Assembly (NCBI GenBank): GCA_016291005.1 | Contig: JAEEVT010000001.1 | Location: 1 to 64,000 of the forward strand | Source: Prevotella sp. | Lineage (GTDB): Bacteria; Bacteroidota; Bacteroidia; Bacteroidales; Bacteroidaceae | Reading direction: 5' to 3' | Length of the DNA stretch: 64,000 nt | Position numbers and translations under genes: made by a program | Shown: positions 1 to 64,000 of the stretch, piece by piece | Position numbering within the stretch: position 1 is the stretch's first letter | How the letters are laid out: each line of letters starts with the position of its first letter | The notes under the pieces: generated by a model | Databases searched by the model: none | Told to the model about the DNA's origin: nothing | What the model saw: the letters and a program-made list of their open reading frames with translations, nothing else

Positions 1-1641
1 CTGACGGTCCTGTTTGGCTGCACCACCGAGGCTGAGCGCAGGCAGATGCGCGCCGGCCTCGACAGCATCAACGTGCTCAACCGCACCGACCAGCCCTTCA
101 CTCCCGACGATGTCCGCCCCTATGTCGACTTCTTCGACAAAGAGGCCAAGGCCTTTTTCACCCTCCTCTCTTCAGACTCCATCCATAACGACCAGCTGCT
201 GGCCCACTATCTCCTTGGCCGCGCCTTCCACGAGAAGGGCGACGCCCCCATGGCCCTCGAAAGCTACCAGCACGCCATCGACCACGCCGACACCACCTCC
301 GCCTCCTGCGACTATAGACAGCTCAGCCGCGTCTACGGACAAATGGCAGAACTGTTTTATCAACAGGGGTTATACAGGCAGCAATTGGATCATGAGAAAA
401 GTTCCATCCATTATGCATGGAAAGGAGGAGACACTCTTGGTGCACTTATGAGCTATGAAATGGAATGTTCTGCTTACAGAAATTTGAATAAGCTTGATTC
501 TATTATTATAGTTACAGATTCTGTATATAAGATGTACAACAAATATGGTTTCCCAGACTATGCTGCAACATCTTTAAGTAATATCTTTAGCATACTCATA
601 AATAACAAGGAGTTAGAAAGAGCAAAAGGCCTTATGGATATCTACGAATCAAAATCTCTTTTCTTTGACTCCTTAGGCAACATAGAACACGGTCGTGAGA
701 TATATTACAAGGTTAAAGGTTACTATTACAAAGAAATTGGCAGGCTTGATTCAGCTGAATACTACTTCCGCAAAGAATTAAATAATGGTAAAGACTTTAA
801 CAATCAAAATGCTGGTGCATTAGGTTTAGCAGAAGTATTCATAGCCAAGCACTTACCTGATTCCGCTTCCAAATACTACCGCTATAGTTATGATATGAAC
901 GACTCCATGTTTGCTCATAAAACAACATCAACAATCAAGCGTATCCAGTCGATATACAATTACTCTCACCACCAAAAGGTAGCTAAACAAGAGTCAGAGA
1001 AAGCATCAAGACTCATGGTGTTTATCTGGATATGCATCTGTATTATATTAGTATTGCTACTCTTTGTGTTAATTGGCATATTCATTTCGTGGAACATGAA
1101 AAACGAGAGAGAAAAAATAAAGGCTGAATACCAACGTAGTATAGAGACTATTAGCAAGGCCCAAAAAGATTTGTCCTTACTCCAATTGTATAAGGAATTG
1201 AATGTACAATTAATCAAAGATAAAGAAGAACTGATTAAGGAACAAAATAATAGGAAGAAAGATCTGCTACAGAAGAGCAAGATAAATCAAAATATTGCAT
1301 CAACCTATTTCAAGTCCCTGCCAATCTATTTGAAATTTTCTAAACACATGGATAGCGGAAAGCAACCAACTAGGTCTGATTGGACAGACTTACAGGACGC
1401 TCTTTTTAACAGTTATCCTGGCTTTTCTGAGTTCATGCAGAAATACAATGATGATCTAACTGACCGTGAATACAAAATTTGTCTTTTGATAAGGGCAGAT
1501 TTCAAACCTGTTGGTATTGGAAACATGTTGTGCATAGCCTCATCCTATGTAACACAGATTCGTATTGACCTTCACCAAAAGCTATTTAAAAAGTCTGGTA
1601 ACTCAAAGGATTTTGATAACCATATTAAGAGAATCTTCTGA
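1..1641 (+). CDS. TPR-containing transmembrane regulator with C-terminal LuxR-like HTH region, 5' end truncated by window edge
   Basis: Frame is open from base 1 (LTVLFGCTTEAERRQMRAGLD..., lipobox-like); TPR-like repeats, TM segment (LMVFIWICICIILVLLLFVLIGIFI), coiled coil and C-terminal 'LTDREYKICLLIRADFKPVGIGNMLCIASSYVTQIRIDLHQKLF' typical of Bacteroidetes TPR regulators. Confidence 0.75.
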   Translation: MTVLFGCTTEAERRQMRAGLDSINVLNRTDQPFTPDDVRPYVDFFDKEAKAFFTLLSSDSIHNDQLLAHYLLGRAFHEKGDAPMALESYQHAIDHADTTSASCDYRQLSRVYGQMAELFYQQGLYRQQLDHEKSSIHYAWKGGDTLGALMSYEMECSAYRNLNKLDSIIIVTDSVYKMYNKYGFPDYAATSLSNIFSILINNKELERAKGLMDIYESKSLFFDSLGNIEHGREIYYKVKGYYYKEIGRLDSAEYYFRKELNNGKDFNNQNAGALGLAEVFIAKHLPDSASKYYRYSYDMNDSMFAHKTTSTIKRIQSIYNYSHHQKVAKQESEKASRLMVFIWICICIILVLLLFVLIGIFISWNMKNEREKIKAEYQRSIETISKAQKDLSLLQLYKELNVQLIKDKEELIKEQNNRKKDLLQKSKINQNIASTYFKSLPIYLKFSKHMDSGKQPTRSDWTDLQDALFNSYPGFSEFMQKYNDDLTDREYKICLLIRADFKPVGIGNMLCIASSYVTQIRIDLHQKLFKKSGNSKDFDNHIKRIF

Positions 1642-1847
1642 ATTTCTTTTTTGTCACACATAATTATAAAGCGTTTTGACAAGGATAGAAATCTTAAAAT
1701 TTCATTAACATTTTATCTGCGAAGATATATCTTGCTGACTATCAAACCTCTACGAACAAAAATTTTACTAAAATCATATTTGTTTTTTCTCATGGTGTAT
1801 TGTTTGTAATTTACTAACTTTGCAGTGAATTTTAAAACAATAAAATC

Positions 1848-2210
1848 ATGAAAAGAAGATTTCTATTATTAGTAGTAGGTGCACTTATGATGACCACTAC
1901 TGCAGTGGCTAAGGTACATGTCCCGTTATCAGTTTCAGTCTATGCAGATGATGAAACACCGATGACTCATGGTCATCCCAAATCACCAATTGATCCCCCT
2001 CTACTTTACATTGAGGACTTCACTCTGTTCTTTGAGGCTTATCATCCCGACTACATTCTTAATATCAAGGATGAGGATGGTGATGTGGTGTTTACTACGA
2101 CGGTCTACTCTGCTCAGACGCAGGTTGTATTGCCGTCTACTTTCTCTGGCGACTACGAAGTCGAACTCGTCATGGGTAACTGGCTATTCACAGGATATAT
2201 TAATCTGTAA
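1848..2210 (+). CDS. Small secreted protein, DUF3244-like
   Basis: Signal peptide MKRRFLLLVVGALMMTTTAVA; beta-sandwich-like C-term 'YILNIKDEDGDVVFTTTVYSAQTQVVLPSTFSGDYEVELVMGNWLFTGYINL'. Confidence 0.65.
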   Translation: MKRRFLLLVVGALMMTTTAVAKVHVPLSVSVYADDETPMTHGHPKSPIDPPLLYIEDFTLFFEAYHPDYILNIKDEDGDVVFTTTVYSAQTQVVLPSTFSGDYEVELVMGNWLFTGYINL

Positions 2211-2263
2211 GTCTACGAGGGAGACTCCCTCGAAAGTATAATTCAATTTATTTATTAAAAATC

Positions 2264-3598
2264 ATGTATTATTCATTTAAAAAGATTTGTTTTCTAACAA
2301 TTACATCATTATCTTTATCCTTCATTAGTTGTTCAAGCGATTACGACATTGACAATGAAGGATCAGCAGTAGCACAGAAAAGCCTTAGCACAGGTTTTAA
2401 TGCTGACACACGAAGCTATGAAGAGGCACTGGCTATTGCACAGAACTCGATTTCGATGGTAGAATCCAATGACAGCCCAACCCGAAGCACCGGCAAGCGC
2501 AGGTCAGTTAACGAAAAGGGTGGTGTATTTACCGTAGGTTCTTCATCAGCATCAACCAGAACAGCTAATGCCGCAAATGACACATTACTTTATGTATTCA
2601 ACTTCAACGACGACCAAGGTTTTGCTGTTGTTTCTGCCAATCGTAACACTGAAGGGCTTTTAGCGATTACAGAATCAGGATTTTATAGTCCTAATAAAGA
2701 AACTGATAATCCCGGCTTCAACAACTATATGGAAATGGCAAAATTATATGTACAAAAAGCAACAAAGCTTAATTCGATAACAAGAAGCGAAACATATTAC
2801 TGGAGATATGGCAATGATACTCTTGACTATTACCGTATAGAGCCAAAGGTACAAATAAAATGGGGACAAGAATATCATGCAGCAACATATTGTAGCAACG
2901 GGAAAGCAGGATGTGCCCCTATAGCAGCTGCTCAAATCATGTCTTATTTTAAAAGACCCTCCTCTTTTACATATACTTTTAATGGACGAGATAAGAATTT
3001 TGAAACAGTAGATTGGAATCAGCTCAATCAACATCCATATGTTTTAGTATGCCCGACACTATGCGATACCAATCCAAACATTAACAAGATGATTGGAAGA
3101 ATTTGTAGGCAGATTGGTGAAAAAGCAAATAGTGAATATTTAATAGATTATAATAATGGGAATCATACTAATACCTCACATAATGACATCTTGTCCGCAC
3201 TAAGGTATTATGGATATTCTACATCTGGTTATCGAAACATTCCTAATACGGAAAAAGGATTTCTTGATGATTTGCAGAACAACAAATTAATATTGATGTA
3301 TGGTAAGACAAGAAGTGGTATTGGTCATGCTTGGATAGTTGACGGAGGCTTTTTCTTAAAAGTTCATAGTTATAGATATAAGAGTTTGGATGGCGTTAAC
3401 TGGGAAACTTGTTGGGATGAAATCTTTACGTCACCATATAACCATGTCAATTGGGGGCTTGATGGAAGTTGTAACGGCTTCTTCATTCACGCTGTGTTTG
3501 ATGCTAATTCATGTATCTATTATGATAAAGGATCGCTTAATCTTAATGGAAGTGATTTGAATTTTTACAAAGACCTTCATTATTCAACTGTGTATTAA
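2264..3598 (+). CDS. C10 family (streptopain-like) cysteine peptidase with Spi-like propeptide
   Basis: Lipoprotein-type signal; Cys motif 'GKAGCAPIAAAQIMSYF' and His motif 'GIGHAWIVDGGF'; C-terminal 'NWGLDGSCNGFF' consistent with peptidase C10. Confidence 0.85.
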   Translation: MYYSFKKICFLTITSLSLSFISCSSDYDIDNEGSAVAQKSLSTGFNADTRSYEEALAIAQNSISMVESNDSPTRSTGKRRSVNEKGGVFTVGSSSASTRTANAANDTLLYVFNFNDDQGFAVVSANRNTEGLLAITESGFYSPNKETDNPGFNNYMEMAKLYVQKATKLNSITRSETYYWRYGNDTLDYYRIEPKVQIKWGQEYHAATYCSNGKAGCAPIAAAQIMSYFKRPSSFTYTFNGRDKNFETVDWNQLNQHPYVLVCPTLCDTNPNINKMIGRICRQIGEKANSEYLIDYNNGNHTNTSHNDILSALRYYGYSTSGYRNIPNTEKGFLDDLQNNKLILMYGKTRSGIGHAWIVDGGFFLKVHSYRYKSLDGVNWETCWDEIFTSPYNHVNWGLDGSCNGFFIHAVFDANSCIYYDKGSLNLNGSDLNFYKDLHYSTVY

Positions 3599-3610
3599 TT
3601 CTAAACGAAA

Positions 3611-4018
3611 ATGAAAAATTTAATTTTGGCTTTAGCCTTTATAATTGGTTTGGGCATAACGTTTTCGTGCAGCAGTGGTGAGGATGATGTCATTCTAGGC
3701 TATCCTTATCCCAATCCTATACGTGTTGCAGACTTGAACCAGACTGTCCGTGAGAATGACAATGTGACGGTTAAGTCTATAGTTCCATCAAGAATATTTT
3801 GCATCAAGACAAAATATAATCAGACAGACAAAATCTCCGATGTCTATTTGAATGAAGCCCGGCACCACTGGTTAGAAGTTCAGCAGACAAACGACTCCAC
3901 TTATATTTTCCATGTTCAAGTAAAAGAGGCGTCAGACACTGTAACATATCTTGAAGTTCACATCAATGGTCTTGGTCCTTATGGCATTGACACAATTACT
4001 TTCCATCTTGTACCATAA
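3611..4018 (+). CDS. Small lipoprotein directly downstream of C10 peptidase; possible inhibitor
   Basis: Lipobox 'GITFSCSSGEDD'; 12 bp between the upstream stop and this start; function not recognisable from sequence. Confidence 0.6.
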   Translation: MKNLILALAFIIGLGITFSCSSGEDDVILGYPYPNPIRVADLNQTVRENDNVTVKSIVPSRIFCIKTKYNQTDKISDVYLNEARHHWLEVQQTNDSTYIFHVQVKEASDTVTYLEVHINGLGPYGIDTITFHLVP

Positions 4019-4194
4019 AAGAGTATGACAGAGTGCTTATGGGAATAAATCTCTATTATCCCCATGAGTACTTTTTCGGGGTGACAAGGGACAGATTCTC
4101 TCACGTCTTTTTTCATAAATAATGTTAACGCCATGCAGTCTTTTTGACGTTTGGTTATCATAAGAGAAAAGAAACAATGTTTATCTGTCATATA

Positions 4195-4407
4195 ATGATG
4201 AAACACGTAAAGCTATTTTCAGGAATGTTGCTGTTGGCGGCAGTAGTCGGTTGTAGCAGCGGCGACGAAACGGTGCCGGACAACAAGGCGCAAAACGAGA
4301 CGGGAAATAAGACTGAGACGGTATTTGTCGACGATCCAGGTCCTGCGTTGACGGCAGAACAAGAAACGATGTTCTCGAACATCCAAATTTTCAACGCAGA
4401 AAAATGA
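4195..4407 (+). CDS. Very small lipoprotein
   Basis: MMKHVKLFSGMLLLAAVVGCSSGDET lipobox; 70 aa. Confidence 0.45.
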   Translation: MMKHVKLFSGMLLLAAVVGCSSGDETVPDNKAQNETGNKTETVFVDDPGPALTAEQETMFSNIQIFNAEK

Positions 4408-4605
4408 TCAGTAGAACCGACCCCATGATTCCGAAACTCTACTGCAGTACCATTAGGCACTACACTTAAAATAGAAAACTGATATGTTATTTGCAAAAAA
4501 GTGGGATAAAATTTGCAACATGTTTTTTTGTTAGTATATTTGCAGAAGTTATAATGCTATTAATAGTAGAAATAGTTTTTTTATTAATTATTAATTACAA
4601 GGTTT

Positions 4606-5319
4606 ATGAGCAGAAAATATTTATTGTTAATATTGTTGTGCATCTCATGTTCAATACATACGATAGCACAAACAGACTATTATTACTACAAAGGGTATAA
4701 GATTCCTCTAACTCTCAATGATAACAAGGTCATAATTAGCATTCTTAAAGAATATAGTAACACCATAGAAAGCATTTACGCAAATGCCCAGATTCTAGGT
4801 ACTATACGCGACAGCGACTTCGACATCCTCATTGTCGGTCGCTCTGATTACGAGAAGCTAACCACACTGGACTTCTGGGAGGAAGCCACAAAGTCCGTAA
4901 TAATAACTTCAAGCTATTTTACAGAGAACAACGATGAGGTCTTTGTTACTCCATACCTGAACGTACGGCTTAAAAAGGAAGAGGATACGAACCTGCTGAC
5001 GTCATACGCTGAGGAGTATGGACTCCAGATAATCAGGAATATGTCGTTAATGCCTTTATGGTATATTCTGGCTATCACTCAAAACTGCGAAAAGAATACA
5101 TTGACGTGTGCAAATGAATTATTTGAGAGTGGGTATTTTGCGGAATCTGTTCCAGACATGGTTTCTTTTAATGATCTTGACCACACGGCTGTCAGTGCTA
5201 TTACTATTCAGTCGCCGACGGAATCCTCCCCACTTTATGACCTCCAGGGCCGCCGGATGAAGGACCAGACCACACAAAAGGGTATATACATCCAGAATGG
5301 AAAGAAAGTAATCAGATAG
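4606..5319 (+). CDS. Hypothetical secreted protein with conserved C-terminal tail
   Basis: Signal peptide; C-term 'LYDLQGRRMKDQTTQKGIYIQNGKKVIR'. Confidence 0.6.
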   Translation: MSRKYLLLILLCISCSIHTIAQTDYYYYKGYKIPLTLNDNKVIISILKEYSNTIESIYANAQILGTIRDSDFDILIVGRSDYEKLTTLDFWEEATKSVIITSSYFTENNDEVFVTPYLNVRLKKEEDTNLLTSYAEEYGLQIIRNMSLMPLWYILAITQNCEKNTLTCANELFESGYFAESVPDMVSFNDLDHTAVSAITIQSPTESSPLYDLQGRRMKDQTTQKGIYIQNGKKVIR

Positions 5320-5518
5320 CAAGTAAAGATTTCAATGCGATGAAAAGGATATATGTCTTATTTCCATTATTGCTGTTGTCTATTTGTCTTCAGGCACAGG
5401 AATACATCTCGTTGGTTGAGTGATAATACAAAAAGGTTCACAAGGTGTGTTGATTAAAAACGGATTTGAATGTGAAATGGGAGCAGAAATGATAATAGAA
5501 TAAAAAACAATAAACGAT

Positions 5519-6382
5519 ATGACTAAGAGAATACTACTATTGTTTCTATTTGCCTTGGCATCTATGTCAGGCATGGCTCAAAGTCAGGCGGCTATGAGCT
5601 TTGATAATGATTTTATCTGGTGCTACAATGGTTGCAAAAGTGCAGAGTACCTCACATATCCAGCATTCCAAGAGTCATATCGTTTCGACGGCTCATATGA
5701 GAAAAATGGCAAACAATACCATGTTTTTCATTTTCAAAGGGCGTTTTTTGACAGTGGGGCTTCTATATACCCAACAGGCTATAGTTCCAACGACTTTAAA
5801 GGCCAGATTGGTGTCCGAGAAGAGAATGGTCGCGTTTATGTAGACCGCAATGAATACCTTGCCTTGCTGTCCGATGGTTCCTATTGGCAGTCAGTTGGAA
5901 ACAAAGACTATCTTCCTTATCAAGAAACCGCCGATGGCGAACTTGTACTTTACGACTTCAATATGCAAGTTAATGATAAATACCCGTCTGTGGAAGGTCA
6001 CGATGACATTTTTGTAGTCAGTATTGACATAGTTACAACGGAGGATAATGTTGCTCGAAAGTTATTACGGCTTAGTAATGGTAGTTCCTTATTAGAGGGT
6101 ATCGGCTGTATCTACTCCTCTGGCTTATGGCTCTTCTATCTGAACCCAGGTATCGTACCCTATGAAGCTGGTTATTTGGACATCTATGCTCATCATCCAC
6201 AGAATACTGGATTATGGACACCAATATACCAATGGAATGATGGCGCTCTAACGGGCATAAGCAATACTATCTCTACGAAACATACGGCAAAGGATTTCTT
6301 AGACCTTCAGGGTCGTCCGATGAAGGAACTGCCCACAAAGGGTATCTATATCCATAACGGGCGTAAGGTCGTAGTGAAGTAA
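5519..6382 (+). CDS. Hypothetical secreted protein with conserved C-terminal tail
   Basis: Signal peptide MTKRILLLFLFALASMSGMAQ; C-term 'FLDLQGRPMKELPTKGIYIHNGRKVVVK'. Confidence 0.65.
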   Translation: MTKRILLLFLFALASMSGMAQSQAAMSFDNDFIWCYNGCKSAEYLTYPAFQESYRFDGSYEKNGKQYHVFHFQRAFFDSGASIYPTGYSSNDFKGQIGVREENGRVYVDRNEYLALLSDGSYWQSVGNKDYLPYQETADGELVLYDFNMQVNDKYPSVEGHDDIFVVSIDIVTTEDNVARKLLRLSNGSSLLEGIGCIYSSGLWLFYLNPGIVPYEAGYLDIYAHHPQNTGLWTPIYQWNDGALTGISNTISTKHTAKDFLDLQGRPMKELPTKGIYIHNGRKVVVK

Positions 6383-6469
6383 AAGGCCAGAGTCCCCCGT
6401 CTTTGTTCGAGTTAAACGGAGAAACGACAGTGACAATAGGAACAACGCTAAATATAAACAACAACTGAC

Positions 6470-6685
6470 ATGAAAAGGAATAGTTTTTTTATAGTACTCA
6501 TACTTTTGTTGTCCTTATCCTCAAAAGGTTATTCCCAACGACCAGAAAGGCTTTATCTCCCTGGTGACAATTGCTTGTGGTATAGCAGTTATGCCCCCAA
6601 TTGGATGGGCGAATATATTTATTTGCGGAATGGTGAGACGGAACTGATTGAAGGGAAGGAGGTAGATCGGGGGACTCTGATCTGA
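6470..6685 (+). pseudogene. Truncated secreted protein of the same general type, disrupted near 6664
   Basis: Signal peptide and start of a mature domain, then abrupt end 'DRGTLI*' where transposase-remnant sequence begins. Confidence 0.5.
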
Positions 6686-6693
6686 ATGGGATT

Positions 6694-6855
6694 GGCAATG
6701 TGATGGAAGTACAGAATTTAGACAAGAATAAAAGGAATTCAATTATCAGAGAAGTATGCAAACAGGGGGCAGGATTCAGACAGTTAGCCCGAATAACGGG
6801 GATAAGCTACGGAATTATCCAAGGAGTAGCAACAGATCACAGTCTCCTGACCTGA
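6694..6855 (+). pseudogene. C-terminal HTH remnant of a REP-associated (RAYT-like) transposase
   Basis: Frame reads '...VQNLDKNKRNSIIREVCKQGAGFRQLARITGISYGIIQGVATDHSLLT*', matching the HTH tail typical of Bacteroidetes RAYT-like transposases; no N-terminal HUH domain present. Confidence 0.5.
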
Positions 6856-6870
6856 AATGGGGGGCATTTT

Positions 6871-7222
6871 GAAACCGACCTAACAACCTACCATAGCGGC
6901 CTGGAATGCCGATGCACAGAGGGTTTGTCGATGGTAGGTTCGTTGTCGGAGACCTACCATCCAACCTACCATCGAACCTAACATTAGTGTACGTTAGAAT
7001 ATCGATTCTACTATCTTGTCGACAATCTCGTCAAAGTATTTTTGCTTGATGCTGCCAAGGCGACGCTGGACGTCTCGTTCGATCCAAGCCGCCTGAGATG
7101 GTAGGTCTGACGCCAGATGGTAGGTTCGATGGTAGGTCTCAAAAGGACAACCTACCATGCTCAAAACCAGTGTACATCGGGGTTTCAGGGAATTATGGTA
7201 GGTTGTTAGGTTGGTTTTGAAA
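6871..7222. repeat. Inverted-repeat bounded cluster of AACCTACCAT / ATGGTAGGTT motifs
   Basis: Outer arms GAAACCGACCTAACAACCTACCAT (6871-6894) and ATGGTAGGTTGTTAGGTTGGTTTTGA (7195-7220); several internal copies in both orientations. Confidence 0.8.
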
Positions 7223-7281
7223 TTGCCGTATTTTCCGCAAGATTATGATACGCGATTTTCAAAGTATTTATTGAGTTCAAC

Positions 7282-7391
7282 TTATCCAGTACTTTTCCAT
7301 CAGTTATCCAGTACTTTTCCGTCAGTTATCCTAAGGATTTCCTCAAGAAGTTGCCGTGATTTCTTGCGGAAATCACGGCAATAATTGCAAC
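7282..7391. repeat. 22-bp-period degenerate tandem array containing a TTGCCGTGATTTC/GAAATCACGGCAA dyad
   Basis: TTATCCAGTACTTTTCCATCAG (7282), TTATCCAGTACTTTTCCGTCAG (7304), TTATCCTAAGGATTTCCTCAAG (7326), AAGTTGCCGTGATTTCTTGCGG (7348), AAATCACGGCAATAATTGCAAC (7370). Confidence 0.75.
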
Positions 7392-7450
7392 TTTTGATTG
7401 CAATATACAGAGCGGTTCACGTGTGTTGCTGTGTGTTGAAAAGAGCGTGG

Positions 7451-7924
7451 TTACCTGATCCTTTTTAATGTGGCTTCCATCAGGTCGTCGTTGATGGTCA
7501 GCTCTTCACCGTCCTCGCTGAGGAGCATCTTCGTACCGTCTTCGATGACGATGGCGCCGTCGATGACCCTGTAGCGTGACCAGTACTGGCGAATCTTCGC
7601 GTTGGCTTGCAACTGGGTCTGCCATAACTTGCGCTTTGCCCAGCTGATGCCTAACTGGTCGGCACGTTCCTTGTCGGTCAGGATTCTCATCTTGACCTTC
7701 ATCTTGTAGCTGTCAGGAAACTCGACCGTCACGCTCATGGTGAAGATCTCGTTCATCAGGTCCTCACGTTCTTCGCGGGCCTCAGGGGTCTCGTCGGACT
7801 TGTTGGACATGAGATGAGCCACCGACATGTTGCCGTTATAGTAGATACGGCCTTTCATCTCCTGTGCCTGTACGCCGAGTGCCAGCATCAGGCCGAATGC
7901 TATCAGTAACAGTTTTTGTTTCAT
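7451..7924 (-). CDS. Hypothetical secreted protein
   Basis: Signal peptide MKQKLLLIAFGLMLALGVQAQ; continuous 157-aa ORF six bases downstream of nrdG. Confidence 0.6.
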   Translation of the reverse strand: MKQKLLLIAFGLMLALGVQAQEMKGRIYYNGNMSVAHLMSNKSDETPEAREEREDLMNEIFTMSVTVEFPDSYKMKVKMRILTDKERADQLGISWAKRKLWQTQLQANAKIRQYWSRYRVIDGAIVIEDGTKMLLSEDGEELTINDDLMEATLKRIR

Positions 7925-7929
7925 CTTTC

Positions 7930-8412
7930 CTATACTGCCATACTGCTCTGTCGCCAGAAGCGGTAAGTGATGTCTTCAAAGGTGCCGTCCATATTGCGAC
8001 GGTAGAGGCGCTGGTTAGTCGTTGCCGACTTCAGGCCACCGAGGTGCTTGATGTAAGGACCTATCTTAATATAGTCGAAGTCTGACTTGTTGACTACCGA
8101 GGGGATACGGATGCGTCCGCTGTACCAGGCGACATGGAACTGCGGATGGTATTCGTGGATGTATTGTGCCAGTTGGTTGACGCCCATAGGGTCGGCGTCG
8201 CCGCCCATAAAGGCGATGCAGGTGATGTCGATGCCGTACTGTGACACGAAGTCGTCGATGGCATCGGTGTTGAGGGGCATGCCGATGTCTTCCCAGAGGT
8301 AATGGCTATGGCATCCAGGACAATGACACGGGCAATTAGAAATATTAATTGCCAGTGTCACTTCGTCCGGAATTTCTTGGAATACGATTCCAGTATTGAC
8401 GTATTTAAGCAT
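7930..8412 (-). CDS. nrdG: Anaerobic ribonucleoside-triphosphate reductase activating protein
   Basis: Radical-SAM Cys motif 'CPCHCPGCHSHYLW'; adjacent to nrdD. Confidence 0.9.
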   Translation of the reverse strand: MLKYVNTGIVFQEIPDEVTLAINISNCPCHCPGCHSHYLWEDIGMPLNTDAIDDFVSQYGIDITCIAFMGGDADPMGVNQLAQYIHEYHPQFHVAWYSGRIRIPSVVNKSDFDYIKIGPYIKHLGGLKSATTNQRLYRRNMDGTFEDITYRFWRQSSMAV

Positions 8413-8414
8413 GG

Positions 8415-10514
8415 TTATTCTGCGTGAGCATAGTAACGGCGGGCTGCTTCCTGTTGGCGGGCCTGTGAGAAGTTGGAGACGCGCTTCAGGTATCCGATGA
8501 TGCGGGTCATGTAGTCCACGTTATGCGAATGGCAGTGGGGACACTCCTTTAGATAGCGCTTGTCGATATGGCCACAGTCGTTGCAGACGGTATTGGGGAT
8601 GTTGAACGTGAAGTAGTTGCAGCCCTCCTTGGCGGCGACCTTCAGCAGGTGCAGGTACTGCTCCTTCGACAGGTGCTCTTCCAGGTTCATGTGCAGGGCC
8701 GAACCGCCCGTCAGGTGTTCGATATAGGGTGCGCCGTGCAGCTTGAACTTGTCGATGACGCTCAGCGTGTCGTCCTCTACCACGTAGAAGTAGCTGTTAT
8801 AACAGTCGCGCGGCACGAAGTAGCCGTCCTCGCGGTCCCACTTGGCATGCTTGACGCCGACGTTCTCGGCAGGAATCATCTCGCAGTTGAACATCACGTC
8901 CTTCGTGCGATACTGCCTGTTGTACTTCTCGATGAGTCCGAGGATGCTTTGGACAAAGTGCAGATACTCGTCGTTTGGCGTAATCTTGATGCCCATGAAC
9001 TCTGCAGCCTCCACCAAGCCGTTGATGCCGATGGTCAGGTACTGGCGGGCAATGTTGATGTAGCCGGCGTCGAACAGCGGCAGCATGCCGTGGGCTTGCA
9101 GTTCCTTCAGGTTCTCGTTGTAGGCCAACTGTACCTTGTGGCAAAGGTCGATGATGGTGCCGAGGTACTCCAGATAGTCAATCTTGTGGTTGACGGCATA
9201 CTGGATGCAGCGGTTCAGGTTGATGGTGAGCACCGACTTGGAACCCGTCGAGACACCACCAGCGCCGAGGGTATAGCTAAAGCCGTTGTCGGTAATCTCG
9301 TTGCGCAGACGGCAGCAGCTCGACAGCGAGTCGGCATTGTCGCTCATATAGGTAAAGAAGGAGTGTCCCTCAGAATACATCTCGGCGGTGAAGTCGCCCC
9401 ACTCCTTGTCCTTGCACTCACCGTTCTCGTCGACCAGCAGAGCCATGGTCTCTACGGGGAAGGTCAGCAGGGTCTTGGTGCGCTCTTGGTTGAACCACTT
9501 CATGAAACGCTTCTGCAGCCAGGAGAGTCCATCCCAGTCGGGCTTGGAACCGTCGGGGAAATAGAACTCGCCGAAGATGCTCTCGAAGTAGTAGCGGTCG
9601 TAGTAGGCTACGTTCCAGAACACGGCCTGGTAGTTACGGGCACCCGTCGGCTGGTTCAGGGTATAGACAATCTGCTCGAAGTAGTCGGTGATGACCTTGT
9701 CGATGGTACGCTGCTTCAGGCTGAGGTCGGCCTGTTCGTTGGCACGCTTCCAGTAGTCCTGTCCCCATTCCTTGCCGATGAAGTAGTTCATATACATCAG
9801 GAACTCAGGCGTTGCACAGGCACCGCTGAGCATGGAGCTGACCATGAACACCATGTTGACGAAACCTCCGGCAAACGACTTCAGGTTGGTGGGTGCCGTG
9901 GAGTTGCCGCCAATGGCCGTCGTACCGGCGATGAGCCAGGGATACATGGTGATGGAGGCACAGTAGTTGGCCAGACTGGTCTCGTCGTTCTTATATATAA
10001 AGTGGTGTGTCAGTTTGTCAATGTATTCATCAGCCAACTGCTTGCCGTACATTTTTTTGATGCGGTCGGTCAGCAGGCGACGATTCAAACGGATAAAGTT
10101 CGACTTGGGCAGTTCGCCAATCAGCGTGGCAATGTTCTTGTGTTCAACGTTGGCGTTGGCGTCGTATTTTGAACCCGTGGCGGCATTCATGCTCTCCATG
10201 TATTCTGAAAGGAACAACATTTTCTCCAAGGTCTCGCGGTCCTCGGTGTGTTCCTGGCGATAGAGGATGAACGACTTGGCTACCTTGTAGAACCCCTCTC
10301 GCATTAAGGCTTCTTCCACTTGGTTCTGGATGTCCTCCACCTTAATGTCGTCGTGCATGTCAAGATGACTGAGCACCTTCGATACGGTGCTCAAATCAGC
10401 AGGTTCACCAACACTCTCGAATGCCTTTACGATAGCATTCATGATTTTGTCCAATGAAAAACGGTCTTTAGAACCGTCGCGTTTTGTAATGGTAAAATTC
10501 TTAATTTCCATCAT
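8415..10514 (-). CDS. nrdD: Anaerobic ribonucleoside-triphosphate reductase
   Basis: N-terminal ATP-cone; 'SCCRLRNEI'; C-terminal Zn motif 'CNDCGHIDKRYLKECPHCHSHNVDYMTRIIGYL'. Confidence 0.95.
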   Translation of the reverse strand: MMEIKNFTITKRDGSKDRFSLDKIMNAIVKAFESVGEPADLSTVSKVLSHLDMHDDIKVEDIQNQVEEALMREGFYKVAKSFILYRQEHTEDRETLEKMLFLSEYMESMNAATGSKYDANANVEHKNIATLIGELPKSNFIRLNRRLLTDRIKKMYGKQLADEYIDKLTHHFIYKNDETSLANYCASITMYPWLIAGTTAIGGNSTAPTNLKSFAGGFVNMVFMVSSMLSGACATPEFLMYMNYFIGKEWGQDYWKRANEQADLSLKQRTIDKVITDYFEQIVYTLNQPTGARNYQAVFWNVAYYDRYYFESIFGEFYFPDGSKPDWDGLSWLQKRFMKWFNQERTKTLLTFPVETMALLVDENGECKDKEWGDFTAEMYSEGHSFFTYMSDNADSLSSCCRLRNEITDNGFSYTLGAGGVSTGSKSVLTINLNRCIQYAVNHKIDYLEYLGTIIDLCHKVQLAYNENLKELQAHGMLPLFDAGYINIARQYLTIGINGLVEAAEFMGIKITPNDEYLHFVQSILGLIEKYNRQYRTKDVMFNCEMIPAENVGVKHAKWDREDGYFVPRDCYNSYFYVVEDDTLSVIDKFKLHGAPYIEHLTGGSALHMNLEEHLSKEQYLHLLKVAAKEGCNYFTFNIPNTVCNDCGHIDKRYLKECPHCHSHNVDYMTRIIGYLKRVSNFSQARQQEAARRYYAHAE

Positions 10515-10779
10515 ATTTCTTCTTAGTTATTGACATTCTTCTTGGCTAAAGTTCTCCGTTTTGGAAAACTTTTCGGTTTTCATTTTGGAAAAAGTTTTCC
10601 GTTTTGGATAAGCCGAATCGCCTGCAAAGGTACAAAAATCCGCCAAATCATAGGCACGTTTCTTGAAGAAAAATTTGCAAAAAATAGTTAAATACAGAGG
10701 ATTCGTCGTAGGGTGATGACGTTTGCCGAGGCCGAACGTCTTAGAAATAAGAGAGATAACTAAAAAACTTAAAGGACTT

Positions 10780-11736
10780 ATGAATAACAGCAAATACTGT
10801 GGCGTGGTGGTGCCGATGGTGACTCCCGTCACTCAGGACGGACGGCTCGACGTGGAAGCCGTCAAGCGAATTGTTGATTTTTTTGTCAAAGCTGGCGTTT
10901 CTCCACTCCTGATGGGTACCACTGGCGAGGGCAACAGCGTCAGTCAGGCCGACGGCCAGCTATTAGTTGAAACAGCAGTCAAGGCACAAAGAGAGGCGAT
11001 AGACCATAATTCTCAATTTTCAATGTTCATTCCATCGCCACACGCTGACCCAAGGTCAGGGAATCCTCAATTGAAAATCTATGCCGGCCTGACGGGAAAC
11101 TGCTTTGCTGAGCAGGTTCGTCAGGCAGAGGTTTACACCGCTTTGGGTGCTGACGTCATCGTAGCCACCCTGCCGACATACTACGCCCTGACGCCAGAAC
11201 AGATGTACGACTACTACAAGACGCTGGCCGACTGCATCACTGGACCCCTCATGCTGTATAACATCTTGGCCACGACACACATGTCGATACCCGTCGACGT
11301 CATCAGACGACTGGCTGACCTCCCAAACATCGTCGGTCTGAAAGACTCGGAGCGCGACTTGGAACGTATGGCACAATGCATCGACGTAGCCAAGGGACGC
11401 GACGACTTCGCCTATTTCTGTGGCTGGGCGGCTCAAAGTGCCCACTCCTTGGAACTTGGCGGCAACGGCATCGTACCTTCGACAGGCAACTTCGTTCCTG
11501 AAATGTTCCGACAGCTCTTCGACGCTGCCATCGCAGGCGATATGGACACTGCCAACCGTCTGCAGGACGAGACGAACGAGATAGCCAAGATCTATCAGAA
11601 GGACCGCACGCTGGGCCAGAGTCTCACCGCCCTGAAGGTGATGATGCAGACCAAAGGCCTTTGCGAACCTTGGATGCTCATGCCCCTCACCCGCTTATCT
11701 GCTGAAGAAGAACAGGCGATTGTTCATCAATTATAA
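10780..11736 (+). CDS. Dihydrodipicolinate synthase / N-acetylneuraminate lyase family protein
   Basis: 'GVVVPMVTPVTQDGRLD', 'LLMGTTGEGNS', 'VIVATLPTYYALT', 'NIVGLKDSERD'; contains an apparent in-frame insert. Confidence 0.85.
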   Translation: MNNSKYCGVVVPMVTPVTQDGRLDVEAVKRIVDFFVKAGVSPLLMGTTGEGNSVSQADGQLLVETAVKAQREAIDHNSQFSMFIPSPHADPRSGNPQLKIYAGLTGNCFAEQVRQAEVYTALGADVIVATLPTYYALTPEQMYDYYKTLADCITGPLMLYNILATTHMSIPVDVIRRLADLPNIVGLKDSERDLERMAQCIDVAKGRDDFAYFCGWAAQSAHSLELGGNGIVPSTGNFVPEMFRQLFDAAIAGDMDTANRLQDETNEIAKIYQKDRTLGQSLTALKVMMQTKGLCEPWMLMPLTRLSAEEEQAIVHQL

Positions 11737-11789
11737 ATTGTCAATTGTCAAATTGTAAATTGTAAATTGTCAAATTGTAAATAATCAAG

Positions 11790-13343
11790 ATGCATTGGAT
11801 TGATTATGTCATCGTACTTCTGTCGATACTGGCAGCCATTGGGACCGGTGTCTACTTTGCCCATAAGCAGAAAGACACCTCGCAATACTTTGCCGGCGGC
11901 GGAAAGATTCCGGCCTGGGCGGTGGGTGTCAGCATCTTTGCCACGCTGATTTCGAGTGTGACATTCCTCGCCTATCCTGGTGCAGCATACGCCGACAACT
12001 GGATTCTGCTCGTACAGGGTCTGATGGTGCCCATCGTACTGGTAGCCCTCATCGGCATCATCGTGCCACTGTTCCGCAAGGTGATACGACTTTCCACCTA
12101 CGAATATTTCGAGCGCCGCTTCGGACTCTTTGCCCGGCTGTACTCGTCGTTCGCCTTTACGTTAGGCCATTTCTCCAAGGCAGGCACGGTGTTCTTCCTG
12201 GTTTCGATGGCTCTCGCTACGTTCCTTAATATAAATATATACACCATCGTCATCGTGCTGGGCATCACCATCATCATACTGACGCTCTTCGGTGGTATGG
12301 AGGCTATCGTGTGGATGGACGTCGCTCAGGGATTCTTGCTCATCGGCGGCGGCATCATCTGTATTGCCATCCTGATGTTCGGCATCGAGGGCGGACCGGC
12401 TGAGACGTTCCGCATCGCCTCGGAATACCACAAAATCAGCTTCGGCCCATACGACTGGAGCCTCTCGGAGCTGTGTTTCTTAGTGATGGTGCTCAACGGC
12501 ATCTTCTATGCATTACAGAAATATGGCACGGATCAGACCATCGTCCAGCGCTACTTGGCTGCCAAGAACGACCACGAAGCCAAGAAGGCGGCCTATATCG
12601 GCGTACTGATGTCCGTTCCCATCTGGGCGCTGTTTATGTTTATCGGCACGGCACTCTTTGCCTACTACCATGCCCAGGGTGCCCCGTTGCTGCCTGAGGG
12701 TATCAAGGCCGACGAGGTGTTTCCTTACTTCATTGCCCACGAATTGCCTGTCGGCATTCGCGGACTGATCATCGCTGCCCTGGCCGCAGCAGCCATCTCG
12801 TCGTTGGACAGCGACCTGAACTGCCTGTCGGCCATTGCCGTACAGGACTATTACAAGCGTTTCCGCAAAGATGCCACCGACCAGCAACAACTGCGCTTCG
12901 GCAAGTGGATGGTGGTGGCGGCAGGTGTCGGAGCCATCGGCGTGGCTTGTCTTTACATCTTCTGGGGTGGGGAAGGTGTACTGGGAGCCTTGTTCTCGCT
13001 CTATGCCATCTTCTCGGCAGGCATCGTAGGCATCTTCGTACTCGGACTCTTCAGCCGTCGCGCCAACAAGCAGGGACTGTACATCGGCATTGCCGTCGCC
13101 GTGCTGTTTACAGCCTACGCCGTGCTAACCTCTACCAAGGTCGATATCCACGGCACGGGCGTCAAGGAGACGTTGCTCGACCTGGGCGACTGGAACTTCA
13201 CCCACCATAAATATATGTTAGGTGTCTATAGCCACCTCATCGTCCTCATCGTCGGCTACGCCGCCAGTTTCCTCTTCAAGACACCCCTTGCCGACAAGGA
13301 ACTGACCGTCTGGGGCTACCTCGAGCAACGCAAGAAGCGCTGA
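11790..13343 (+). CDS. Sodium:solute symporter (SSS family)
   Basis: Multiple TM segments; 'YFAGGGKIPAWAVGVSIFATLISSVTFLAYPGAAY', typical SSS N-terminus. Confidence 0.88.
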   Translation: MHWIDYVIVLLSILAAIGTGVYFAHKQKDTSQYFAGGGKIPAWAVGVSIFATLISSVTFLAYPGAAYADNWILLVQGLMVPIVLVALIGIIVPLFRKVIRLSTYEYFERRFGLFARLYSSFAFTLGHFSKAGTVFFLVSMALATFLNINIYTIVIVLGITIIILTLFGGMEAIVWMDVAQGFLLIGGGIICIAILMFGIEGGPAETFRIASEYHKISFGPYDWSLSELCFLVMVLNGIFYALQKYGTDQTIVQRYLAAKNDHEAKKAAYIGVLMSVPIWALFMFIGTALFAYYHAQGAPLLPEGIKADEVFPYFIAHELPVGIRGLIIAALAAAAISSLDSDLNCLSAIAVQDYYKRFRKDATDQQQLRFGKWMVVAAGVGAIGVACLYIFWGGEGVLGALFSLYAIFSAGIVGIFVLGLFSRRANKQGLYIGIAVAVLFTAYAVLTSTKVDIHGTGVKETLLDLGDWNFTHHKYMLGVYSHLIVLIVGYAASFLFKTPLADKELTVWGYLEQRKKR

Positions 13344-13359
13344 GTTTTTGGGGTGGGAG

Positions 13360-13776
13360 TTAGGGCTTGAAGCCTTTGTGCCAGACGGCCTTGAGACCTT
13401 GGCAGGCGTCGTAGACGATGTTGCCGGCGGGGGAGCGGTGGCTGGCGGGGAGGAAGCCGCAGACGAAACGGGTGAGGTGACGGCGGATGTTGAAGTCTTT
13501 GGGGTTGTCGACACCTTTACTTTCTACGCGGATGCTGAACCGGCCTATGCCGTCGATGACGACGGTCTGACCGAGTGCGAGGCGCTGCTTCATGAGTTCC
13601 TGGAGTTCGGTGACTACCAGCTTGACGTCGCTCTCGCGGACGCTGCTGTTGCGGCAGGCTTCTTCGGCGATTTCCTGTAGTGTGACCTCGCCCTGACTGA
13701 CGGCTTTTGCAAAGTATTTTCCATACGAAGGGTTGCTTTTGATGTTGTTGCGGATGAGCTTAATATGTATTGCCAT
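13360..13776 (-). CDS. HU family / HU-HIG-like DNA-binding protein
   Basis: 'SQGEVTLQEIAEEACRNSSVRESDVKLVVTELQELMKQRLALGQTVVIDGIGRFSIRVESKG'. Confidence 0.8.
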   Translation of the reverse strand: MAIHIKLIRNNIKSNPSYGKYFAKAVSQGEVTLQEIAEEACRNSSVRESDVKLVVTELQELMKQRLALGQTVVIDGIGRFSIRVESKGVDNPKDFNIRRHLTRFVCGFLPASHRSPAGNIVYDACQGLKAVWHKGFKP

Positions 13777-13798
13777 GATGAAAATGTTATTTTTGATT

Positions 13799-13884
13799 TT
13801 GCGTTCACTTTTGATATTAACATGTTGTGTTCGAGAGAGTTGGGTGAAGTGACTGCAAATGGTTTGCGTTCACTTGCGTTCACT
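13799..13884. repeat. Iteron-like TTTGCGTTCACT motifs, 3' side of VapE gene
   Basis: TTTGCGTTCACT copies at 13799 and 13863, TGCGTTCACT at 13875, inverted AGTGACTGCAAA at 13848. Confidence 0.65.
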
Positions 13885-13887
13885 CAT

Positions 13888-13908
13888 ACCAAAACAAGTT
13901 GTTTTGGT
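13888..13908. repeat. Perfect dyad ACCAAAACAA-g-TTGTTTTGGT, copy 1
   Basis: 10-bp arms with 1-bp centre, read directly. Confidence 0.85.
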
Positions 13909-13953
13909 CAGGAAATTGCCTGGATTTCCTATAGAAAAGTATGCTCCGAGCAG

Positions 13954-13974
13954 ACCAAAACAAGTTGTTTTGGT
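13954..13974. repeat. Perfect dyad ACCAAAACAA-g-TTGTTTTGGT, copy 2
   Basis: Identical to 13888-13908, offset 66 bp. Confidence 0.85.
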
Positions 13975-13982
13975 GTGAGTCG

Positions 13983-16052
13983 TCAGATGTTTTTCAGCCG
14001 ATAAGCCTTACCGTTGTTCAGTTTCTTCTTGGCATAACCCATTGCAGTGAGCTTCTTGCCGAGTTCGGAGTCAGTATTTTTCTTAATCTCGAAGGTCGGG
14101 AAGGCATCGGCCATCTGCTGCATAATGACCGGCATGGACATCCAGGGAGTGTCCTCGGGCGTGTCGACGGCGGGGTGGAAAAGGATGCTGATCATCTGCT
14201 GGTAGTCGTGAACCTGCTGGTAACGGTTGTTCTGACTGATGATGCGGGCGGTCTCTTCCTCGTCGAACCAGTAGCGTCGGCCTTCCTCGAGTTCTTGGCG
14301 CAGCTGTGCGAAGAGCTGGCTGTGGCTGATGTGACCTGTATTGTCAATGGTGTCGGCATAGACGCAGAGGAATCGTCGCGAGCCGGTACGGTCTGTCAGG
14401 GGTCGGACGTTGTTGGTGGTGGCTATGAAGGAGGCGAAGCGCTGGCGCTCCTCGATGGTCTTGCCGTAGGGTGGGCGGAACTTGACGTCGTGTTTCGAGA
14501 GGAGGTACTTCAGCAGGGGCTGCTGCGACTTCTTCATGGCGTCGAACTCGTCGATGTTGATGAGGGCGTAGCCTGACATGGCGAGGAAGATGTCGTTGTC
14601 GTTGTTCATCTTGATGTGGTCGCTGAAGTAGGTCTGCATCCAGTCGGGCAGGAGTCGACGGCAGAAGGTGGTCTTGCCTGAGCCTTGCGGCCCGATGAGC
14701 AGGGGTACGATGGCGTTGCCGTGCTGGCGGTCTTTGCCTATCCATTGTGCCACCATGGAGAGCAGCCACTTGTGGAAGTCTTCGGCCCAGCAAGGGTCGT
14801 CGGTATGCACGCGTCGGGCCAGGTCGGCGACGTGGTCGTGACCGTCCCAGGCGGGCAGGTGGCTGATGAAGTCTTGCATGGGATAGTAGAGTGGGATGAG
14901 CGAGGAGTTGATGAAGCGGTCGAGATCCCTGTCCCAGGAGTCTACGCCGGCTTTGAGTGCGCGGATAGTCATCGTGTTGCGGGCGGCGACGTCCAAGGGT
15001 CGGAATCCATGGCCGGTGGCGTTGGTGCGGAATTCAGCAACGCCCGTCATGACGTTGCGACGCAGGGTATAGTGTTCCTTCATGTATGCCTCGGTCTTGA
15101 AGGTCAATAATGCCGAATGGCGGGTGAACTTGGTGGGGATGGTCTTCAGCGTGTTGCGCAGGTAGGCCGTCTGAAATACGCTGTCGATGGTCTCGGCAGC
15201 CAGGTATTCGCCAATCATAGGAATGAACTTCGCCACGCGAGCCGACCAGGCTTCCGGCAGCCCCATCAGGTGGCAGCCGTCGGCCAGTTTCTCGACGACG
15301 GCCATTGCGAAGAGTCCTTCGTCCTTGATGGTGTGGTGTTTCTCGACGGCGTTGTCCAAGCAGTCGTGGAAGCGGCGCATGCGGCTATCGCGTACTGAGA
15401 GGCCGGGAATCTCCTCGGGGTAGTTGTAGTCGCTGATGTCCTCCTGCATCGAACGGTACTCCGGCGACTCCTCAGGCAGGTCAGTCACGGTGACTGCCAG
15501 TGCATCGGGGTTGTAGTAGGGTTCAGGGTCGTAGCTCACCTTGCAGCATGTTTGCAGGGTGGGTTCCTGGGCGACGAGGGGCGTCTGCAACTGGGTGGAA
15601 TAGATGTAGTGGAGCTTGTGGAAAGCGTTGTTCAGACTTTGATCTTTAAACTTTGATCTTTGACCTTTGTGATTTGATTCTAAAATGGGATTGGCGGCCT
15701 CGGCGTCAGGATTAGCGACGTTGTAGGGACTGACGATGTGGAGCGAGTGGCCGTCGTGCCCCATGAAGCAGAGCAAGGTGTAGGGTTGGAGTGCCGCCAG
15801 CTTTTTGTACTCGGCGACGGTCTCGAGGTCGCGCAGGTTGTCGAGCGAGAGCAGTACGAGGGGGTTGATGGCAGTAGCTTTCTCTTCGCCGCCCGACTTG
15901 CACCATTCGGCGGCAAAGCACACCTCCTTCTTATAGTCGGAGGCGAAGTTCTTTTGATAAGTGCCGTCGGCCAGTTGAGTGACGAACTTTTCCAGTTCCT
16001 CGCGAACGAGCGAACGGTCTTTCTTGTCGTTGTTGATAATGGTAATCCTCAT
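13983..16052 (-). CDS. VirE N-terminal-type / VapE (virulence-associated E) family ATPase with DUF3874-like C-terminus
   Basis: Walker A 'LLIGPQGSGKTTFCRRLLP', 'LINIDEFDAMKK', 'FIATTNNVRPLTDRTGSRRFLCV' characteristic of the VapE domain. Confidence 0.85.
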   Translation of the reverse strand: MRITIINNDKKDRSLVREELEKFVTQLADGTYQKNFASDYKKEVCFAAEWCKSGGEEKATAINPLVLLSLDNLRDLETVAEYKKLAALQPYTLLCFMGHDGHSLHIVSPYNVANPDAEAANPILESNHKGQRSKFKDQSLNNAFHKLHYIYSTQLQTPLVAQEPTLQTCCKVSYDPEPYYNPDALAVTVTDLPEESPEYRSMQEDISDYNYPEEIPGLSVRDSRMRRFHDCLDNAVEKHHTIKDEGLFAMAVVEKLADGCHLMGLPEAWSARVAKFIPMIGEYLAAETIDSVFQTAYLRNTLKTIPTKFTRHSALLTFKTEAYMKEHYTLRRNVMTGVAEFRTNATGHGFRPLDVAARNTMTIRALKAGVDSWDRDLDRFINSSLIPLYYPMQDFISHLPAWDGHDHVADLARRVHTDDPCWAEDFHKWLLSMVAQWIGKDRQHGNAIVPLLIGPQGSGKTTFCRRLLPDWMQTYFSDHIKMNNDNDIFLAMSGYALINIDEFDAMKKSQQPLLKYLLSKHDVKFRPPYGKTIEERQRFASFIATTNNVRPLTDRTGSRRFLCVYADTIDNTGHISHSQLFAQLRQELEEGRRYWFDEEETARIISQNNRYQQVHDYQQMISILFHPAVDTPEDTPWMSMPVIMQQMADAFPTFEIKKNTDSELGKKLTAMGYAKKKLNNGKAYRLKNI

Positions 16053-16168
16053 GATAATTGTGTGTTTAAGAGTTGTTTTGATAGTTGTTGATAACGCCTA
16101 CAAAGATACAAAATTCCAGGCAATTTTGTAAGCACTTTATGGTTAAATTAGTTTAAATTGCTGCAAAA

Positions 16169-16258
16169 AGGTGACTGCAAACGGATTGCAGTCACTTTGC
16201 ATTCACTCCACTTAAACAGTTATGTCTCAGCTGTTTAACCTAAAAAGTGAACGCAAAC
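16169..16258. repeat. Iteron-like TKCRKTCACT motifs, 5' side of VapE gene
   Basis: GTGACTGCAA-acgga-TTGCAGTCAC perfect 10-bp inverted repeat, TTTGCATTCACT, and AAAGTGAACGCAAA. Confidence 0.65.
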
Positions 16259-16398
16259 TGAAAAATCACTAAACTTTTGAAGAAGCATATATTAGGAGTA
16301 CCCCCGCCGAATCCACATAATCCCATTTGTATAAGCACCTGTCATGACGCTGAACTAATAAAATTCGGTTTTTATTTTGTTCTTTGCTCAGTAATTCG

Positions 16399-16406
16399 TA
16401 ACTTTG
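16399..16406 (+). promoter_or_regulatory. Bacteroidetes -7 element TAACTTTG
   Basis: TAnnTTTG consensus immediately upstream of the folded leader. Confidence 0.5.
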
Positions 16407-16431
16407 CACCTACATTCTGCAAAGAGTGGTA

Positions 16432-16565
16432 GGACATATTGCTCGTTTCCAACCGAATCGCTACCTCGAAAAGAATCTGAGCAAGTTCAATACCTAAGGA
16501 GTCACGCCATGGCGTGGGCTTCTCCATAAGGTATTGGGGTTTGTAGCGAACCCGGTTGGATATGG
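16432..16565 (+). ncRNA. Candidate structured RNA in 5' leader
   Basis: Nested complementary segments: CATAT/ATATG; CCAACCGaaTCGCTAC / GTAGCGAaccCGGTTGG; CAATACCT/AGGTATTG; GGAG/CTCC; CACGCC/GGCGTG; alternative TTGCTC/GAGCAA pairing. Confidence 0.45.
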
Positions 16566-16649
16566 TTGCGGTCTGCGCCATTTCTTGTATAAATAAGAGA
16601 GGTACAGAATCAGCCAATACATAGAAGAATAAAAGTTACTAATTAAGAT

Positions 16650-17123
16650 ATGAGTACAAAAGGTTTTTTAGTTGCATTGATGTTGGCGGCTTTTCCGATG
16701 ATAGGGGTGTTTGCTGATGGCGTCCGTTTTCTGACCGTGAATGCTAAAGACGGTACAAAGACGGAATTCGCATTGGCTGACGAGCCGAAGTTGACTTTTT
16801 CCGATGGCGAATTAAAGATAGTTGCCAGTAGCAGAACATTTTATATAAGACTTGCAGATTTACAGAACTATGCTTTCTCAAAGGAATCGACTGGTATTGC
16901 TGAGCTTTTGAAAGATGACAAAGTGACATTGGAGAATGGATTTGTTGTCCTTAGTTGCTTGTCGGCTGGAAGTAAAGTTGTGATTTATATGCAAGACGGA
17001 AAGATGGTCATGGAACATAAAACCGACGATAAAGGCATGGCGGTGGTAGACTTGTCGGTTTTGCCCAAGGGCGTATTAATTCTACAATCAAACAAAAGGA
17101 GTATAAAAATCATTAACAGATAA
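16650..17123 (+). CDS. Hypothetical secreted protein with T9SS-type-A-like C-terminal region
   Basis: Signal peptide; C-terminal 'GSKVVIYMQDGKMVMEHKTDDKGMAVVDLSVLPKGVLILQSNKRSIKIINR'. Confidence 0.6.
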   Translation: MSTKGFLVALMLAAFPMIGVFADGVRFLTVNAKDGTKTEFALADEPKLTFSDGELKIVASSRTFYIRLADLQNYAFSKESTGIAELLKDDKVTLENGFVVLSCLSAGSKVVIYMQDGKMVMEHKTDDKGMAVVDLSVLPKGVLILQSNKRSIKIINR

Positions 17124-17128
17124 GGATT

Positions 17129-18655
17129 ATGAAAGCAAAATTGTTTTCTATTTTGATTGGATTTGCAGCCTTGGCTCAAGTAGCCACAGCACAGACCACC
17201 ATTTACAGGATGCATGTAAAAATGAAGGACAGTTCAACCAATACCTACAAGGCTGATGACGTGCAGGAAGTTTACTTCACTGCCTCGCAACCTTACGACC
17301 CGTCGCATCCTGTGACAGCCGATGTGGAATCAATACACGCTCCGAAAGAGGGTGGAACTTATATCGTACATATCAACTCGGAGATACCCCTGTCAACATC
17401 AAGCGGTAATCCAGATGCTTTAATTGTTGATGACTATTTTTCCTATTTCTTGAATCAAGCTCCTGTCAGCCTAACAAGTACCTATAATGAGGGTACGCTC
17501 ACGATTACTGTTAATCCGACGACATGTTACATCGTAGATAATCGTGAAGTGAGGTTATTTGACCTTGAAGGCACAGAGGCCTTCTCACTAACAGTATCGC
17601 AGGATGGCGATCCCAATGCGACACTCATTGGCGAGAATGGAAACAACTATATCTCTTCTTTGGCGATGTCTATGCATGATAGTCATGCAAAATATCGCAG
17701 AGCTGATGTCAATTACACCGGATTGATTAGCCTTGATGGTTTTATGGCACCTTTAGAATCATACGACTACAGGGTGCGTGAGATATGGTTTACCATATAT
17801 CAAGGTATTTCTCGAAACATGCAGTTAATGGAGAATTGCGAAAGGCCAGGGATGGCTATCTTCAAGCCGATGTGTGCAGTTTTGAATGCCATGTCATATT
17901 ATGAATTGGTTACGTTCTTTGGTGGCGTTCCTTATTATACTAACGTGAATGATGCTATGGAATACCTTCCGAGAACAGAGCCCAATGTGATTTTCAGTAA
18001 CCTCATTGAACAATTGAAAGAAGCTATGGGAAACATGGAGGAGAAGGTGACTGGCTATGTAAACAGCTCGGAAAAGATGTACAAGATGTCGAAGGATATA
18101 GCCCGTGTGATGCTGGCCGATATCTATATGTATCAAGGCCGCTATATGGAAGCCAAGCCTCTGCTGGAAGAGATTGTAAACAGCCATCGCTATTCGTTGG
18201 TGTCGGCAGTAGATAATCTTGATCCCCAATGCTCGGAGATTATATGGAGTCAGGCCGTCAATACACCCACCAGAGCCAAAGCGAATGACATGACGGTAGT
18301 TTTCTTTAACGACGACCTTTGCATCATGCAGACATACGGCGATGTGCTGCTATCGTTGGCTGAATGTGAGAACAAGCTGAACAATGACTCTAAAGCCAAG
18401 GAATACTTGAATCAAGTGGCATCTGCAAAGGGAATCGAAACCACTTCGACTGAGACATTGGCTGCTATTTCGGAAATCCGCCATAGAATTCAGATTGACT
18501 TCGGCGGTTACTTCGCTTTTCTGAAGCGAACAGGTCAGGCTCAGACCACTCTCGGCCTCGAAGAATATCAGCTGCTCTTCCCGATTCCACAGGACGAAAT
18601 CAGCAGGAATCCTATGATAACGCAGAATCCGGGTTACGGAGAGACCACAAGATAA
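17129..18655 (+). CDS. Short SusD/RagB-like protein with BACON-like N-terminal domain and no lipobox
   Basis: Signal peptide MKAKLFSILIGFAALAQVATAQ without Cys; 'VESIHAPKEGGTYIVHINSEIPL' BACON-like; SusD-like C-term 'QLLFPIPQDEISRNPMITQNPGY'. Confidence 0.75.
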   Translation: MKAKLFSILIGFAALAQVATAQTTIYRMHVKMKDSSTNTYKADDVQEVYFTASQPYDPSHPVTADVESIHAPKEGGTYIVHINSEIPLSTSSGNPDALIVDDYFSYFLNQAPVSLTSTYNEGTLTITVNPTTCYIVDNREVRLFDLEGTEAFSLTVSQDGDPNATLIGENGNNYISSLAMSMHDSHAKYRRADVNYTGLISLDGFMAPLESYDYRVREIWFTIYQGISRNMQLMENCERPGMAIFKPMCAVLNAMSYYELVTFFGGVPYYTNVNDAMEYLPRTEPNVIFSNLIEQLKEAMGNMEEKVTGYVNSSEKMYKMSKDIARVMLADIYMYQGRYMEAKPLLEEIVNSHRYSLVSAVDNLDPQCSEIIWSQAVNTPTRAKANDMTVVFFNDDLCIMQTYGDVLLSLAECENKLNNDSKAKEYLNQVASAKGIETTSTETLAAISEIRHRIQIDFGGYFAFLKRTGQAQTTLGLEEYQLLFPIPQDEISRNPMITQNPGYGETTR

Positions 18656-18830
18656 GCTTATCATGATTGTTTTAGCCGTCTATTCGTGGGCGGCTTTTTC
18701 CCCTTTCCAATTAAGGCAATACCATGACTTTTATGCATTTTATCCAAATCGGATAATCTTTTTTGGATAATTGTTTGGAGAAGTCGGAAAAAGCAAGTAA
18801 CTTTGCACCGTTGGAAAAGAGAATAAGGCA

Positions 18831-19946
18831 ATGACAGAGAATCCTTTTATTACTTATGGATATGAGTCGGCAGAGTATTTCTGTGATCGAGAGGAAGAGA
18901 CTCGTCAATTGACGATGCTCCTGACGAATGGTAATCATGTGGCGCTGATTTCACCTCGCCGAATGGGTAAGACCGGATTGTTGAGCCACTGTTTCGCACA
19001 GCCTGACATGCAAGAAAATTATTACACGTTCTTGATAGACATCTATGCTACCAAGAATCTTCAGGACATGGTGTATCAGATGGGACGCAACATCGTCAGC
19101 AAACTGAAGCCCCGCGGACAGGCCGCCATTGGCCAGTTCCTGAAGTTTGTCACTTCCCTGCGCACAGGAATTTCCTTCGATGGCCAAGGCAATGCCAGTT
19201 GGAATCTGGGCATTGGCGACATCAAGTCTCCTTCGTTTACGTTGGAAGAGATTTTCAACTATCTTCAAGCCGCTGACAAGCGCTGTATTGTTGCCATTGA
19301 CGAGTTTCAGGCTGTTATGGACTATCCTGAAGAGAACGTTGAGGCTCTGATGCGAACTTACGTACAGCAATGCCGTAATGCCGTATTCGTCTTTTCCGGC
19401 TCCCAGAAGAGGATGATGAGCGAGATGTTCTCTTCGCCAGCAAGACCTTTCTACCAAAGTACGACGATGATGTTTCTGAAACCTGTCAGTCTGGCAGAAT
19501 ACGAGTCTTTTGCCAGACGTCATTTCGAAAAAGCCCATAAGAAAATTGCTGATGGCGTGGTGAAAGCCATCTATGAGCGGTTTGACGGTACAACGTGGTA
19601 TCTGCAGAAAGTGTTGAACCAACTCTTTGCCACGACAGAATCCGCCAAGGAAGAAGACGTCGAAAAGGCTGTCGAACAGATAGTTAACCAGAACGAGGAG
19701 GCATACAAGGACACCCTTTACCAGTTGACCGTCCGGCAACGCGACTTGCTTGTTGCCATTGGTCTTGAGGGAAAGGCAAGCCAGATTACTGGCATGGCGT
19801 TTGTAAAGCGTCATCACCTCTCGTCAGCCAGCAGTGTCCAGAAGGCAGCTCAGGTGCTTGAGGCGAAGCAGTTGCTGACCACTCAGCAGGGCATCCATGA
19901 AGTGTATGACAAATTCATGGGTGAATGGCTAAGGCATTATAGATGA
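18831..19946 (+). CDS. AAA/STAND-like ATPase (archaeal-ATPase-type)
   Basis: 'FCDREEETRQLTMLLTNGNHVALISPRRMGKTGLLSHCF' Walker A; 'RCIVAIDEFQAV' Walker B. Confidence 0.85.
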   Translation: MTENPFITYGYESAEYFCDREEETRQLTMLLTNGNHVALISPRRMGKTGLLSHCFAQPDMQENYYTFLIDIYATKNLQDMVYQMGRNIVSKLKPRGQAAIGQFLKFVTSLRTGISFDGQGNASWNLGIGDIKSPSFTLEEIFNYLQAADKRCIVAIDEFQAVMDYPEENVEALMRTYVQQCRNAVFVFSGSQKRMMSEMFSSPARPFYQSTTMMFLKPVSLAEYESFARRHFEKAHKKIADGVVKAIYERFDGTTWYLQKVLNQLFATTESAKEEDVEKAVEQIVNQNEEAYKDTLYQLTVRQRDLLVAIGLEGKASQITGMAFVKRHHLSSASSVQKAAQVLEAKQLLTTQQGIHEVYDKFMGEWLRHYR

Positions 19947-19949
19947 CTT

Positions 19950-20138
19950 AACCACGAACTTGAACTTTCACTTCTCTTACTTAACAACGAACTTGAACTT
20001 TCAGCTCGAGTTCGTTTCCGCTTGGAAGTGCAAGCAAGCTTTCACTTCTCTCACTTAACCACGAACTTGAACTTTTCAGTTCGAGTTCGTTCCCGTTCTG
20101 AAGTGTAAGCAAGCTTTCACTTCTCTCACTTAACCACG
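19950..20138. repeat. ~75-bp tandem direct repeats downstream of the nuclease gene
   Basis: Units 19990-20063 and 20064-20138 nearly identical, preceded by a partial copy; they repeat the KFVVK*-coding 3' end of the nuclease. Confidence 0.85.
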
Positions 20139-21751
20139 AACTTGCGGCCGTGCTTGATGTAGATGCCTGGTCGAAGCTGGTCGGTATCCACGCGGACACC
20201 TTGCAGGGTGTAGATGTTGTCGTCGTAGAAGCGCTCAGCCATCAGCTGCTCGATACCAGAAGGATTGGCCACGGTGATGTTGACGTTGGTAAGGGCTGCA
20301 TAATAATTTGTCGTAGTCTTTGTACCAGCGTTGTACTTTGACTGTACGTATTCCGTAGTAAACAGCACTTCGTCCTCTTCGCCTGTCCAGATATTATCGC
20401 TCATGGTACCCACGAAGGCTTTCACTTTTTTGTCTGCATGGTTGCTTTCACCTAAGGTAAACTCCACCTTCGTAATCTTGTTGTTGTGTGCCCTGAAAGT
20501 CAGCGTGTTATAGTTGTATAGGCGGATTTGGTCATCGTCTGCATAAAGATACTTACCACAGATGCCATAGCTAAAGGTAATGGTTACATTATCCTTATCT
20601 ATTGTGAGGGGAATGCGGTCATAATATTCACGCAAATTGTCGTATAGCGTCCAGTCCTTTCCTTCTGCTGCTAATTCGGCTTTGCGCTCTTCCGTTGGAT
20701 GCCAGTCAACATTGAAGGTGGTCTTGTTAAGAGCTATCTCACAATTGTCGGAGGTTGGTTCATTCTCTGGTAGTTCACCACCATAATCAAAAGCTTCGTC
20801 ATGCTGGTCTCCCCAGATGTAAATTTCCAGCCCTGGGTAGTCGACAAAGGGGTTTCGGTTACCCTGCATTCGCCAAACTTCTTCGTTTCGGTCTATCTCT
20901 TTCTGGCTGACAGGGTCGTTTTTTGACCATTTCATCAGCAGGTCAAATGCCCACGGAGCAAAAGGCTGATACGGGTCATCGTCCTCTAAGTTAAACATGT
21001 CTCCCGTCCATGTTCCACAATGGTCTCCGATGTTAGCGTCTGTTCCACTCCAAGTGGGTTGTCTTTTCTCATAAGCAGTTACCATGTAGAAGTAGATGCG
21101 TGCTATGTCACCCTTGTATTCGTCGTTGGGTTCGAAGCACCGGCCAGTATAAACAGGGGCATCTAATCCTTCAGGAATATAGGTGCATTTGCCCATTTTG
21201 CTAAAAGGTTTCTGTTCGGGGTCGTTGGGGTCTGGTTCCGAGCCATACCATTCACCATTGTTTGTGCCATAGGGGTTATTGCTGCGCTTGTTGTTAACAA
21301 TGCCTTCAGCAGGAATCACATGTGCAAGGTCGGAATACATAGGCCAGATGTCCTTGTAGGTATAACTACTTCCACTCTTTGCTGCTGGATTAAACCAACT
21401 CTTGGGCATCGAGTGTTCGCGCTGGAAACCTTTAGTTCCCTCTGGGTCTGTACCATATTTCCCGTTTCTATGGAGGTTAGTATAGATAGAGTAAGCCGAA
21501 TTACAGGAATACATATCCCAAATAATGGGTACAGTGTCTGTCGGAATGGCGTCAGAAGTGCGATATGCAGTCCATAGTGAGTCGTAGTCCATCACAGAAG
21601 GTGTATTGATAATCTCGTACATAGCCGTCTTCAGCTCGCGGCCTTTCTTGCCGTGGGCTTTCTGGTAATAAGTGCCTGTGCCGTTGGGCTGAGCCATTAA
21701 AACAACGGAAGTGATAGCAAGGCAAATAGTGGTAAGTAATGATCTTTTCAT
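20126..21751 (-). CDS. Secreted endonuclease I (EndA/NucM-like) with conserved C-terminal tail
   Basis: 'GTKGFQREHSMPKSWFN', 'DIWPMYSDLAHVIPAEGIVNNKRSNNPYG'; tail 'YTLQGVRVDTDQLRPGIYIKHGRKFVVK'. Confidence 0.85.
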   Translation of the reverse strand: MKRSLLTTICLAITSVVLMAQPNGTGTYYQKAHGKKGRELKTAMYEIINTPSVMDYDSLWTAYRTSDAIPTDTVPIIWDMYSCNSAYSIYTNLHRNGKYGTDPEGTKGFQREHSMPKSWFNPAAKSGSSYTYKDIWPMYSDLAHVIPAEGIVNNKRSNNPYGTNNGEWYGSEPDPNDPEQKPFSKMGKCTYIPEGLDAPVYTGRCFEPNDEYKGDIARIYFYMVTAYEKRQPTWSGTDANIGDHCGTWTGDMFNLEDDDPYQPFAPWAFDLLMKWSKNDPVSQKEIDRNEEVWRMQGNRNPFVDYPGLEIYIWGDQHDEAFDYGGELPENEPTSDNCEIALNKTTFNVDWHPTEERKAELAAEGKDWTLYDNLREYYDRIPLTIDKDNVTITFSYGICGKYLYADDDQIRLYNYNTLTFRAHNNKITKVEFTLGESNHADKKVKAFVGTMSDNIWTGEEDEVLFTTEYVQSKYNAGTKTTTNYYAALTNVNITVANPSGIEQLMAERFYDDNIYTLQGVRVDTDQLRPGIYIKHGRKFVVK

Positions 21752-21899
21752 AAGCTAATCAGGTTTTTATGTTGCAAAGGTACGAAAAAAAGCGAAAAGT
21801 GGATAGTGAAAGGTGAAGAATTTGTTTCTGGAAGGGGATAATTTAGTTAAGAAAACTAAAATTCTTCTATATATATAAGGTGTAACCAAAAGTTTTCTC

Positions 21900-21907
21900 T
21901 ACTTTTG
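21900..21907 (+). promoter_or_regulatory. Bacteroidetes -7 element TACTTTTG upstream of topA
   Basis: TAnnTTTG match 31 bp upstream of start. Confidence 0.45.
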
Positions 21908-21937
21908 CAGCCCAAAAGAAGCAAAAAAGTAAAAGAT

Positions 21938-24256
21938 ATGCAAAAGAATTTGGTGATAGTAGAGTCTCCTGCTAAGGCTAAGACCATCGAGAAGTTTCTC
22001 GGCAAGGACTTTAAAGTGATGTCAAGCTACGGCCACATCCGCGACTTGAAGAAGAGAGAGATGAGCGTCAACACGACGTCGCTCGAACCTGAATACGAGA
22101 TTCCCGACGAGAAGCAGAAGCTGGTGAGAGAACTGAAGTCGAACGCACAGAAGGCAGAGAAGGTCTGGCTGGCATCCGATGAAGACCGCGAGGGAGAAGC
22201 CATCTCGTGGCATCTGTGTGAGGTGCTGGGACTGGACGAGCAGAAGACCAACCGTATTGTGTTTCACGAAATTACGAAGCCGGCCATCCTGAAGGCCATC
22301 GAGACGCCGCGCCATATCGACATGAACTTAGTGAACGCCCAGCAGGCCCGTCGCGTGCTGGACCGTCTGGTAGGTTTTAAGTTATCGCCAGTGCTGTGGC
22401 GCAAGGTAAAGCCCTCTTTGTCGGCAGGGCGTGTGCAGAGTGTTGCCGTACGTTTAATAGTGGAACGCGAGCGCGAGATACAGTCTTTCAAGAGCGAGGC
22501 CTACTATAGTGTCAGCGGAACTTTTGCCCTGACCAATGCCGACGGTTCGCAGACGGAAGTGAAGGCCACGCTGGCCCAGCGTCTGAAGACCCACGAGGAG
22601 GTGGAGCAGTTGCTGGAGCAATGTAAGGACGCTACGTTTACCGTCGAGTCGGTGATGAAGAGACCCATGAAGCGCACTCCGGCGCCACCCTTCACCACGT
22701 CGACCCTACAACAGGAAGCCGCCCGTAAGCTCGGCTTTACAGTGAGCCAGACCATGATGGTGGCCCAACACTTGTATGAGCATGGACAGATTACCTATAT
22801 GCGTACTGACTCTGTGAACCTCTCCGGCCTGTGCATCAATGCCTCGAAGGAGGAGATTAACACGCTCTACGGCGAGGAATACGGCAAGGTTCGCCAGTAT
22901 CACACCAGTTCCAAGGGTGCCCAGGAAGCCCACGAGGCCATCCGTCCCACCTATATGGAGAAGCAGAGCATTGAGGGTACAGCTCAGGAGCGCCGTCTCT
23001 ATGAGCTCATCTGGAAGCGCACCATTGCCTCGCAGATGGCTGATGCCGAGATAGAGAAGACAACGGTAACGATTAAAATTGAGAATCCGGAATTGTCAAC
23101 GCTCAATTCTCAGTTCATAGCTACAGGCGAAGTTGTTAAGTTCGACGGTTTCCTGAAGGTCTATCGTGAGTCGGTTGACGACGAGGAGCAGCAGGACGAG
23201 GAAAGCCACATCCTGCCCCCGTTGACAGAAGGCGATGAGCTGACACGCCGCGAGATACAAGCTATAGAACGCTTCAGCCAGGGTCCCCAGCGCTATACTG
23301 AAGCCTCGCTGGTACACAAATTGGAAGAGTTAGGCATTGGTCGTCCTTCGACCTACGCCCCCACCATCTCTACCATCCAGCAGCGCGAATATGTTCATAA
23401 GGGCGACCAGAAAGGCGAAGAGCGCTCTTTCACCGTCGACACGCTGAAAGGAAAAATCATAACCCAGAAGGTGCGTACTGAGATGGCTGGTTCTGACAAG
23501 GGTAAGTTGCTGCCCACAGACATCGGCATCGTGGTCAATGACTTCCTCATGAAGTCGTTCCCCACCATCATGGATTATAATTTCACCGCCAAGGTGGAGC
23601 AGGACTTTGATAAGATTGCCGAGGGCGACGAGAAGTGGACGGATATGATGAAGGACTTCTATAACGACTTCGAGCCTACGGTGGAAAAGACGATGAATGC
23701 CCGTCAGGAGCACAAGGCCGGTGAGCGCCAGTTGGGCAAAGATCCCAAGTCGGGCAAGCCCGTCTTCGTTAAGATTGGCCGCTTCGGCCCTGTAGTGCAG
23801 ATAGGCTCTGCCGAAGACAAGGATAAGCCTCGCTTTGCCCAGCTGCCCAGCGAGAAGAGCATTGAGACGCTGACCCTCGACGAGGCGATGGAACTGTTTA
23901 AACTGCCCCGTACGATAGGCGACTTCGAAGGTTCCCCCGTTGTCATTGGCGCTGGTCGCTTCGGACCATACGTGATGCACAACAAGAAGTACACTTCCAT
24001 TCCAAAAGATGCCGACCCCATGGCGATTACCCTCGAGGAAGCTATTCAGTTGATAAAAGAGAAGCGTGAGCAGGAATCGCAGAAGTATCTGCGTTCCTTC
24101 GATGCCGATGGCAAGTTGCAGATTCTGAACGGCCGATATGGTCCCTACATTGTGTACAACGGCAAGAACTACCGTATGCCAAAGGCGATGCACACCCGTG
24201 TCGCTGAAATGACCTACGACGAGTGCATGGCGATTGTCAATAAGAATGAGAAATGA
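21938..24256 (+). CDS. topA: DNA topoisomerase I
   Basis: 'NLVIVESPAKAKTIEKFLG', 'ASDEDREGEAISWHL', 'ITYMRTDSVNLS', C-terminal repeats 'GRFGPYVMHNKKYTSIPK'. Confidence 0.97.
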   Translation: MQKNLVIVESPAKAKTIEKFLGKDFKVMSSYGHIRDLKKREMSVNTTSLEPEYEIPDEKQKLVRELKSNAQKAEKVWLASDEDREGEAISWHLCEVLGLDEQKTNRIVFHEITKPAILKAIETPRHIDMNLVNAQQARRVLDRLVGFKLSPVLWRKVKPSLSAGRVQSVAVRLIVEREREIQSFKSEAYYSVSGTFALTNADGSQTEVKATLAQRLKTHEEVEQLLEQCKDATFTVESVMKRPMKRTPAPPFTTSTLQQEAARKLGFTVSQTMMVAQHLYEHGQITYMRTDSVNLSGLCINASKEEINTLYGEEYGKVRQYHTSSKGAQEAHEAIRPTYMEKQSIEGTAQERRLYELIWKRTIASQMADAEIEKTTVTIKIENPELSTLNSQFIATGEVVKFDGFLKVYRESVDDEEQQDEESHILPPLTEGDELTRREIQAIERFSQGPQRYTEASLVHKLEELGIGRPSTYAPTISTIQQREYVHKGDQKGEERSFTVDTLKGKIITQKVRTEMAGSDKGKLLPTDIGIVVNDFLMKSFPTIMDYNFTAKVEQDFDKIAEGDEKWTDMMKDFYNDFEPTVEKTMNARQEHKAGERQLGKDPKSGKPVFVKIGRFGPVVQIGSAEDKDKPRFAQLPSEKSIETLTLDEAMELFKLPRTIGDFEGSPVVIGAGRFGPYVMHNKKYTSIPKDADPMAITLEEAIQLIKEKREQESQKYLRSFDADGKLQILNGRYGPYIVYNGKNYRMPKAMHTRVAEMTYDECMAIVNKNEK

Positions 24257-24280
24257 GGCCTCATTTCCAATTTTAAGAAT

Positions 24281-24808
24281 ATGCGAAGAATTATTCTGAT
24301 CGGTTATATGGGGTCCGGGAAGACCACAGTAGGCAAGGCCCTTTCGAAGGAGACCGGTATGATGTTCTATGACCTGGACTGGTATATCGAGAGCCGCATG
24401 CGCAAGACTGTCTCGCAGATTTTTGCAGAGCGTGGTGAAGATGCCTTCCGCAAACTGGAGCATAGCATGCTGCACGAGGTTGCCGAGTTCGAGGATGTCA
24501 TCATTAGCTGCGGTGGTGGGACACCTTGTTTCTTCGACAACATGGACTACCTGAACCAGCAAGGTGACGTGGTGTACCTGAAGGCCTCGCCGGAAGTACT
24601 CTACAATCACCTGCTGATGGCCAAGGTGGAGCGCCCTCTGCTGAAAGGTAAGAGTCCTGAAGAACTGATAGCCTATATTACGGAGCACCTGAAGGAACGC
24701 GCCCCGTACTACGAAAAAGCCCGATATACCCTCGACGTCGACGTGCTCGACAATGTCGATAAGATTAAAGACAGCGTAGCCCGTCTACGTGAAATCCTCA
24801 ATCTATAA
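24281..24808 (+). CDS. aroK: Shikimate kinase
   Basis: 'IILIGYMGSGKTTVGKALSKETGMMFYDLDWYIESR'; 'ISCGGGTPCF'. Confidence 0.93.
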   Translation: MRRIILIGYMGSGKTTVGKALSKETGMMFYDLDWYIESRMRKTVSQIFAERGEDAFRKLEHSMLHEVAEFEDVIISCGGGTPCFFDNMDYLNQQGDVVYLKASPEVLYNHLLMAKVERPLLKGKSPEELIAYITEHLKERAPYYEKARYTLDVDVLDNVDKIKDSVARLREILNL

Positions 24809-24869
24809 TTCTTAATTGATAATTGGCGAAGCCAATAACTCTAAACTCAAAATTCTTAACTCTTAACTC

Positions 24870-26762
24870 ATGAAGAAGTGGACTATCGACGACTCTAAGG
24901 AGCTCTACAACATCAACGGCTGGGGCACCAGCTACTTCGGCATTAACGACGAAGGTAACGTCTATGTGACCCCCTGCAAGGACGGAACGCAGATAGACCT
25001 GCGTGAGGTGATGGACGAACTGTCGCTGCGCGACGTGCAGTCGCCAGTGCTGCTGCGCTTCCCCGACATTCTGGACAACCGCATCGAAAAGACGTGGAGT
25101 TGTTTCAAGAAGGCTGCCGAGGAGTATGAGTACAAGGGCGAGAACTATGTTGTCTTCCCCATCAAGGTCAACCAGATGCAGCCCGTCGTCGAGGAGATTA
25201 TCTCGCACGGACGTAAGTTCAACTTGGGCATCGAGGCTGGTTCGAAGCCGGAACTGCACGCCGTCATCGCCGTACAGTGCCAGAGCGACAGCATCATCAT
25301 CTGTAATGGCTATAAGGACCAGAGCTACATTGAGCTGGCCCTGCTGGCACAGAAGATGGGCAAGCGCATCTTCATCGTGGTGGAGAAGCTGAACGAGTTG
25401 GAGATTATCGCCCGCGAAGCCAAGAAGATTGGTGTGCGACCCAATATAGGCATCCGCATCAAGCTGGCCTCCAGTGGTGCCGGCAAGTGGGAAGAGAGTG
25501 GGGGAGACGCCTCGAAGTTCGGTCTGACAAGTGCCGAACTGTTGGAAGCCCTGGAATTATTGGATAAAAAGGACATGCGCGACTGTCTGCGACTCATCCA
25601 CTTCCATATCGGCAGCCAGATCACGAAGATACGCCGCATACAGACCGCCCTCCGCGAGGCCTCACAGTTCTATGTGCAGCTTCACAAGATGGGCTATAAC
25701 GTCGACTTCGTTGACTGCGGTGGTGGACTGGGTGTCGACTACGACGGCACACGGTCGCCCTCATCGGAGAGTTCTGTTAATTACAGCATCCAGGAGTATG
25801 TCAACGACTGTATATATACCTTTGTCGATGCTGCCAACCGCAACGACATCCCCCATCCCAACCTGATTACTGAGAGCGGCCGTTCGTTGGCAGCCCACCA
25901 TTCCGTACTGGTTATCGACGTGTTGGAGACGGCCTCGCTGCCCGAGATGCCAGAAGAGTTCGAACCCGACGAGAACAGCCACCAGTTAGTGAAGGACCTC
26001 TATGAGATTTGGGATAACCTCAGCCCGCGTAACGTCTTGGAAGACTGGCACGACGCTGAGCAAATCCGTGAAGAAGTGCTTGACCTCTTTGCCCACGGCA
26101 TTGTAGATTTGAAGACACGCGCTGAGATTGAGGCCATGTACTGGAGTGTCTGTCACGAGATTCATGCCTTGGCCAAGAACCTGAAGCATGTTCCCGAGGA
26201 GCTGATGAATATCGATAAACTGCTGGCCGACAAGTACTTCTGTAATTTCTCGCTGTTCCAGAGCCTGCCCGACTCATGGGCTATTGACCAGATATTCCCC
26301 ATTATGCCCATCCAGCGGCTTAACGAGCGACCCACTCGCAATGCCACCATTCAGGACATCACCTGCGACTCGGACGGTAAGATAGCCAACTTCGCCACCA
26401 ACCGCCACAACTCGCATTCGCTGCCCGTCCATGCCCTGAAGAAAAATGAGAGCTACTATCTGGGCGTGTTCCTCGTGGGAGCTTATCAGGAAATCCTGGG
26501 CGACATGCACAACCTGTTTGGCGACACCACGGCGGTACACATCTCCGTCAAGGATGGCAGCTACCACATCGACCAGGTGTTCGACGGCGAGACGGTGGAA
26601 GAAGTGCTGGAATATGTGCAGTACAACCCCAAGAAGCTGGTGCGCCAGTTGGAAATCTGGGTCGCCAAGAGTGTCAAGCAGGGCAAGATTACCCTCGAAG
26701 AGGGCAAGGAGTTCCTCTCGAACTATCGCTCAGGCCTCTACGGCTACACCTATTTGGAATAG
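24870..26762 (+). CDS. speA: Biosynthetic arginine decarboxylase
   Basis: 'YVVFPIKVNQMQPVVEEI', 'HFHIGSQI', 'VDCGGGLGVDYDGT'. Confidence 0.95.
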   Translation: MKKWTIDDSKELYNINGWGTSYFGINDEGNVYVTPCKDGTQIDLREVMDELSLRDVQSPVLLRFPDILDNRIEKTWSCFKKAAEEYEYKGENYVVFPIKVNQMQPVVEEIISHGRKFNLGIEAGSKPELHAVIAVQCQSDSIIICNGYKDQSYIELALLAQKMGKRIFIVVEKLNELEIIAREAKKIGVRPNIGIRIKLASSGAGKWEESGGDASKFGLTSAELLEALELLDKKDMRDCLRLIHFHIGSQITKIRRIQTALREASQFYVQLHKMGYNVDFVDCGGGLGVDYDGTRSPSSESSVNYSIQEYVNDCIYTFVDAANRNDIPHPNLITESGRSLAAHHSVLVIDVLETASLPEMPEEFEPDENSHQLVKDLYEIWDNLSPRNVLEDWHDAEQIREEVLDLFAHGIVDLKTRAEIEAMYWSVCHEIHALAKNLKHVPEELMNIDKLLADKYFCNFSLFQSLPDSWAIDQIFPIMPIQRLNERPTRNATIQDITCDSDGKIANFATNRHNSHSLPVHALKKNESYYLGVFLVGAYQEILGDMHNLFGDTTAVHISVKDGSYHIDQVFDGETVEEVLEYVQYNPKKLVRQLEIWVAKSVKQGKITLEEGKEFLSNYRSGLYGYTYLE

Positions 26763-26835
26763 TGGATCCACGGGGTACAGACCTTACCTTTTTAGAAAGC
26801 AAAAAGCTAAAAATCATAACTTAAAACAAACGTCT

Positions 26836-27876
26836 ATGAAAAAGCAATTTATCTTGATTGTTGCATTGTTCCTGATGGCGGGAATAAATGCTGGCGCTGC
26901 CGTTATCGACAGCATTTACTACAACCTGACCCATGTCTATGAGGCTGAGGTGGCACGTGACTCGACCAACACCTTTAGCTATTCGGGCGATATCGTCATC
27001 CCTGACACCGTATATTATAAAGGTGTCGCCTATCGTGTGGTGACGGTGGGCAATTCGGCCTTTGCTGGTTGTGAGAAGCTGAACAGTGTCACATTGCCCC
27101 CGTCGGTGCAAAGCATCAACAATGCTGCATTCTCAAAATGTACACATCTGTCGCGGGTGACGATGGGTGACAACATCACAGCCATCGGCGACAATGCCTT
27201 TGCCGGCTGTACCCTGCTGATGGGATTGAAGCTGCCTGCCTCGCTGAAGAAGATTGGTTATCGCGCCTTTGCCGACTGTGCCAGCCTGACGGTGCTGACT
27301 ATCCCCGATGGCGTCACCAGCATCGGACAGAGTGCTTTCCGCAAGTGTACTGACCTGAGGAGTGTTACCCTCCCCAAACGGCTGACAATGATAGACAATG
27401 ACATGTTCCGCGAATGCACAGCCCTGGAACAGATAAACATTCCGCAACAGATCACAACGATTAATCCGAATGCTTTCCGCGGTTGCACCAGTCTGAAAAA
27501 CATCTCCTTCGGCAGTAAATTGGTAACGGTCGATGACAATGCCTTCCGCGACTGCGTGGCGCTGACGGCGATAGAACTTTTGGACAATATCAATAAGGTT
27601 GGCGTAGGTGCTTTCCAGGGTTGTAAGAAATTGAAGACCATTACATTAGGTTCAGCCATAGAGAGTCTCTTTGCCAGTGCTTTCGGTGAGTGTACTTCGC
27701 TCACAGATGTCTTTATGCAGTCGGACAACATCCCCAAGACCGACCAAAACTTATTCCTTGGCTCATCCCTGACGAATGCCACGCTGCACTGTCGTCCTGC
27801 CTTGCTGGAAATCTACCAGAAAGCTAAACCTTGGAGCGACTTTAGCAAGCACGTCAGCATAGCTCCTGTGCAGTAA
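26836..27876 (+). CDS. BspA-type leucine-rich repeat secreted protein
   Basis: Repeats of 'IGxxAFxxCxxLxxVxLPxSVTSIGxxAFxxC'. Confidence 0.85.
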   Translation: MKKQFILIVALFLMAGINAGAAVIDSIYYNLTHVYEAEVARDSTNTFSYSGDIVIPDTVYYKGVAYRVVTVGNSAFAGCEKLNSVTLPPSVQSINNAAFSKCTHLSRVTMGDNITAIGDNAFAGCTLLMGLKLPASLKKIGYRAFADCASLTVLTIPDGVTSIGQSAFRKCTDLRSVTLPKRLTMIDNDMFRECTALEQINIPQQITTINPNAFRGCTSLKNISFGSKLVTVDDNAFRDCVALTAIELLDNINKVGVGAFQGCKKLKTITLGSAIESLFASAFGECTSLTDVFMQSDNIPKTDQNLFLGSSLTNATLHCRPALLEIYQKAKPWSDFSKHVSIAPVQ

Positions 27877-28014
27877 AACGTGGTAAAACCGCCCCTGAAA
27901 ATCAATAAGTTCATAGGAAAATAAAAAAAATGCCATTCGATTTTGTCGGATGGTATTTTTTTCGTATATTTGCCCCCGATTTCAGAAATGTAGTTAACGA
28001 GTCCATTAAAGATC

Positions 28015-28620
28015 ATGAAGTTTTTTAAGTATTTAGTATTTACAGCCTTATTGTTTTTCCTGCCATTTCTGATGACTGGATGCAACCAAAGTAACAAGAT
28101 GTCAGATATCACTTTGTCTGTCGTTTCACAAGATACAACGACCCAGAACCTTCAGAATTCAGAGGTTCGCTTGATGGTGGAGAAAGGTATCGTCTTGGAA
28201 CGCGTAAGGGATATTTTCCGTGTAGTCAGGGAAAACGAGCTGTGTCAAGGTATTGATGTCAACAACGAACTGCTTGACAGGGCATATTGCTCCAAGTCTT
28301 GGAACAAGTTGCTGATGGCAGTCCGCCGCAAAGAGTATAATTCATGCACGCTGTTCTTCGAGGTCAACTATTGGGCTATGACCCATTACCCTGTATTCGT
28401 CACGTTTGACGATTTTGAAGTAACCCGTGTTACCATCAGTGATGATAGGAAGACAGCCTCCGTAGATTATGTGACCTATGAACTGGACGCCTATAATCCA
28501 GCTCGCATTGACCTGATTTTTGAAGACGGTCGTTGGGTCATTGACAATTTCTACGACATGAGAAACATGCTCAACGTCCGCCAAAGCATGAGGGATTACT
28601 TGCGAAACGACTTTATCTAA
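28015..28620 (+). CDS. Lipoprotein, DUF3828-like
   Basis: Lipobox 'FLMTGCNQ'; 'SKSWNKLL', 'ARIDLIFEDGRWVIDNFYDMRNMLNVRQSMRDYL'. Confidence 0.55.
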   Translation: MKFFKYLVFTALLFFLPFLMTGCNQSNKMSDITLSVVSQDTTTQNLQNSEVRLMVEKGIVLERVRDIFRVVRENELCQGIDVNNELLDRAYCSKSWNKLLMAVRRKEYNSCTLFFEVNYWAMTHYPVFVTFDDFEVTRVTISDDRKTASVDYVTYELDAYNPARIDLIFEDGRWVIDNFYDMRNMLNVRQSMRDYLRNDFI

Positions 28621-28650
28621 GATGTGACTTTTTAGTATTCCATAGAAAAA

Positions 28651-28683
28651 ACTCCCTGAGTGTCATCATGATACTCAGGGAGT
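28651..28683. terminator. Bidirectional hairpin terminator
   Basis: ACTCCCTGAGT...ACTCAGGGAGT with A-rich 5' and T-rich 3' flanks, between convergent genes. Confidence 0.85.
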
Positions 28684-28705
28684 AATTCTTTTGTCCTATT
28701 TAGTG

Positions 28706-30695
<1,990 letters not shown>

Positions 30696-31992
30696 CACTA
30701 GTGTCCACTAAAAATTGCGGAGATGTTTGTAAGTTATTTAAATATAGAGTTTTAGGGCGAACAATTGACGGTGACGATTTGAATTGACTACCTTTGCAAC
30801 CCAAAAGCAAATCAGTCATTCGATGAACACCGGAAAATATATATTCGCCCAGCTCATAGAGTTCTTGCCGCAGAGAATCTTTGATAGAATTGTAATGAAA
30901 TACGAAGGGAATAAATACGTGAAGCATTTCACTTGCTGGAACCAGTTGCTCGTCATGATGTTCGGGCAACTGAGCAATCGTGATAGCCTTCGTGACCTTA
31001 CAAGTACCATATCTGCGCATTCCAACAAAGTTTATCATCTTGGCTTTGGCAAGAACGTGACGAGAAGCAATCTCGCAAAGGTCAACGAGAGACGCGAACC
31101 TCGCATCTTCGAAGAGTTTGCCTACCATATGATAGACATTGCGAGAAAGAAGAGAATCGACAAGGACTTTGAGATAGACGGGAAGGTTTTTGCCTTCGAC
31201 TCTACCACCATCGACCTTTGCCTGAGCGTCTTCTGGTGGGCAAAGTTCCGTCGTGCAAAAGCGGGCATCAAGATGCATACGCTCTATGAGATTGAGACGG
31301 ATATTCCTGCCTTCATCCACATCACCGAAGCGAAGGTGCATGACCAACGCGCGATGGACGTAATCCCTTATGAACAGGGGGCTTACTACGTGTTTGACCG
31401 AGGATACTTTGACCTGAAGAGGCTCTATCATATCAATGAGATTGAAGCCTATTTTGTAATAAGGCAGAGAGGTCATCTTCAATATGAGGTCGTTAGCGAA
31501 AGTGACACCATGCATAATGCTGATGGTGTACTCTCTGACCTGGTTATAAGACTTACGAATTATTCTACCAAACAGAAATATCCTGCCGTTCTTCGTCGCA
31601 TCACATACTATGCGGTCGACAAGAACAAAACATTTGTCTACCTGACCAACAATATGGAGATACCAGCTACGCAGGTCGCTCTTCTCTACAAATATCGTTG
31701 GCGCGTAGAACTCTTCTTTAAGTGGATCAAGCAGCATCTCAAGATCAAATCCTTTTGGGGTACGACAGAGACTGCTGTCAGGATCCAGATATACTCTGCC
31801 ATCACTGCCTACTGCATGGTGGCTATCGTTGAGCATGACCTCAAACTGCACAGGAGCACCTACGAAGTGTTGAGAATTTTGAGTGCTTCGTTGTTGGATA
31901 AGACTCCTATCAAGGAACTCTTTACCAAGGGACCTGAGTATGTTTCTGATGATGGCCAATTGACTCTTAATTTTATTTAGTGGACACTAATG
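30696..31992 (+). mobile_element. IS4-like insertion sequence, 1297 bp
   Basis: Terminal inverted repeats CACTAGTGTCCACTAAA / TTTAGTGGACACTAATG (one mismatch); 9-bp TSD; intact transposase. Confidence 0.9.
30823..31980 (+). CDS. IS4 family transposase (DUF4372-type N-terminus plus DDE domain)
   Basis: 'MNTGKYIFAQLIEFLPQRIFDRIVMKYEGNKYVKHFTCWNQLLVMMFGQLSNRDSLRDL'; 'FAFDSTTIDLCLSVFWWAKFRRAKAGIKMHTLYE'; 'YKYRWRVELFFKWIKQHLKIKSFWG'. Confidence 0.93.
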   Translation: MNTGKYIFAQLIEFLPQRIFDRIVMKYEGNKYVKHFTCWNQLLVMMFGQLSNRDSLRDLTSTISAHSNKVYHLGFGKNVTRSNLAKVNERREPRIFEEFAYHMIDIARKKRIDKDFEIDGKVFAFDSTTIDLCLSVFWWAKFRRAKAGIKMHTLYEIETDIPAFIHITEAKVHDQRAMDVIPYEQGAYYVFDRGYFDLKRLYHINEIEAYFVIRQRGHLQYEVVSESDTMHNADGVLSDLVIRLTNYSTKQKYPAVLRRITYYAVDKNKTFVYLTNNMEIPATQVALLYKYRWRVELFFKWIKQHLKIKSFWGTTETAVRIQIYSAITAYCMVAIVEHDLKLHRSTYEVLRILSASLLDKTPIKELFTKGPEYVSDDGQLTLNFI

Positions 31993-32001
31993 ATTTATTA
32001 A
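31993..32001. repeat. Target site duplication ATTTATTAA, right copy
   Basis: Identical to 30687-30695. Confidence 0.85.
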
Positions 32002-32251
32002 TAATGTGAAACTGATTGCAAAGATAAACAAAAAACACGTACCCTCCAACTGTTTGGACTGTAATATTGTAACAAATTGCCTTTTGTCTAGTCATTTTGT
32101 CTCTTGCCGATACGGAAAGAAAAGTTTGTGTTACACAAATTAAATGCTCTTTAACAAATAATATATATCTTTGCAAACGAAAAATAATCGCTTTATTTTG
32201 GGTTAAACTTATAATAGTTACTAAAAGTTAGTAGTTTTGGTATGTATTCAT

Positions 32252-32282
32252 GAAGGGGGCCGACGTGAGTTTCCCCCCTTTA
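32252..32282 (+). terminator. GC-rich hairpin in leader region of the SusC operon (possible attenuator)
   Basis: AAGGGGG...CCCCCCTT stem about 290 nt upstream of the susC start. Confidence 0.4.
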
Positions 32283-32490
32283 GAATTAACAATTAAGAAT
32301 TATGGACTAAGAATTTGAATGTAAAATTCTAAAAATTATATAATGGCAACAAGAATCAGAATTTTTCAAACAGGCCCACGTGCTCCTATATATATTAAAT
32401 AGGTTCGCGCGAAAGTGATAATCATTAAAGAATGTTACAAAGGGTAAAAACCGTATTACATTCCATAAAAGATGTTTGCAAGAATAAGTG

Positions 32491-32498
32491 TAACTTTG
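32491..32498 (+). promoter_or_regulatory. Bacteroidetes -7 element TAACTTTG upstream of the SusC/D operon
   Basis: TAnnTTTG match; no well-spaced -33 TTTG found. Confidence 0.45.
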
Positions 32499-32569
32499 CA
32501 CCGTCTTTTTACGTGATCTAACTAACAAGAAAAAAATAAATGTAAAACTATGAATCAATATCTGTCAAA

Positions 32570-35500
32570 ATGAAGAATCTAAAGCAATTGATTAGACAGA
32601 CTATTCCAACCATCCTGATGCTGATGGCATTCTGCACAACCATGCAGGCCCAGAACGGCGTCACGGTAACTGGTACAGTCACAGACAGTGCCGCGGATCC
32701 TCTGATTGGAGCTTCGGTAGTTGTAAAGGGAAACACTTCCCTGGGTACGGTGACTGACTTCGATGGTAACTTCCAGCTGAAGGTGCCGTCGGAATCGTCA
32801 GTACTTGTGATTTCCTACGTTGGTATGACCACGAAGGAATTCAAGATCGGCAAGCAGCGCAACTTCAAGGTGACGCTGCAGGACGACACCCAGCTGGAAG
32901 AAGTCGTGGTAGTAGGTTATGGCCAGCAGAAGAAGGCCTCTGTGGTGGGTGCCATCACGCAGACTACCGGCGAAGTGCTTGAACGTGCAGCAGGTATCGG
33001 TAGTGTCGGTGCAGCCCTGACGGGTAACCTCCCCGGTATTGCAACTATCGCCTCTACAGGTCAGCCTGGTGAAGAGGACCCGCGAATCTACATTCGTGGT
33101 GCTGCAGCCTGGAACCAGGACGCTCAGCCACTGATCCTCGTCGATGGCGTCAAGCGTGAGATTAAGTCTGTTGACGTGACGTCTGTCGCAACCATCTCAG
33201 TGTTGAAGGACGCATCTGCCACTGCCGTCTACGGTGTGGAGGGCGCTAATGGTGTTATTCTGATTACCACCAAGCGTGGTCAGGAAGGTAAGGCAAAGAT
33301 TGATGTCGGTTTCAACGCTACGTTGAAGGCTGTGTCAAAGTTGCCTCGTAAGTATGACTCTTACGACGGTTATATGTGGCGCAACCAGGCCATCGAGCAC
33401 GAGCTTGCCATCGGCGGCAACGCTTCTTGGGCATACTACCGTCCGCAGACGTTCATCAACAACTTCCGCAATCAGGACCATACCGTCAAGCCAAACTATA
33501 ATTCAAATGGTGCCTATCTCGGTGACTATAGCCAGGCAGAGCGCTATCCTAACGTAGACTGGCAGGACGAGATGTTTAAGAAAACCGCCCTTTCATATAA
33601 TGCCAACCTCAATATTATGGGTGGTACCAAGTTCGTGAAGTACTTCGTATCTTTCGACTTCCAGAACGAGGGTGATATGACCAAAATTTGGGACAACCGT
33701 CAGGGTTATGAAGGTGGTTATGCTTACAACCGTTTGAATGTCCGTTCAAACCTGGACTTCCAGATTACGAAGACCACCATGTTCAAGGTTAATCTGGCCG
33801 GTTCTACCGCCCAGCAGAAGACCCCACGTTATTATTATGGTAATAATGGTGAGTTCTTCCAGCAGCAGAAATGGGCTGGTGCCTATCGTATGGCTCCTAA
33901 CCTCTTCCCTGTACAGTTCTCCGATGGATCATGGGGTTATTATCCTTTGGTTTCCAACATCGAGAACTCTCCTCAGAGCGTTGCAACGTCAGGTTATGAG
34001 CTGGGTACCATCACCCGTATTTTCACCGACTTCTCGTTAGAGCAGAACCTCGACTTCGTTACGAAGGGTCTTATTGCACGCGGTACCATTTCTTGGGACA
34101 ACCAGTTCAACGAGGGTAGCCGCGGTATTTCCGACCTTCACACCGTAAAGAGAGCTTACATGCTTCCTGAGGACGGTCAGCTGCTTTATGAGAATTCTAT
34201 TTATGAAAAAACTGGTTTCGACTTCTATGAGAGCCGTGACTGGTCGACTGAGGCCGGTAGCGTCAGCTACACCAGCCGTGCAACGGAAATGTCGCTCCAG
34301 CTCTTCTGGGGTCGTCAGCTCGGTGACCACAACGTAACTGCCATGATTAACTGGAAGCGTCGTATCAATGCCGGTAACGCCGACCTCGAGAATCGTCGTG
34401 AGGACTGGGTGTTCCGTACCACATACGACTATAAGAGCCGCTACTTCGCTGAGTTCAACGGTGCTTACAACGGTTCACAGAAGTTCTCGCCAGACAACCG
34501 CTTCGTATTCTTCTGTTCAGGAGCTGCAGGTTGGATGATCTCGGAAGAGAAGTTCATGAAGCCGCTGAAGGACAAGAAGATTATTGATATGTTGAAGCTC
34601 CGTGGTTCTATCGGTGAGATTGGTGACGATAACGCCGGTGCACGCTGGGCTTACCTGACAGACTGGTCAGTCATTGGTCCTTACGCCATCTCTCTCGACG
34701 GTTCTAACAGCCCGTTCACCGGCTACAAGGAGTCTACCATTGCAAACCCAGACCTCCGCTGGGCAACGGTGTTGAAGAAGAATATCGGTATCGACTACGC
34801 ATTCCTCGGTGGTATGTTCGCAGGTAGCTTTGACTGGTTCCGTGACGACCGTTACGACATCTTCATCTCAGGTGCCAACCGTTCAGTGCCTTCATACTTC
34901 GGTGCCGCAACGACTCCTGACGTCAACAAGGGTAAGATGAAGAACTACGGTTTCGAGATTGAGCTTCGCTTCAACAAGGTGTTGAACAACGGAATGCGCT
35001 TCTGGGCTAATACCAACTATACGTACGCGCATAATGTTATTAAGGAGAAAGATGACCCGAAGCTGATTCCGAGCTACCGCAAGGCAGAAGGCTATTCCCA
35101 GGGACAGTACTGGTCATTCATCGACAACGGTTTTATCAAGACTTACGACGAGCTCTATAGTACACCAGAGCGTGAGAAGGACGACAGCCAGGTGCTTATC
35201 GGTGACCACTACATCGTTGACTTCAACGGTGACGGTGTCGTCGACGAGACCAACGACCAGGCTCCTTACGGCTACACTGGTACTCCCGAGCACACTTACA
35301 ATGCCACTATCGGTTGGGAGTGGAAAGGCTGGAGCTGGTTTGCACAGCTCTATGGCGCAACAGGTGTTACACGTGACGTAACGCTGACCTCTTTCCCCGA
35401 AAAGTTGCTTACAGTATATGATACCGGTCAGTGGTGGAATCCTGTTGACGGTAACGGCGAGGTTGTCGTACCTCGTTACACCACCCAGGTTTCCTATAAC

Positions 35501-35749
35501 AACGGTACACAGTTCCTCTTCGACGGTTCTTATTTCCGTCTGAAGAACGTTGAGATTGCCTACACTTGGACGAAGGGCTGGATTAAGAAACTTGGTTTCT
35601 CGAGTCTGAAGCTTTACGTGAACGGTAACAACCTCTTCCTGATTACAAAGATGCCTGACGACCGTGAGAGTAACTACGGCTTCAGTGGTGGCGGCGGTGC
35701 CTACCCGACTGTCAGACGTTATAACTTCGGTATCAAGCTTAACATCTAA
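32570..35749 (+). CDS. SusC/RagA family TonB-linked outer membrane protein (XusA-like)
   Basis: Carboxypeptidase-regulatory domain 'VTGTVTDSAADPLIGASVVVKG', TonB plug 'EEVVVVGYGQQKKASVVGAI', C-terminal barrel 'YPTVRRYNFGIKLNI'. Confidence 0.95.
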   Translation: MKNLKQLIRQTIPTILMLMAFCTTMQAQNGVTVTGTVTDSAADPLIGASVVVKGNTSLGTVTDFDGNFQLKVPSESSVLVISYVGMTTKEFKIGKQRNFKVTLQDDTQLEEVVVVGYGQQKKASVVGAITQTTGEVLERAAGIGSVGAALTGNLPGIATIASTGQPGEEDPRIYIRGAAAWNQDAQPLILVDGVKREIKSVDVTSVATISVLKDASATAVYGVEGANGVILITTKRGQEGKAKIDVGFNATLKAVSKLPRKYDSYDGYMWRNQAIEHELAIGGNASWAYYRPQTFINNFRNQDHTVKPNYNSNGAYLGDYSQAERYPNVDWQDEMFKKTALSYNANLNIMGGTKFVKYFVSFDFQNEGDMTKIWDNRQGYEGGYAYNRLNVRSNLDFQITKTTMFKVNLAGSTAQQKTPRYYYGNNGEFFQQQKWAGAYRMAPNLFPVQFSDGSWGYYPLVSNIENSPQSVATSGYELGTITRIFTDFSLEQNLDFVTKGLIARGTISWDNQFNEGSRGISDLHTVKRAYMLPEDGQLLYENSIYEKTGFDFYESRDWSTEAGSVSYTSRATEMSLQLFWGRQLGDHNVTAMINWKRRINAGNADLENRREDWVFRTTYDYKSRYFAEFNGAYNGSQKFSPDNRFVFFCSGAAGWMISEEKFMKPLKDKKIIDMLKLRGSIGEIGDDNAGARWAYLTDWSVIGPYAISLDGSNSPFTGYKESTIANPDLRWATVLKKNIGIDYAFLGGMFAGSFDWFRDDRYDIFISGANRSVPSYFGAATTPDVNKGKMKNYGFEIELRFNKVLNNGMRFWANTNYTYAHNVIKEKDDPKLIPSYRKAEGYSQGQYWSFIDNGFIKTYDELYSTPEREKDDSQVLIGDHYIVDFNGDGVVDETNDQAPYGYTGTPEHTYNATIGWEWKGWSWFAQLYGATGVTRDVTLTSFPEKLLTVYDTGQWWNPVDGNGEVVVPRYTTQVSYNNGTQFLFDGSYFRLKNVEIAYTWTKGWIKKLGFSSLKLYVNGNNLFLITKMPDDRESNYGFSGGGGAYPTVRRYNFGIKLNI

Positions 35750-35786
35750 AGCTGAAGAATTGAAGAATAGAAAAATAGAAAAAGTT

Positions 35787-37814
35787 ATGAAATACTATAA
35801 TAACATCAAATCCCTTTTGTGTGGTGCGCTGCTTCTCTTGGCTGGCGTAGCTTCCCTCACGTCTTGCAAAGACTGGCTTGACAAGGACCCGGAGGCTATG
35901 GTGGCAGAGGACGAAGCATTCAAGAACTTCCGCAACTTCCAGGGATATATTGAGGAAATCTATAACTTGATTCCCGATAAGGAAAAGATCAACTATTGTA
36001 CTGCATGGAACTTCGGTGACGACGCTGTTCACAACCCCGAAGGCTATGCTCACATGGATCATCAGGTTGACCTTGGCAACTACCGTAACTGGTGGACCAA
36101 CACCCAGTGCTGGCTGAATGGTGACAGAAATTCTCTTTGGAGAAACTCTTGGTACTGCATCCGTAAATGTAACATGGGTCTTGATAACATCAAGTCGCTC
36201 ATCGGTTCTGACGAGGAACGCGACCTGCTGCTCGGACAGTTGTATTTCTTCCGTGCTTGGTGGCACTTCGAGCTGATGTGTTACTTCGGAGGTCTGCCCT
36301 ATATCGACCAGGCTTTTGAGGCATCAAGTATTCCTGAGCTTCCGCGCCTGTCGTTCCAGAAATGTGCCGACCGTTGTGCAGAAGACTTCGAAAGAGCATA
36401 CGACATCCTTCCCATCGACTGGGACGAGACTCTGGCCGGTATGCAGACTTCAGGTAAGAACGACCTGCGTATCAATAAGTTCATGGCACTCTGCTACCTT
36501 GGCAAGTGCTACCTCTGGGCCGGTTCTCCCCTTATGAAGGAGTTCGAGAAGGCCAGCAAGGAAGATGGTAGCTTTGATGCCGGTGCATGCAACCTGTTAA
36601 ATGCCAGTTCCACTGGCAAGACCTACGACTACGATGAGGCATACTGCCGTAAGGCTGCTGAAGCTTTCGGCAAGGCCCTCGACATGGTCAACAGGGGACA
36701 GGTCAAGTACAAACTCGCCGAGTACAAGTATTCCAATATCTATGACCATGAGCGTGATGAGAATGCAGAGAGTTGTTACGCTGACATCTTCTGGACTGTC
36801 AAGCAGAGTTGGATGATGCCTGGTTCTACCGAGGCTATCTTCCGAGGTGCATATCCTGGCGCTAACTCCGCTAACTGGAACTGCGCCAAGATTTTCGGCC
36901 CGAAGGTGGCTGGTCTCGTCGATCATGACAACATTATCCATCACCCGACAGCCAACGTCATCGACCAGTACGGTATGGCCAACGGACAGCCTATCTATCT
37001 CGTCAGGAATGGTGAATACGTGCTGAACGAAGCTTCTGGCTGGGATCCCGAGCATCCCTACAAGGACCGCGACCCGCGCTTCTATCACGACATCATCTTC
37101 GACGGATTCCATTACGTCCTCCAGACGGATGGTCTTTCTGCCGCACAGAAGGCTCTCGAGTATTGTCCGCTTTATACCGGCGGTGCAGAGCGTGAGATAG
37201 ACCACGGCAGCAGCACGGGATATTTCATCCAGAAGCTTGTTCCCCACCAGTGTAACGAGGGTGACAGATGGTATGACTGGGACTATGCCTTCCAGAGCTA
37301 TCTTCCCTATATGCGTCTTGCTGACATCTACTTGATGTTTGCTGAGGCTGTGGCAGCCTTCACTCCCAATGCAAAGGAGCTAAAGGATAAGACGCCATAT
37401 TGTACTACACTGTCTGCTGTCGACGCCATCAACGCACTCCGCGACCGCGTCAACACCAGTGACTATCCCATGGAGCGTGTACAGCCTAACCTCATGGACA
37501 CCCGTGAACACTTCATCGACGAAGTACGCCGCGAGCGTGCCGTAGAGCTTTCCTTCGAAGGCTTCCGCTGGTGCGACCTGCAGCGCTGGCTCCTCCTCAC
37601 TGAGCCGCCTTACACCGTGAAGTACTCTCATGAGTTTGAGCGTTTGGAAGCTGATTCCTGGTTCAAGGATCACGACCCGAAGGACGCACGTATCGGTAAC
37701 TTCCGCAAGCAGGAGTTGATTACCCGTCGTCTTGAGTCCAAGCACTACTGGTTCCCGCTTCCCGACAAGGACATTTATCTCTACGAAGGATTCCCCCAGA
37801 ACCCAGGATGGTAA
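35787..37814 (+). CDS. SusD/RagB family lipoprotein (XusB-like)
   Basis: Lipobox 'VASLTSCKDWLDKDPE'; 'FRAWWHFELMCYFGGLPYID'; C-term 'YWFPLPDKDIYLYEGFPQNPGW'. Confidence 0.95.
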   Translation: MKYYNNIKSLLCGALLLLAGVASLTSCKDWLDKDPEAMVAEDEAFKNFRNFQGYIEEIYNLIPDKEKINYCTAWNFGDDAVHNPEGYAHMDHQVDLGNYRNWWTNTQCWLNGDRNSLWRNSWYCIRKCNMGLDNIKSLIGSDEERDLLLGQLYFFRAWWHFELMCYFGGLPYIDQAFEASSIPELPRLSFQKCADRCAEDFERAYDILPIDWDETLAGMQTSGKNDLRINKFMALCYLGKCYLWAGSPLMKEFEKASKEDGSFDAGACNLLNASSTGKTYDYDEAYCRKAAEAFGKALDMVNRGQVKYKLAEYKYSNIYDHERDENAESCYADIFWTVKQSWMMPGSTEAIFRGAYPGANSANWNCAKIFGPKVAGLVDHDNIIHHPTANVIDQYGMANGQPIYLVRNGEYVLNEASGWDPEHPYKDRDPRFYHDIIFDGFHYVLQTDGLSAAQKALEYCPLYTGGAEREIDHGSSTGYFIQKLVPHQCNEGDRWYDWDYAFQSYLPYMRLADIYLMFAEAVAAFTPNAKELKDKTPYCTTLSAVDAINALRDRVNTSDYPMERVQPNLMDTREHFIDEVRRERAVELSFEGFRWCDLQRWLLLTEPPYTVKYSHEFERLEADSWFKDHDPKDARIGNFRKQELITRRLESKHYWFPLPDKDIYLYEGFPQNPGW

Positions 37815-37852
37815 TCAATTGAAAATTGAAAATTGAAAATTGAAATAAAGAT

Positions 37853-40804
37853 ATGAAAAATATAAAGATTAACATATTGCTTTTTGCCATGATGGCTGCA
37901 TCGCCACTGACGGTCAATGCTCAGGCTACTGACGCCGCTGACGAGGCTGCCGATACTACCGTGGTGAAAAAGAAAGTCCATGTTGCTTTCCGCGACACGG
38001 ATGCTGACCATCTGCTCGGAGGTGTTTCCTACGTTGACATGGAAGAGCTGTCGAAGAAGGATTATACCATGAGTAGCCTTGAAGACATGTATGCACTTGT
38101 CGGTGGATGGAACGGCAACAACCTCTGGGGTATGGACAACGACCGCCTCGACAATAACGACAACAGCAACATGCCCCTCGTGATTATCGATGGTGTGAAG
38201 CGTCCATCCAACAACGTGCTGCCTTCTGAAATCGAGCAGATCACCTTCCTCAAGGGTGCACAGGCTGTCGTACTCTATGGTGCCAAGGGTGCCAAGGGTG
38301 CCATTCTCATCACCACCAAGCGTAGCCATGTTGACGGTCTCCAGATTACTGCCACTGCAAATACTGGTTTCCATGTGGCAAAGGAGTTCCCCGAGTATAT
38401 CGGTTCTGCTGAGTACATGACGCTCTATAACGAAGCTCGTCTCAACGACGGCCTCGATCCCAAGTACACCCAGCAGGACATCTACAACCATGCTTCAGGC
38501 TTGAATCCCTACCGCTATCCCAATGTCAACTACTATTCTGACGAGTATGTCCGCAAGATGTACAACCGTTCAGATGCCACGTTGGAGATTGCAGGTGGTG
38601 GTACTCGTGCACACTTCTACACGAACATCAACTACTATCGCAGTGAAGACCTCCTGAACTTCGGTCCGGCAAAGGACAACTATACCGACCGCTTCAGTGT
38701 TCGTGGTAATGTCGACCTCGTGGTCAACAAGCTCATCAAGGGTTTTGCCAACGCAAGTGCTACCTTCTATAATGAGCACAAGAACAAGGGTGACTTCTGG
38801 GGTGAGGCAGCAAGCATGCGTCCGAACTTCCCCGAGAACGCCGCACCGCTGATTCCTATCGACATGGTTGACCCCAATGCCTCGAAGGCTCTGGCCATCC
38901 TGGGCAAGTCGCTCAACCTGCTCGATGGCAAGTATTTCCCCGGTGGTACAAAGACCACCCAGACCAACGCCATAGCAGACTGCTACTTCGGTGGTAAGAC
39001 GCAGGCCATCAGCCGTCAGTTCCAGTTCGATGCAGGTATCATCTACGACCTGAACAAGTTCGTCAATGGTCTGTCGTTCAAGACCCTGTTCTCTATCGAC
39101 TATGCTGCTAACTACAGCCTCTCCTATAATAATAAGTACGCTGTGTTCATCCCCACTTGGAGTAATTATAACACAAACGATGCCATCGTGGCTCTCACCC
39201 AGCAGAACGACGAAATCGTGACAGGTCACATGTCCATGGCCGACACGAAGTACCGTCAGACCATCACTTGGAACGGTCATTTCGACTACGACCATACCTT
39301 TGCTGACAAGCATCACGTAACAGGTATGTTGCTCGCCAGTATGTACACCACAACACGTAGTGGCGAATACCATCGTTATGCCAATGCCAACTTAGGTCTT
39401 CTGGCTTCTTACGACTATATGGGCCGCTACTTTGCCGAGGCTTCCTTTGCCGGCGTACATTCTGCACGTCTGAAGGAAGGTCACCGCGAGGCCATCTCAC
39501 CGTCATTCACCATCGGTTGGAACCTGGCCAAGGAGAACTTCATGAAGGACAGCTTCGTTGACGACTTGCTCATCAGCGGTTCATACAGCAACCTGAGTGA
39601 GGACATCGACGTCTATATGGGCGAGAAGTACTTCTACCTCTACGATGCCACATGGTCAAATACCGGTAGCGGCTTCTCCTGGAACGAAGGTGTCAGCACC
39701 AACCGCACCTTCTCACAATCTGGTAGTAACCCCTCTCTCGACTTCATTCATCGTAAGGAATGGTCTATCAGCCTGCGCGGCTCGTTCTTCAAGAAGCTGA
39801 TCTCGACGCAGCTGACATACTTCAATACGGATATGGATGGCTTCATCATCCAGAACCCGTCCCAGTTCCCGTCACACCTTTCTGGCGGCCTCTCCGGCAG
39901 TTCGTTCAAGCCGACCATCAACAATAACATCCAGAACCGCAAGGGCCTTGACTTCAGCGTAACGGCTCAGAAGCAGTTCGGTAAGGTTCATGCCGAGTTA
40001 GGCGTTGTCGGTACTTATCTTACGACCGAGTGGAAGAAGTACGATGAACTTAAGGAATATGACTACCAGAAGGCAGAGGGTCGTCCCCTTGACGCCATGT
40101 GGGGCTACAACTGCTTAGGCTTCTACACCATCGATGACTTCGACGTCAGCACAACCACTGACGGCAAGGTGAAGTACACGTTGAAGAAGGATCTTCCTAC
40201 TCCCGCCATTGGTGGTACCATCATGCCTGGTGACCTGAAGTACGAGGATGTCAACGACGATAAGCGTATTGACAGCAAAGACCAGGTTGAGCTTGGCAAG
40301 TGGGGCACATACGGTTCTCCTTTCACGCTGGGTGTGAACCTCACGCTCAAGTATAAGAACTGGACGCTCTTCGTGTTAGGCAATGGACAGTTTGGTGCAA
40401 AAGGTATGAAGAATGGTGGCTACTACTATATGCAGGGTGACGCCAAGTATTCGGTCAATGTGCGCAATCGCATACATTATAATTATGATGATAATGGTAT
40501 TATTACCGGCTTTGCCAATCCCGATGCTACTCATCCGCGTCTGACCTCTCTGAGCTCGGCAAACAATGCTGCCGCATCAACATTCTGGATCTACAGCACT
40601 GACCGCTTCAACCTCCGCAAGGTACAGCTGACCTACGACTTCCCGAAGGAGTTGTTCGAAGGCAAGTGGGTCAACGCACTCTCTATCTATGTCAATGGTA
40701 ACGACCTCCTGACCTTCTCCAAGGAGCGCAAGCTGATGGAGACCAGCGTAGGTTACGCACCTCAGACTCGTTTCTATAACCTCGGTGTGAAAGTAACGCT
40801 CTGA
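37853..40804 (+). CDS. SusC/RagA family outer membrane protein, second copy (XusC-like)
   Basis: 'ITFLKGAQAVVLYGAKGAKGAILITTKR' plug motif, C-terminal beta-barrel 'TRFYNLGVKVTL'. Confidence 0.93.
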   Translation: MKNIKINILLFAMMAASPLTVNAQATDAADEAADTTVVKKKVHVAFRDTDADHLLGGVSYVDMEELSKKDYTMSSLEDMYALVGGWNGNNLWGMDNDRLDNNDNSNMPLVIIDGVKRPSNNVLPSEIEQITFLKGAQAVVLYGAKGAKGAILITTKRSHVDGLQITATANTGFHVAKEFPEYIGSAEYMTLYNEARLNDGLDPKYTQQDIYNHASGLNPYRYPNVNYYSDEYVRKMYNRSDATLEIAGGGTRAHFYTNINYYRSEDLLNFGPAKDNYTDRFSVRGNVDLVVNKLIKGFANASATFYNEHKNKGDFWGEAASMRPNFPENAAPLIPIDMVDPNASKALAILGKSLNLLDGKYFPGGTKTTQTNAIADCYFGGKTQAISRQFQFDAGIIYDLNKFVNGLSFKTLFSIDYAANYSLSYNNKYAVFIPTWSNYNTNDAIVALTQQNDEIVTGHMSMADTKYRQTITWNGHFDYDHTFADKHHVTGMLLASMYTTTRSGEYHRYANANLGLLASYDYMGRYFAEASFAGVHSARLKEGHREAISPSFTIGWNLAKENFMKDSFVDDLLISGSYSNLSEDIDVYMGEKYFYLYDATWSNTGSGFSWNEGVSTNRTFSQSGSNPSLDFIHRKEWSISLRGSFFKKLISTQLTYFNTDMDGFIIQNPSQFPSHLSGGLSGSSFKPTINNNIQNRKGLDFSVTAQKQFGKVHAELGVVGTYLTTEWKKYDELKEYDYQKAEGRPLDAMWGYNCLGFYTIDDFDVSTTTDGKVKYTLKKDLPTPAIGGTIMPGDLKYEDVNDDKRIDSKDQVELGKWGTYGSPFTLGVNLTLKYKNWTLFVLGNGQFGAKGMKNGGYYYMQGDAKYSVNVRNRIHYNYDDNGIITGFANPDATHPRLTSLSSANNAAASTFWIYSTDRFNLRKVQLTYDFPKELFEGKWVNALSIYVNGNDLLTFSKERKLMETSVGYAPQTRFYNLGVKVTL

Positions 40805-40845
40805 TACAATAAACAATAAACGTTAAACAATAAATATTGTGTAGG

Positions 40846-42696
40846 ATGAAAAATAAAGCAATTATAAAAAGACTAACCAGTAGAATAACGGTTATTGGTT
40901 ATTGTTTATTGGTTATCGGCATGTTCTGCTCGTGCGACGACATGTTTGAGCCGGCAGACGAGAACAACCGACAGGCGGAAGACATGACCGAGGAGTCTCT
41001 GTATGCACACGGTCTGCTCATCTATGGCTATGACCGCCTGCCTTATATCACGACCACTCAGACCGATGTGGCCACTGACGATGCTGTCACCAACTTGAAG
41101 AATAGTGCTTACCTGAACATGGCCACCGGTACTTGGGCAGCGGACAACAACCCGATGTCCATCTGGGACCAGTGTAAGGACGGCATCCAGTATGTCAACA
41201 TCTTCATGACCATCGTGGAGAAGGTAAAGTGGGCTCCGAGTGCTGCCTCAAAGCAGAAAATGTTCATCGACCGCCTAAAGGGCGAGGCTTTCGGACTGCG
41301 CGCACTTTTCTACTACTATCTGCTCCAGAATCACGGAGGCTATACCAATGAGGGCGAACTTCTCGGCGTACCCCTGCTGACAAAGCCCGAAGACGGTAGT
41401 TCTGACTTCAATCAGGTACGTGCACCCTTTGCAGACTGCATCAAGCAGATTTATGCTGACTGCGACAGCGCCATGCTGCTCCTTCCCTTTAGCTATGAAG
41501 ATATCAGCAGCGATGCCGACATCCCCGCTAAGTACAAGGCACTTGGAGCTAATGTTTCCGGTTTCAACCTCGTGTTTGGTCTCAAGGCAAGAAACCTCAT
41601 GTCTGCTAAGATTGCCGAGGCAGTCAAGGCACAGGCAGCCACTCTCGCTGCCAGTCCCGCTTTCCGCGAACAGAGTGGTGTTACAGCTGCTGAGGCTGCT
41701 AAGCTCTGCGCCAACGTCCTCAATCGCATCGGCGGTTTGGACGGTTTCGACCCGACAGGTAACATCTGGTATAAGAACAAGTCAAAGCTGGAACCCAGCG
41801 GAGGTGAGATGCCGGAAATTCTTTGGCGTGAAGACCGTCATAAAAATGCTTCTCAGGAAGCCGATAACTTCCCCCCATCGCTCTATGGCAGGGGTCAGGT
41901 CAACCCGTCGCAGAACTTGGTCGATGCCTTCCCCATGCGTAACGGTCGTCCCATCTCTGATCCCCTGTCCGGTTATGATCCCAAGAATCCGTATACTAAT
42001 CGCGACCCGCGTCTCGCTGATGACATCCTTTTCAATGGCGTGACCTTCAGAAGGAGCGAAATCATCACGGGTACTTATCCTAATGATAAGAACGAGACTT
42101 ACGACAACCTGAACTTCGGCTCTGGCTCAACACGTACCGGATACTACCTGTTGAAGCTTCTGCGTGACGATGTCAGTCCGCAGTCCAGCTCACTCATCGA
42201 GCAGCAGCACATCTATCCGCGTATTCGCTATACGGAAATCTTCTTGGATTATGCTGAAATGGCCAACGATGCCTGGGGACCCAAGGTCGACGGTGCCAAT
42301 GTCGGTTACACCGCCTACGATGTCATCCATGCCATCCGTACCCGTGCAGGACTTGCAACCAATGAGGTGGGTCTTCCTCTTGCTGAGGGCGACGTCTATC
42401 TTGAGGAGTGCGCTGCCGACCAGAGCAAGATGACAAACCTCATCCGTAACGAGCGCCGCATAGAGCTTTGCTTTGAGAACAAGCGCTTCTGGGACATGCG
42501 CCGCTGGCTGCTCCCGCTCAACGAGACTGTCAAGGGTGTGAGAATTGACCGTAACGAAGAAACGGGCGTGCTCAGCTATACCATCATCGACGTCGAGGAG
42601 CGTAAATACTACAACGACTATCAGATGTACGGCCCCATTCCGAAGGGTGAGGTCATGAAGTGGAGCAACCTCAAGCAAAACAAAGGCTGGCAGTAA
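40846..42696 (+). CDS. SusD/RagB family lipoprotein, second copy (XusD-like)
   Basis: Lipobox 'VIGMFCSCDDMFEP'; 'FGLRALFYYYLLQNHGG'; C-term 'MYGPIPKGEVMKWSNLKQNKGWQ'. Confidence 0.92.
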   Translation: MKNKAIIKRLTSRITVIGYCLLVIGMFCSCDDMFEPADENNRQAEDMTEESLYAHGLLIYGYDRLPYITTTQTDVATDDAVTNLKNSAYLNMATGTWAADNNPMSIWDQCKDGIQYVNIFMTIVEKVKWAPSAASKQKMFIDRLKGEAFGLRALFYYYLLQNHGGYTNEGELLGVPLLTKPEDGSSDFNQVRAPFADCIKQIYADCDSAMLLLPFSYEDISSDADIPAKYKALGANVSGFNLVFGLKARNLMSAKIAEAVKAQAATLAASPAFREQSGVTAAEAAKLCANVLNRIGGLDGFDPTGNIWYKNKSKLEPSGGEMPEILWREDRHKNASQEADNFPPSLYGRGQVNPSQNLVDAFPMRNGRPISDPLSGYDPKNPYTNRDPRLADDILFNGVTFRRSEIITGTYPNDKNETYDNLNFGSGSTRTGYYLLKLLRDDVSPQSSSLIEQQHIYPRIRYTEIFLDYAEMANDAWGPKVDGANVGYTAYDVIHAIRTRAGLATNEVGLPLAEGDVYLEECAADQSKMTNLIRNERRIELCFENKRFWDMRRWLLPLNETVKGVRIDRNEETGVLSYTIIDVEERKYYNDYQMYGPIPKGEVMKWSNLKQNKGWQ

Positions 42697-42783
42697 AAAG
42701 CGCTTCGCTAATGAATAGTGAATTATACCGCTTTTGAAGTGTAAATGAAAAGTTCAAAGTTCAAAGTTCAAAGTTCAAAGTTT

Positions 42784-43908
42784 ATGAAACTCAAGAAATA
42801 TATATATGGTGTAGTTTTGGGAGCCTTCTCTCTCACCTGTGCATCTTGTTACAATGCAGACAGAGAGTTCCCTGACTATGAGGATGGCACTACTGCCTTC
42901 TTTGCATATCAGGATCCGGTGCGTACCCTCGTGTTGGGTAACGACATCTACGACAATCAGCTCGACAACGAGCACAAGTGCCGCATCTGGGCTACCATGG
43001 GCGGAGCCTACGGCGGACGTAACGCTGTAGTGGACTTCGTCGTTGACCCCACGCTCTGCGACAACCTCTGGTTTACCGACGCCGGCGGCAACCCGAATAC
43101 TCCAGTTCTGCCCATGCCGTCGGAATACTACAAACTGGCCTCGAACCAGATTCCCTACAATGGCGATGTCCGTGGCTATGTTGAGGTGCAGTTCACCGAT
43201 GCCTTCTTTGCCGACCCCAAGTCGATAGAGAATACATACGTCATTCCTTTGGTGATGACCAACGTCACTGGCATTGACCACATCCTTCGTGGTACGCCGC
43301 GTGAGGGCCTCACCCCGTCGCGCACTTGTACCGAGGACTGGGACATTCTGGCAAAAGACTACGTGCTCTACCTTGTTAAGTATATGAACCCCTGGCAGGG
43401 TAAGTATATCCGCCGTGGTGTTGACATCGTGACGGAAAAGGGTCAGACCAAGACCGTTATCCGCAAGGATACGACCCTCATCAATACCGACCGTGAGCAT
43501 TACAAGGAGAATCCCGTCAACCAGAACGACGAAGTCTGTGGTATCACCACCAAGAATATGACGCAGGCCATCTTCACTCCATCGTTCAAGACTTCTGGTG
43601 CCTCTATCGCTTGTAACCTCATCCTGACGTTCAATGGTAATCAGTGTACCGTCTCTACCGACGATCCCGACGTGACGGCTACCGGTTCTGGCGAATTCAT
43701 CACCAAGGGTACTGAGAGAGCTGAATACAAGGACTACCAGTGGGGAAGCAACAACGGACAGCCCGTCCAGCGTGATATCCTCCGTCTGGCTTATGAGGTG
43801 AAATTCGCCAAAAACGACATTCAGGTTTCTACCACTGATACTTTGGTTGTCCAGACGCGCGAATCGAACCAAAAACAATTCTTTGCACCAAAATACGTTA
43901 AGAATTGA
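42784..43908 (+). CDS. DUF1735-like surface lipoprotein (XusE position)
   Basis: Lipobox 'SLTCASCYNAD'; DUF1735-like 'DNEHKCRIWATMGGAYGGRNAVVDFVVDPTLC'; position after two SusC/D pairs. Confidence 0.75.
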   Translation: MKLKKYIYGVVLGAFSLTCASCYNADREFPDYEDGTTAFFAYQDPVRTLVLGNDIYDNQLDNEHKCRIWATMGGAYGGRNAVVDFVVDPTLCDNLWFTDAGGNPNTPVLPMPSEYYKLASNQIPYNGDVRGYVEVQFTDAFFADPKSIENTYVIPLVMTNVTGIDHILRGTPREGLTPSRTCTEDWDILAKDYVLYLVKYMNPWQGKYIRRGVDIVTEKGQTKTVIRKDTTLINTDREHYKENPVNQNDEVCGITTKNMTQAIFTPSFKTSGASIACNLILTFNGNQCTVSTDDPDVTATGSGEFITKGTERAEYKDYQWGSNNGQPVQRDILRLAYEVKFAKNDIQVSTTDTLVVQTRESNQKQFFAPKYVKN

Positions 43909-43948
43909 AAATTGAAAAGTGATAATTGAAAATTTGGAGGCTAAGAAT

Positions 43949-45604
43949 ATGAATAAGATTTTTAGAAACGTCATTTTGGTGTTGGCAGCAGGCACATTCG
44001 TTGTTTCCTGTGCCGACTATAATGAGACGAACGATTTCAAGGCTGACCCGGATCCTTCTTACAAAGAGCATTATAAGGACTTGGCTCCCGTGAAGTCATA
44101 TCTCAACAGGGACCAGTATCCCAACCTGAAGCTTGGTGCTCAGCTCAAGGTCACCGAGTTCAACAAGCAGGAACTGGCTCACTCTGCAGTGGTTACCAAC
44201 TTCGATAATGTCAGCTTCGGATCCTCTTTGATGTCGGGTACCATCGTCAATGCCAAGGGTGTGATGAACTTCCTCGACATGAGCGACCTGCTCACCCACG
44301 TGGAAGAGATTGGTTATGAGGTTTATGGCAGCCCGATAGCATCGAACGCCAACCAGGCAGACGACTGGATTAAGTTCCTGACAGCGCCTATTGAAATTCC
44401 CGTTGACTTCGTAGAAGGAAAGAAGGTGAACTTCAACGACAGCGCCGTAGGTGAATATCATGGTACCATTGAAAAGGGTACTGCTTCCATCGCCAAATAC
44501 GATGGTCAGAACTGTCTGAAGATCGGAACCCAGACCAATGTCCATATTGTCGAAGGCTTCGAGGTCGACCCCCTCGCCAAGTACACCTGTACCTTCTGGA
44601 TGAGGAGCGACAAGGATGCTACTTTTACCGTCACCTTCTCCGGAAAGAAAGTTGATGGAAGCGGAACTGACGGAAAGTGGATCGTCAAGGCTGGTAAATG
44701 GACGAAGTGCGTCGTGGAGAGCCAGAGTGCAGAAGACGTCACTGAGGGTTACCTGAGAATCGAGAACACCCGTTCCAGTGTCATCTACATACAGAAGGTT
44801 GAAGAGGGTTACTTCCCCGACAATCACCGTCCGCAGACCGAGCAGGAGACGAGGGATACCATCAACTATGCCCTCAACGCATGGTGTGACGGTCTGATGA
44901 AGATCAACAATGGACGTATCAAGTCGTTCGACCTCATCGAGGAGGCCATCGACTCCAAGTCTGAACTTGAGAGCGGCGTTTATGACCTTAAGCACACTAC
45001 TGATAAGATTTACTGGCAGGATGTCTTAGGCAGTGACCAGTATGCTCCAGTTGTGTCGAGGGTGGCAAGTGCCGCATTCCAGAAATACAACGGCAACCAA
45101 GAAGAGCTGAGGTTCTTCATCAGCGAGGTAGGTCTCGAGAATCCGAAGATGTTTGAGAGCCTGAAGTACTGGATTGGCATCTGGGACAACAATGGTGCCA
45201 AGATTGACGGTATCAATGCCAAACTCAGCCTCACCTATAGCGAGGATCCTACCAAGCAGGCTGCTAATGTCACTTCGTTGGAAACCCTGCTGGCTAACCT
45301 GGCCTCTACGGGCAAGCTCATCCGTCTCTCCAACTTCGACATCAAGTATCAGGATGCTGAAGGAGCCAATGTGACGGCAGATAAGATTACCGATGAGCAG
45401 CGTCAGAAGCTCGCCGACTACTATGCCTTCGTCATCAAGAGCTACATGACCAAGATTCCTCACGACAAGCAGGCAGGCTTCGCTAAGGGCAATCTGGCAG
45501 ACACGAGCGACCCCGTCGGTCTCTGGTCTGTCGACAGCAAGAGCAAGGACTGGGTGCGCACGGCTACCTATAAGGCATTTTGTGACGCCCTCAGCGGACA
45601 ATAA
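43949..45604 (+). CDS. GH10-like lipoprotein with inserted CBM4/9-like domain and degenerate catalytic site
   Basis: Lipobox 'TFVVSCADYN'; GH10-like skeleton ('FDLIEEAID', 'LIRLSNFDIKYQ', 'KLADYYAFVIKSYM', 'GLWSVDSKSKDWV') but nucleophile Glu and His motifs absent. Confidence 0.7.
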   Translation: MNKIFRNVILVLAAGTFVVSCADYNETNDFKADPDPSYKEHYKDLAPVKSYLNRDQYPNLKLGAQLKVTEFNKQELAHSAVVTNFDNVSFGSSLMSGTIVNAKGVMNFLDMSDLLTHVEEIGYEVYGSPIASNANQADDWIKFLTAPIEIPVDFVEGKKVNFNDSAVGEYHGTIEKGTASIAKYDGQNCLKIGTQTNVHIVEGFEVDPLAKYTCTFWMRSDKDATFTVTFSGKKVDGSGTDGKWIVKAGKWTKCVVESQSAEDVTEGYLRIENTRSSVIYIQKVEEGYFPDNHRPQTEQETRDTINYALNAWCDGLMKINNGRIKSFDLIEEAIDSKSELESGVYDLKHTTDKIYWQDVLGSDQYAPVVSRVASAAFQKYNGNQEELRFFISEVGLENPKMFESLKYWIGIWDNNGAKIDGINAKLSLTYSEDPTKQAANVTSLETLLANLASTGKLIRLSNFDIKYQDAEGANVTADKITDEQRQKLADYYAFVIKSYMTKIPHDKQAGFAKGNLADTSDPVGLWSVDSKSKDWVRTATYKAFCDALSGQ

Positions 45605-45610
45605 TGATTT

Positions 45611-45649
45611 ACCTCCGTTCCCGGCGCACCGGCGTCGGGGACGGCAGGT
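45611..45649 (+). terminator. GC-rich intra-operonic hairpin
   Basis: ACCTCCGTTCCCGGCG caccgg CGTCGGGGACGGCAGGT; no immediate long U-tract. Confidence 0.5.
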
Positions 45650-45725
45650 TCTCTCTTAATATTAAAGACTTTTTTTATTAACTTTTTTATTCAAATTATT
45701 TATTAATCTAAAAATTTTTTCTATT

Positions 45726-47984
45726 ATGAAGAAACTGTTTACACTGATTGCTTTCCTGACGATGTTCATGGGAGCAAAAGCAGCAAACTGGGTTGAAGTC
45801 TACTCCATAGACTATTCAACTAACACAGGTTTCCCATTCTATGTGATGGGTTATGTACCAGAATGGGTTGACGGTGTCATGACCGACTACGGTGCAGACT
45901 TCAGGTATGCAACTCAGGATGTTCTTGATAACGGAGATAGTAATGGTAATGGCAAATTGGCAGAAGGAGAGTCTTCTGTTGGTTCAACGATGACCCAAGG
46001 CCAAGTAGAGTATCAGAAGGTAACGGGTGCTGGCCCATACTGGCACCAGTATTTCATCGCCGATGGTATTCCTACTGCAAACATGAGCAGTTATAAAGTC
46101 GTGGCAATGGTTAAAGCTTCAGAAGCTGTCAACATCAACATTAACATGGGTTGGAGTTGGAGTGAAGATCCTGCATCTGCTACTGTCTCTATCGGCACAG
46201 ATTGGACAGAGGTTGAATGGGAGTATAACGCTGTTAATGGTACTTCTTGTAACCTCGTAGCTCAGCCGGGTACTGCTACCGCAACTATCGAGTGGAAATC
46301 CTTAAAGGTCTATGAAGACCAGAGACAGTCTCGTCCGACCGTATGGCAGCAGTGGCTCACTAAGGATGGTAAGTCTCAAGTCATTGAGACTACCTTTGAT
46401 AAAGTTGCGGGTTATATGGGTAATGCCGAGACTCCTTGGGAAGATGCTACCGTAAGATTTGACGACCAGGAAAAGAACTATCTGATTTGCGCTTGGTCTA
46501 AGGAGAAGGGTAATAACATGAATGAAAATCAGGGTTGGGATCCGTTCCCTGCTAACATTGAAGTTGACCCAACTGATCCAAACAACCACGTGTTTGTTTG
46601 CCATGGTCAGCCTGCTACCACTGAAGGTGATGCTTCTGCATGGGACAACCAGTTCTGGATTGAGTCCCCCAAACAGTGGAAGGCTGGCGAACAGGTTAAG
46701 ATTAAATTCCGCTACAGGGCTTCAAAAACCGTTACTACGCAGACTCAGATTCACCATCAGAACCCCTCAGACTACATGACATGGCAAGGCCTTGGTGATG
46801 TTACTTTCACCGAAGAGTGGCAAGACTATGAAAAGGTTTACTCTTGGCCAAGCGATGGAGCTCGTACTGACGATACTGGTTGGTCGGTTGCTTTCAATCT
46901 GAATGCCAATGACAAGGAAGCTATTGACTTCTATTTCGACGATCTCTCTTGGGAGAGCATGGTACTTGACGAGGGTCTCTTTGTAGCCTCTGCTAACACA
47001 AAGGACGGTATCGAGTATGACTTCGACAATGCTATAGAATTTGTTTATGACGAGGGTGAACAAGCCTACAAAGCTATCGTTGGTGAAAGTGGCTGGGTTA
47101 ATGAGGTCATGATTTCAACCATTCGTGGTAACGATGCTTCCTTCAAGGGCGCTACGCTGAAGCCTGAGAACGCAAGTCTCGTAACGAGCGATCCTGACAA
47201 CTGGCCCAACTATGCTCCAGCAAGCAATGCTAAGATTAAGCTCAACGCAGCTGGTAAGTGGCAGATCATGGTTGACACTAGTGGTGGTCAGATGAACTTC
47301 GTCATGCTTGAGGGTGAACAACCTTCTGAGCCTGTTGATATCATCACTAACCCGATTGTGATTACCGTTAATGCTCTGGAGAGACAGCCGACAGCAGCTG
47401 AGCAGCCTGCTGACGAGGCAGCTGGCATCGCAGAAGGCACAGGTCAGCCTTGGGACAACCAGTTCTTTATTGTTGCAAACCGCGTGCTTGACGCTGGCGA
47501 GGAGACCGTTGTTGAGTTCGACTATGTAGCTACTAAGGAAGCTAATGCTTCTACACAGACTCACGCTCAGCCTGGTAGCTATATCCACAATGCTGCTATT
47601 GGTAATGTGAACTTCACAACTGAGGAGCAGCACTTCCAGGCTGATTACAAGATTCCTGAGGAGGCTGCTGGTAAGGACGCACAGTCTATCGCATTCAACC
47701 TCGCTGAAATCAAGGAGGCTAACGACTATACCCTCAAGAACTTCAAGTGGTATCTGAAGTGTGATGTTGAAGGTAAGACTCCTGAGAATCTGATTAATGC
47801 AACTGGTGACGATAACTTCAAGAGCAAGGTTGTTGGTGGCGATATCGTTCCTGCTGGCATTGAGACCGTAACTACCGAAAACAAGAAGGTATCTAACGTT
47901 ACATACAACCTCGCCGGTCAGCGCGTGTCTAAGGAATACAAGGGCATCGTGATCAGAAACGGCAAAAAGGCTGTGGTTAAGTAA
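45726..47984 (+). CDS. Secreted CBM-like protein with internal domain duplication and conserved C-terminal tail
   Basis: CenC-like region 'SYKVVAMVKASEAVNININMGWSWSEDPASATVSIGTDWTEVEWEY'; two related 'WDNQF(W/F)I...' domains; tail 'YNLAGQRVSKEYKGIVIRNGKKAVVK'. Confidence 0.65.
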   Translation: MKKLFTLIAFLTMFMGAKAANWVEVYSIDYSTNTGFPFYVMGYVPEWVDGVMTDYGADFRYATQDVLDNGDSNGNGKLAEGESSVGSTMTQGQVEYQKVTGAGPYWHQYFIADGIPTANMSSYKVVAMVKASEAVNININMGWSWSEDPASATVSIGTDWTEVEWEYNAVNGTSCNLVAQPGTATATIEWKSLKVYEDQRQSRPTVWQQWLTKDGKSQVIETTFDKVAGYMGNAETPWEDATVRFDDQEKNYLICAWSKEKGNNMNENQGWDPFPANIEVDPTDPNNHVFVCHGQPATTEGDASAWDNQFWIESPKQWKAGEQVKIKFRYRASKTVTTQTQIHHQNPSDYMTWQGLGDVTFTEEWQDYEKVYSWPSDGARTDDTGWSVAFNLNANDKEAIDFYFDDLSWESMVLDEGLFVASANTKDGIEYDFDNAIEFVYDEGEQAYKAIVGESGWVNEVMISTIRGNDASFKGATLKPENASLVTSDPDNWPNYAPASNAKIKLNAAGKWQIMVDTSGGQMNFVMLEGEQPSEPVDIITNPIVITVNALERQPTAAEQPADEAAGIAEGTGQPWDNQFFIVANRVLDAGEETVVEFDYVATKEANASTQTHAQPGSYIHNAAIGNVNFTTEEQHFQADYKIPEEAAGKDAQSIAFNLAEIKEANDYTLKNFKWYLKCDVEGKTPENLINATGDDNFKSKVVGGDIVPAGIETVTTENKKVSNVTYNLAGQRVSKEYKGIVIRNGKKAVVK

Positions 47985-48010
47985 TATATTTCAATAAATA
48001 TATTCAAACC

Positions 48011-48031
48011 ATTACCCCAAGGGTAATTTTT
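48011..48031 (+). terminator. Intrinsic terminator after the CBM-like gene
   Basis: ATTACCC-CAA-GGGTAAT followed by TTTTT. Confidence 0.75.
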
Positions 48032-48046
48032 AGAACTTTACATGTG

Positions 48047-48150
48047 AAAGTGTCGGGCTCGCGATGAGTCCGACACCTTTTGTTTAGAAAGTGTCGGATG
48101 ACTGTCCGACACCTTTTGTAATAAAGTGTCGCAATAGGCGACACCTTTTT
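48047..48150. repeat. Three consecutive AAAGTGTCG...CGACACCTTTT hairpins
   Basis: Hairpins at 48047-48082, 48088-48117 and 48123-48150 share stems GTGTCG/CGACAC with different loops. Confidence 0.85.
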
Positions 48151-48170
48151 CTATAGAAAAGTTCCAGAAG

Positions 48171-48302
48171 TTGCCGTGATTTCCTTCAATTATTGCCGTG
48201 ATTTCCTCAAGAAATCACGATGATTTCTTGCAATTATTACGGTGATTTCTTGCAATTATTACGGTGATTTCTGAAGGAAGTTACGGTGATTTTTTCTGCC
48301 TA
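48171..48302. repeat. Six-unit 22-bp tandem array (TTGCCGTGATTTCnTnnAATTA-like)
   Basis: Units start at 48171, 48193, 48215, 48237, 48259, 48281; core YKRTGATTTC at the same phase in each unit. Confidence 0.9.
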
Positions 48303-48347
48303 AAGTTTTGCGTATTGGGAAATAATGTGTACTTTTGCACCAATTGG

Positions 48348-50288
48348 ATGAGTGATAATGCCATACAGCAGTTGCAGCAACAACGCTTGCTGTTGCAACT
48401 GGAATATGAAACCGAGAAGGAAGCCTTCCGACAACAGACCGAGACGATGGGACTGGCGCGGAAGGTGGCACGAGGCGATGCCTGGTGGCCTTTGCGCGTG
48501 GGCAGAAGCTACTACAACTCGCTGAACCAACTCGCCGTAGAGGTGTTCCGCACAGCCGACACCGACGTAGAACACAACTTCGAGTTCGGACGGCCGGTGA
48601 TGTTCTTCCGCTGGGAAGAAGCTGATGGCGACATCCGGTATTTTAAGTTCACGGGCGTGGTAAGTTATGTCGATGGCGACAGGATGGTGGTCACGGTACT
48701 CGACAATGCGCCGCTCATTGACGTGCAGAGTGCCGAGCATGTCGGCGTCCAGCTGTCGTTCGACGAGACCAGCTACCGCACCATGATGGAAGCCTTAGAC
48801 CGTGTCATCCGTGCCAAAGGGCGGCTGGGTTATCTGCGCGACCTCTTTGCATCGCGACAGAAAGTCGAGACCTTCACCTTCCAGTCTATGCGTTTTCCTT
48901 ATCTAAACCCCGCTCAGGAGCGCGCCGTCAACGAGGTGTTGCGTGCTAAGGATGTCGCCATTGTGCATGGTCCGCCGGGGACTGGCAAGACGACGACCCT
49001 CGTCGAAGCCATCCGTGAGGCGCTGATGCGCGAGAGTCAAGTGCTGGTTTGTGCCCAAAGTAACATGGCTGTCGACTGGATCTCAGAGAAACTTGTCGAC
49101 CGTGGCATCAACGTGCTACGCATAGGCAACCCCACACGTGTCAACGACAAAATGCTGTCGTTCACCTACGAGCGCCGTTTCGAGGCTCATCCCGACTATC
49201 CCCAATTGTGGGCGTTACGTAAGGCCATCCGGGAGTTGAGAGCCCGGCGTAAAAGCGCTGGGAGCAGTTACCACCAGAAACTAGAGAGTCTGAAGAGCCG
49301 CGCCACGGAACTGGAGATACGGATTAATGGCGAACTGTTTGGCGAGGCCCGTGTCATTGCATCCACCTTGGTGGGTTCTGCCAACCGCCTATTAGACGGT
49401 CAGAAGTTCGGCACCTTATTTATAGACGAGGCCGCTCAGGCCTTGGAAGCCGCCTGCTGGATTCCACTCCGCCGTGTCAGCCGCGTGGTATTAGCCGGTG
49501 ACCACTGTCAGCTGCCCCCGACGGTCAAGAGCATCGCCGCTCTGAAAGCCGGACTGGGCGTTACCCTCATGGAGCGTTTAGTAGAGCGACACCCAGAGGC
49601 CGTCACCCTGCTGACCATCCAATACCGTATGTGCGACGACATCATGCGCTTCTCCAGCGACTACTTCTATCATAGCCAGGTGGAGAGCGCCCCTGAAGTC
49701 AAATATCGCAGCATCCTCGACCTTGACGTGGCGATGGAGTGGAAGACCCACCCCCAGCCCCTCCCTATAGGGAGGAGAGTAGATACTCCAAGCAATGATG
49801 TTGTCGGCGTGCAAGGTGATGACTCCCCTCCCTATAGGGAGGGGTTGGGGGAGGGTCTGTCTTTTGTAAATAAGGCCGAGGCGGAGCTGACGATGGATAC
49901 GTTGCAAGCTTATTTTGAACGCATCGGCAAGCAGCGTCTGTTGGAGGAGCGCATCGACGTCGGCATCATCTCACCCTACCGGGCCCAGGTGCAGTATCTG
50001 CGGCGACTCTTGATGAAGCGTGAATACTTCAAGCCCTTCCGTAGGCTCATCAGCGTCAATACCGTTGACGGCTTCCAGGGACAGGAGCGCGACGTCATCA
50101 TCATCTCCCTGGTTCGTTCCAACGACGAAGGACAGATAGGTTTCCTTCGCGACCTGCGCCGCATGAACGTTGCCATCACCCGAGCCCGCATGAAGGTCAT
50201 CATCCTCGGCGACCATCATACGCTGACTAAACATCCCTTCTACCGCCGCCTGTGGCAGTATGTACAAGGGTTGAAACAGAAAATATAA
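48348..50288 (+). CDS. SF1 DNA/RNA helicase (IGHMBP2/DNA2-like AAA domains)
   Basis: 'IVHGPPGTGKTTTLVEAIREAL', 'FIDEAAQALEAACWIPL', 'VNTVDGFQGQERDVIIISLVRSN', 'RRMNVAITRARMKVIILGD'. Confidence 0.9.
   Translation: MSDNAIQQLQQQRLLLQLEYETEKEAFRQQTETMGLARKVARGDAWWPLRVGRSYYNSLNQLAVEVFRTADTDVEHNFEFGRPVMFFRWEEADGDIRYFKFTGVVSYVDGDRMVVTVLDNAPLIDVQSAEHVGVQLSFDETSYRTMMEALDRVIRAKGRLGYLRDLFASRQKVETFTFQSMRFPYLNPAQERAVNEVLRAKDVAIVHGPPGTGKTTTLVEAIREALMRESQVLVCAQSNMAVDWISEKLVDRGINVLRIGNPTRVNDKMLSFTYERRFEAHPDYPQLWALRKAIRELRARRKSAGSSYHQKLESLKSRATELEIRINGELFGEARVIASTLVGSANRLLDGQKFGTLFIDEAAQALEAACWIPLRRVSRVVLAGDHCQLPPTVKSIAALKAGLGVTLMERLVERHPEAVTLLTIQYRMCDDIMRFSSDYFYHSQVESAPEVKYRSILDLDVAMEWKTHPQPLPIGRRVDTPSNDVVGVQGDDSPPYREGLGEGLSFVNKAEAELTMDTLQAYFERIGKQRLLEERIDVGIISPYRAQVQYLRRLLMKREYFKPFRRLISVNTVDGFQGQERDVIIISLVRSNDEGQIGFLRDLRRMNVAITRARMKVIILGDHHTLTKHPFYRRLWQYVQGLKQKI
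49744..49858. repeat. Palindromic element inserted in frame in the helicase gene
   Basis: Arms AGACCCACCCCCAGCCCCTCCCTATAGGGAGGAGAG and reverse complement of CTCCCCTCCCTATAGGGAGGGGTTGGGGGAGGGTCT, about 33/36 identical, each arm itself palindromic. Confidence 0.85.
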
Positions 50289-50386
50289 TCTTTATTTTTT
50301 AATTTTTAATTTTTAATGTGTGTATTGATGTAACATAGAATAAAGTTGCTGTTACTTTAAGCAAGGCGAAAGTCGAAAGATAGTCG

Positions 50387-50394
50387 TACCTTTG
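50387..50394 (+). promoter_or_regulatory. Bacteroidetes -7 element TACCTTTG upstream of the GH3 gene
   Basis: TAnnTTTG match 33 bp upstream of start. Confidence 0.5.
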
Positions 50395-50427
50395 CAGCGT
50401 GTTTATCAGGCCAATAACATCCATCCA

Positions 50428-53019
50428 ATGAAATATCACTTATTATCAACGTTCGTAGCGGTCTGTGCCACCCTTCAGGTGTCGGCACAGACGCTACCTT
50501 TTCAAGACCCTAATTTGTCGGCCCGCCAACGTGCTGTCGACCTGTGTTCACGCTTGACCTTGGAGGAGAAGGCCATGCTGATGCTCGACGAGAGTCCTGC
50601 CATACCCCGCTTGGGAATCAAAAAGTTTTTCTGGTGGAGCGAGGCCCTGCATGGTGCTGCCAACCAGGGTAACGTCACCGTGTTCCCCGAGCCTATCGCT
50701 ATGGCAGCGTCGTTCAATCCAGACCTGCTGTATAAATGCTTCGATGTGGCCTCGACGGAATTCCGCGCCCAGTACAACGAACGTATGCAACGTGGCTCTG
50801 GCGAGGACGAGAAGTTTCACAGCCTCTCGGTGTGGACACCCAACGTGAATATCTTCCGCGACCCGCGTTGGGGTAGGGGACAGGAGACCTATGGCGAGGA
50901 TCCCTACCTGACCAGTGTGATGGGTACGCAGGTGGTGAAGGGCTTGCAAGGACCTGAAACGGCGAAATATCGTAAACTGTGGGCCTGCGCCAAGCACTAT
51001 GCCGTGCATAGCGGTCCGGAGTACACCCGCCACTCAGCCAACCTCACCAACGTGTCGCCCCGCGATATGTGGGAGACCTATATGCCCGCCTTCAAGACGC
51101 TGGTGCAGGACGCCAAGGTTCGTGAGGTGATGTGCGCCTACCAGCGACTTGACGATGACCCCTGCTGCGGCAGCCAGCGTCTGCTGCAGACCATCCTGCG
51201 TGATGACTGGGGATTCCAGTACCTTGTGGTAAGTGACTGCGGCGCCGTCAGCGACTTCTATGAGTCGCATAAGTCGTCCTCCGATGCCGTCCACGCCTCT
51301 GCCAAGGCAACGATAGCCGGTACCGACGTGGAGTGCGGCTATGGCTATGCCTACCGCAGCATTCCTGAGGCCGTGAAGCGTGGCTTCATGACCGAGGCCG
51401 AGGTAGACAAGCACGTCATCCGTCTCTTGGAAGGCCGATTCGACTTAGGTGAGATGGACGACCCGTTGCTCGTCGAGTGGTCGAAGATTCCCTACTCAGC
51501 GATGTCGACCAAGGCATCAGCCAACCTGTCCTTAGATATGGCTCGTCAGACCATCGTACTCTTACAGAACAAGAACAACATCCTGCCTTTGCAGAAGGGC
51601 AAGGAGAAGATAGCCGTCATTGGCCCGAACGCCGACAACACCCCGATGATGTGGGGTAACTACAACGGCCAGCCTAACCATACGATTACAATCCTTGATG
51701 GTATCAAGGATAAACAGAAGAAGATTTTTTATGCGAAGGGGTGCGACCTGACCTATGACCGTGTGTTCGACTGTCTGCTTGGCTCACAATGCAGCTTTGA
51801 GGGCAAGAAAGGCATGAAGGGCACCTTCTGGAACAATCGCAAAATGGAGGGCAAGCCAGTCACCACACAGTACTATACCCAGCCTTTAGCCGTAACCACC
51901 TTTGGCATGCACAACTTCGCCCCTGGCGTACAGTTGGAAGACTTCTCAGCGAAGTACGAGACCGTTTTCACCCCAAAGGAGGCCGGCGAATACGTCGTCA
52001 ACGTGGACGGCTGCGGCCACTTTGAACTCTACATCGACGGCGTACAGCAGTTCCGCCATCACATCTGGCGCACCACCCCCAACCGTGTAGCCATCCAAGC
52101 CGAGAAGGGCAAGAGCTACAATATCGAGGTGCGCTTCTCGCATATCCATACCTATAATGCTAATCTGGCCATCAATATCGCCAAGGAGTTCCCCATCGAC
52201 TATCAGGCAACCATTGACAAGCTGAAGGGTATCGACAAAGTCATCTTCGTAGGAGGTATCTCGCCGGCCCTCGAGGGTGAGGAGATGCCCGTTGATATCG
52301 ACGGCTTCAAGGGTGGCGACCGCACGCACATCGAACTGCCCGCCGTACAGCGTAACTTCCTGAAGGCGTTGAAGGCTGCCGGTAAGCAGGTCATCTTCGT
52401 CAACTGTTCCGGTTCGTGCATAGCCCTGCAGCCCGAGACTGAAACCTGCGAGGCCATTGTCCAGGCCTGGTATCCCGGCCAGGAAGGCGGAACAGCCGTA
52501 GCCGACGTACTCTTCGGCGACTATAATCCCTCTGGAAAACTGCCCGTGACCTTCTACAAGAACAGTAGTCAGTTGCCCGACTATGAGGACTACTCCATGA
52601 AGGGCCGCACCTATCGTTATTTCACCGACGCCCTGTACCCCTTTGGCTATGGTCTGAGCTATACGCAGTTCGAAATGAAGGGTGCTGGGGTAGAGAAAAA
52701 AGGTAATAACCCGACCGACTGGACGGTGACGGCCGTGGTAGCCAATACAGGCAAGTACGACGGCACAGAAGTCGTGCAAGTCTATATCCGCAATCTGCAA
52801 GATCCCGACGGTCCGCTGAAGTCGCTCCGTGCCTTTAAGCGTGTTGATGTAAAAGCCGGGCAAACAGCAACGGCAGTGATGGAGCTTGACAGTCGGTCGT
52901 TCGAGTTCTGGGATGCCGAGACCAACACGATGCGGGTGAAGCCAGGTAAGTACGAGATTCTCGTGGGCACCAGTTCCGACGACAAGAACTTTAAGAATCT
53001 GGCAGTCACATTCAAATGA
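50428..53019 (+). CDS. Glycoside hydrolase family 3 with PA14 insert (beta-xylosidase/beta-glucosidase type)
   Basis: 'FQYLVVSDCGAVSDFYESH' nucleophile motif; PA14-like 'YETVFTPKEAGEYVVNVDGCGHFELYIDG'; C-terminal FnIII-like domain. Confidence 0.93.
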   Translation: MKYHLLSTFVAVCATLQVSAQTLPFQDPNLSARQRAVDLCSRLTLEEKAMLMLDESPAIPRLGIKKFFWWSEALHGAANQGNVTVFPEPIAMAASFNPDLLYKCFDVASTEFRAQYNERMQRGSGEDEKFHSLSVWTPNVNIFRDPRWGRGQETYGEDPYLTSVMGTQVVKGLQGPETAKYRKLWACAKHYAVHSGPEYTRHSANLTNVSPRDMWETYMPAFKTLVQDAKVREVMCAYQRLDDDPCCGSQRLLQTILRDDWGFQYLVVSDCGAVSDFYESHKSSSDAVHASAKATIAGTDVECGYGYAYRSIPEAVKRGFMTEAEVDKHVIRLLEGRFDLGEMDDPLLVEWSKIPYSAMSTKASANLSLDMARQTIVLLQNKNNILPLQKGKEKIAVIGPNADNTPMMWGNYNGQPNHTITILDGIKDKQKKIFYAKGCDLTYDRVFDCLLGSQCSFEGKKGMKGTFWNNRKMEGKPVTTQYYTQPLAVTTFGMHNFAPGVQLEDFSAKYETVFTPKEAGEYVVNVDGCGHFELYIDGVQQFRHHIWRTTPNRVAIQAEKGKSYNIEVRFSHIHTYNANLAINIAKEFPIDYQATIDKLKGIDKVIFVGGISPALEGEEMPVDIDGFKGGDRTHIELPAVQRNFLKALKAAGKQVIFVNCSGSCIALQPETETCEAIVQAWYPGQEGGTAVADVLFGDYNPSGKLPVTFYKNSSQLPDYEDYSMKGRTYRYFTDALYPFGYGLSYTQFEMKGAGVEKKGNNPTDWTVTAVVANTGKYDGTEVVQVYIRNLQDPDGPLKSLRAFKRVDVKAGQTATAVMELDSRSFEFWDAETNTMRVKPGKYEILVGTSSDDKNFKNLAVTFK

Positions 53020-53053
53020 ACCAACCGTAAGTAAACAATAACTCAAGATAAAA

Positions 53054-55810
53054 ATGAAAAAACTGTTTTCATCACTTTTGCTGCTGGCAGCCATAGGTGC
53101 CACCGCACAGAATCCCTTTGTACAGACATGGTTCACCAGCGACCCGGCACCGTTGGTGCATAACGGTACGATGTATGTTTACACTGGTCATGATGAGGAC
53201 AATGCCGACTTCTTCTGGATGCAGGAGTGGCGCGTGTATTCTACCCAGGATATGGTGAACTGGCAGGACCATGGTTCTCCCCTGGCACTTGAGACCTTCT
53301 CGTGGGCCGACGACCGTGCCTGGGCTGGTCAGACCATCGAGCGCGATGGCAAGTTCTTTTGGTATATCTGTGCCCACTCGAAGCTGTCGAACGGCATGGC
53401 CATTGGTGTTGCCGTCAGCGACTCACCCACAGGACCTTTCCGCGATGCCATCGGAAAACCGCTCTTCGAGAACGGCTCGTGGGACCATATCGACCCGACG
53501 GTGATGATTGACGACGACGGTCAGGCTTGGCTGATGTGGGGCAATCCACAGTGCTATTACCTGAAACTGAACCAAGACATGATATCCTACAGCGGCGAGT
53601 TAGGTAAGTTAGACATGACGGAAGAAGCCTTTGGCAGTCCCATCATGAGCAAGCGCGAAAAGGGTAAGCAGTATAAGGATTCATATGTTGAAGGTCCGTG
53701 GATTAGGAAAGTTGACAGTTCAAAGTTCAAAGTTGACAGTTCAAAGCAATACCAGCTGTTGTATGCCGCCGGTGGCGTCCCCGAGCACATCTCTTATAGC
53801 ACCGCTCCCCACCCAACGGGACCTTGGACTTATGCTGGCGAGATAATGCCCCTGTGTGATACGAAGTCATTCACTAACCATTGCGGTGTGGCCGACTACA
53901 AAGGACATTCATACTTCTTCTACCATACCGGCAAACTGCCGGGTGGTGGCGGCTTTGGTCGTAGCGTGGCTGTCGAGGAGTTTAATTACAATGCCGACGG
54001 CAGCTTTCCAACCATCATGCCTACCGACGAAGGCGTGAAACCCGTGGCCCACTTCGACCCCTACCGCAAGGTGGAGGCTGAGACGATGGCCTTCTCCAAG
54101 GGTGTAAAAACGGAGCAAAATGACGAGGTAGGCGTCTATGTCACCGATATCCATAACGGCGACTACATCAAGTTGCAGGCCGTACACCTCTGCTACAAGA
54201 TGCCACGTACTTTCTCGGCCCGTGTTGCCAGCGGTCTGCGTGGAGGAAAGATTGAGATACGTTTGGATAGCGTCGGTGGAAAACTCCTTGGCACAGTGGA
54301 TGTTCCCGGCACTGGCGGCTGGGAGAAGTGGCAGACCGTGACCGCCGACCTTGAGGCTTTCGACAGCTATCCCGGTCGTCTGCACACCCGTGACATGTAT
54401 CTTGTCTTCAAGGGTCGCAAAGGTCCGAAGCTCTTCAACTTCGACTGGTGGGAGATGCGCGGAATGGAGCAGGTGAACATGCCGCTCTTCCAGACCAAGT
54501 ACACAGCCGACCCGTCACCGTTGGTAGTAGGCGACACATTATTCTTATATACGTCGCATGACGCCTCGCCTGAGGACATCCCCGACGAGAACGAGAAGTC
54601 ATCGGCAGGATTCTTCATGTACGACTGGTTGCTGTGGTCGACCACCGACATGGTGAACTGGACTGAGCATGGTGCTGTGGCCTCGTTGAAGGACTTCTCT
54701 TGGCGCAGTCGTGAGAACGGCGCTTGGGCCATCCAGACCGTCGAGCGTAACGGCAAGTACTACCTCTACGCTCCCCTGCATGGTCATGGTATCGGCGTCC
54801 TTGTGGCCGACTCACCCTATGGTCCGTTCAAAGATCCCCTTGGCAAGCCGTTGGTATGGGATCAGAGCAACTGGTACGACATCGACCCCTCTGTCTATAC
54901 CGACGACGACGGCCAGGCCTATATGTACTGGGGCAACCCCCATACTTTCTGGGCCAAGTTGGGCAATGACATGACGTCGCTGACCAGCCCGGTCACCAAG
55001 CTGCCGCACATTCCCAACTATCAGGAGGGTCCGTGGTTCTATAAGCGCAATGGCCACTATTACCTCGGTTTCGCTTCTACGTGCTGTCCTGAGGCGTTAG
55101 GATATGCCATGAGCGACAAACCCACTGGACCTTGGGAGTGGAAGGGCTACATCATGAAGCCGACCCAGCGTGACCGTGGCAACCACCCCGGCATCTGCGA
55201 CTATAAAGGTCATTCGTATGTCTTCGGACAGAACTACGACTTGATGCACCTCGACACCTACGTACACCACGAGCGCCGTAGCGTGTCAGCAACAGAGATT
55301 ACCTATAACGCCGATGGCACCATTCAGGAAGTGCCCTACTGGCTGGACCAGCAGCCCATGAAACAGTTGCACTGGCTGAATCCTTACCAGCGTGTGGAGG
55401 CCGAGACCATGGCATGGGGCTATGGTCTGAAGTCGTCGAAGATGGGCATTCAGAATACCGGTGTGGTGAAGGATATGCCTGAGTCTACCGGCAAGCGTAA
55501 CATGTATATCTACGACATTAACGACGGCGAGTACATCCGTTTGCGTGGTGTGGACTTTGGTGTTGGCGCCAAGCAGTTCAGCATCATTGCTGCTGCCGCA
55601 GCACAGGCCGGCTGCACCGTCACCCTGCATATCGATAGTGTGAAGGGTGACGTCATTGGCACTGCCACGATTAAGAGTACCGGTTCCGTTGACAAGTACA
55701 AGGCTTTCACCGCCAAGATCAAGGGTGCTACAGGTGTTCACGACCTGTACCTGTGCTTCGACAAGGCTCAGGGCGACGTCCGTCTGGACTGGTGGAGTTT
55801 TAAAAGGTAA
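53054..55810 (+). CDS. Tandem GH43-CBM6-GH43-CBM6 protein
   Basis: Two copies of GH43 motifs (DPAPLVHNG / DPSPLVVGD; HIDPTVMIDDDGQAW / DIDPSVYTDDDGQAY; YVEGPW / YQEGPW), each followed by a CBM6-like 'RVEAETMA' domain. Confidence 0.9.
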   Translation: MKKLFSSLLLLAAIGATAQNPFVQTWFTSDPAPLVHNGTMYVYTGHDEDNADFFWMQEWRVYSTQDMVNWQDHGSPLALETFSWADDRAWAGQTIERDGKFFWYICAHSKLSNGMAIGVAVSDSPTGPFRDAIGKPLFENGSWDHIDPTVMIDDDGQAWLMWGNPQCYYLKLNQDMISYSGELGKLDMTEEAFGSPIMSKREKGKQYKDSYVEGPWIRKVDSSKFKVDSSKQYQLLYAAGGVPEHISYSTAPHPTGPWTYAGEIMPLCDTKSFTNHCGVADYKGHSYFFYHTGKLPGGGGFGRSVAVEEFNYNADGSFPTIMPTDEGVKPVAHFDPYRKVEAETMAFSKGVKTEQNDEVGVYVTDIHNGDYIKLQAVHLCYKMPRTFSARVASGLRGGKIEIRLDSVGGKLLGTVDVPGTGGWEKWQTVTADLEAFDSYPGRLHTRDMYLVFKGRKGPKLFNFDWWEMRGMEQVNMPLFQTKYTADPSPLVVGDTLFLYTSHDASPEDIPDENEKSSAGFFMYDWLLWSTTDMVNWTEHGAVASLKDFSWRSRENGAWAIQTVERNGKYYLYAPLHGHGIGVLVADSPYGPFKDPLGKPLVWDQSNWYDIDPSVYTDDDGQAYMYWGNPHTFWAKLGNDMTSLTSPVTKLPHIPNYQEGPWFYKRNGHYYLGFASTCCPEALGYAMSDKPTGPWEWKGYIMKPTQRDRGNHPGICDYKGHSYVFGQNYDLMHLDTYVHHERRSVSATEITYNADGTIQEVPYWLDQQPMKQLHWLNPYQRVEAETMAWGYGLKSSKMGIQNTGVVKDMPESTGKRNMYIYDINDGEYIRLRGVDFGVGAKQFSIIAAAAAQAGCTVTLHIDSVKGDVIGTATIKSTGSVDKYKAFTAKIKGATGVHDLYLCFDKAQGDVRLDWWSFKR

Positions 55811-55892
55811 AAAAGTAAAAAGGTAAAAAAGTAAATAATAAAATAGAAATATAATGAATAAAGAAATGAAGAAAAGAAAGGATGGATTGGTA

Positions 55893-57947
55893 ATGGACTG
55901 GGTAAGAAAGGTTTTACCTTTTTACCTTTTTACCTTTTTACCTTTGTGCGTAGCTGCGCAAAACCCCTATCTTCCCTTGTGGGAGCATGTACCCGACGGT
56001 GAACCGCGCGTTTTTGCAGACCCCGACAACCCCGGCAAGCTGCGTGCCTATATCATTGGTTCGCACGATGTGACCTATACCGCCTATTGCGGTCCTGATA
56101 TCCGTATGTGGTCGGCACCCGTCGAGGACTTGACCCAGTGGCGTGACGAAGGTCCCATCTTCTCGTGGTTCGTCAATGGTCAGTGGGACACCATGTATGC
56201 CCCCGACCTCGTGGAGACCGTCGACAAGGCCACCGGCAAGAAGACCTACTGGCTTTATCCCCACAGCCGTGGCTGGCAGCGCGTGCCTATGGTATGTAAG
56301 AGCGACCGTCCCAACGGTCCCTTCGTACCCATCAATTTGACGGCCGATGGTACCAGATGTGTTGAGGGCAGTTTGATTGACTTCGACCCTTCTGTGTTCA
56401 TCGAGCCTGTGACGAATAAGAAAGACCCCGACTTCCAGACCGGCTACCGTGCCTACGTCTTCTATGGCTTCCAGCATTCTACGGCTTGTCAGCTGGATCA
56501 GAAAACCATGTTCTCCAAGCGCGAAGGTACTGAACTGATAGATCCCTTCATTCCTGCCAGTAGTGCCGACGGTCGTCTGCTCGACAAAGCCGGCAGCGAG
56601 TACAAGGCGCTCTACCAGGGACAGAATCCCCTCGACTTCAACTTCTTCGAGGCATCGAGCATCCGTCAGGTGGGCAACAAGTACGTGATGGTGTTCTCGG
56701 GCTACTCTGGTAAGGAATATGGACTGGGCAATACCAACTCTGCCCTGCGCTATGCCTTTGGCGACTCACCTCTCGGCCCTTGGCGCTCAGGTGGTGTGCT
56801 GGTCGACTCCCGTGGCGTGGTGGAGAACGAGGACGGCTCGAAGCTCCTTACCACTAATGCCGCTCATAACACGCATGGTTCGTTGCAAGAGATTAATGGC
56901 CAGTGGTATGTGTTCTACCATCGTCCACCGCGTGGCTTCGGCAATGCCCGTCAACCGATGGTGGCGCCCGTGAATATTACCTGGGACAAGAAGCCCGTTG
57001 CTAAGGGTGGTGTGGTCAAGATTACGGCCTACGACCCCTATACAAAGGACCATACATGGACAGCCAAGGCTACCGATGGCAATGAGTACACCGGTGCCGA
57101 GGTGACCAGCGAAGGCTTCCAGATTTTCGGTCTTCCTCCCTATCAGTACTATTCCGCTGGTATTGCCTGCTTTATGACTGGCGGCACCAACAGCAACGAG
57201 TGGATGCAGGACAACTTCGACGTCTGGAACAACTCTATGGACCTCGCCGGCATCACCAATGGCGGCATCATTGGCTTCAAGTATTTTGGTTTCGGTGGTC
57301 TGGCCGAGAGCAAACTGGGTATTCCCGCCTTCGAGGGCATCAAGAAGGGCGACAATGCTCATCTTTACCTGAATCTGACAGCCAGTGGCAAGGGCGCCTT
57401 CAACATTCATGTCCGCTTGGATAACCCTTGGAAGGGTGAAGAGGTAGCTCTCATTGCTATTGATGACAATTTCCCCAAAGGCCAGCCACGCACGATTTCC
57501 AAATTGGTTCCTGCCTTAGAGGGCTTGACAGGCAAGCATGCCATCTATCTCGTCGTCGATGGTCCCGAGGTACAACAACCACAGCGTCCGCAGTGGGGAC
57601 GTCGTGGACCTCAGCAGCCACAGCGTCCGCAGGGTCTCTTCGACCTCCACGGCATCGGTTTCTCGAAAACTGACGCCAGCCCGGTTCCTCGGGTGCCGCA
57701 GATTACCATTAAGTGTGACGGCAAGCAGCTCCAGATTCCTGCTCAGCCTATCCGTAGTACCAATCAGAACGGTTATACCGACCAGATTCGCTATCAGGTG
57801 TATGGTCCGCTGAAGAACAGTTCCAAGTTGGAGGTTACCTCCAATGCGCCGGAAAGCGTTCAGATTACGACCAGTCCCATTACTGAAGGCCGCGCTACTG
57901 TGAAGTGCGTTTACAATGGAAAAGAAAAGATATATTTAATTAATTAA
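55893..57947 (+). CDS. Glycoside hydrolase family 43 protein with C-terminal CBM6-like region
   Basis: 'RVFADPDNPGKLRAYIIGSHD', 'DFDPSVFIEPVTNKKDPDFQTGYRAYVFYGF', 'FFEASSIRQVGNKYVMVFSGY'. Confidence 0.88.
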   Translation: MDWVRKVLPFYLFTFLPLCVAAQNPYLPLWEHVPDGEPRVFADPDNPGKLRAYIIGSHDVTYTAYCGPDIRMWSAPVEDLTQWRDEGPIFSWFVNGQWDTMYAPDLVETVDKATGKKTYWLYPHSRGWQRVPMVCKSDRPNGPFVPINLTADGTRCVEGSLIDFDPSVFIEPVTNKKDPDFQTGYRAYVFYGFQHSTACQLDQKTMFSKREGTELIDPFIPASSADGRLLDKAGSEYKALYQGQNPLDFNFFEASSIRQVGNKYVMVFSGYSGKEYGLGNTNSALRYAFGDSPLGPWRSGGVLVDSRGVVENEDGSKLLTTNAAHNTHGSLQEINGQWYVFYHRPPRGFGNARQPMVAPVNITWDKKPVAKGGVVKITAYDPYTKDHTWTAKATDGNEYTGAEVTSEGFQIFGLPPYQYYSAGIACFMTGGTNSNEWMQDNFDVWNNSMDLAGITNGGIIGFKYFGFGGLAESKLGIPAFEGIKKGDNAHLYLNLTASGKGAFNIHVRLDNPWKGEEVALIAIDDNFPKGQPRTISKLVPALEGLTGKHAIYLVVDGPEVQQPQRPQWGRRGPQQPQRPQGLFDLHGIGFSKTDASPVPRVPQITIKCDGKQLQIPAQPIRSTNQNGYTDQIRYQVYGPLKNSSKLEVTSNAPESVQITTSPITEGRATVKCVYNGKEKIYLIN

Positions 57948-57974
57948 GAGATAGGAATTAAGAATTGAAATATT

Positions 57975-60200
57975 ATGAAACAAATGACTAAAACACTCAT
58001 GCTGTTGGCCGCTGTGATGCTGTCGACAGCAACCTTTGCACAGTTATCTAAGAACCCGTACAAGTTCTTGGGAAATATTACGACCAGTTATAACGTGGAT
58101 GTCGGCGGTGGCGTACCACAGTTTTATAAGCTCTGGAACCAGATTACCTGTGAGAACGAATCAAAGTGGTCGTCAGTAGAAGGTACTCGTGGCAGCTTCA
58201 ATTGGGGTGGTGCCGACAGAGCTTTCAACTATGCCATACAGCATGACTTTACTTATAAGTTCCATGCCTTGGTGTGGGGCGCCCAGTATCCTGGCTGGTT
58301 GGATAATCTGCCTGCCGGTGAGCGCTTCGCTGCTATGACCAACTGGTTCAACCATGCCAAGGAGCATTTTGACGAGCTGCCCATGATTGACGTCGTCAAC
58401 GAGGCTATTGGTAATCACCAGGCTGGTAACCCGATGATTAAGGAAACCCTGGGTGGCGGTGGTAAGACGGGCTACGACTGGCTGATTAAGGCCTTTGAGA
58501 TGGCCTACGAGCGTTGGCCGGACGCTATTCTCATTTATAACGACTACAACTCCATCCGTTGGGATCTCGACAACTATATTGACCTTGTCCGTACCCTGCG
58601 CGATGCTGGAGCACCTATCGACGCCTACGGCAACCAGTCGCACGATGTAGATGATATCAGCGAGGACGAATTGAAAAGAAATTTGAAAAAGCAGCAAGAC
58701 AACCTGCAGATGCCGATGTTCATCACTGAGTTGGATATCAATAAGGCCAGCGACGCCGAGCAAAAAGCACAGTATCAGAAAGTCCTCCCTAACATGTGGG
58801 AAGCTCCCTATTGTGCTGGTGTCACCCTCTGGGGCTATATCCTTGGTTCCACATGGGTTGCCAACTCAGGACTCTATAGGAATGGCGCAGAGCGTCCTGC
58901 CATGACCTGGATTAAGGAGTATATGGAGACCGATGCGGCCAAGAATGCCGTGGGTCCCTTCCCCGGTACGAAGAAAGAGGCATCTATCTATATCCGTCCG
59001 GCAGCCTTGAAGGTGGCTTTAAACGACGTATTGCCCATCAAGGTGCGCGCCAGAATGGCTACCAAGAGCATTGAGAAGATTGACCTTTATGTGGACAATG
59101 AGTTGTTTACCACCATGACGTCGGAACCTTACATTGCTGAATACACAGCGACTTCAAATGGTACTAAGACCTTGAAGGCTGTGGTGACCACGACTGACGG
59201 CACTACCTACGAGCGCTATTCTCGCTTCCAGGTGACTCGCGGTACCAAGCGCAAGCCTTACAACGACGTTGTTCCTCAACTGCCGGGCACTATCAAGATA
59301 GAAGAATATGACGAGGGTATGTCGGGCGTGACGTATAAAGATGCGACGCGTAGCACCACCACCTCTACCAAGGACGGCCAGTGGATGGAGTACACTGTTG
59401 ACGTGGCTGAGGAAGGCCTCTATACGATGGAGTTGGAAGTGGCCTCTACGAGCAATAGTGGTATGTTCCATTTGTCAGAATATGGCTTTGACAACCTTAC
59501 CTTCTTCACCAATATCACTCAGGTACCGAATACTGGCGGTTCGAGCCAGTTCACCAAGCTTCGCTGTGCTATGACAGAGCCTCTGACGGCAGGTCGTCAC
59601 GTGTTATGTCTGAATATCGACAAGGGCGGTTTCTACGTTAAGAGCATGACCTTCAAAGCCTCGCCTACCGTCGATGTGCCTGGTACGCTTGAGATTGAAG
59701 ACTATGCCAACTCAAGTGCTGGTGTAAGCATCGTTCCCGGCAACGGCGGTTCTGTTCTTAGCAATGGTACTACCGGTGACTGGGTGGATTATATCATCAA
59801 CGTCAACGAGGAAAGTAATAAGTATATGTATGAGGCTACCGTCTCGTCGGATGTTGATAATTCCGCATTCAAAATGGTTTTGGTAGAAGATGATGGTAAC
59901 GAGAGGAGTCTGACTACAGTCAGCATACCGAACACCGGCAGCTTGGATACCTATCAAGTGAAGGAAGGTAAGATAAGAAACAAGATTTATGCTGGTCAGC
60001 AGAAGTTGCGTATTTATATTACCAGTGGACATTGCAACATCGACAAGATTGAGTTCAAAGTGGAGGGCGGTACTGGCATCACTGAGGTGACTGGCGGTGA
60101 CGTTGCCACAGGCGACGCTTACAACCTCTCTGGCCAAAAGGTGGCCGAAGGCTATAAGGGCATCGTTATTCGTAATGGTCGTAAAATGATGATGAAGTAA
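57975..60200 (+). CDS. GH10 endo-1,4-beta-xylanase with C-terminal CBM6-like domains and conserved tail
   Basis: 'FHALVWGAQYPGWL', 'IDVVNEAIGNHQ', 'YGNQSHDVD', 'MFITELDINKA', 'GVTLWGYILGSTW'; tail 'YNLSGQKVAEGYKGIVIRNGRKMMMK'. Confidence 0.95.
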   Translation: MKQMTKTLMLLAAVMLSTATFAQLSKNPYKFLGNITTSYNVDVGGGVPQFYKLWNQITCENESKWSSVEGTRGSFNWGGADRAFNYAIQHDFTYKFHALVWGAQYPGWLDNLPAGERFAAMTNWFNHAKEHFDELPMIDVVNEAIGNHQAGNPMIKETLGGGGKTGYDWLIKAFEMAYERWPDAILIYNDYNSIRWDLDNYIDLVRTLRDAGAPIDAYGNQSHDVDDISEDELKRNLKKQQDNLQMPMFITELDINKASDAEQKAQYQKVLPNMWEAPYCAGVTLWGYILGSTWVANSGLYRNGAERPAMTWIKEYMETDAAKNAVGPFPGTKKEASIYIRPAALKVALNDVLPIKVRARMATKSIEKIDLYVDNELFTTMTSEPYIAEYTATSNGTKTLKAVVTTTDGTTYERYSRFQVTRGTKRKPYNDVVPQLPGTIKIEEYDEGMSGVTYKDATRSTTTSTKDGQWMEYTVDVAEEGLYTMELEVASTSNSGMFHLSEYGFDNLTFFTNITQVPNTGGSSQFTKLRCAMTEPLTAGRHVLCLNIDKGGFYVKSMTFKASPTVDVPGTLEIEDYANSSAGVSIVPGNGGSVLSNGTTGDWVDYIINVNEESNKYMYEATVSSDVDNSAFKMVLVEDDGNERSLTTVSIPNTGSLDTYQVKEGKIRNKIYAGQQKLRIYITSGHCNIDKIEFKVEGGTGITEVTGGDVATGDAYNLSGQKVAEGYKGIVIRNGRKMMMK

Positions 60201-60220
60201 GTGAGAAATCACAAAAGCGT

Positions 60221-61261
60221 ATGAAACCGATATTAGCCATCACCATGGGCGATCCTGCCGGCATTGGTCCGGAGATTACCGTCCGTGCACTAAATAGAAC
60301 AGAAACTTACGAGAAGTGTCGGCCCATTGTAACGGGTGATGCCGAAATAATGCGTCAGGCCGTCAAGCTGTTGGGCTTTGACTTGCAGGTGAATGCCGTG
60401 GACACCGTGAAAGATGCCAAGTTTGAACATGGCATCATCGATGTCCTCGACCTTCATTGCATCGACCTTTCCACCTTTGAATTTGGTAAGGTGCAGTCGC
60501 AATGTGGCAATGCCGCCTTCCAATATATCAAGAAAGCCATCGAACTGGCTATGGCCAACGAGGTGGACGGCACGGTGACGGCTCCGCTGAACAAGGAGGC
60601 GTTGAACCTTGCCGGCCATCACTATGACGGTCATACGGAGATCTATGCCACGTTTACCAATACCAAGAAGTACGCCATGATGCTGGCGGACGAAAACATC
60701 CGCGTTATCCACGTCTCGACGCATGTTCCATTAAGAAAGGCCTGCGACTTGGTAAAGAAGGCTCGCGTCATAGAATGCGTCGAACTCATCGACGATGCTT
60801 GTCGGCAGTTCGGCATTGAGAAACCTCACATTGGCGTGGCAGGTCTGAACCCTCACAGCAGCGAGAACGGTATGTTTGGCTGGGAAGAGGCTCAGGAAAT
60901 CATCCCTGCCATTGAGGAACTGAGGGAGCGCGGCTTCCATGTCGATGGACCCGTACCACCCGACAGTGTCTTTGCTAAGGCGAAGTGCGGACAGTTTGAT
61001 GGCGTCGTTGCCATGTACCATGACCAGGGACACATCCCTTTGAAGGTGTGTGCCTTCAACTGGAACAAGGAGACGGGTAAGATGGAGAGTGCCAGTGGTG
61101 TTAATATCACCCTCGGTCTCCCCATCATCCGCGTCAGCGTAGACCATGGCACGGCTTTTGATGTCGCAGGTAAAGGCATTGCCAACGATAGTGCCATGAC
61201 GCTGAGCATTGACTATGCCACAAGAATGGCGAAGTACCGGCAGAGCCGAAATGAGAAATGA
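60221..61261 (+). CDS. PdxA family 4-phosphohydroxy-threonine dehydrogenase (PdxA2-like)
   Basis: 'ITMGDPAGIGPEI', 'GLNPHSSENGMFGWEE', 'YHDQGHIPLKV', 'TLGLPIIRVSVDHGTAFDVAGKG'. Confidence 0.93.
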   Translation: MKPILAITMGDPAGIGPEITVRALNRTETYEKCRPIVTGDAEIMRQAVKLLGFDLQVNAVDTVKDAKFEHGIIDVLDLHCIDLSTFEFGKVQSQCGNAAFQYIKKAIELAMANEVDGTVTAPLNKEALNLAGHHYDGHTEIYATFTNTKKYAMMLADENIRVIHVSTHVPLRKACDLVKKARVIECVELIDDACRQFGIEKPHIGVAGLNPHSSENGMFGWEEAQEIIPAIEELRERGFHVDGPVPPDSVFAKAKCGQFDGVVAMYHDQGHIPLKVCAFNWNKETGKMESASGVNITLGLPIIRVSVDHGTAFDVAGKGIANDSAMTLSIDYATRMAKYRQSRNEK

Positions 61262-62585
61262 AGGAATGACGGAGCGGCACATGATAGTTCTCGCTGATGA
61301 TATCACGGGAGCTGCAGAAATTTCGGGAATAGCCTTTGAGGCTGGCCATCAGGTGCGGCTCGTCTGCAAGAATGGTTCGGCAGGTGCGGGCGTTATTGAG
61401 GGAGGTTCGGCCGGAGTTGGTATAAATGGTTCCCTTTGCAGCAATACTGTTACTACAAAGGGAACCACCGTTATAGCCACCGACACGCGCTCTATGAGCG
61501 AAATGGAGGCTGCCGCAGAAACCCGCCGCATCACATCAGCCATCAGCCATCTGCCATCAACCATCTTCAAGAAGACCGATTCCGCTCTTCGCGGCCATGT
61601 CATGGCCGAATTGACTGCCCTGATGGAAACAACGGGCTATCAGCGTGCCGTCTATCTGCCAGCTAACCCATCGAAGGGTCGTATCATCAAGGACGGCACC
61701 TACTATGTCAAGGGACCTGCCTCACATCATGGTGAAGCGTTCATCCTGCTCCACGAGACAGCATTCAGCTACGATCCGGAATTTCCTGCCAAGACTTCGG
61801 TTCTTAAAGATCGCTTTCCTGGCGCTGAGGCTAAGGGCATCATCATGCCCGATGCTGAAAGCCTTGACGATATCAGACACATCGTTACTCATTATAATGA
61901 TGGCAATACCCTCTTTGCCGGGGCAGCAGACTTGTTCAGGGAGATATTGCGGACCCACCAGACTCTCCCCCAGCCCCTCCCTGTGAGGGAGGGGAGTAAT
62001 TACTCTCAAGGCGTCTTTACTGATGGAAGACTATCTACTCCCCTCCCTCACAGGGAGGGGCTGGGGGAGAGTCTGCTGGGGGTGGGCCTGTTGGGGGAGA
62101 GTCGTCTCATCCTCTGCGGCAGCACACAAAGCAGGGTATTGGATTTAGGGATACCTGTTGCTCCCATGCCCAAGGAGATCTATGATGGTTCCAATGACTT
62201 GAGTCTTTGGGATGTTTCGGTATGGGAACAACACCACAGTCTTATCCTAACCATCCCATATACTTACCGTACGGGTAAGGATGTTGCAATACACTTGCGC
62301 ACCGTTATGGCCGAGATGGCAAAATGTATAGTCAATAACTGTCTACTCCCTTTCCTTGCGGAAGGGCAGGAGGGCGGCTCACTCATCATCGAAGGCGGTG
62401 CCACCGCGTGGGCTACGTTGCAAGCACTTGGCTGGTCGGAGTTTGAGATAGTCCGCCAGTATGCCCCAGGCGTGGTACAAATGCGCCCCATCATGGTGTG
62501 CGCTAATCAGTCTTTCAGGTCGGAGAATGTTCCGCTTGTGACACTCAAACCTGGCAGTTACCCTTGGAGCGGAGTCCTTGGTTAA
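61251..62585 (+). CDS. Four-carbon acid sugar kinase family protein (DUF1537)
   Basis: 'IVLADDITGAAEISGIAFEAG', 'FKKTDSALRGHVMAEL', 'PSKGRIIKDGTYYV'; starts within the end of the pdxA gene. Confidence 0.88.
   Translation: MRNEGMTERHMIVLADDITGAAEISGIAFEAGHQVRLVCKNGSAGAGVIEGGSAGVGINGSLCSNTVTTKGTTVIATDTRSMSEMEAAAETRRITSAISHLPSTIFKKTDSALRGHVMAELTALMETTGYQRAVYLPANPSKGRIIKDGTYYVKGPASHHGEAFILLHETAFSYDPEFPAKTSVLKDRFPGAEAKGIIMPDAESLDDIRHIVTHYNDGNTLFAGAADLFREILRTHQTLPQPLPVREGSNYSQGVFTDGRLSTPLPHREGLGESLLGVGLLGESRLILCGSTQSRVLDLGIPVAPMPKEIYDGSNDLSLWDVSVWEQHHSLILTIPYTYRTGKDVAIHLRTVMAEMAKCIVNNCLLPFLAEGQEGGSLIIEGGATAWATLQALGWSEFEIVRQYAPGVVQMRPIMVCANQSFRSENVPLVTLKPGSYPWSGVLG
61959..62075. repeat. Palindromic element inserted in frame in the DUF1537 kinase gene
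   Basis: Perfect 40-bp inverted arms CAGACTCTCCCCCAGCCCCTCCCTGTGAGGGAGGGGAGTA with a 37-bp centre; 117 bp = 39 codons. Confidence 0.92.
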
Positions 62586-62595
62586 TCTCGATACC

Positions 62596-63654
62596 TTATT
62601 CTATCGTTTTGTAGAGGGTTGACGGATCGAAGCGACCTTCGACAAGATTCATGATTTCTTCATCCGTGGCGAGGTTGAAGTCGCCGGGGATGGTATTCTT
62701 CATGGCAGAGGCGGCTAACGAATAGTTCAGCCACAGTTGCTTGTCACCCGGGAACCGGCGATAGGCATGCAGTAGTCCTGCCATGAAAGCATCGCCGACG
62801 CCAACAGGGTCGATGACGTCAGGGATGTTATGGATAGGAGCCTGTAGCAATTCACCGTCTGTCCATAATAAAGCTGTCAGCGTATGATGGTTCGAGGCCA
62901 CCATATTGCGCATGCCCATTAGCCAGTGGCGACAACGGGGCCAGGTAGCATGTATGTCGTCAAACCACTCGCGATACTCGTCCATTTGCATCTCAAAGTG
63001 AGAATCGGTGGCGGTAAACGGTGGTTGCTGGCGCTGGCAGATCCACTCAAATTCAATGGCGTCGCCAAACATCATGTCGCAGCGCGACAGCATTTTGCTC
63101 AGCGTTTCGCGCGGGTCGGCACCGTATTTCCATAGGTTCTTACGGTAATTGATGTCGAAGGAAACAGTGATTCCCAGTTCGTCGGCAATGTCGAGGGCCT
63201 CAAAGGTGGCGTCAGCAGCTTGCTGTGAGATGGCTGCCGTGATGCCCGACACATGGAAGATGGCAGCATCCTTCAGGATGTCGCGCCAGGGAATCATGCC
63301 CGGCTTGAGGTCGAAATAGGCTGAGTTGGCACGGTCGTAGACCACTTTCGCTGGACGCATGCCTGCCGATGGCTCCAGATAATAGGTACCGATGCGCTGT
63401 CCGCCATAGAGCACGTGACTGACATCGACGCCCAACTGTGCCAGACATTGTACGCCGGCATGTCCCACAGGGGTGTCGGGCAGTCGGGTGATGTAGGTCA
63501 CGTCCTCGCCTAAGGTTGCCAACGATACGGCAACGTTGGCCTCGCTGCCGCCATACTTACTGGTAAACATGTCGCCCTGTGTTAGACGCAGGTGGTCGAG
63601 TTTTGAAAAACGGAGGAGTAACTCTCCGAAAGTTACAATCTTTTGTTTGGTCAT
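62596..63654 (-). CDS. PfkB family sugar kinase (2-keto-3-deoxygluconate kinase-like)
   Basis: 'KIVTFGELLLRFSK', 'SKYGGSEANVAVSLATLGE', 'DPVGVGDAFMAGLLHAY'. Confidence 0.88.
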   Translation of the reverse strand: MTKQKIVTFGELLLRFSKLDHLRLTQGDMFTSKYGGSEANVAVSLATLGEDVTYITRLPDTPVGHAGVQCLAQLGVDVSHVLYGGQRIGTYYLEPSAGMRPAKVVYDRANSAYFDLKPGMIPWRDILKDAAIFHVSGITAAISQQAADATFEALDIADELGITVSFDINYRKNLWKYGADPRETLSKMLSRCDMMFGDAIEFEWICQRQQPPFTATDSHFEMQMDEYREWFDDIHATWPRCRHWLMGMRNMVASNHHTLTALLWTDGELLQAPIHNIPDVIDPVGVGDAFMAGLLHAYRRFPGDKQLWLNYSLAASAMKNTIPGDFNLATDEEIMNLVEGRFDPSTLYKTIE

Positions 63655-63674
63655 ATTGTTTATCTTGTGTGGTT

Positions 63675-64000
63675 TTAATTCCTCTTCATCCACAGGTTCA
63701 GTTGGTAGATGGCAGGGATGAGGATGAGCAGCGAGAAGACAAGGGCCAGGACAACGTTTTGCTGGGAACCTTTGAAGAAGTCGATGAGCTTCATGTCCTG
63801 GCTGGGGTATATATTATATAGAATGTACGCGACGCTGTTGTTGGCCCAGTGATATGCCACACCGGGCAGGATGCTGCCTGTGCGCCAATACATCCAGCCC
63901 AGCAACAGACCGATGACAAAGGCGTGTGGCATCTGTACGGGATTGAAGTGGACGAGTGCAAAGATTACAGCTGATATGGTGATAGCTATCCATGCGTTGG
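63675..64000 (-). CDS. CPBP family intramembrane metalloprotease, C-terminal part (continues beyond window)
   Basis: Minus frame open from window end: 'NAWIAITISAVIFALVHFNPVQMPHAFVIGLLLGWMYWRTGSILPGVAYHWANNS'. Confidence 0.8.
   Translation of the reverse strand, partial: NAWIAITISAVIFALVHFNPVQMPHAFVIGLLLGWMYWRTGSILPGVAYHWANNSVAYILYNIYPSQDMKLIDFFKGSQQNVVLALVFSLLILIPAIYQLNLWMKRN

Follow-up and report, generated by a model that had tools for sequence, protein, structure and literature searches.

Structured leader upstream of a SusD-like operon

We analyzed a 64,000-nt stretch of DNA from Prevotella sp. (GenBank assembly GCA_016291005.1, contig JAEEVT010000001.1, positions 1 to 64,000 of the forward strand; the whole of this stretch is called the window), in which a Bacteroidetes-type promoter is followed by an operon encoding a small predicted secreted protein and a SusD/RagB-like protein (Table 1). 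The small protein showed only a weak match to Por_Secre_tail (E = 0.056), and its homologs are located behind the same RNA, described below, at two other loci (L024 and L037). The next genes in the window encode a STAND/ATPase_2-type AAA protein (18831-19946) and an endonuclease I family protein (20126-21751).

Between the promoter and the operon lies an RNA of approximately 175 nt (about 16407-16588, + strand), including a hairpin region at 16410-16565. The first-pass annotation had proposed a structured RNA at 16432-16565, between a promoter and a secreted/SusD-like operon; this proposal held, and every helix arm that it listed, with its coordinates, was present in the sequence. The element is longer than noted there, and includes a 5΄ hairpin (16410-16432), a 3΄ strand (16570-16579) and a U-rich tract extending to approximately 16588; the last two are strand c of the helix PK2 and the tract directly following it. 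The sequence from 16400 to 16600 folded with an energy of –71.3 kcal/mol, compared with –52.8 ± 4.5 kcal/mol in dinucleotide shuffles (n = 200; z = –4.1), none of which (0/200) folded as well.

Table 1. Features of the leader RNA and the adjoining genes in the window
Feature	Positions	Strand	Sequence or product	Evidence
Bacteroidetes-type promoter	16376-16406	+	TTTG (16376-16379), 19-nt spacer, TAACTTTG (16399-16406)	Read from the sequence
P1, 5΄-terminal hairpin	16410-16432	+	CTACATTCTGCAAAGAGTGGTAG	7/7 pairs changed on both sides; 88.7% of cells paired (100 homologs)
PK1 candidate	16439-16445 / 16479-16484	+	TTGCTC(G) / GAGCAA	GC core nearly invariant; covariation not above shuffles
P2	16448-16455 / 16553-16560	+	TCCAACCG / CGGTTGGA	7/7 pairs changed on both sides; 98.7% of cells paired
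P3	16458-16464 / 16543-16549	+	TCGCTAC / GTAGCGA	6/6 counted pairs changed on both sides; 100% of cells paired
P4	16488-16495 / 16529-16536	+	CAATACCT / AGGTATTG	10/10 pairs changed on both sides
P5a	16498-16501 / 16522-16525	+	GGAG / CTCC	4/4 pairs changed on both sides
Apical hairpin	16502-16516	+	CACGCC / GGCGTG (16503-16516)	Present in the sequence
Strand a, 5΄ side of apical hairpin P5b	16502-16508	+	TCACGCC	P5b (a:b): 7/7 pairs changed on both sides; 87.1% of cells paired
Strand b, shared by P5b (with a) and PK2 (with c)	16511-16521	+	GGCGTGGGCTT	Covariation in both pairings
PK3, enclosing the 3΄ strand of P3	16538-16541 / 16549-16552	+	GGTT / AACC	88.2% of cells paired; 3/4 pairs changed on both sides
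Strand c, partner of b in PK2	16570-16579	+	GGTCTGCGCC	PK2 (b:c): 94.7% of cells paired; 6/8 pairs changed on both sides
U-rich tract directly after c	16580-16588	+	ATTTCTTGT	T enrichment at this place across 128 loci
Operon gene 1	16650-17123	+	Small predicted secreted protein, 157 aa (MSTKGFLVALMLAAFPM...)	No Pfam family at E ≤ 0.001
Operon gene 2	17129-18655	+	SusD/RagB-like protein, 508 aa	SusD_RagB, E = 2.7e-12

Covariation and mutually exclusive pairings

The structure was tested using an alignment of 100 homologs (A6) and a structure of 52 pairs; overall, 93-100 homologs were aligned. Standard pairs occupied 89.4% of cells, whereas shuffles reached 68.7% and slid controls no more than 51%; changes on both sides were observed in 47 of the 52 base pairs. 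Compensatory changes in the helices across homologs, the criterion for a conserved structured RNA, were accordingly found, and the absence of covariation, which would have refuted the first-pass annotation, was not observed. The homologs are related by descent, and the shuffle statistics therefore overstate independence and inflate significance.

The alignment had been built around the nested helices, and helices missing from the models therefore give a cleaner test; PK2 and PK3, two additional helices, fall outside the nested hairpin. For PK2 (b:c), in which the great majority of cells were paired, slid controls did not exceed 59.8%. PK3 corresponds to GGYU/ARCC, and the variants GGTT..AACC and GGCT..AGCC were both found among homologs. 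P5b (a:b) also covaried throughout (Table 1). Since strand b is common to P5b and PK2, a:b and b:c cannot coexist and must alternate. Changes in b were accompanied by changes in both a and c: in three homologous loci (L099, L117 and L120), GCGC was replaced by GUGC in all three strands, and L160, with a CCGTG core, provides a second example. The mean energy of b:c was –15.9 kcal/mol, compared with –7.1 kcal/mol when c was shuffled, and that of a:b was –9.6 kcal/mol; on average, b:c was thus favored by 8.7 kcal/mol over shuffled c and by 6.3 kcal/mol over a:b.

The first-pass annotation had also suggested a switch, in which TTGCTC would alternatively pair with GAGCAA. The idea of a switch held in spirit, although not for this pair (PK1), which was almost invariant and showed no covariation above shuffles across homologs; the exclusive pairing supported by covariation is that of b with either a or c. 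PK1 may still form, but covariation does not prove it. By inspection, a divergent subclass of the RNA mostly lacks TTGCTC/GAGCAA. The proposed extension of the outer stem by CATAT/ATATG proved weak: most of CATA/TATG does not vary, and the pairing is lost in some homologs.

Two further candidate helices were rejected. A nested GAGC/GGYU helix, suggested by RNAalifold, was superseded by the GGYU:ARCC covariation of PK3, and the idea of a fourth strand, d, that pairs with c at every locus failed, such a strand being confined to a subset of loci. As a separate observation, TTAGTGCAG, located a few nucleotides past the U-rich tract, is complementary to c in L096, L134, L137, L147, L152 and L158, and represents a possible fourth strand in one sublineage.

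Distribution in Bacteroidia

BLAST comparison with 150 same-genus genomes gave matches to the region in 13, and, beyond similarity restricted to the promoter, these matches carried the same RNA in differing genomic contexts. Using a first covariance model (R1), we found the RNA in 154 of 300 same-genus genomes, usually in 1-8 copies as counted; the window's own genome contains three (C185, which is the window, C197 and C89). A second model (R2) detected it in 104 of 301 genomes, representing 14 of the family's 30 sampled genera; at the order level, 18 of 294 genomes carried it, with strong matches in seven other families of Bacteroidales. In a class-level sample of 289 genomes, R2 matched only the window's own genome and gave no match outside the order, a null result that doubles as a specificity control.

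A third model (R3), built from divergent copies, matched 80 of the 246 genomes sampled at the order level and 33 of the 194 sampled at the class level (E ≤ 1e-4), and placed the divergent subclass in other orders of the class Bacteroidia. In each of three genomes that were scored more deeply with this model, 13-22 copies were found. R3 is a looser model, and we therefore checked 26 matches outside its seed for features that the model does not describe. A U-rich tract was found in 25 of these 26, PK3 in 24, and an ORF within 160 nt in 21; the mean z-score of b:c complementarity was –3.2, with neither b:c nor PK3 being part of the model. Only a small number of candidates was scored in each genome, and the search counts are therefore minimum values. 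The E-values of the three models are rough, the compared genomes include metagenome-assembled ones and all of the evidence is comparative. The length of the RNA ranged from 166 to 194 nt in 140 homologs, without bias modulo 3.

Promoter, U-rich tract and downstream genes

The TAnnTTT element of the promoter (TAnnTTTG) ended 0-1 nt from the start of the RNA model in 108 of 129 loci. After strand c, the fraction of T was 0.48-0.86 at positions 2-9 (128 loci), compared with about 0.28 further downstream; the tract of the window copy is modest, and a C interrupts the tract in many Prevotella copies. An ORF on the same strand usually started 20-100 nt 3΄ of the RNA, although a few loci had no obvious ORF nearby (for example, L071, L144 and L169) or a long gap. 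A promoter at the RNA start and a same-strand ORF shortly downstream in most copies are what defines a cis-acting leader, and both are present.

Two observations concern the sequences around the promoter. The promoter stretch of approximately 39 nt (window 16370-16408) is repeated, at 79-90% identity, some 15-20 times elsewhere in the same genome, C182 and C115 being among the sites. At C158 (G000:C158:4281-4493; L002 and L005), it forms three tandem promoter copies that lie about 90 nt apart. An ATG-ACN-stop (Met-Thr-stop) frame, the third codon letters of which differ, was found 7-46 nt before the RNA in about 8 of the 35 divergent loci (L033, L159, L164, L167, L173, L174, L175 and L197), whereas a hand estimate puts its frequency by chance well below 1% per locus. 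This frame may represent a mini-ORF of the leader or, alternatively, a motif of the DNA (TATGACGTAA).

The 134 downstream proteins formed 84 clusters, among which no common pathway was found; hence, the downstream genes give no pathway hint to a ligand. A strongly hydrophobic N-terminus was predicted for 78% of the downstream proteins, compared with 38% of background ORFs (P = 5e-12), by what is a crude heuristic; the set is thus enriched for exported proteins. The commonest downstream family was that of BspA-type LRR proteins (13/107); others encode proteins with Por-secretion tails, OMP barrels and a C10 peptidase, and a few are of the defence type (EcoRI-like methylase, DarT and PLD/SNF2 helicase). 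The SusD-like context noted in the first-pass annotation is thus true of the window locus, but the element is not specific to SusD-like operons. Among the orthologs of the SusD-like gene, one (L025) is preceded by a divergent version of the RNA (L025:4736-4900), with a further promoter-like TAATTTTG between the RNA and the gene, and another (L026) has no such RNA upstream (L026:4700-5000). Near-identical RNA cores precede unrelated genes at the window and L010 (89% identical) and at L054 and L063, which suggests that the leader spreads between loci as a module. Separately, the near-identical divergent RNAs of L160, L162 and L166, from three families of Bacteroidales, are followed by the same PLD/SNF2-helicase-like gene, probably a defence gene, and horizontal transfer of both RNA and gene is therefore suggested.

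Proposed mechanism

Sequence comparison establishes a promoter, a fixed RNA start, a fold consisting of P1, the long arm P2-P3-P4-P5 and PK3, the alternative pairings a:b and b:c, a U-rich tract after c and a downstream gene. On this comparative evidence alone, without expression data, we lean slightly toward the interpretation that 16407-16588 is a cis-acting 5΄ leader functioning as a multicopy, strand-exchange transcription attenuator, the signal of which is unknown. In this model, the a:b helix would form first during transcription of the leader, and the emerging strand c would displace a to form a b:c helix of 10-11 bp directly before the U-rich tract, with helix and tract together causing transcription termination. 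An unidentified input (a ligand, a protein or another event) that stabilizes P2/P3/PK3 or a:b would decide which pairing wins; readthrough would yield the mRNA, and termination a leader RNA of approximately 175 nt. In this way, one common signal would govern different exported proteins across many genomes.

The arrangement expected of an attenuator, namely a helix (b:c) just before a U-rich tract and an alternative (a:b) sharing strand b, is present as far as structure is concerned. The attenuator or riboswitch logic itself is inferred, no ligand, protein partner or termination having been shown. Several points count against it: a terminator helix of the pseudoknot type is unusual, the U-rich tract is modest in the window copy and interrupted in many Prevotella copies, a few loci have no obvious ORF nearby or a long gap, L026 has no such RNA, and L025 has a further promoter-like element before the gene. 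A bolder reading, which on balance we would not yet back, is that the RNA constitutes an orphan riboswitch-like class across Bacteroidia, in up to at least about 20 copies per genome. Through a strand-exchange terminator with a pseudoknot, a single unknown cellular signal would then control exported and accessory genes that are otherwise unrelated (those for surface LRR proteins, OMPs and proteases, and some for defence).

The Bacteroidia dominate in gut and rumen and tune surface-protein repertoires of very large size, yet only a small number of regulatory leader RNAs is known from them. One multicopy leader common to unrelated genes for exported proteins would amount to a regulon that is invisible to protein-based annotation, and identification of its signal would uncover a global cue that sets the expression of surface proteins. 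Direct, testable predictions follow from the three strands a, b and c.

Alternative explanations

Ranked by the evidence in hand, control of translation is the main rival to attenuation. In such a translational leader, which remains possible, the same exchange would gate the start codon rather than termination, with pairing of c to a strand d near the start codon in some loci extending it to a relay between a:b + c:d and b:c, and the U-rich tract would serve ribosome loading. Strong c:d complementarity is indeed found just downstream in a subset of loci, for example L096 (TTAGTGCAGAC), L163, L193 (CAGTTCCA/TGGAACTG) and L033. However, over all loci, c:d only slightly exceeded shuffles and did not outperform segments located 190-300 nt downstream (P = 0.41), and no such strand was evident in the window.

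It is unlikely that the element is a trans-acting sRNA with its own promoter and terminator, from which the downstream gene is merely read through incidentally. A promoter and a terminator-like 3΄ end do bound the unit of approximately 175 nt, and Bacteroides does have multicopy sRNA families, FopS among them (PMC11697453). However, nearly all loci across the class have a same-strand ORF at a short distance, and FopS consists of a 5΄ single strand and one terminator hairpin, unlike the leader RNA, nearly all parts of which are base-paired and covary rapidly, leaving little room for a conserved seed.

Still less plausible is a DNA-level or mobile element (a REP/attC-like hairpin or an inserted repeat) that lies downstream of promoters by chance. 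Near-identical cores before unrelated genes (window/L010 and L054/L063) and the position of copies near contig ends in some genomes would be consistent with such an element; however, its single orientation with respect to promoter and gene and its fixed distance from the promoter argue against this idea, and a U-rich tract and strand-exchange covariation would be without function in a DNA hairpin. Neither nucleotide searches of phage and plasmid collections nor a pattern scan of IMG/VR returned a match to the element.

A protein-coding ORF on the minus strand (16372-16617), which the first-pass annotation had judged unconvincing, is all but excluded: an open frame of 81 codons exists, but it has no Pfam match, it is not conserved as a gene would be (homolog lengths vary without a 3-nt pattern, and any open minus frame was found in just 53 of 140) and the covariation pattern is that of RNA helices. 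The other outcome that would have refuted the first-pass annotation, conservation of the minus-strand ORF as coding sequence, was not observed either. A conserved ORF starting from an invariant ATGG inside the RNA was likewise rejected by inspection, the frame not being kept because the spacing to c varies.

Comparison with known RNAs

No Rfam 15 family matched the window at the gathering threshold, or up to E ≤ 5 over 16250-16750, and scans of 34 homologous loci to E ≤ 1 or 0.1 gave no match overlapping the RNA; the Rfam check proposed in the first-pass annotation thus identified no family, and it was our own covariance models that found homologs with extensive covariation. A sub-threshold match to BTnc060 (RF04184) was observed at L032:29-209 on the minus strand (77.7 bits, compared with a gathering threshold of 228.9; E = 1.8e-10); it lies approximately 730 nt from the RNA, on the other strand and near the second RNA copy of the window's own genome, and the RNA itself was not matched.

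In the literature searched, we found neither the motif nor Bacteroidetes leaders of this type. Bacteroidales-1, Bacteroides-1, Flavo-1 and Bacteroid-trp, which are structured RNAs predicted in Bacteroidetes (PMC2864571), are represented in Rfam and matched none of the homologs scanned. The candidates of PMC8040213 could in principle include fragments of the element, and an unnamed fragment among them is not excluded; the text places the Prevotella-only candidates that it discusses near uvrC and nowhere uses the word pseudoknot. The RNA is therefore probably undescribed, whereas structured cis-acting leaders as a kind are already known.

The FopS/GibS RNAs (PMC11697453) resemble the element in being multicopy RNAs of Bacteroidales with their own promoter and a terminator-like end, and gave no overlapping match in the Rfam scans of the window and its homologs. 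FopS of Bacteroides acts in trans through a single-stranded seed region followed by one terminator hairpin (PMC11697453), whereas the leader RNA is almost fully helical and is located in 5΄ leaders. Riboswitches of the c-di-GMP (GEMM) type occur in multiple copies before varied, often surface-related genes. They are alike in copies and in the variety of genes, but differ in architecture and taxa, and there is no Rfam match in sequence or structure.

Attenuators of the trp type and transcription-terminating riboswitches share with the leader RNA a structured 5΄ leader, alternative helices with a common strand, a U-rich tract and a gene directly downstream. The leader RNA differs from them in having no conserved downstream pathway, no known ligand and no Rfam match, and also in that its putative terminator helix joins a strand of the apical hairpin to the 3΄ tail across the whole structure, forming a pseudoknot. 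What is unusual is therefore the combination of a pseudoknotted strand-exchange terminator, as proposed here, with multicopy use before unrelated genes for exported proteins.
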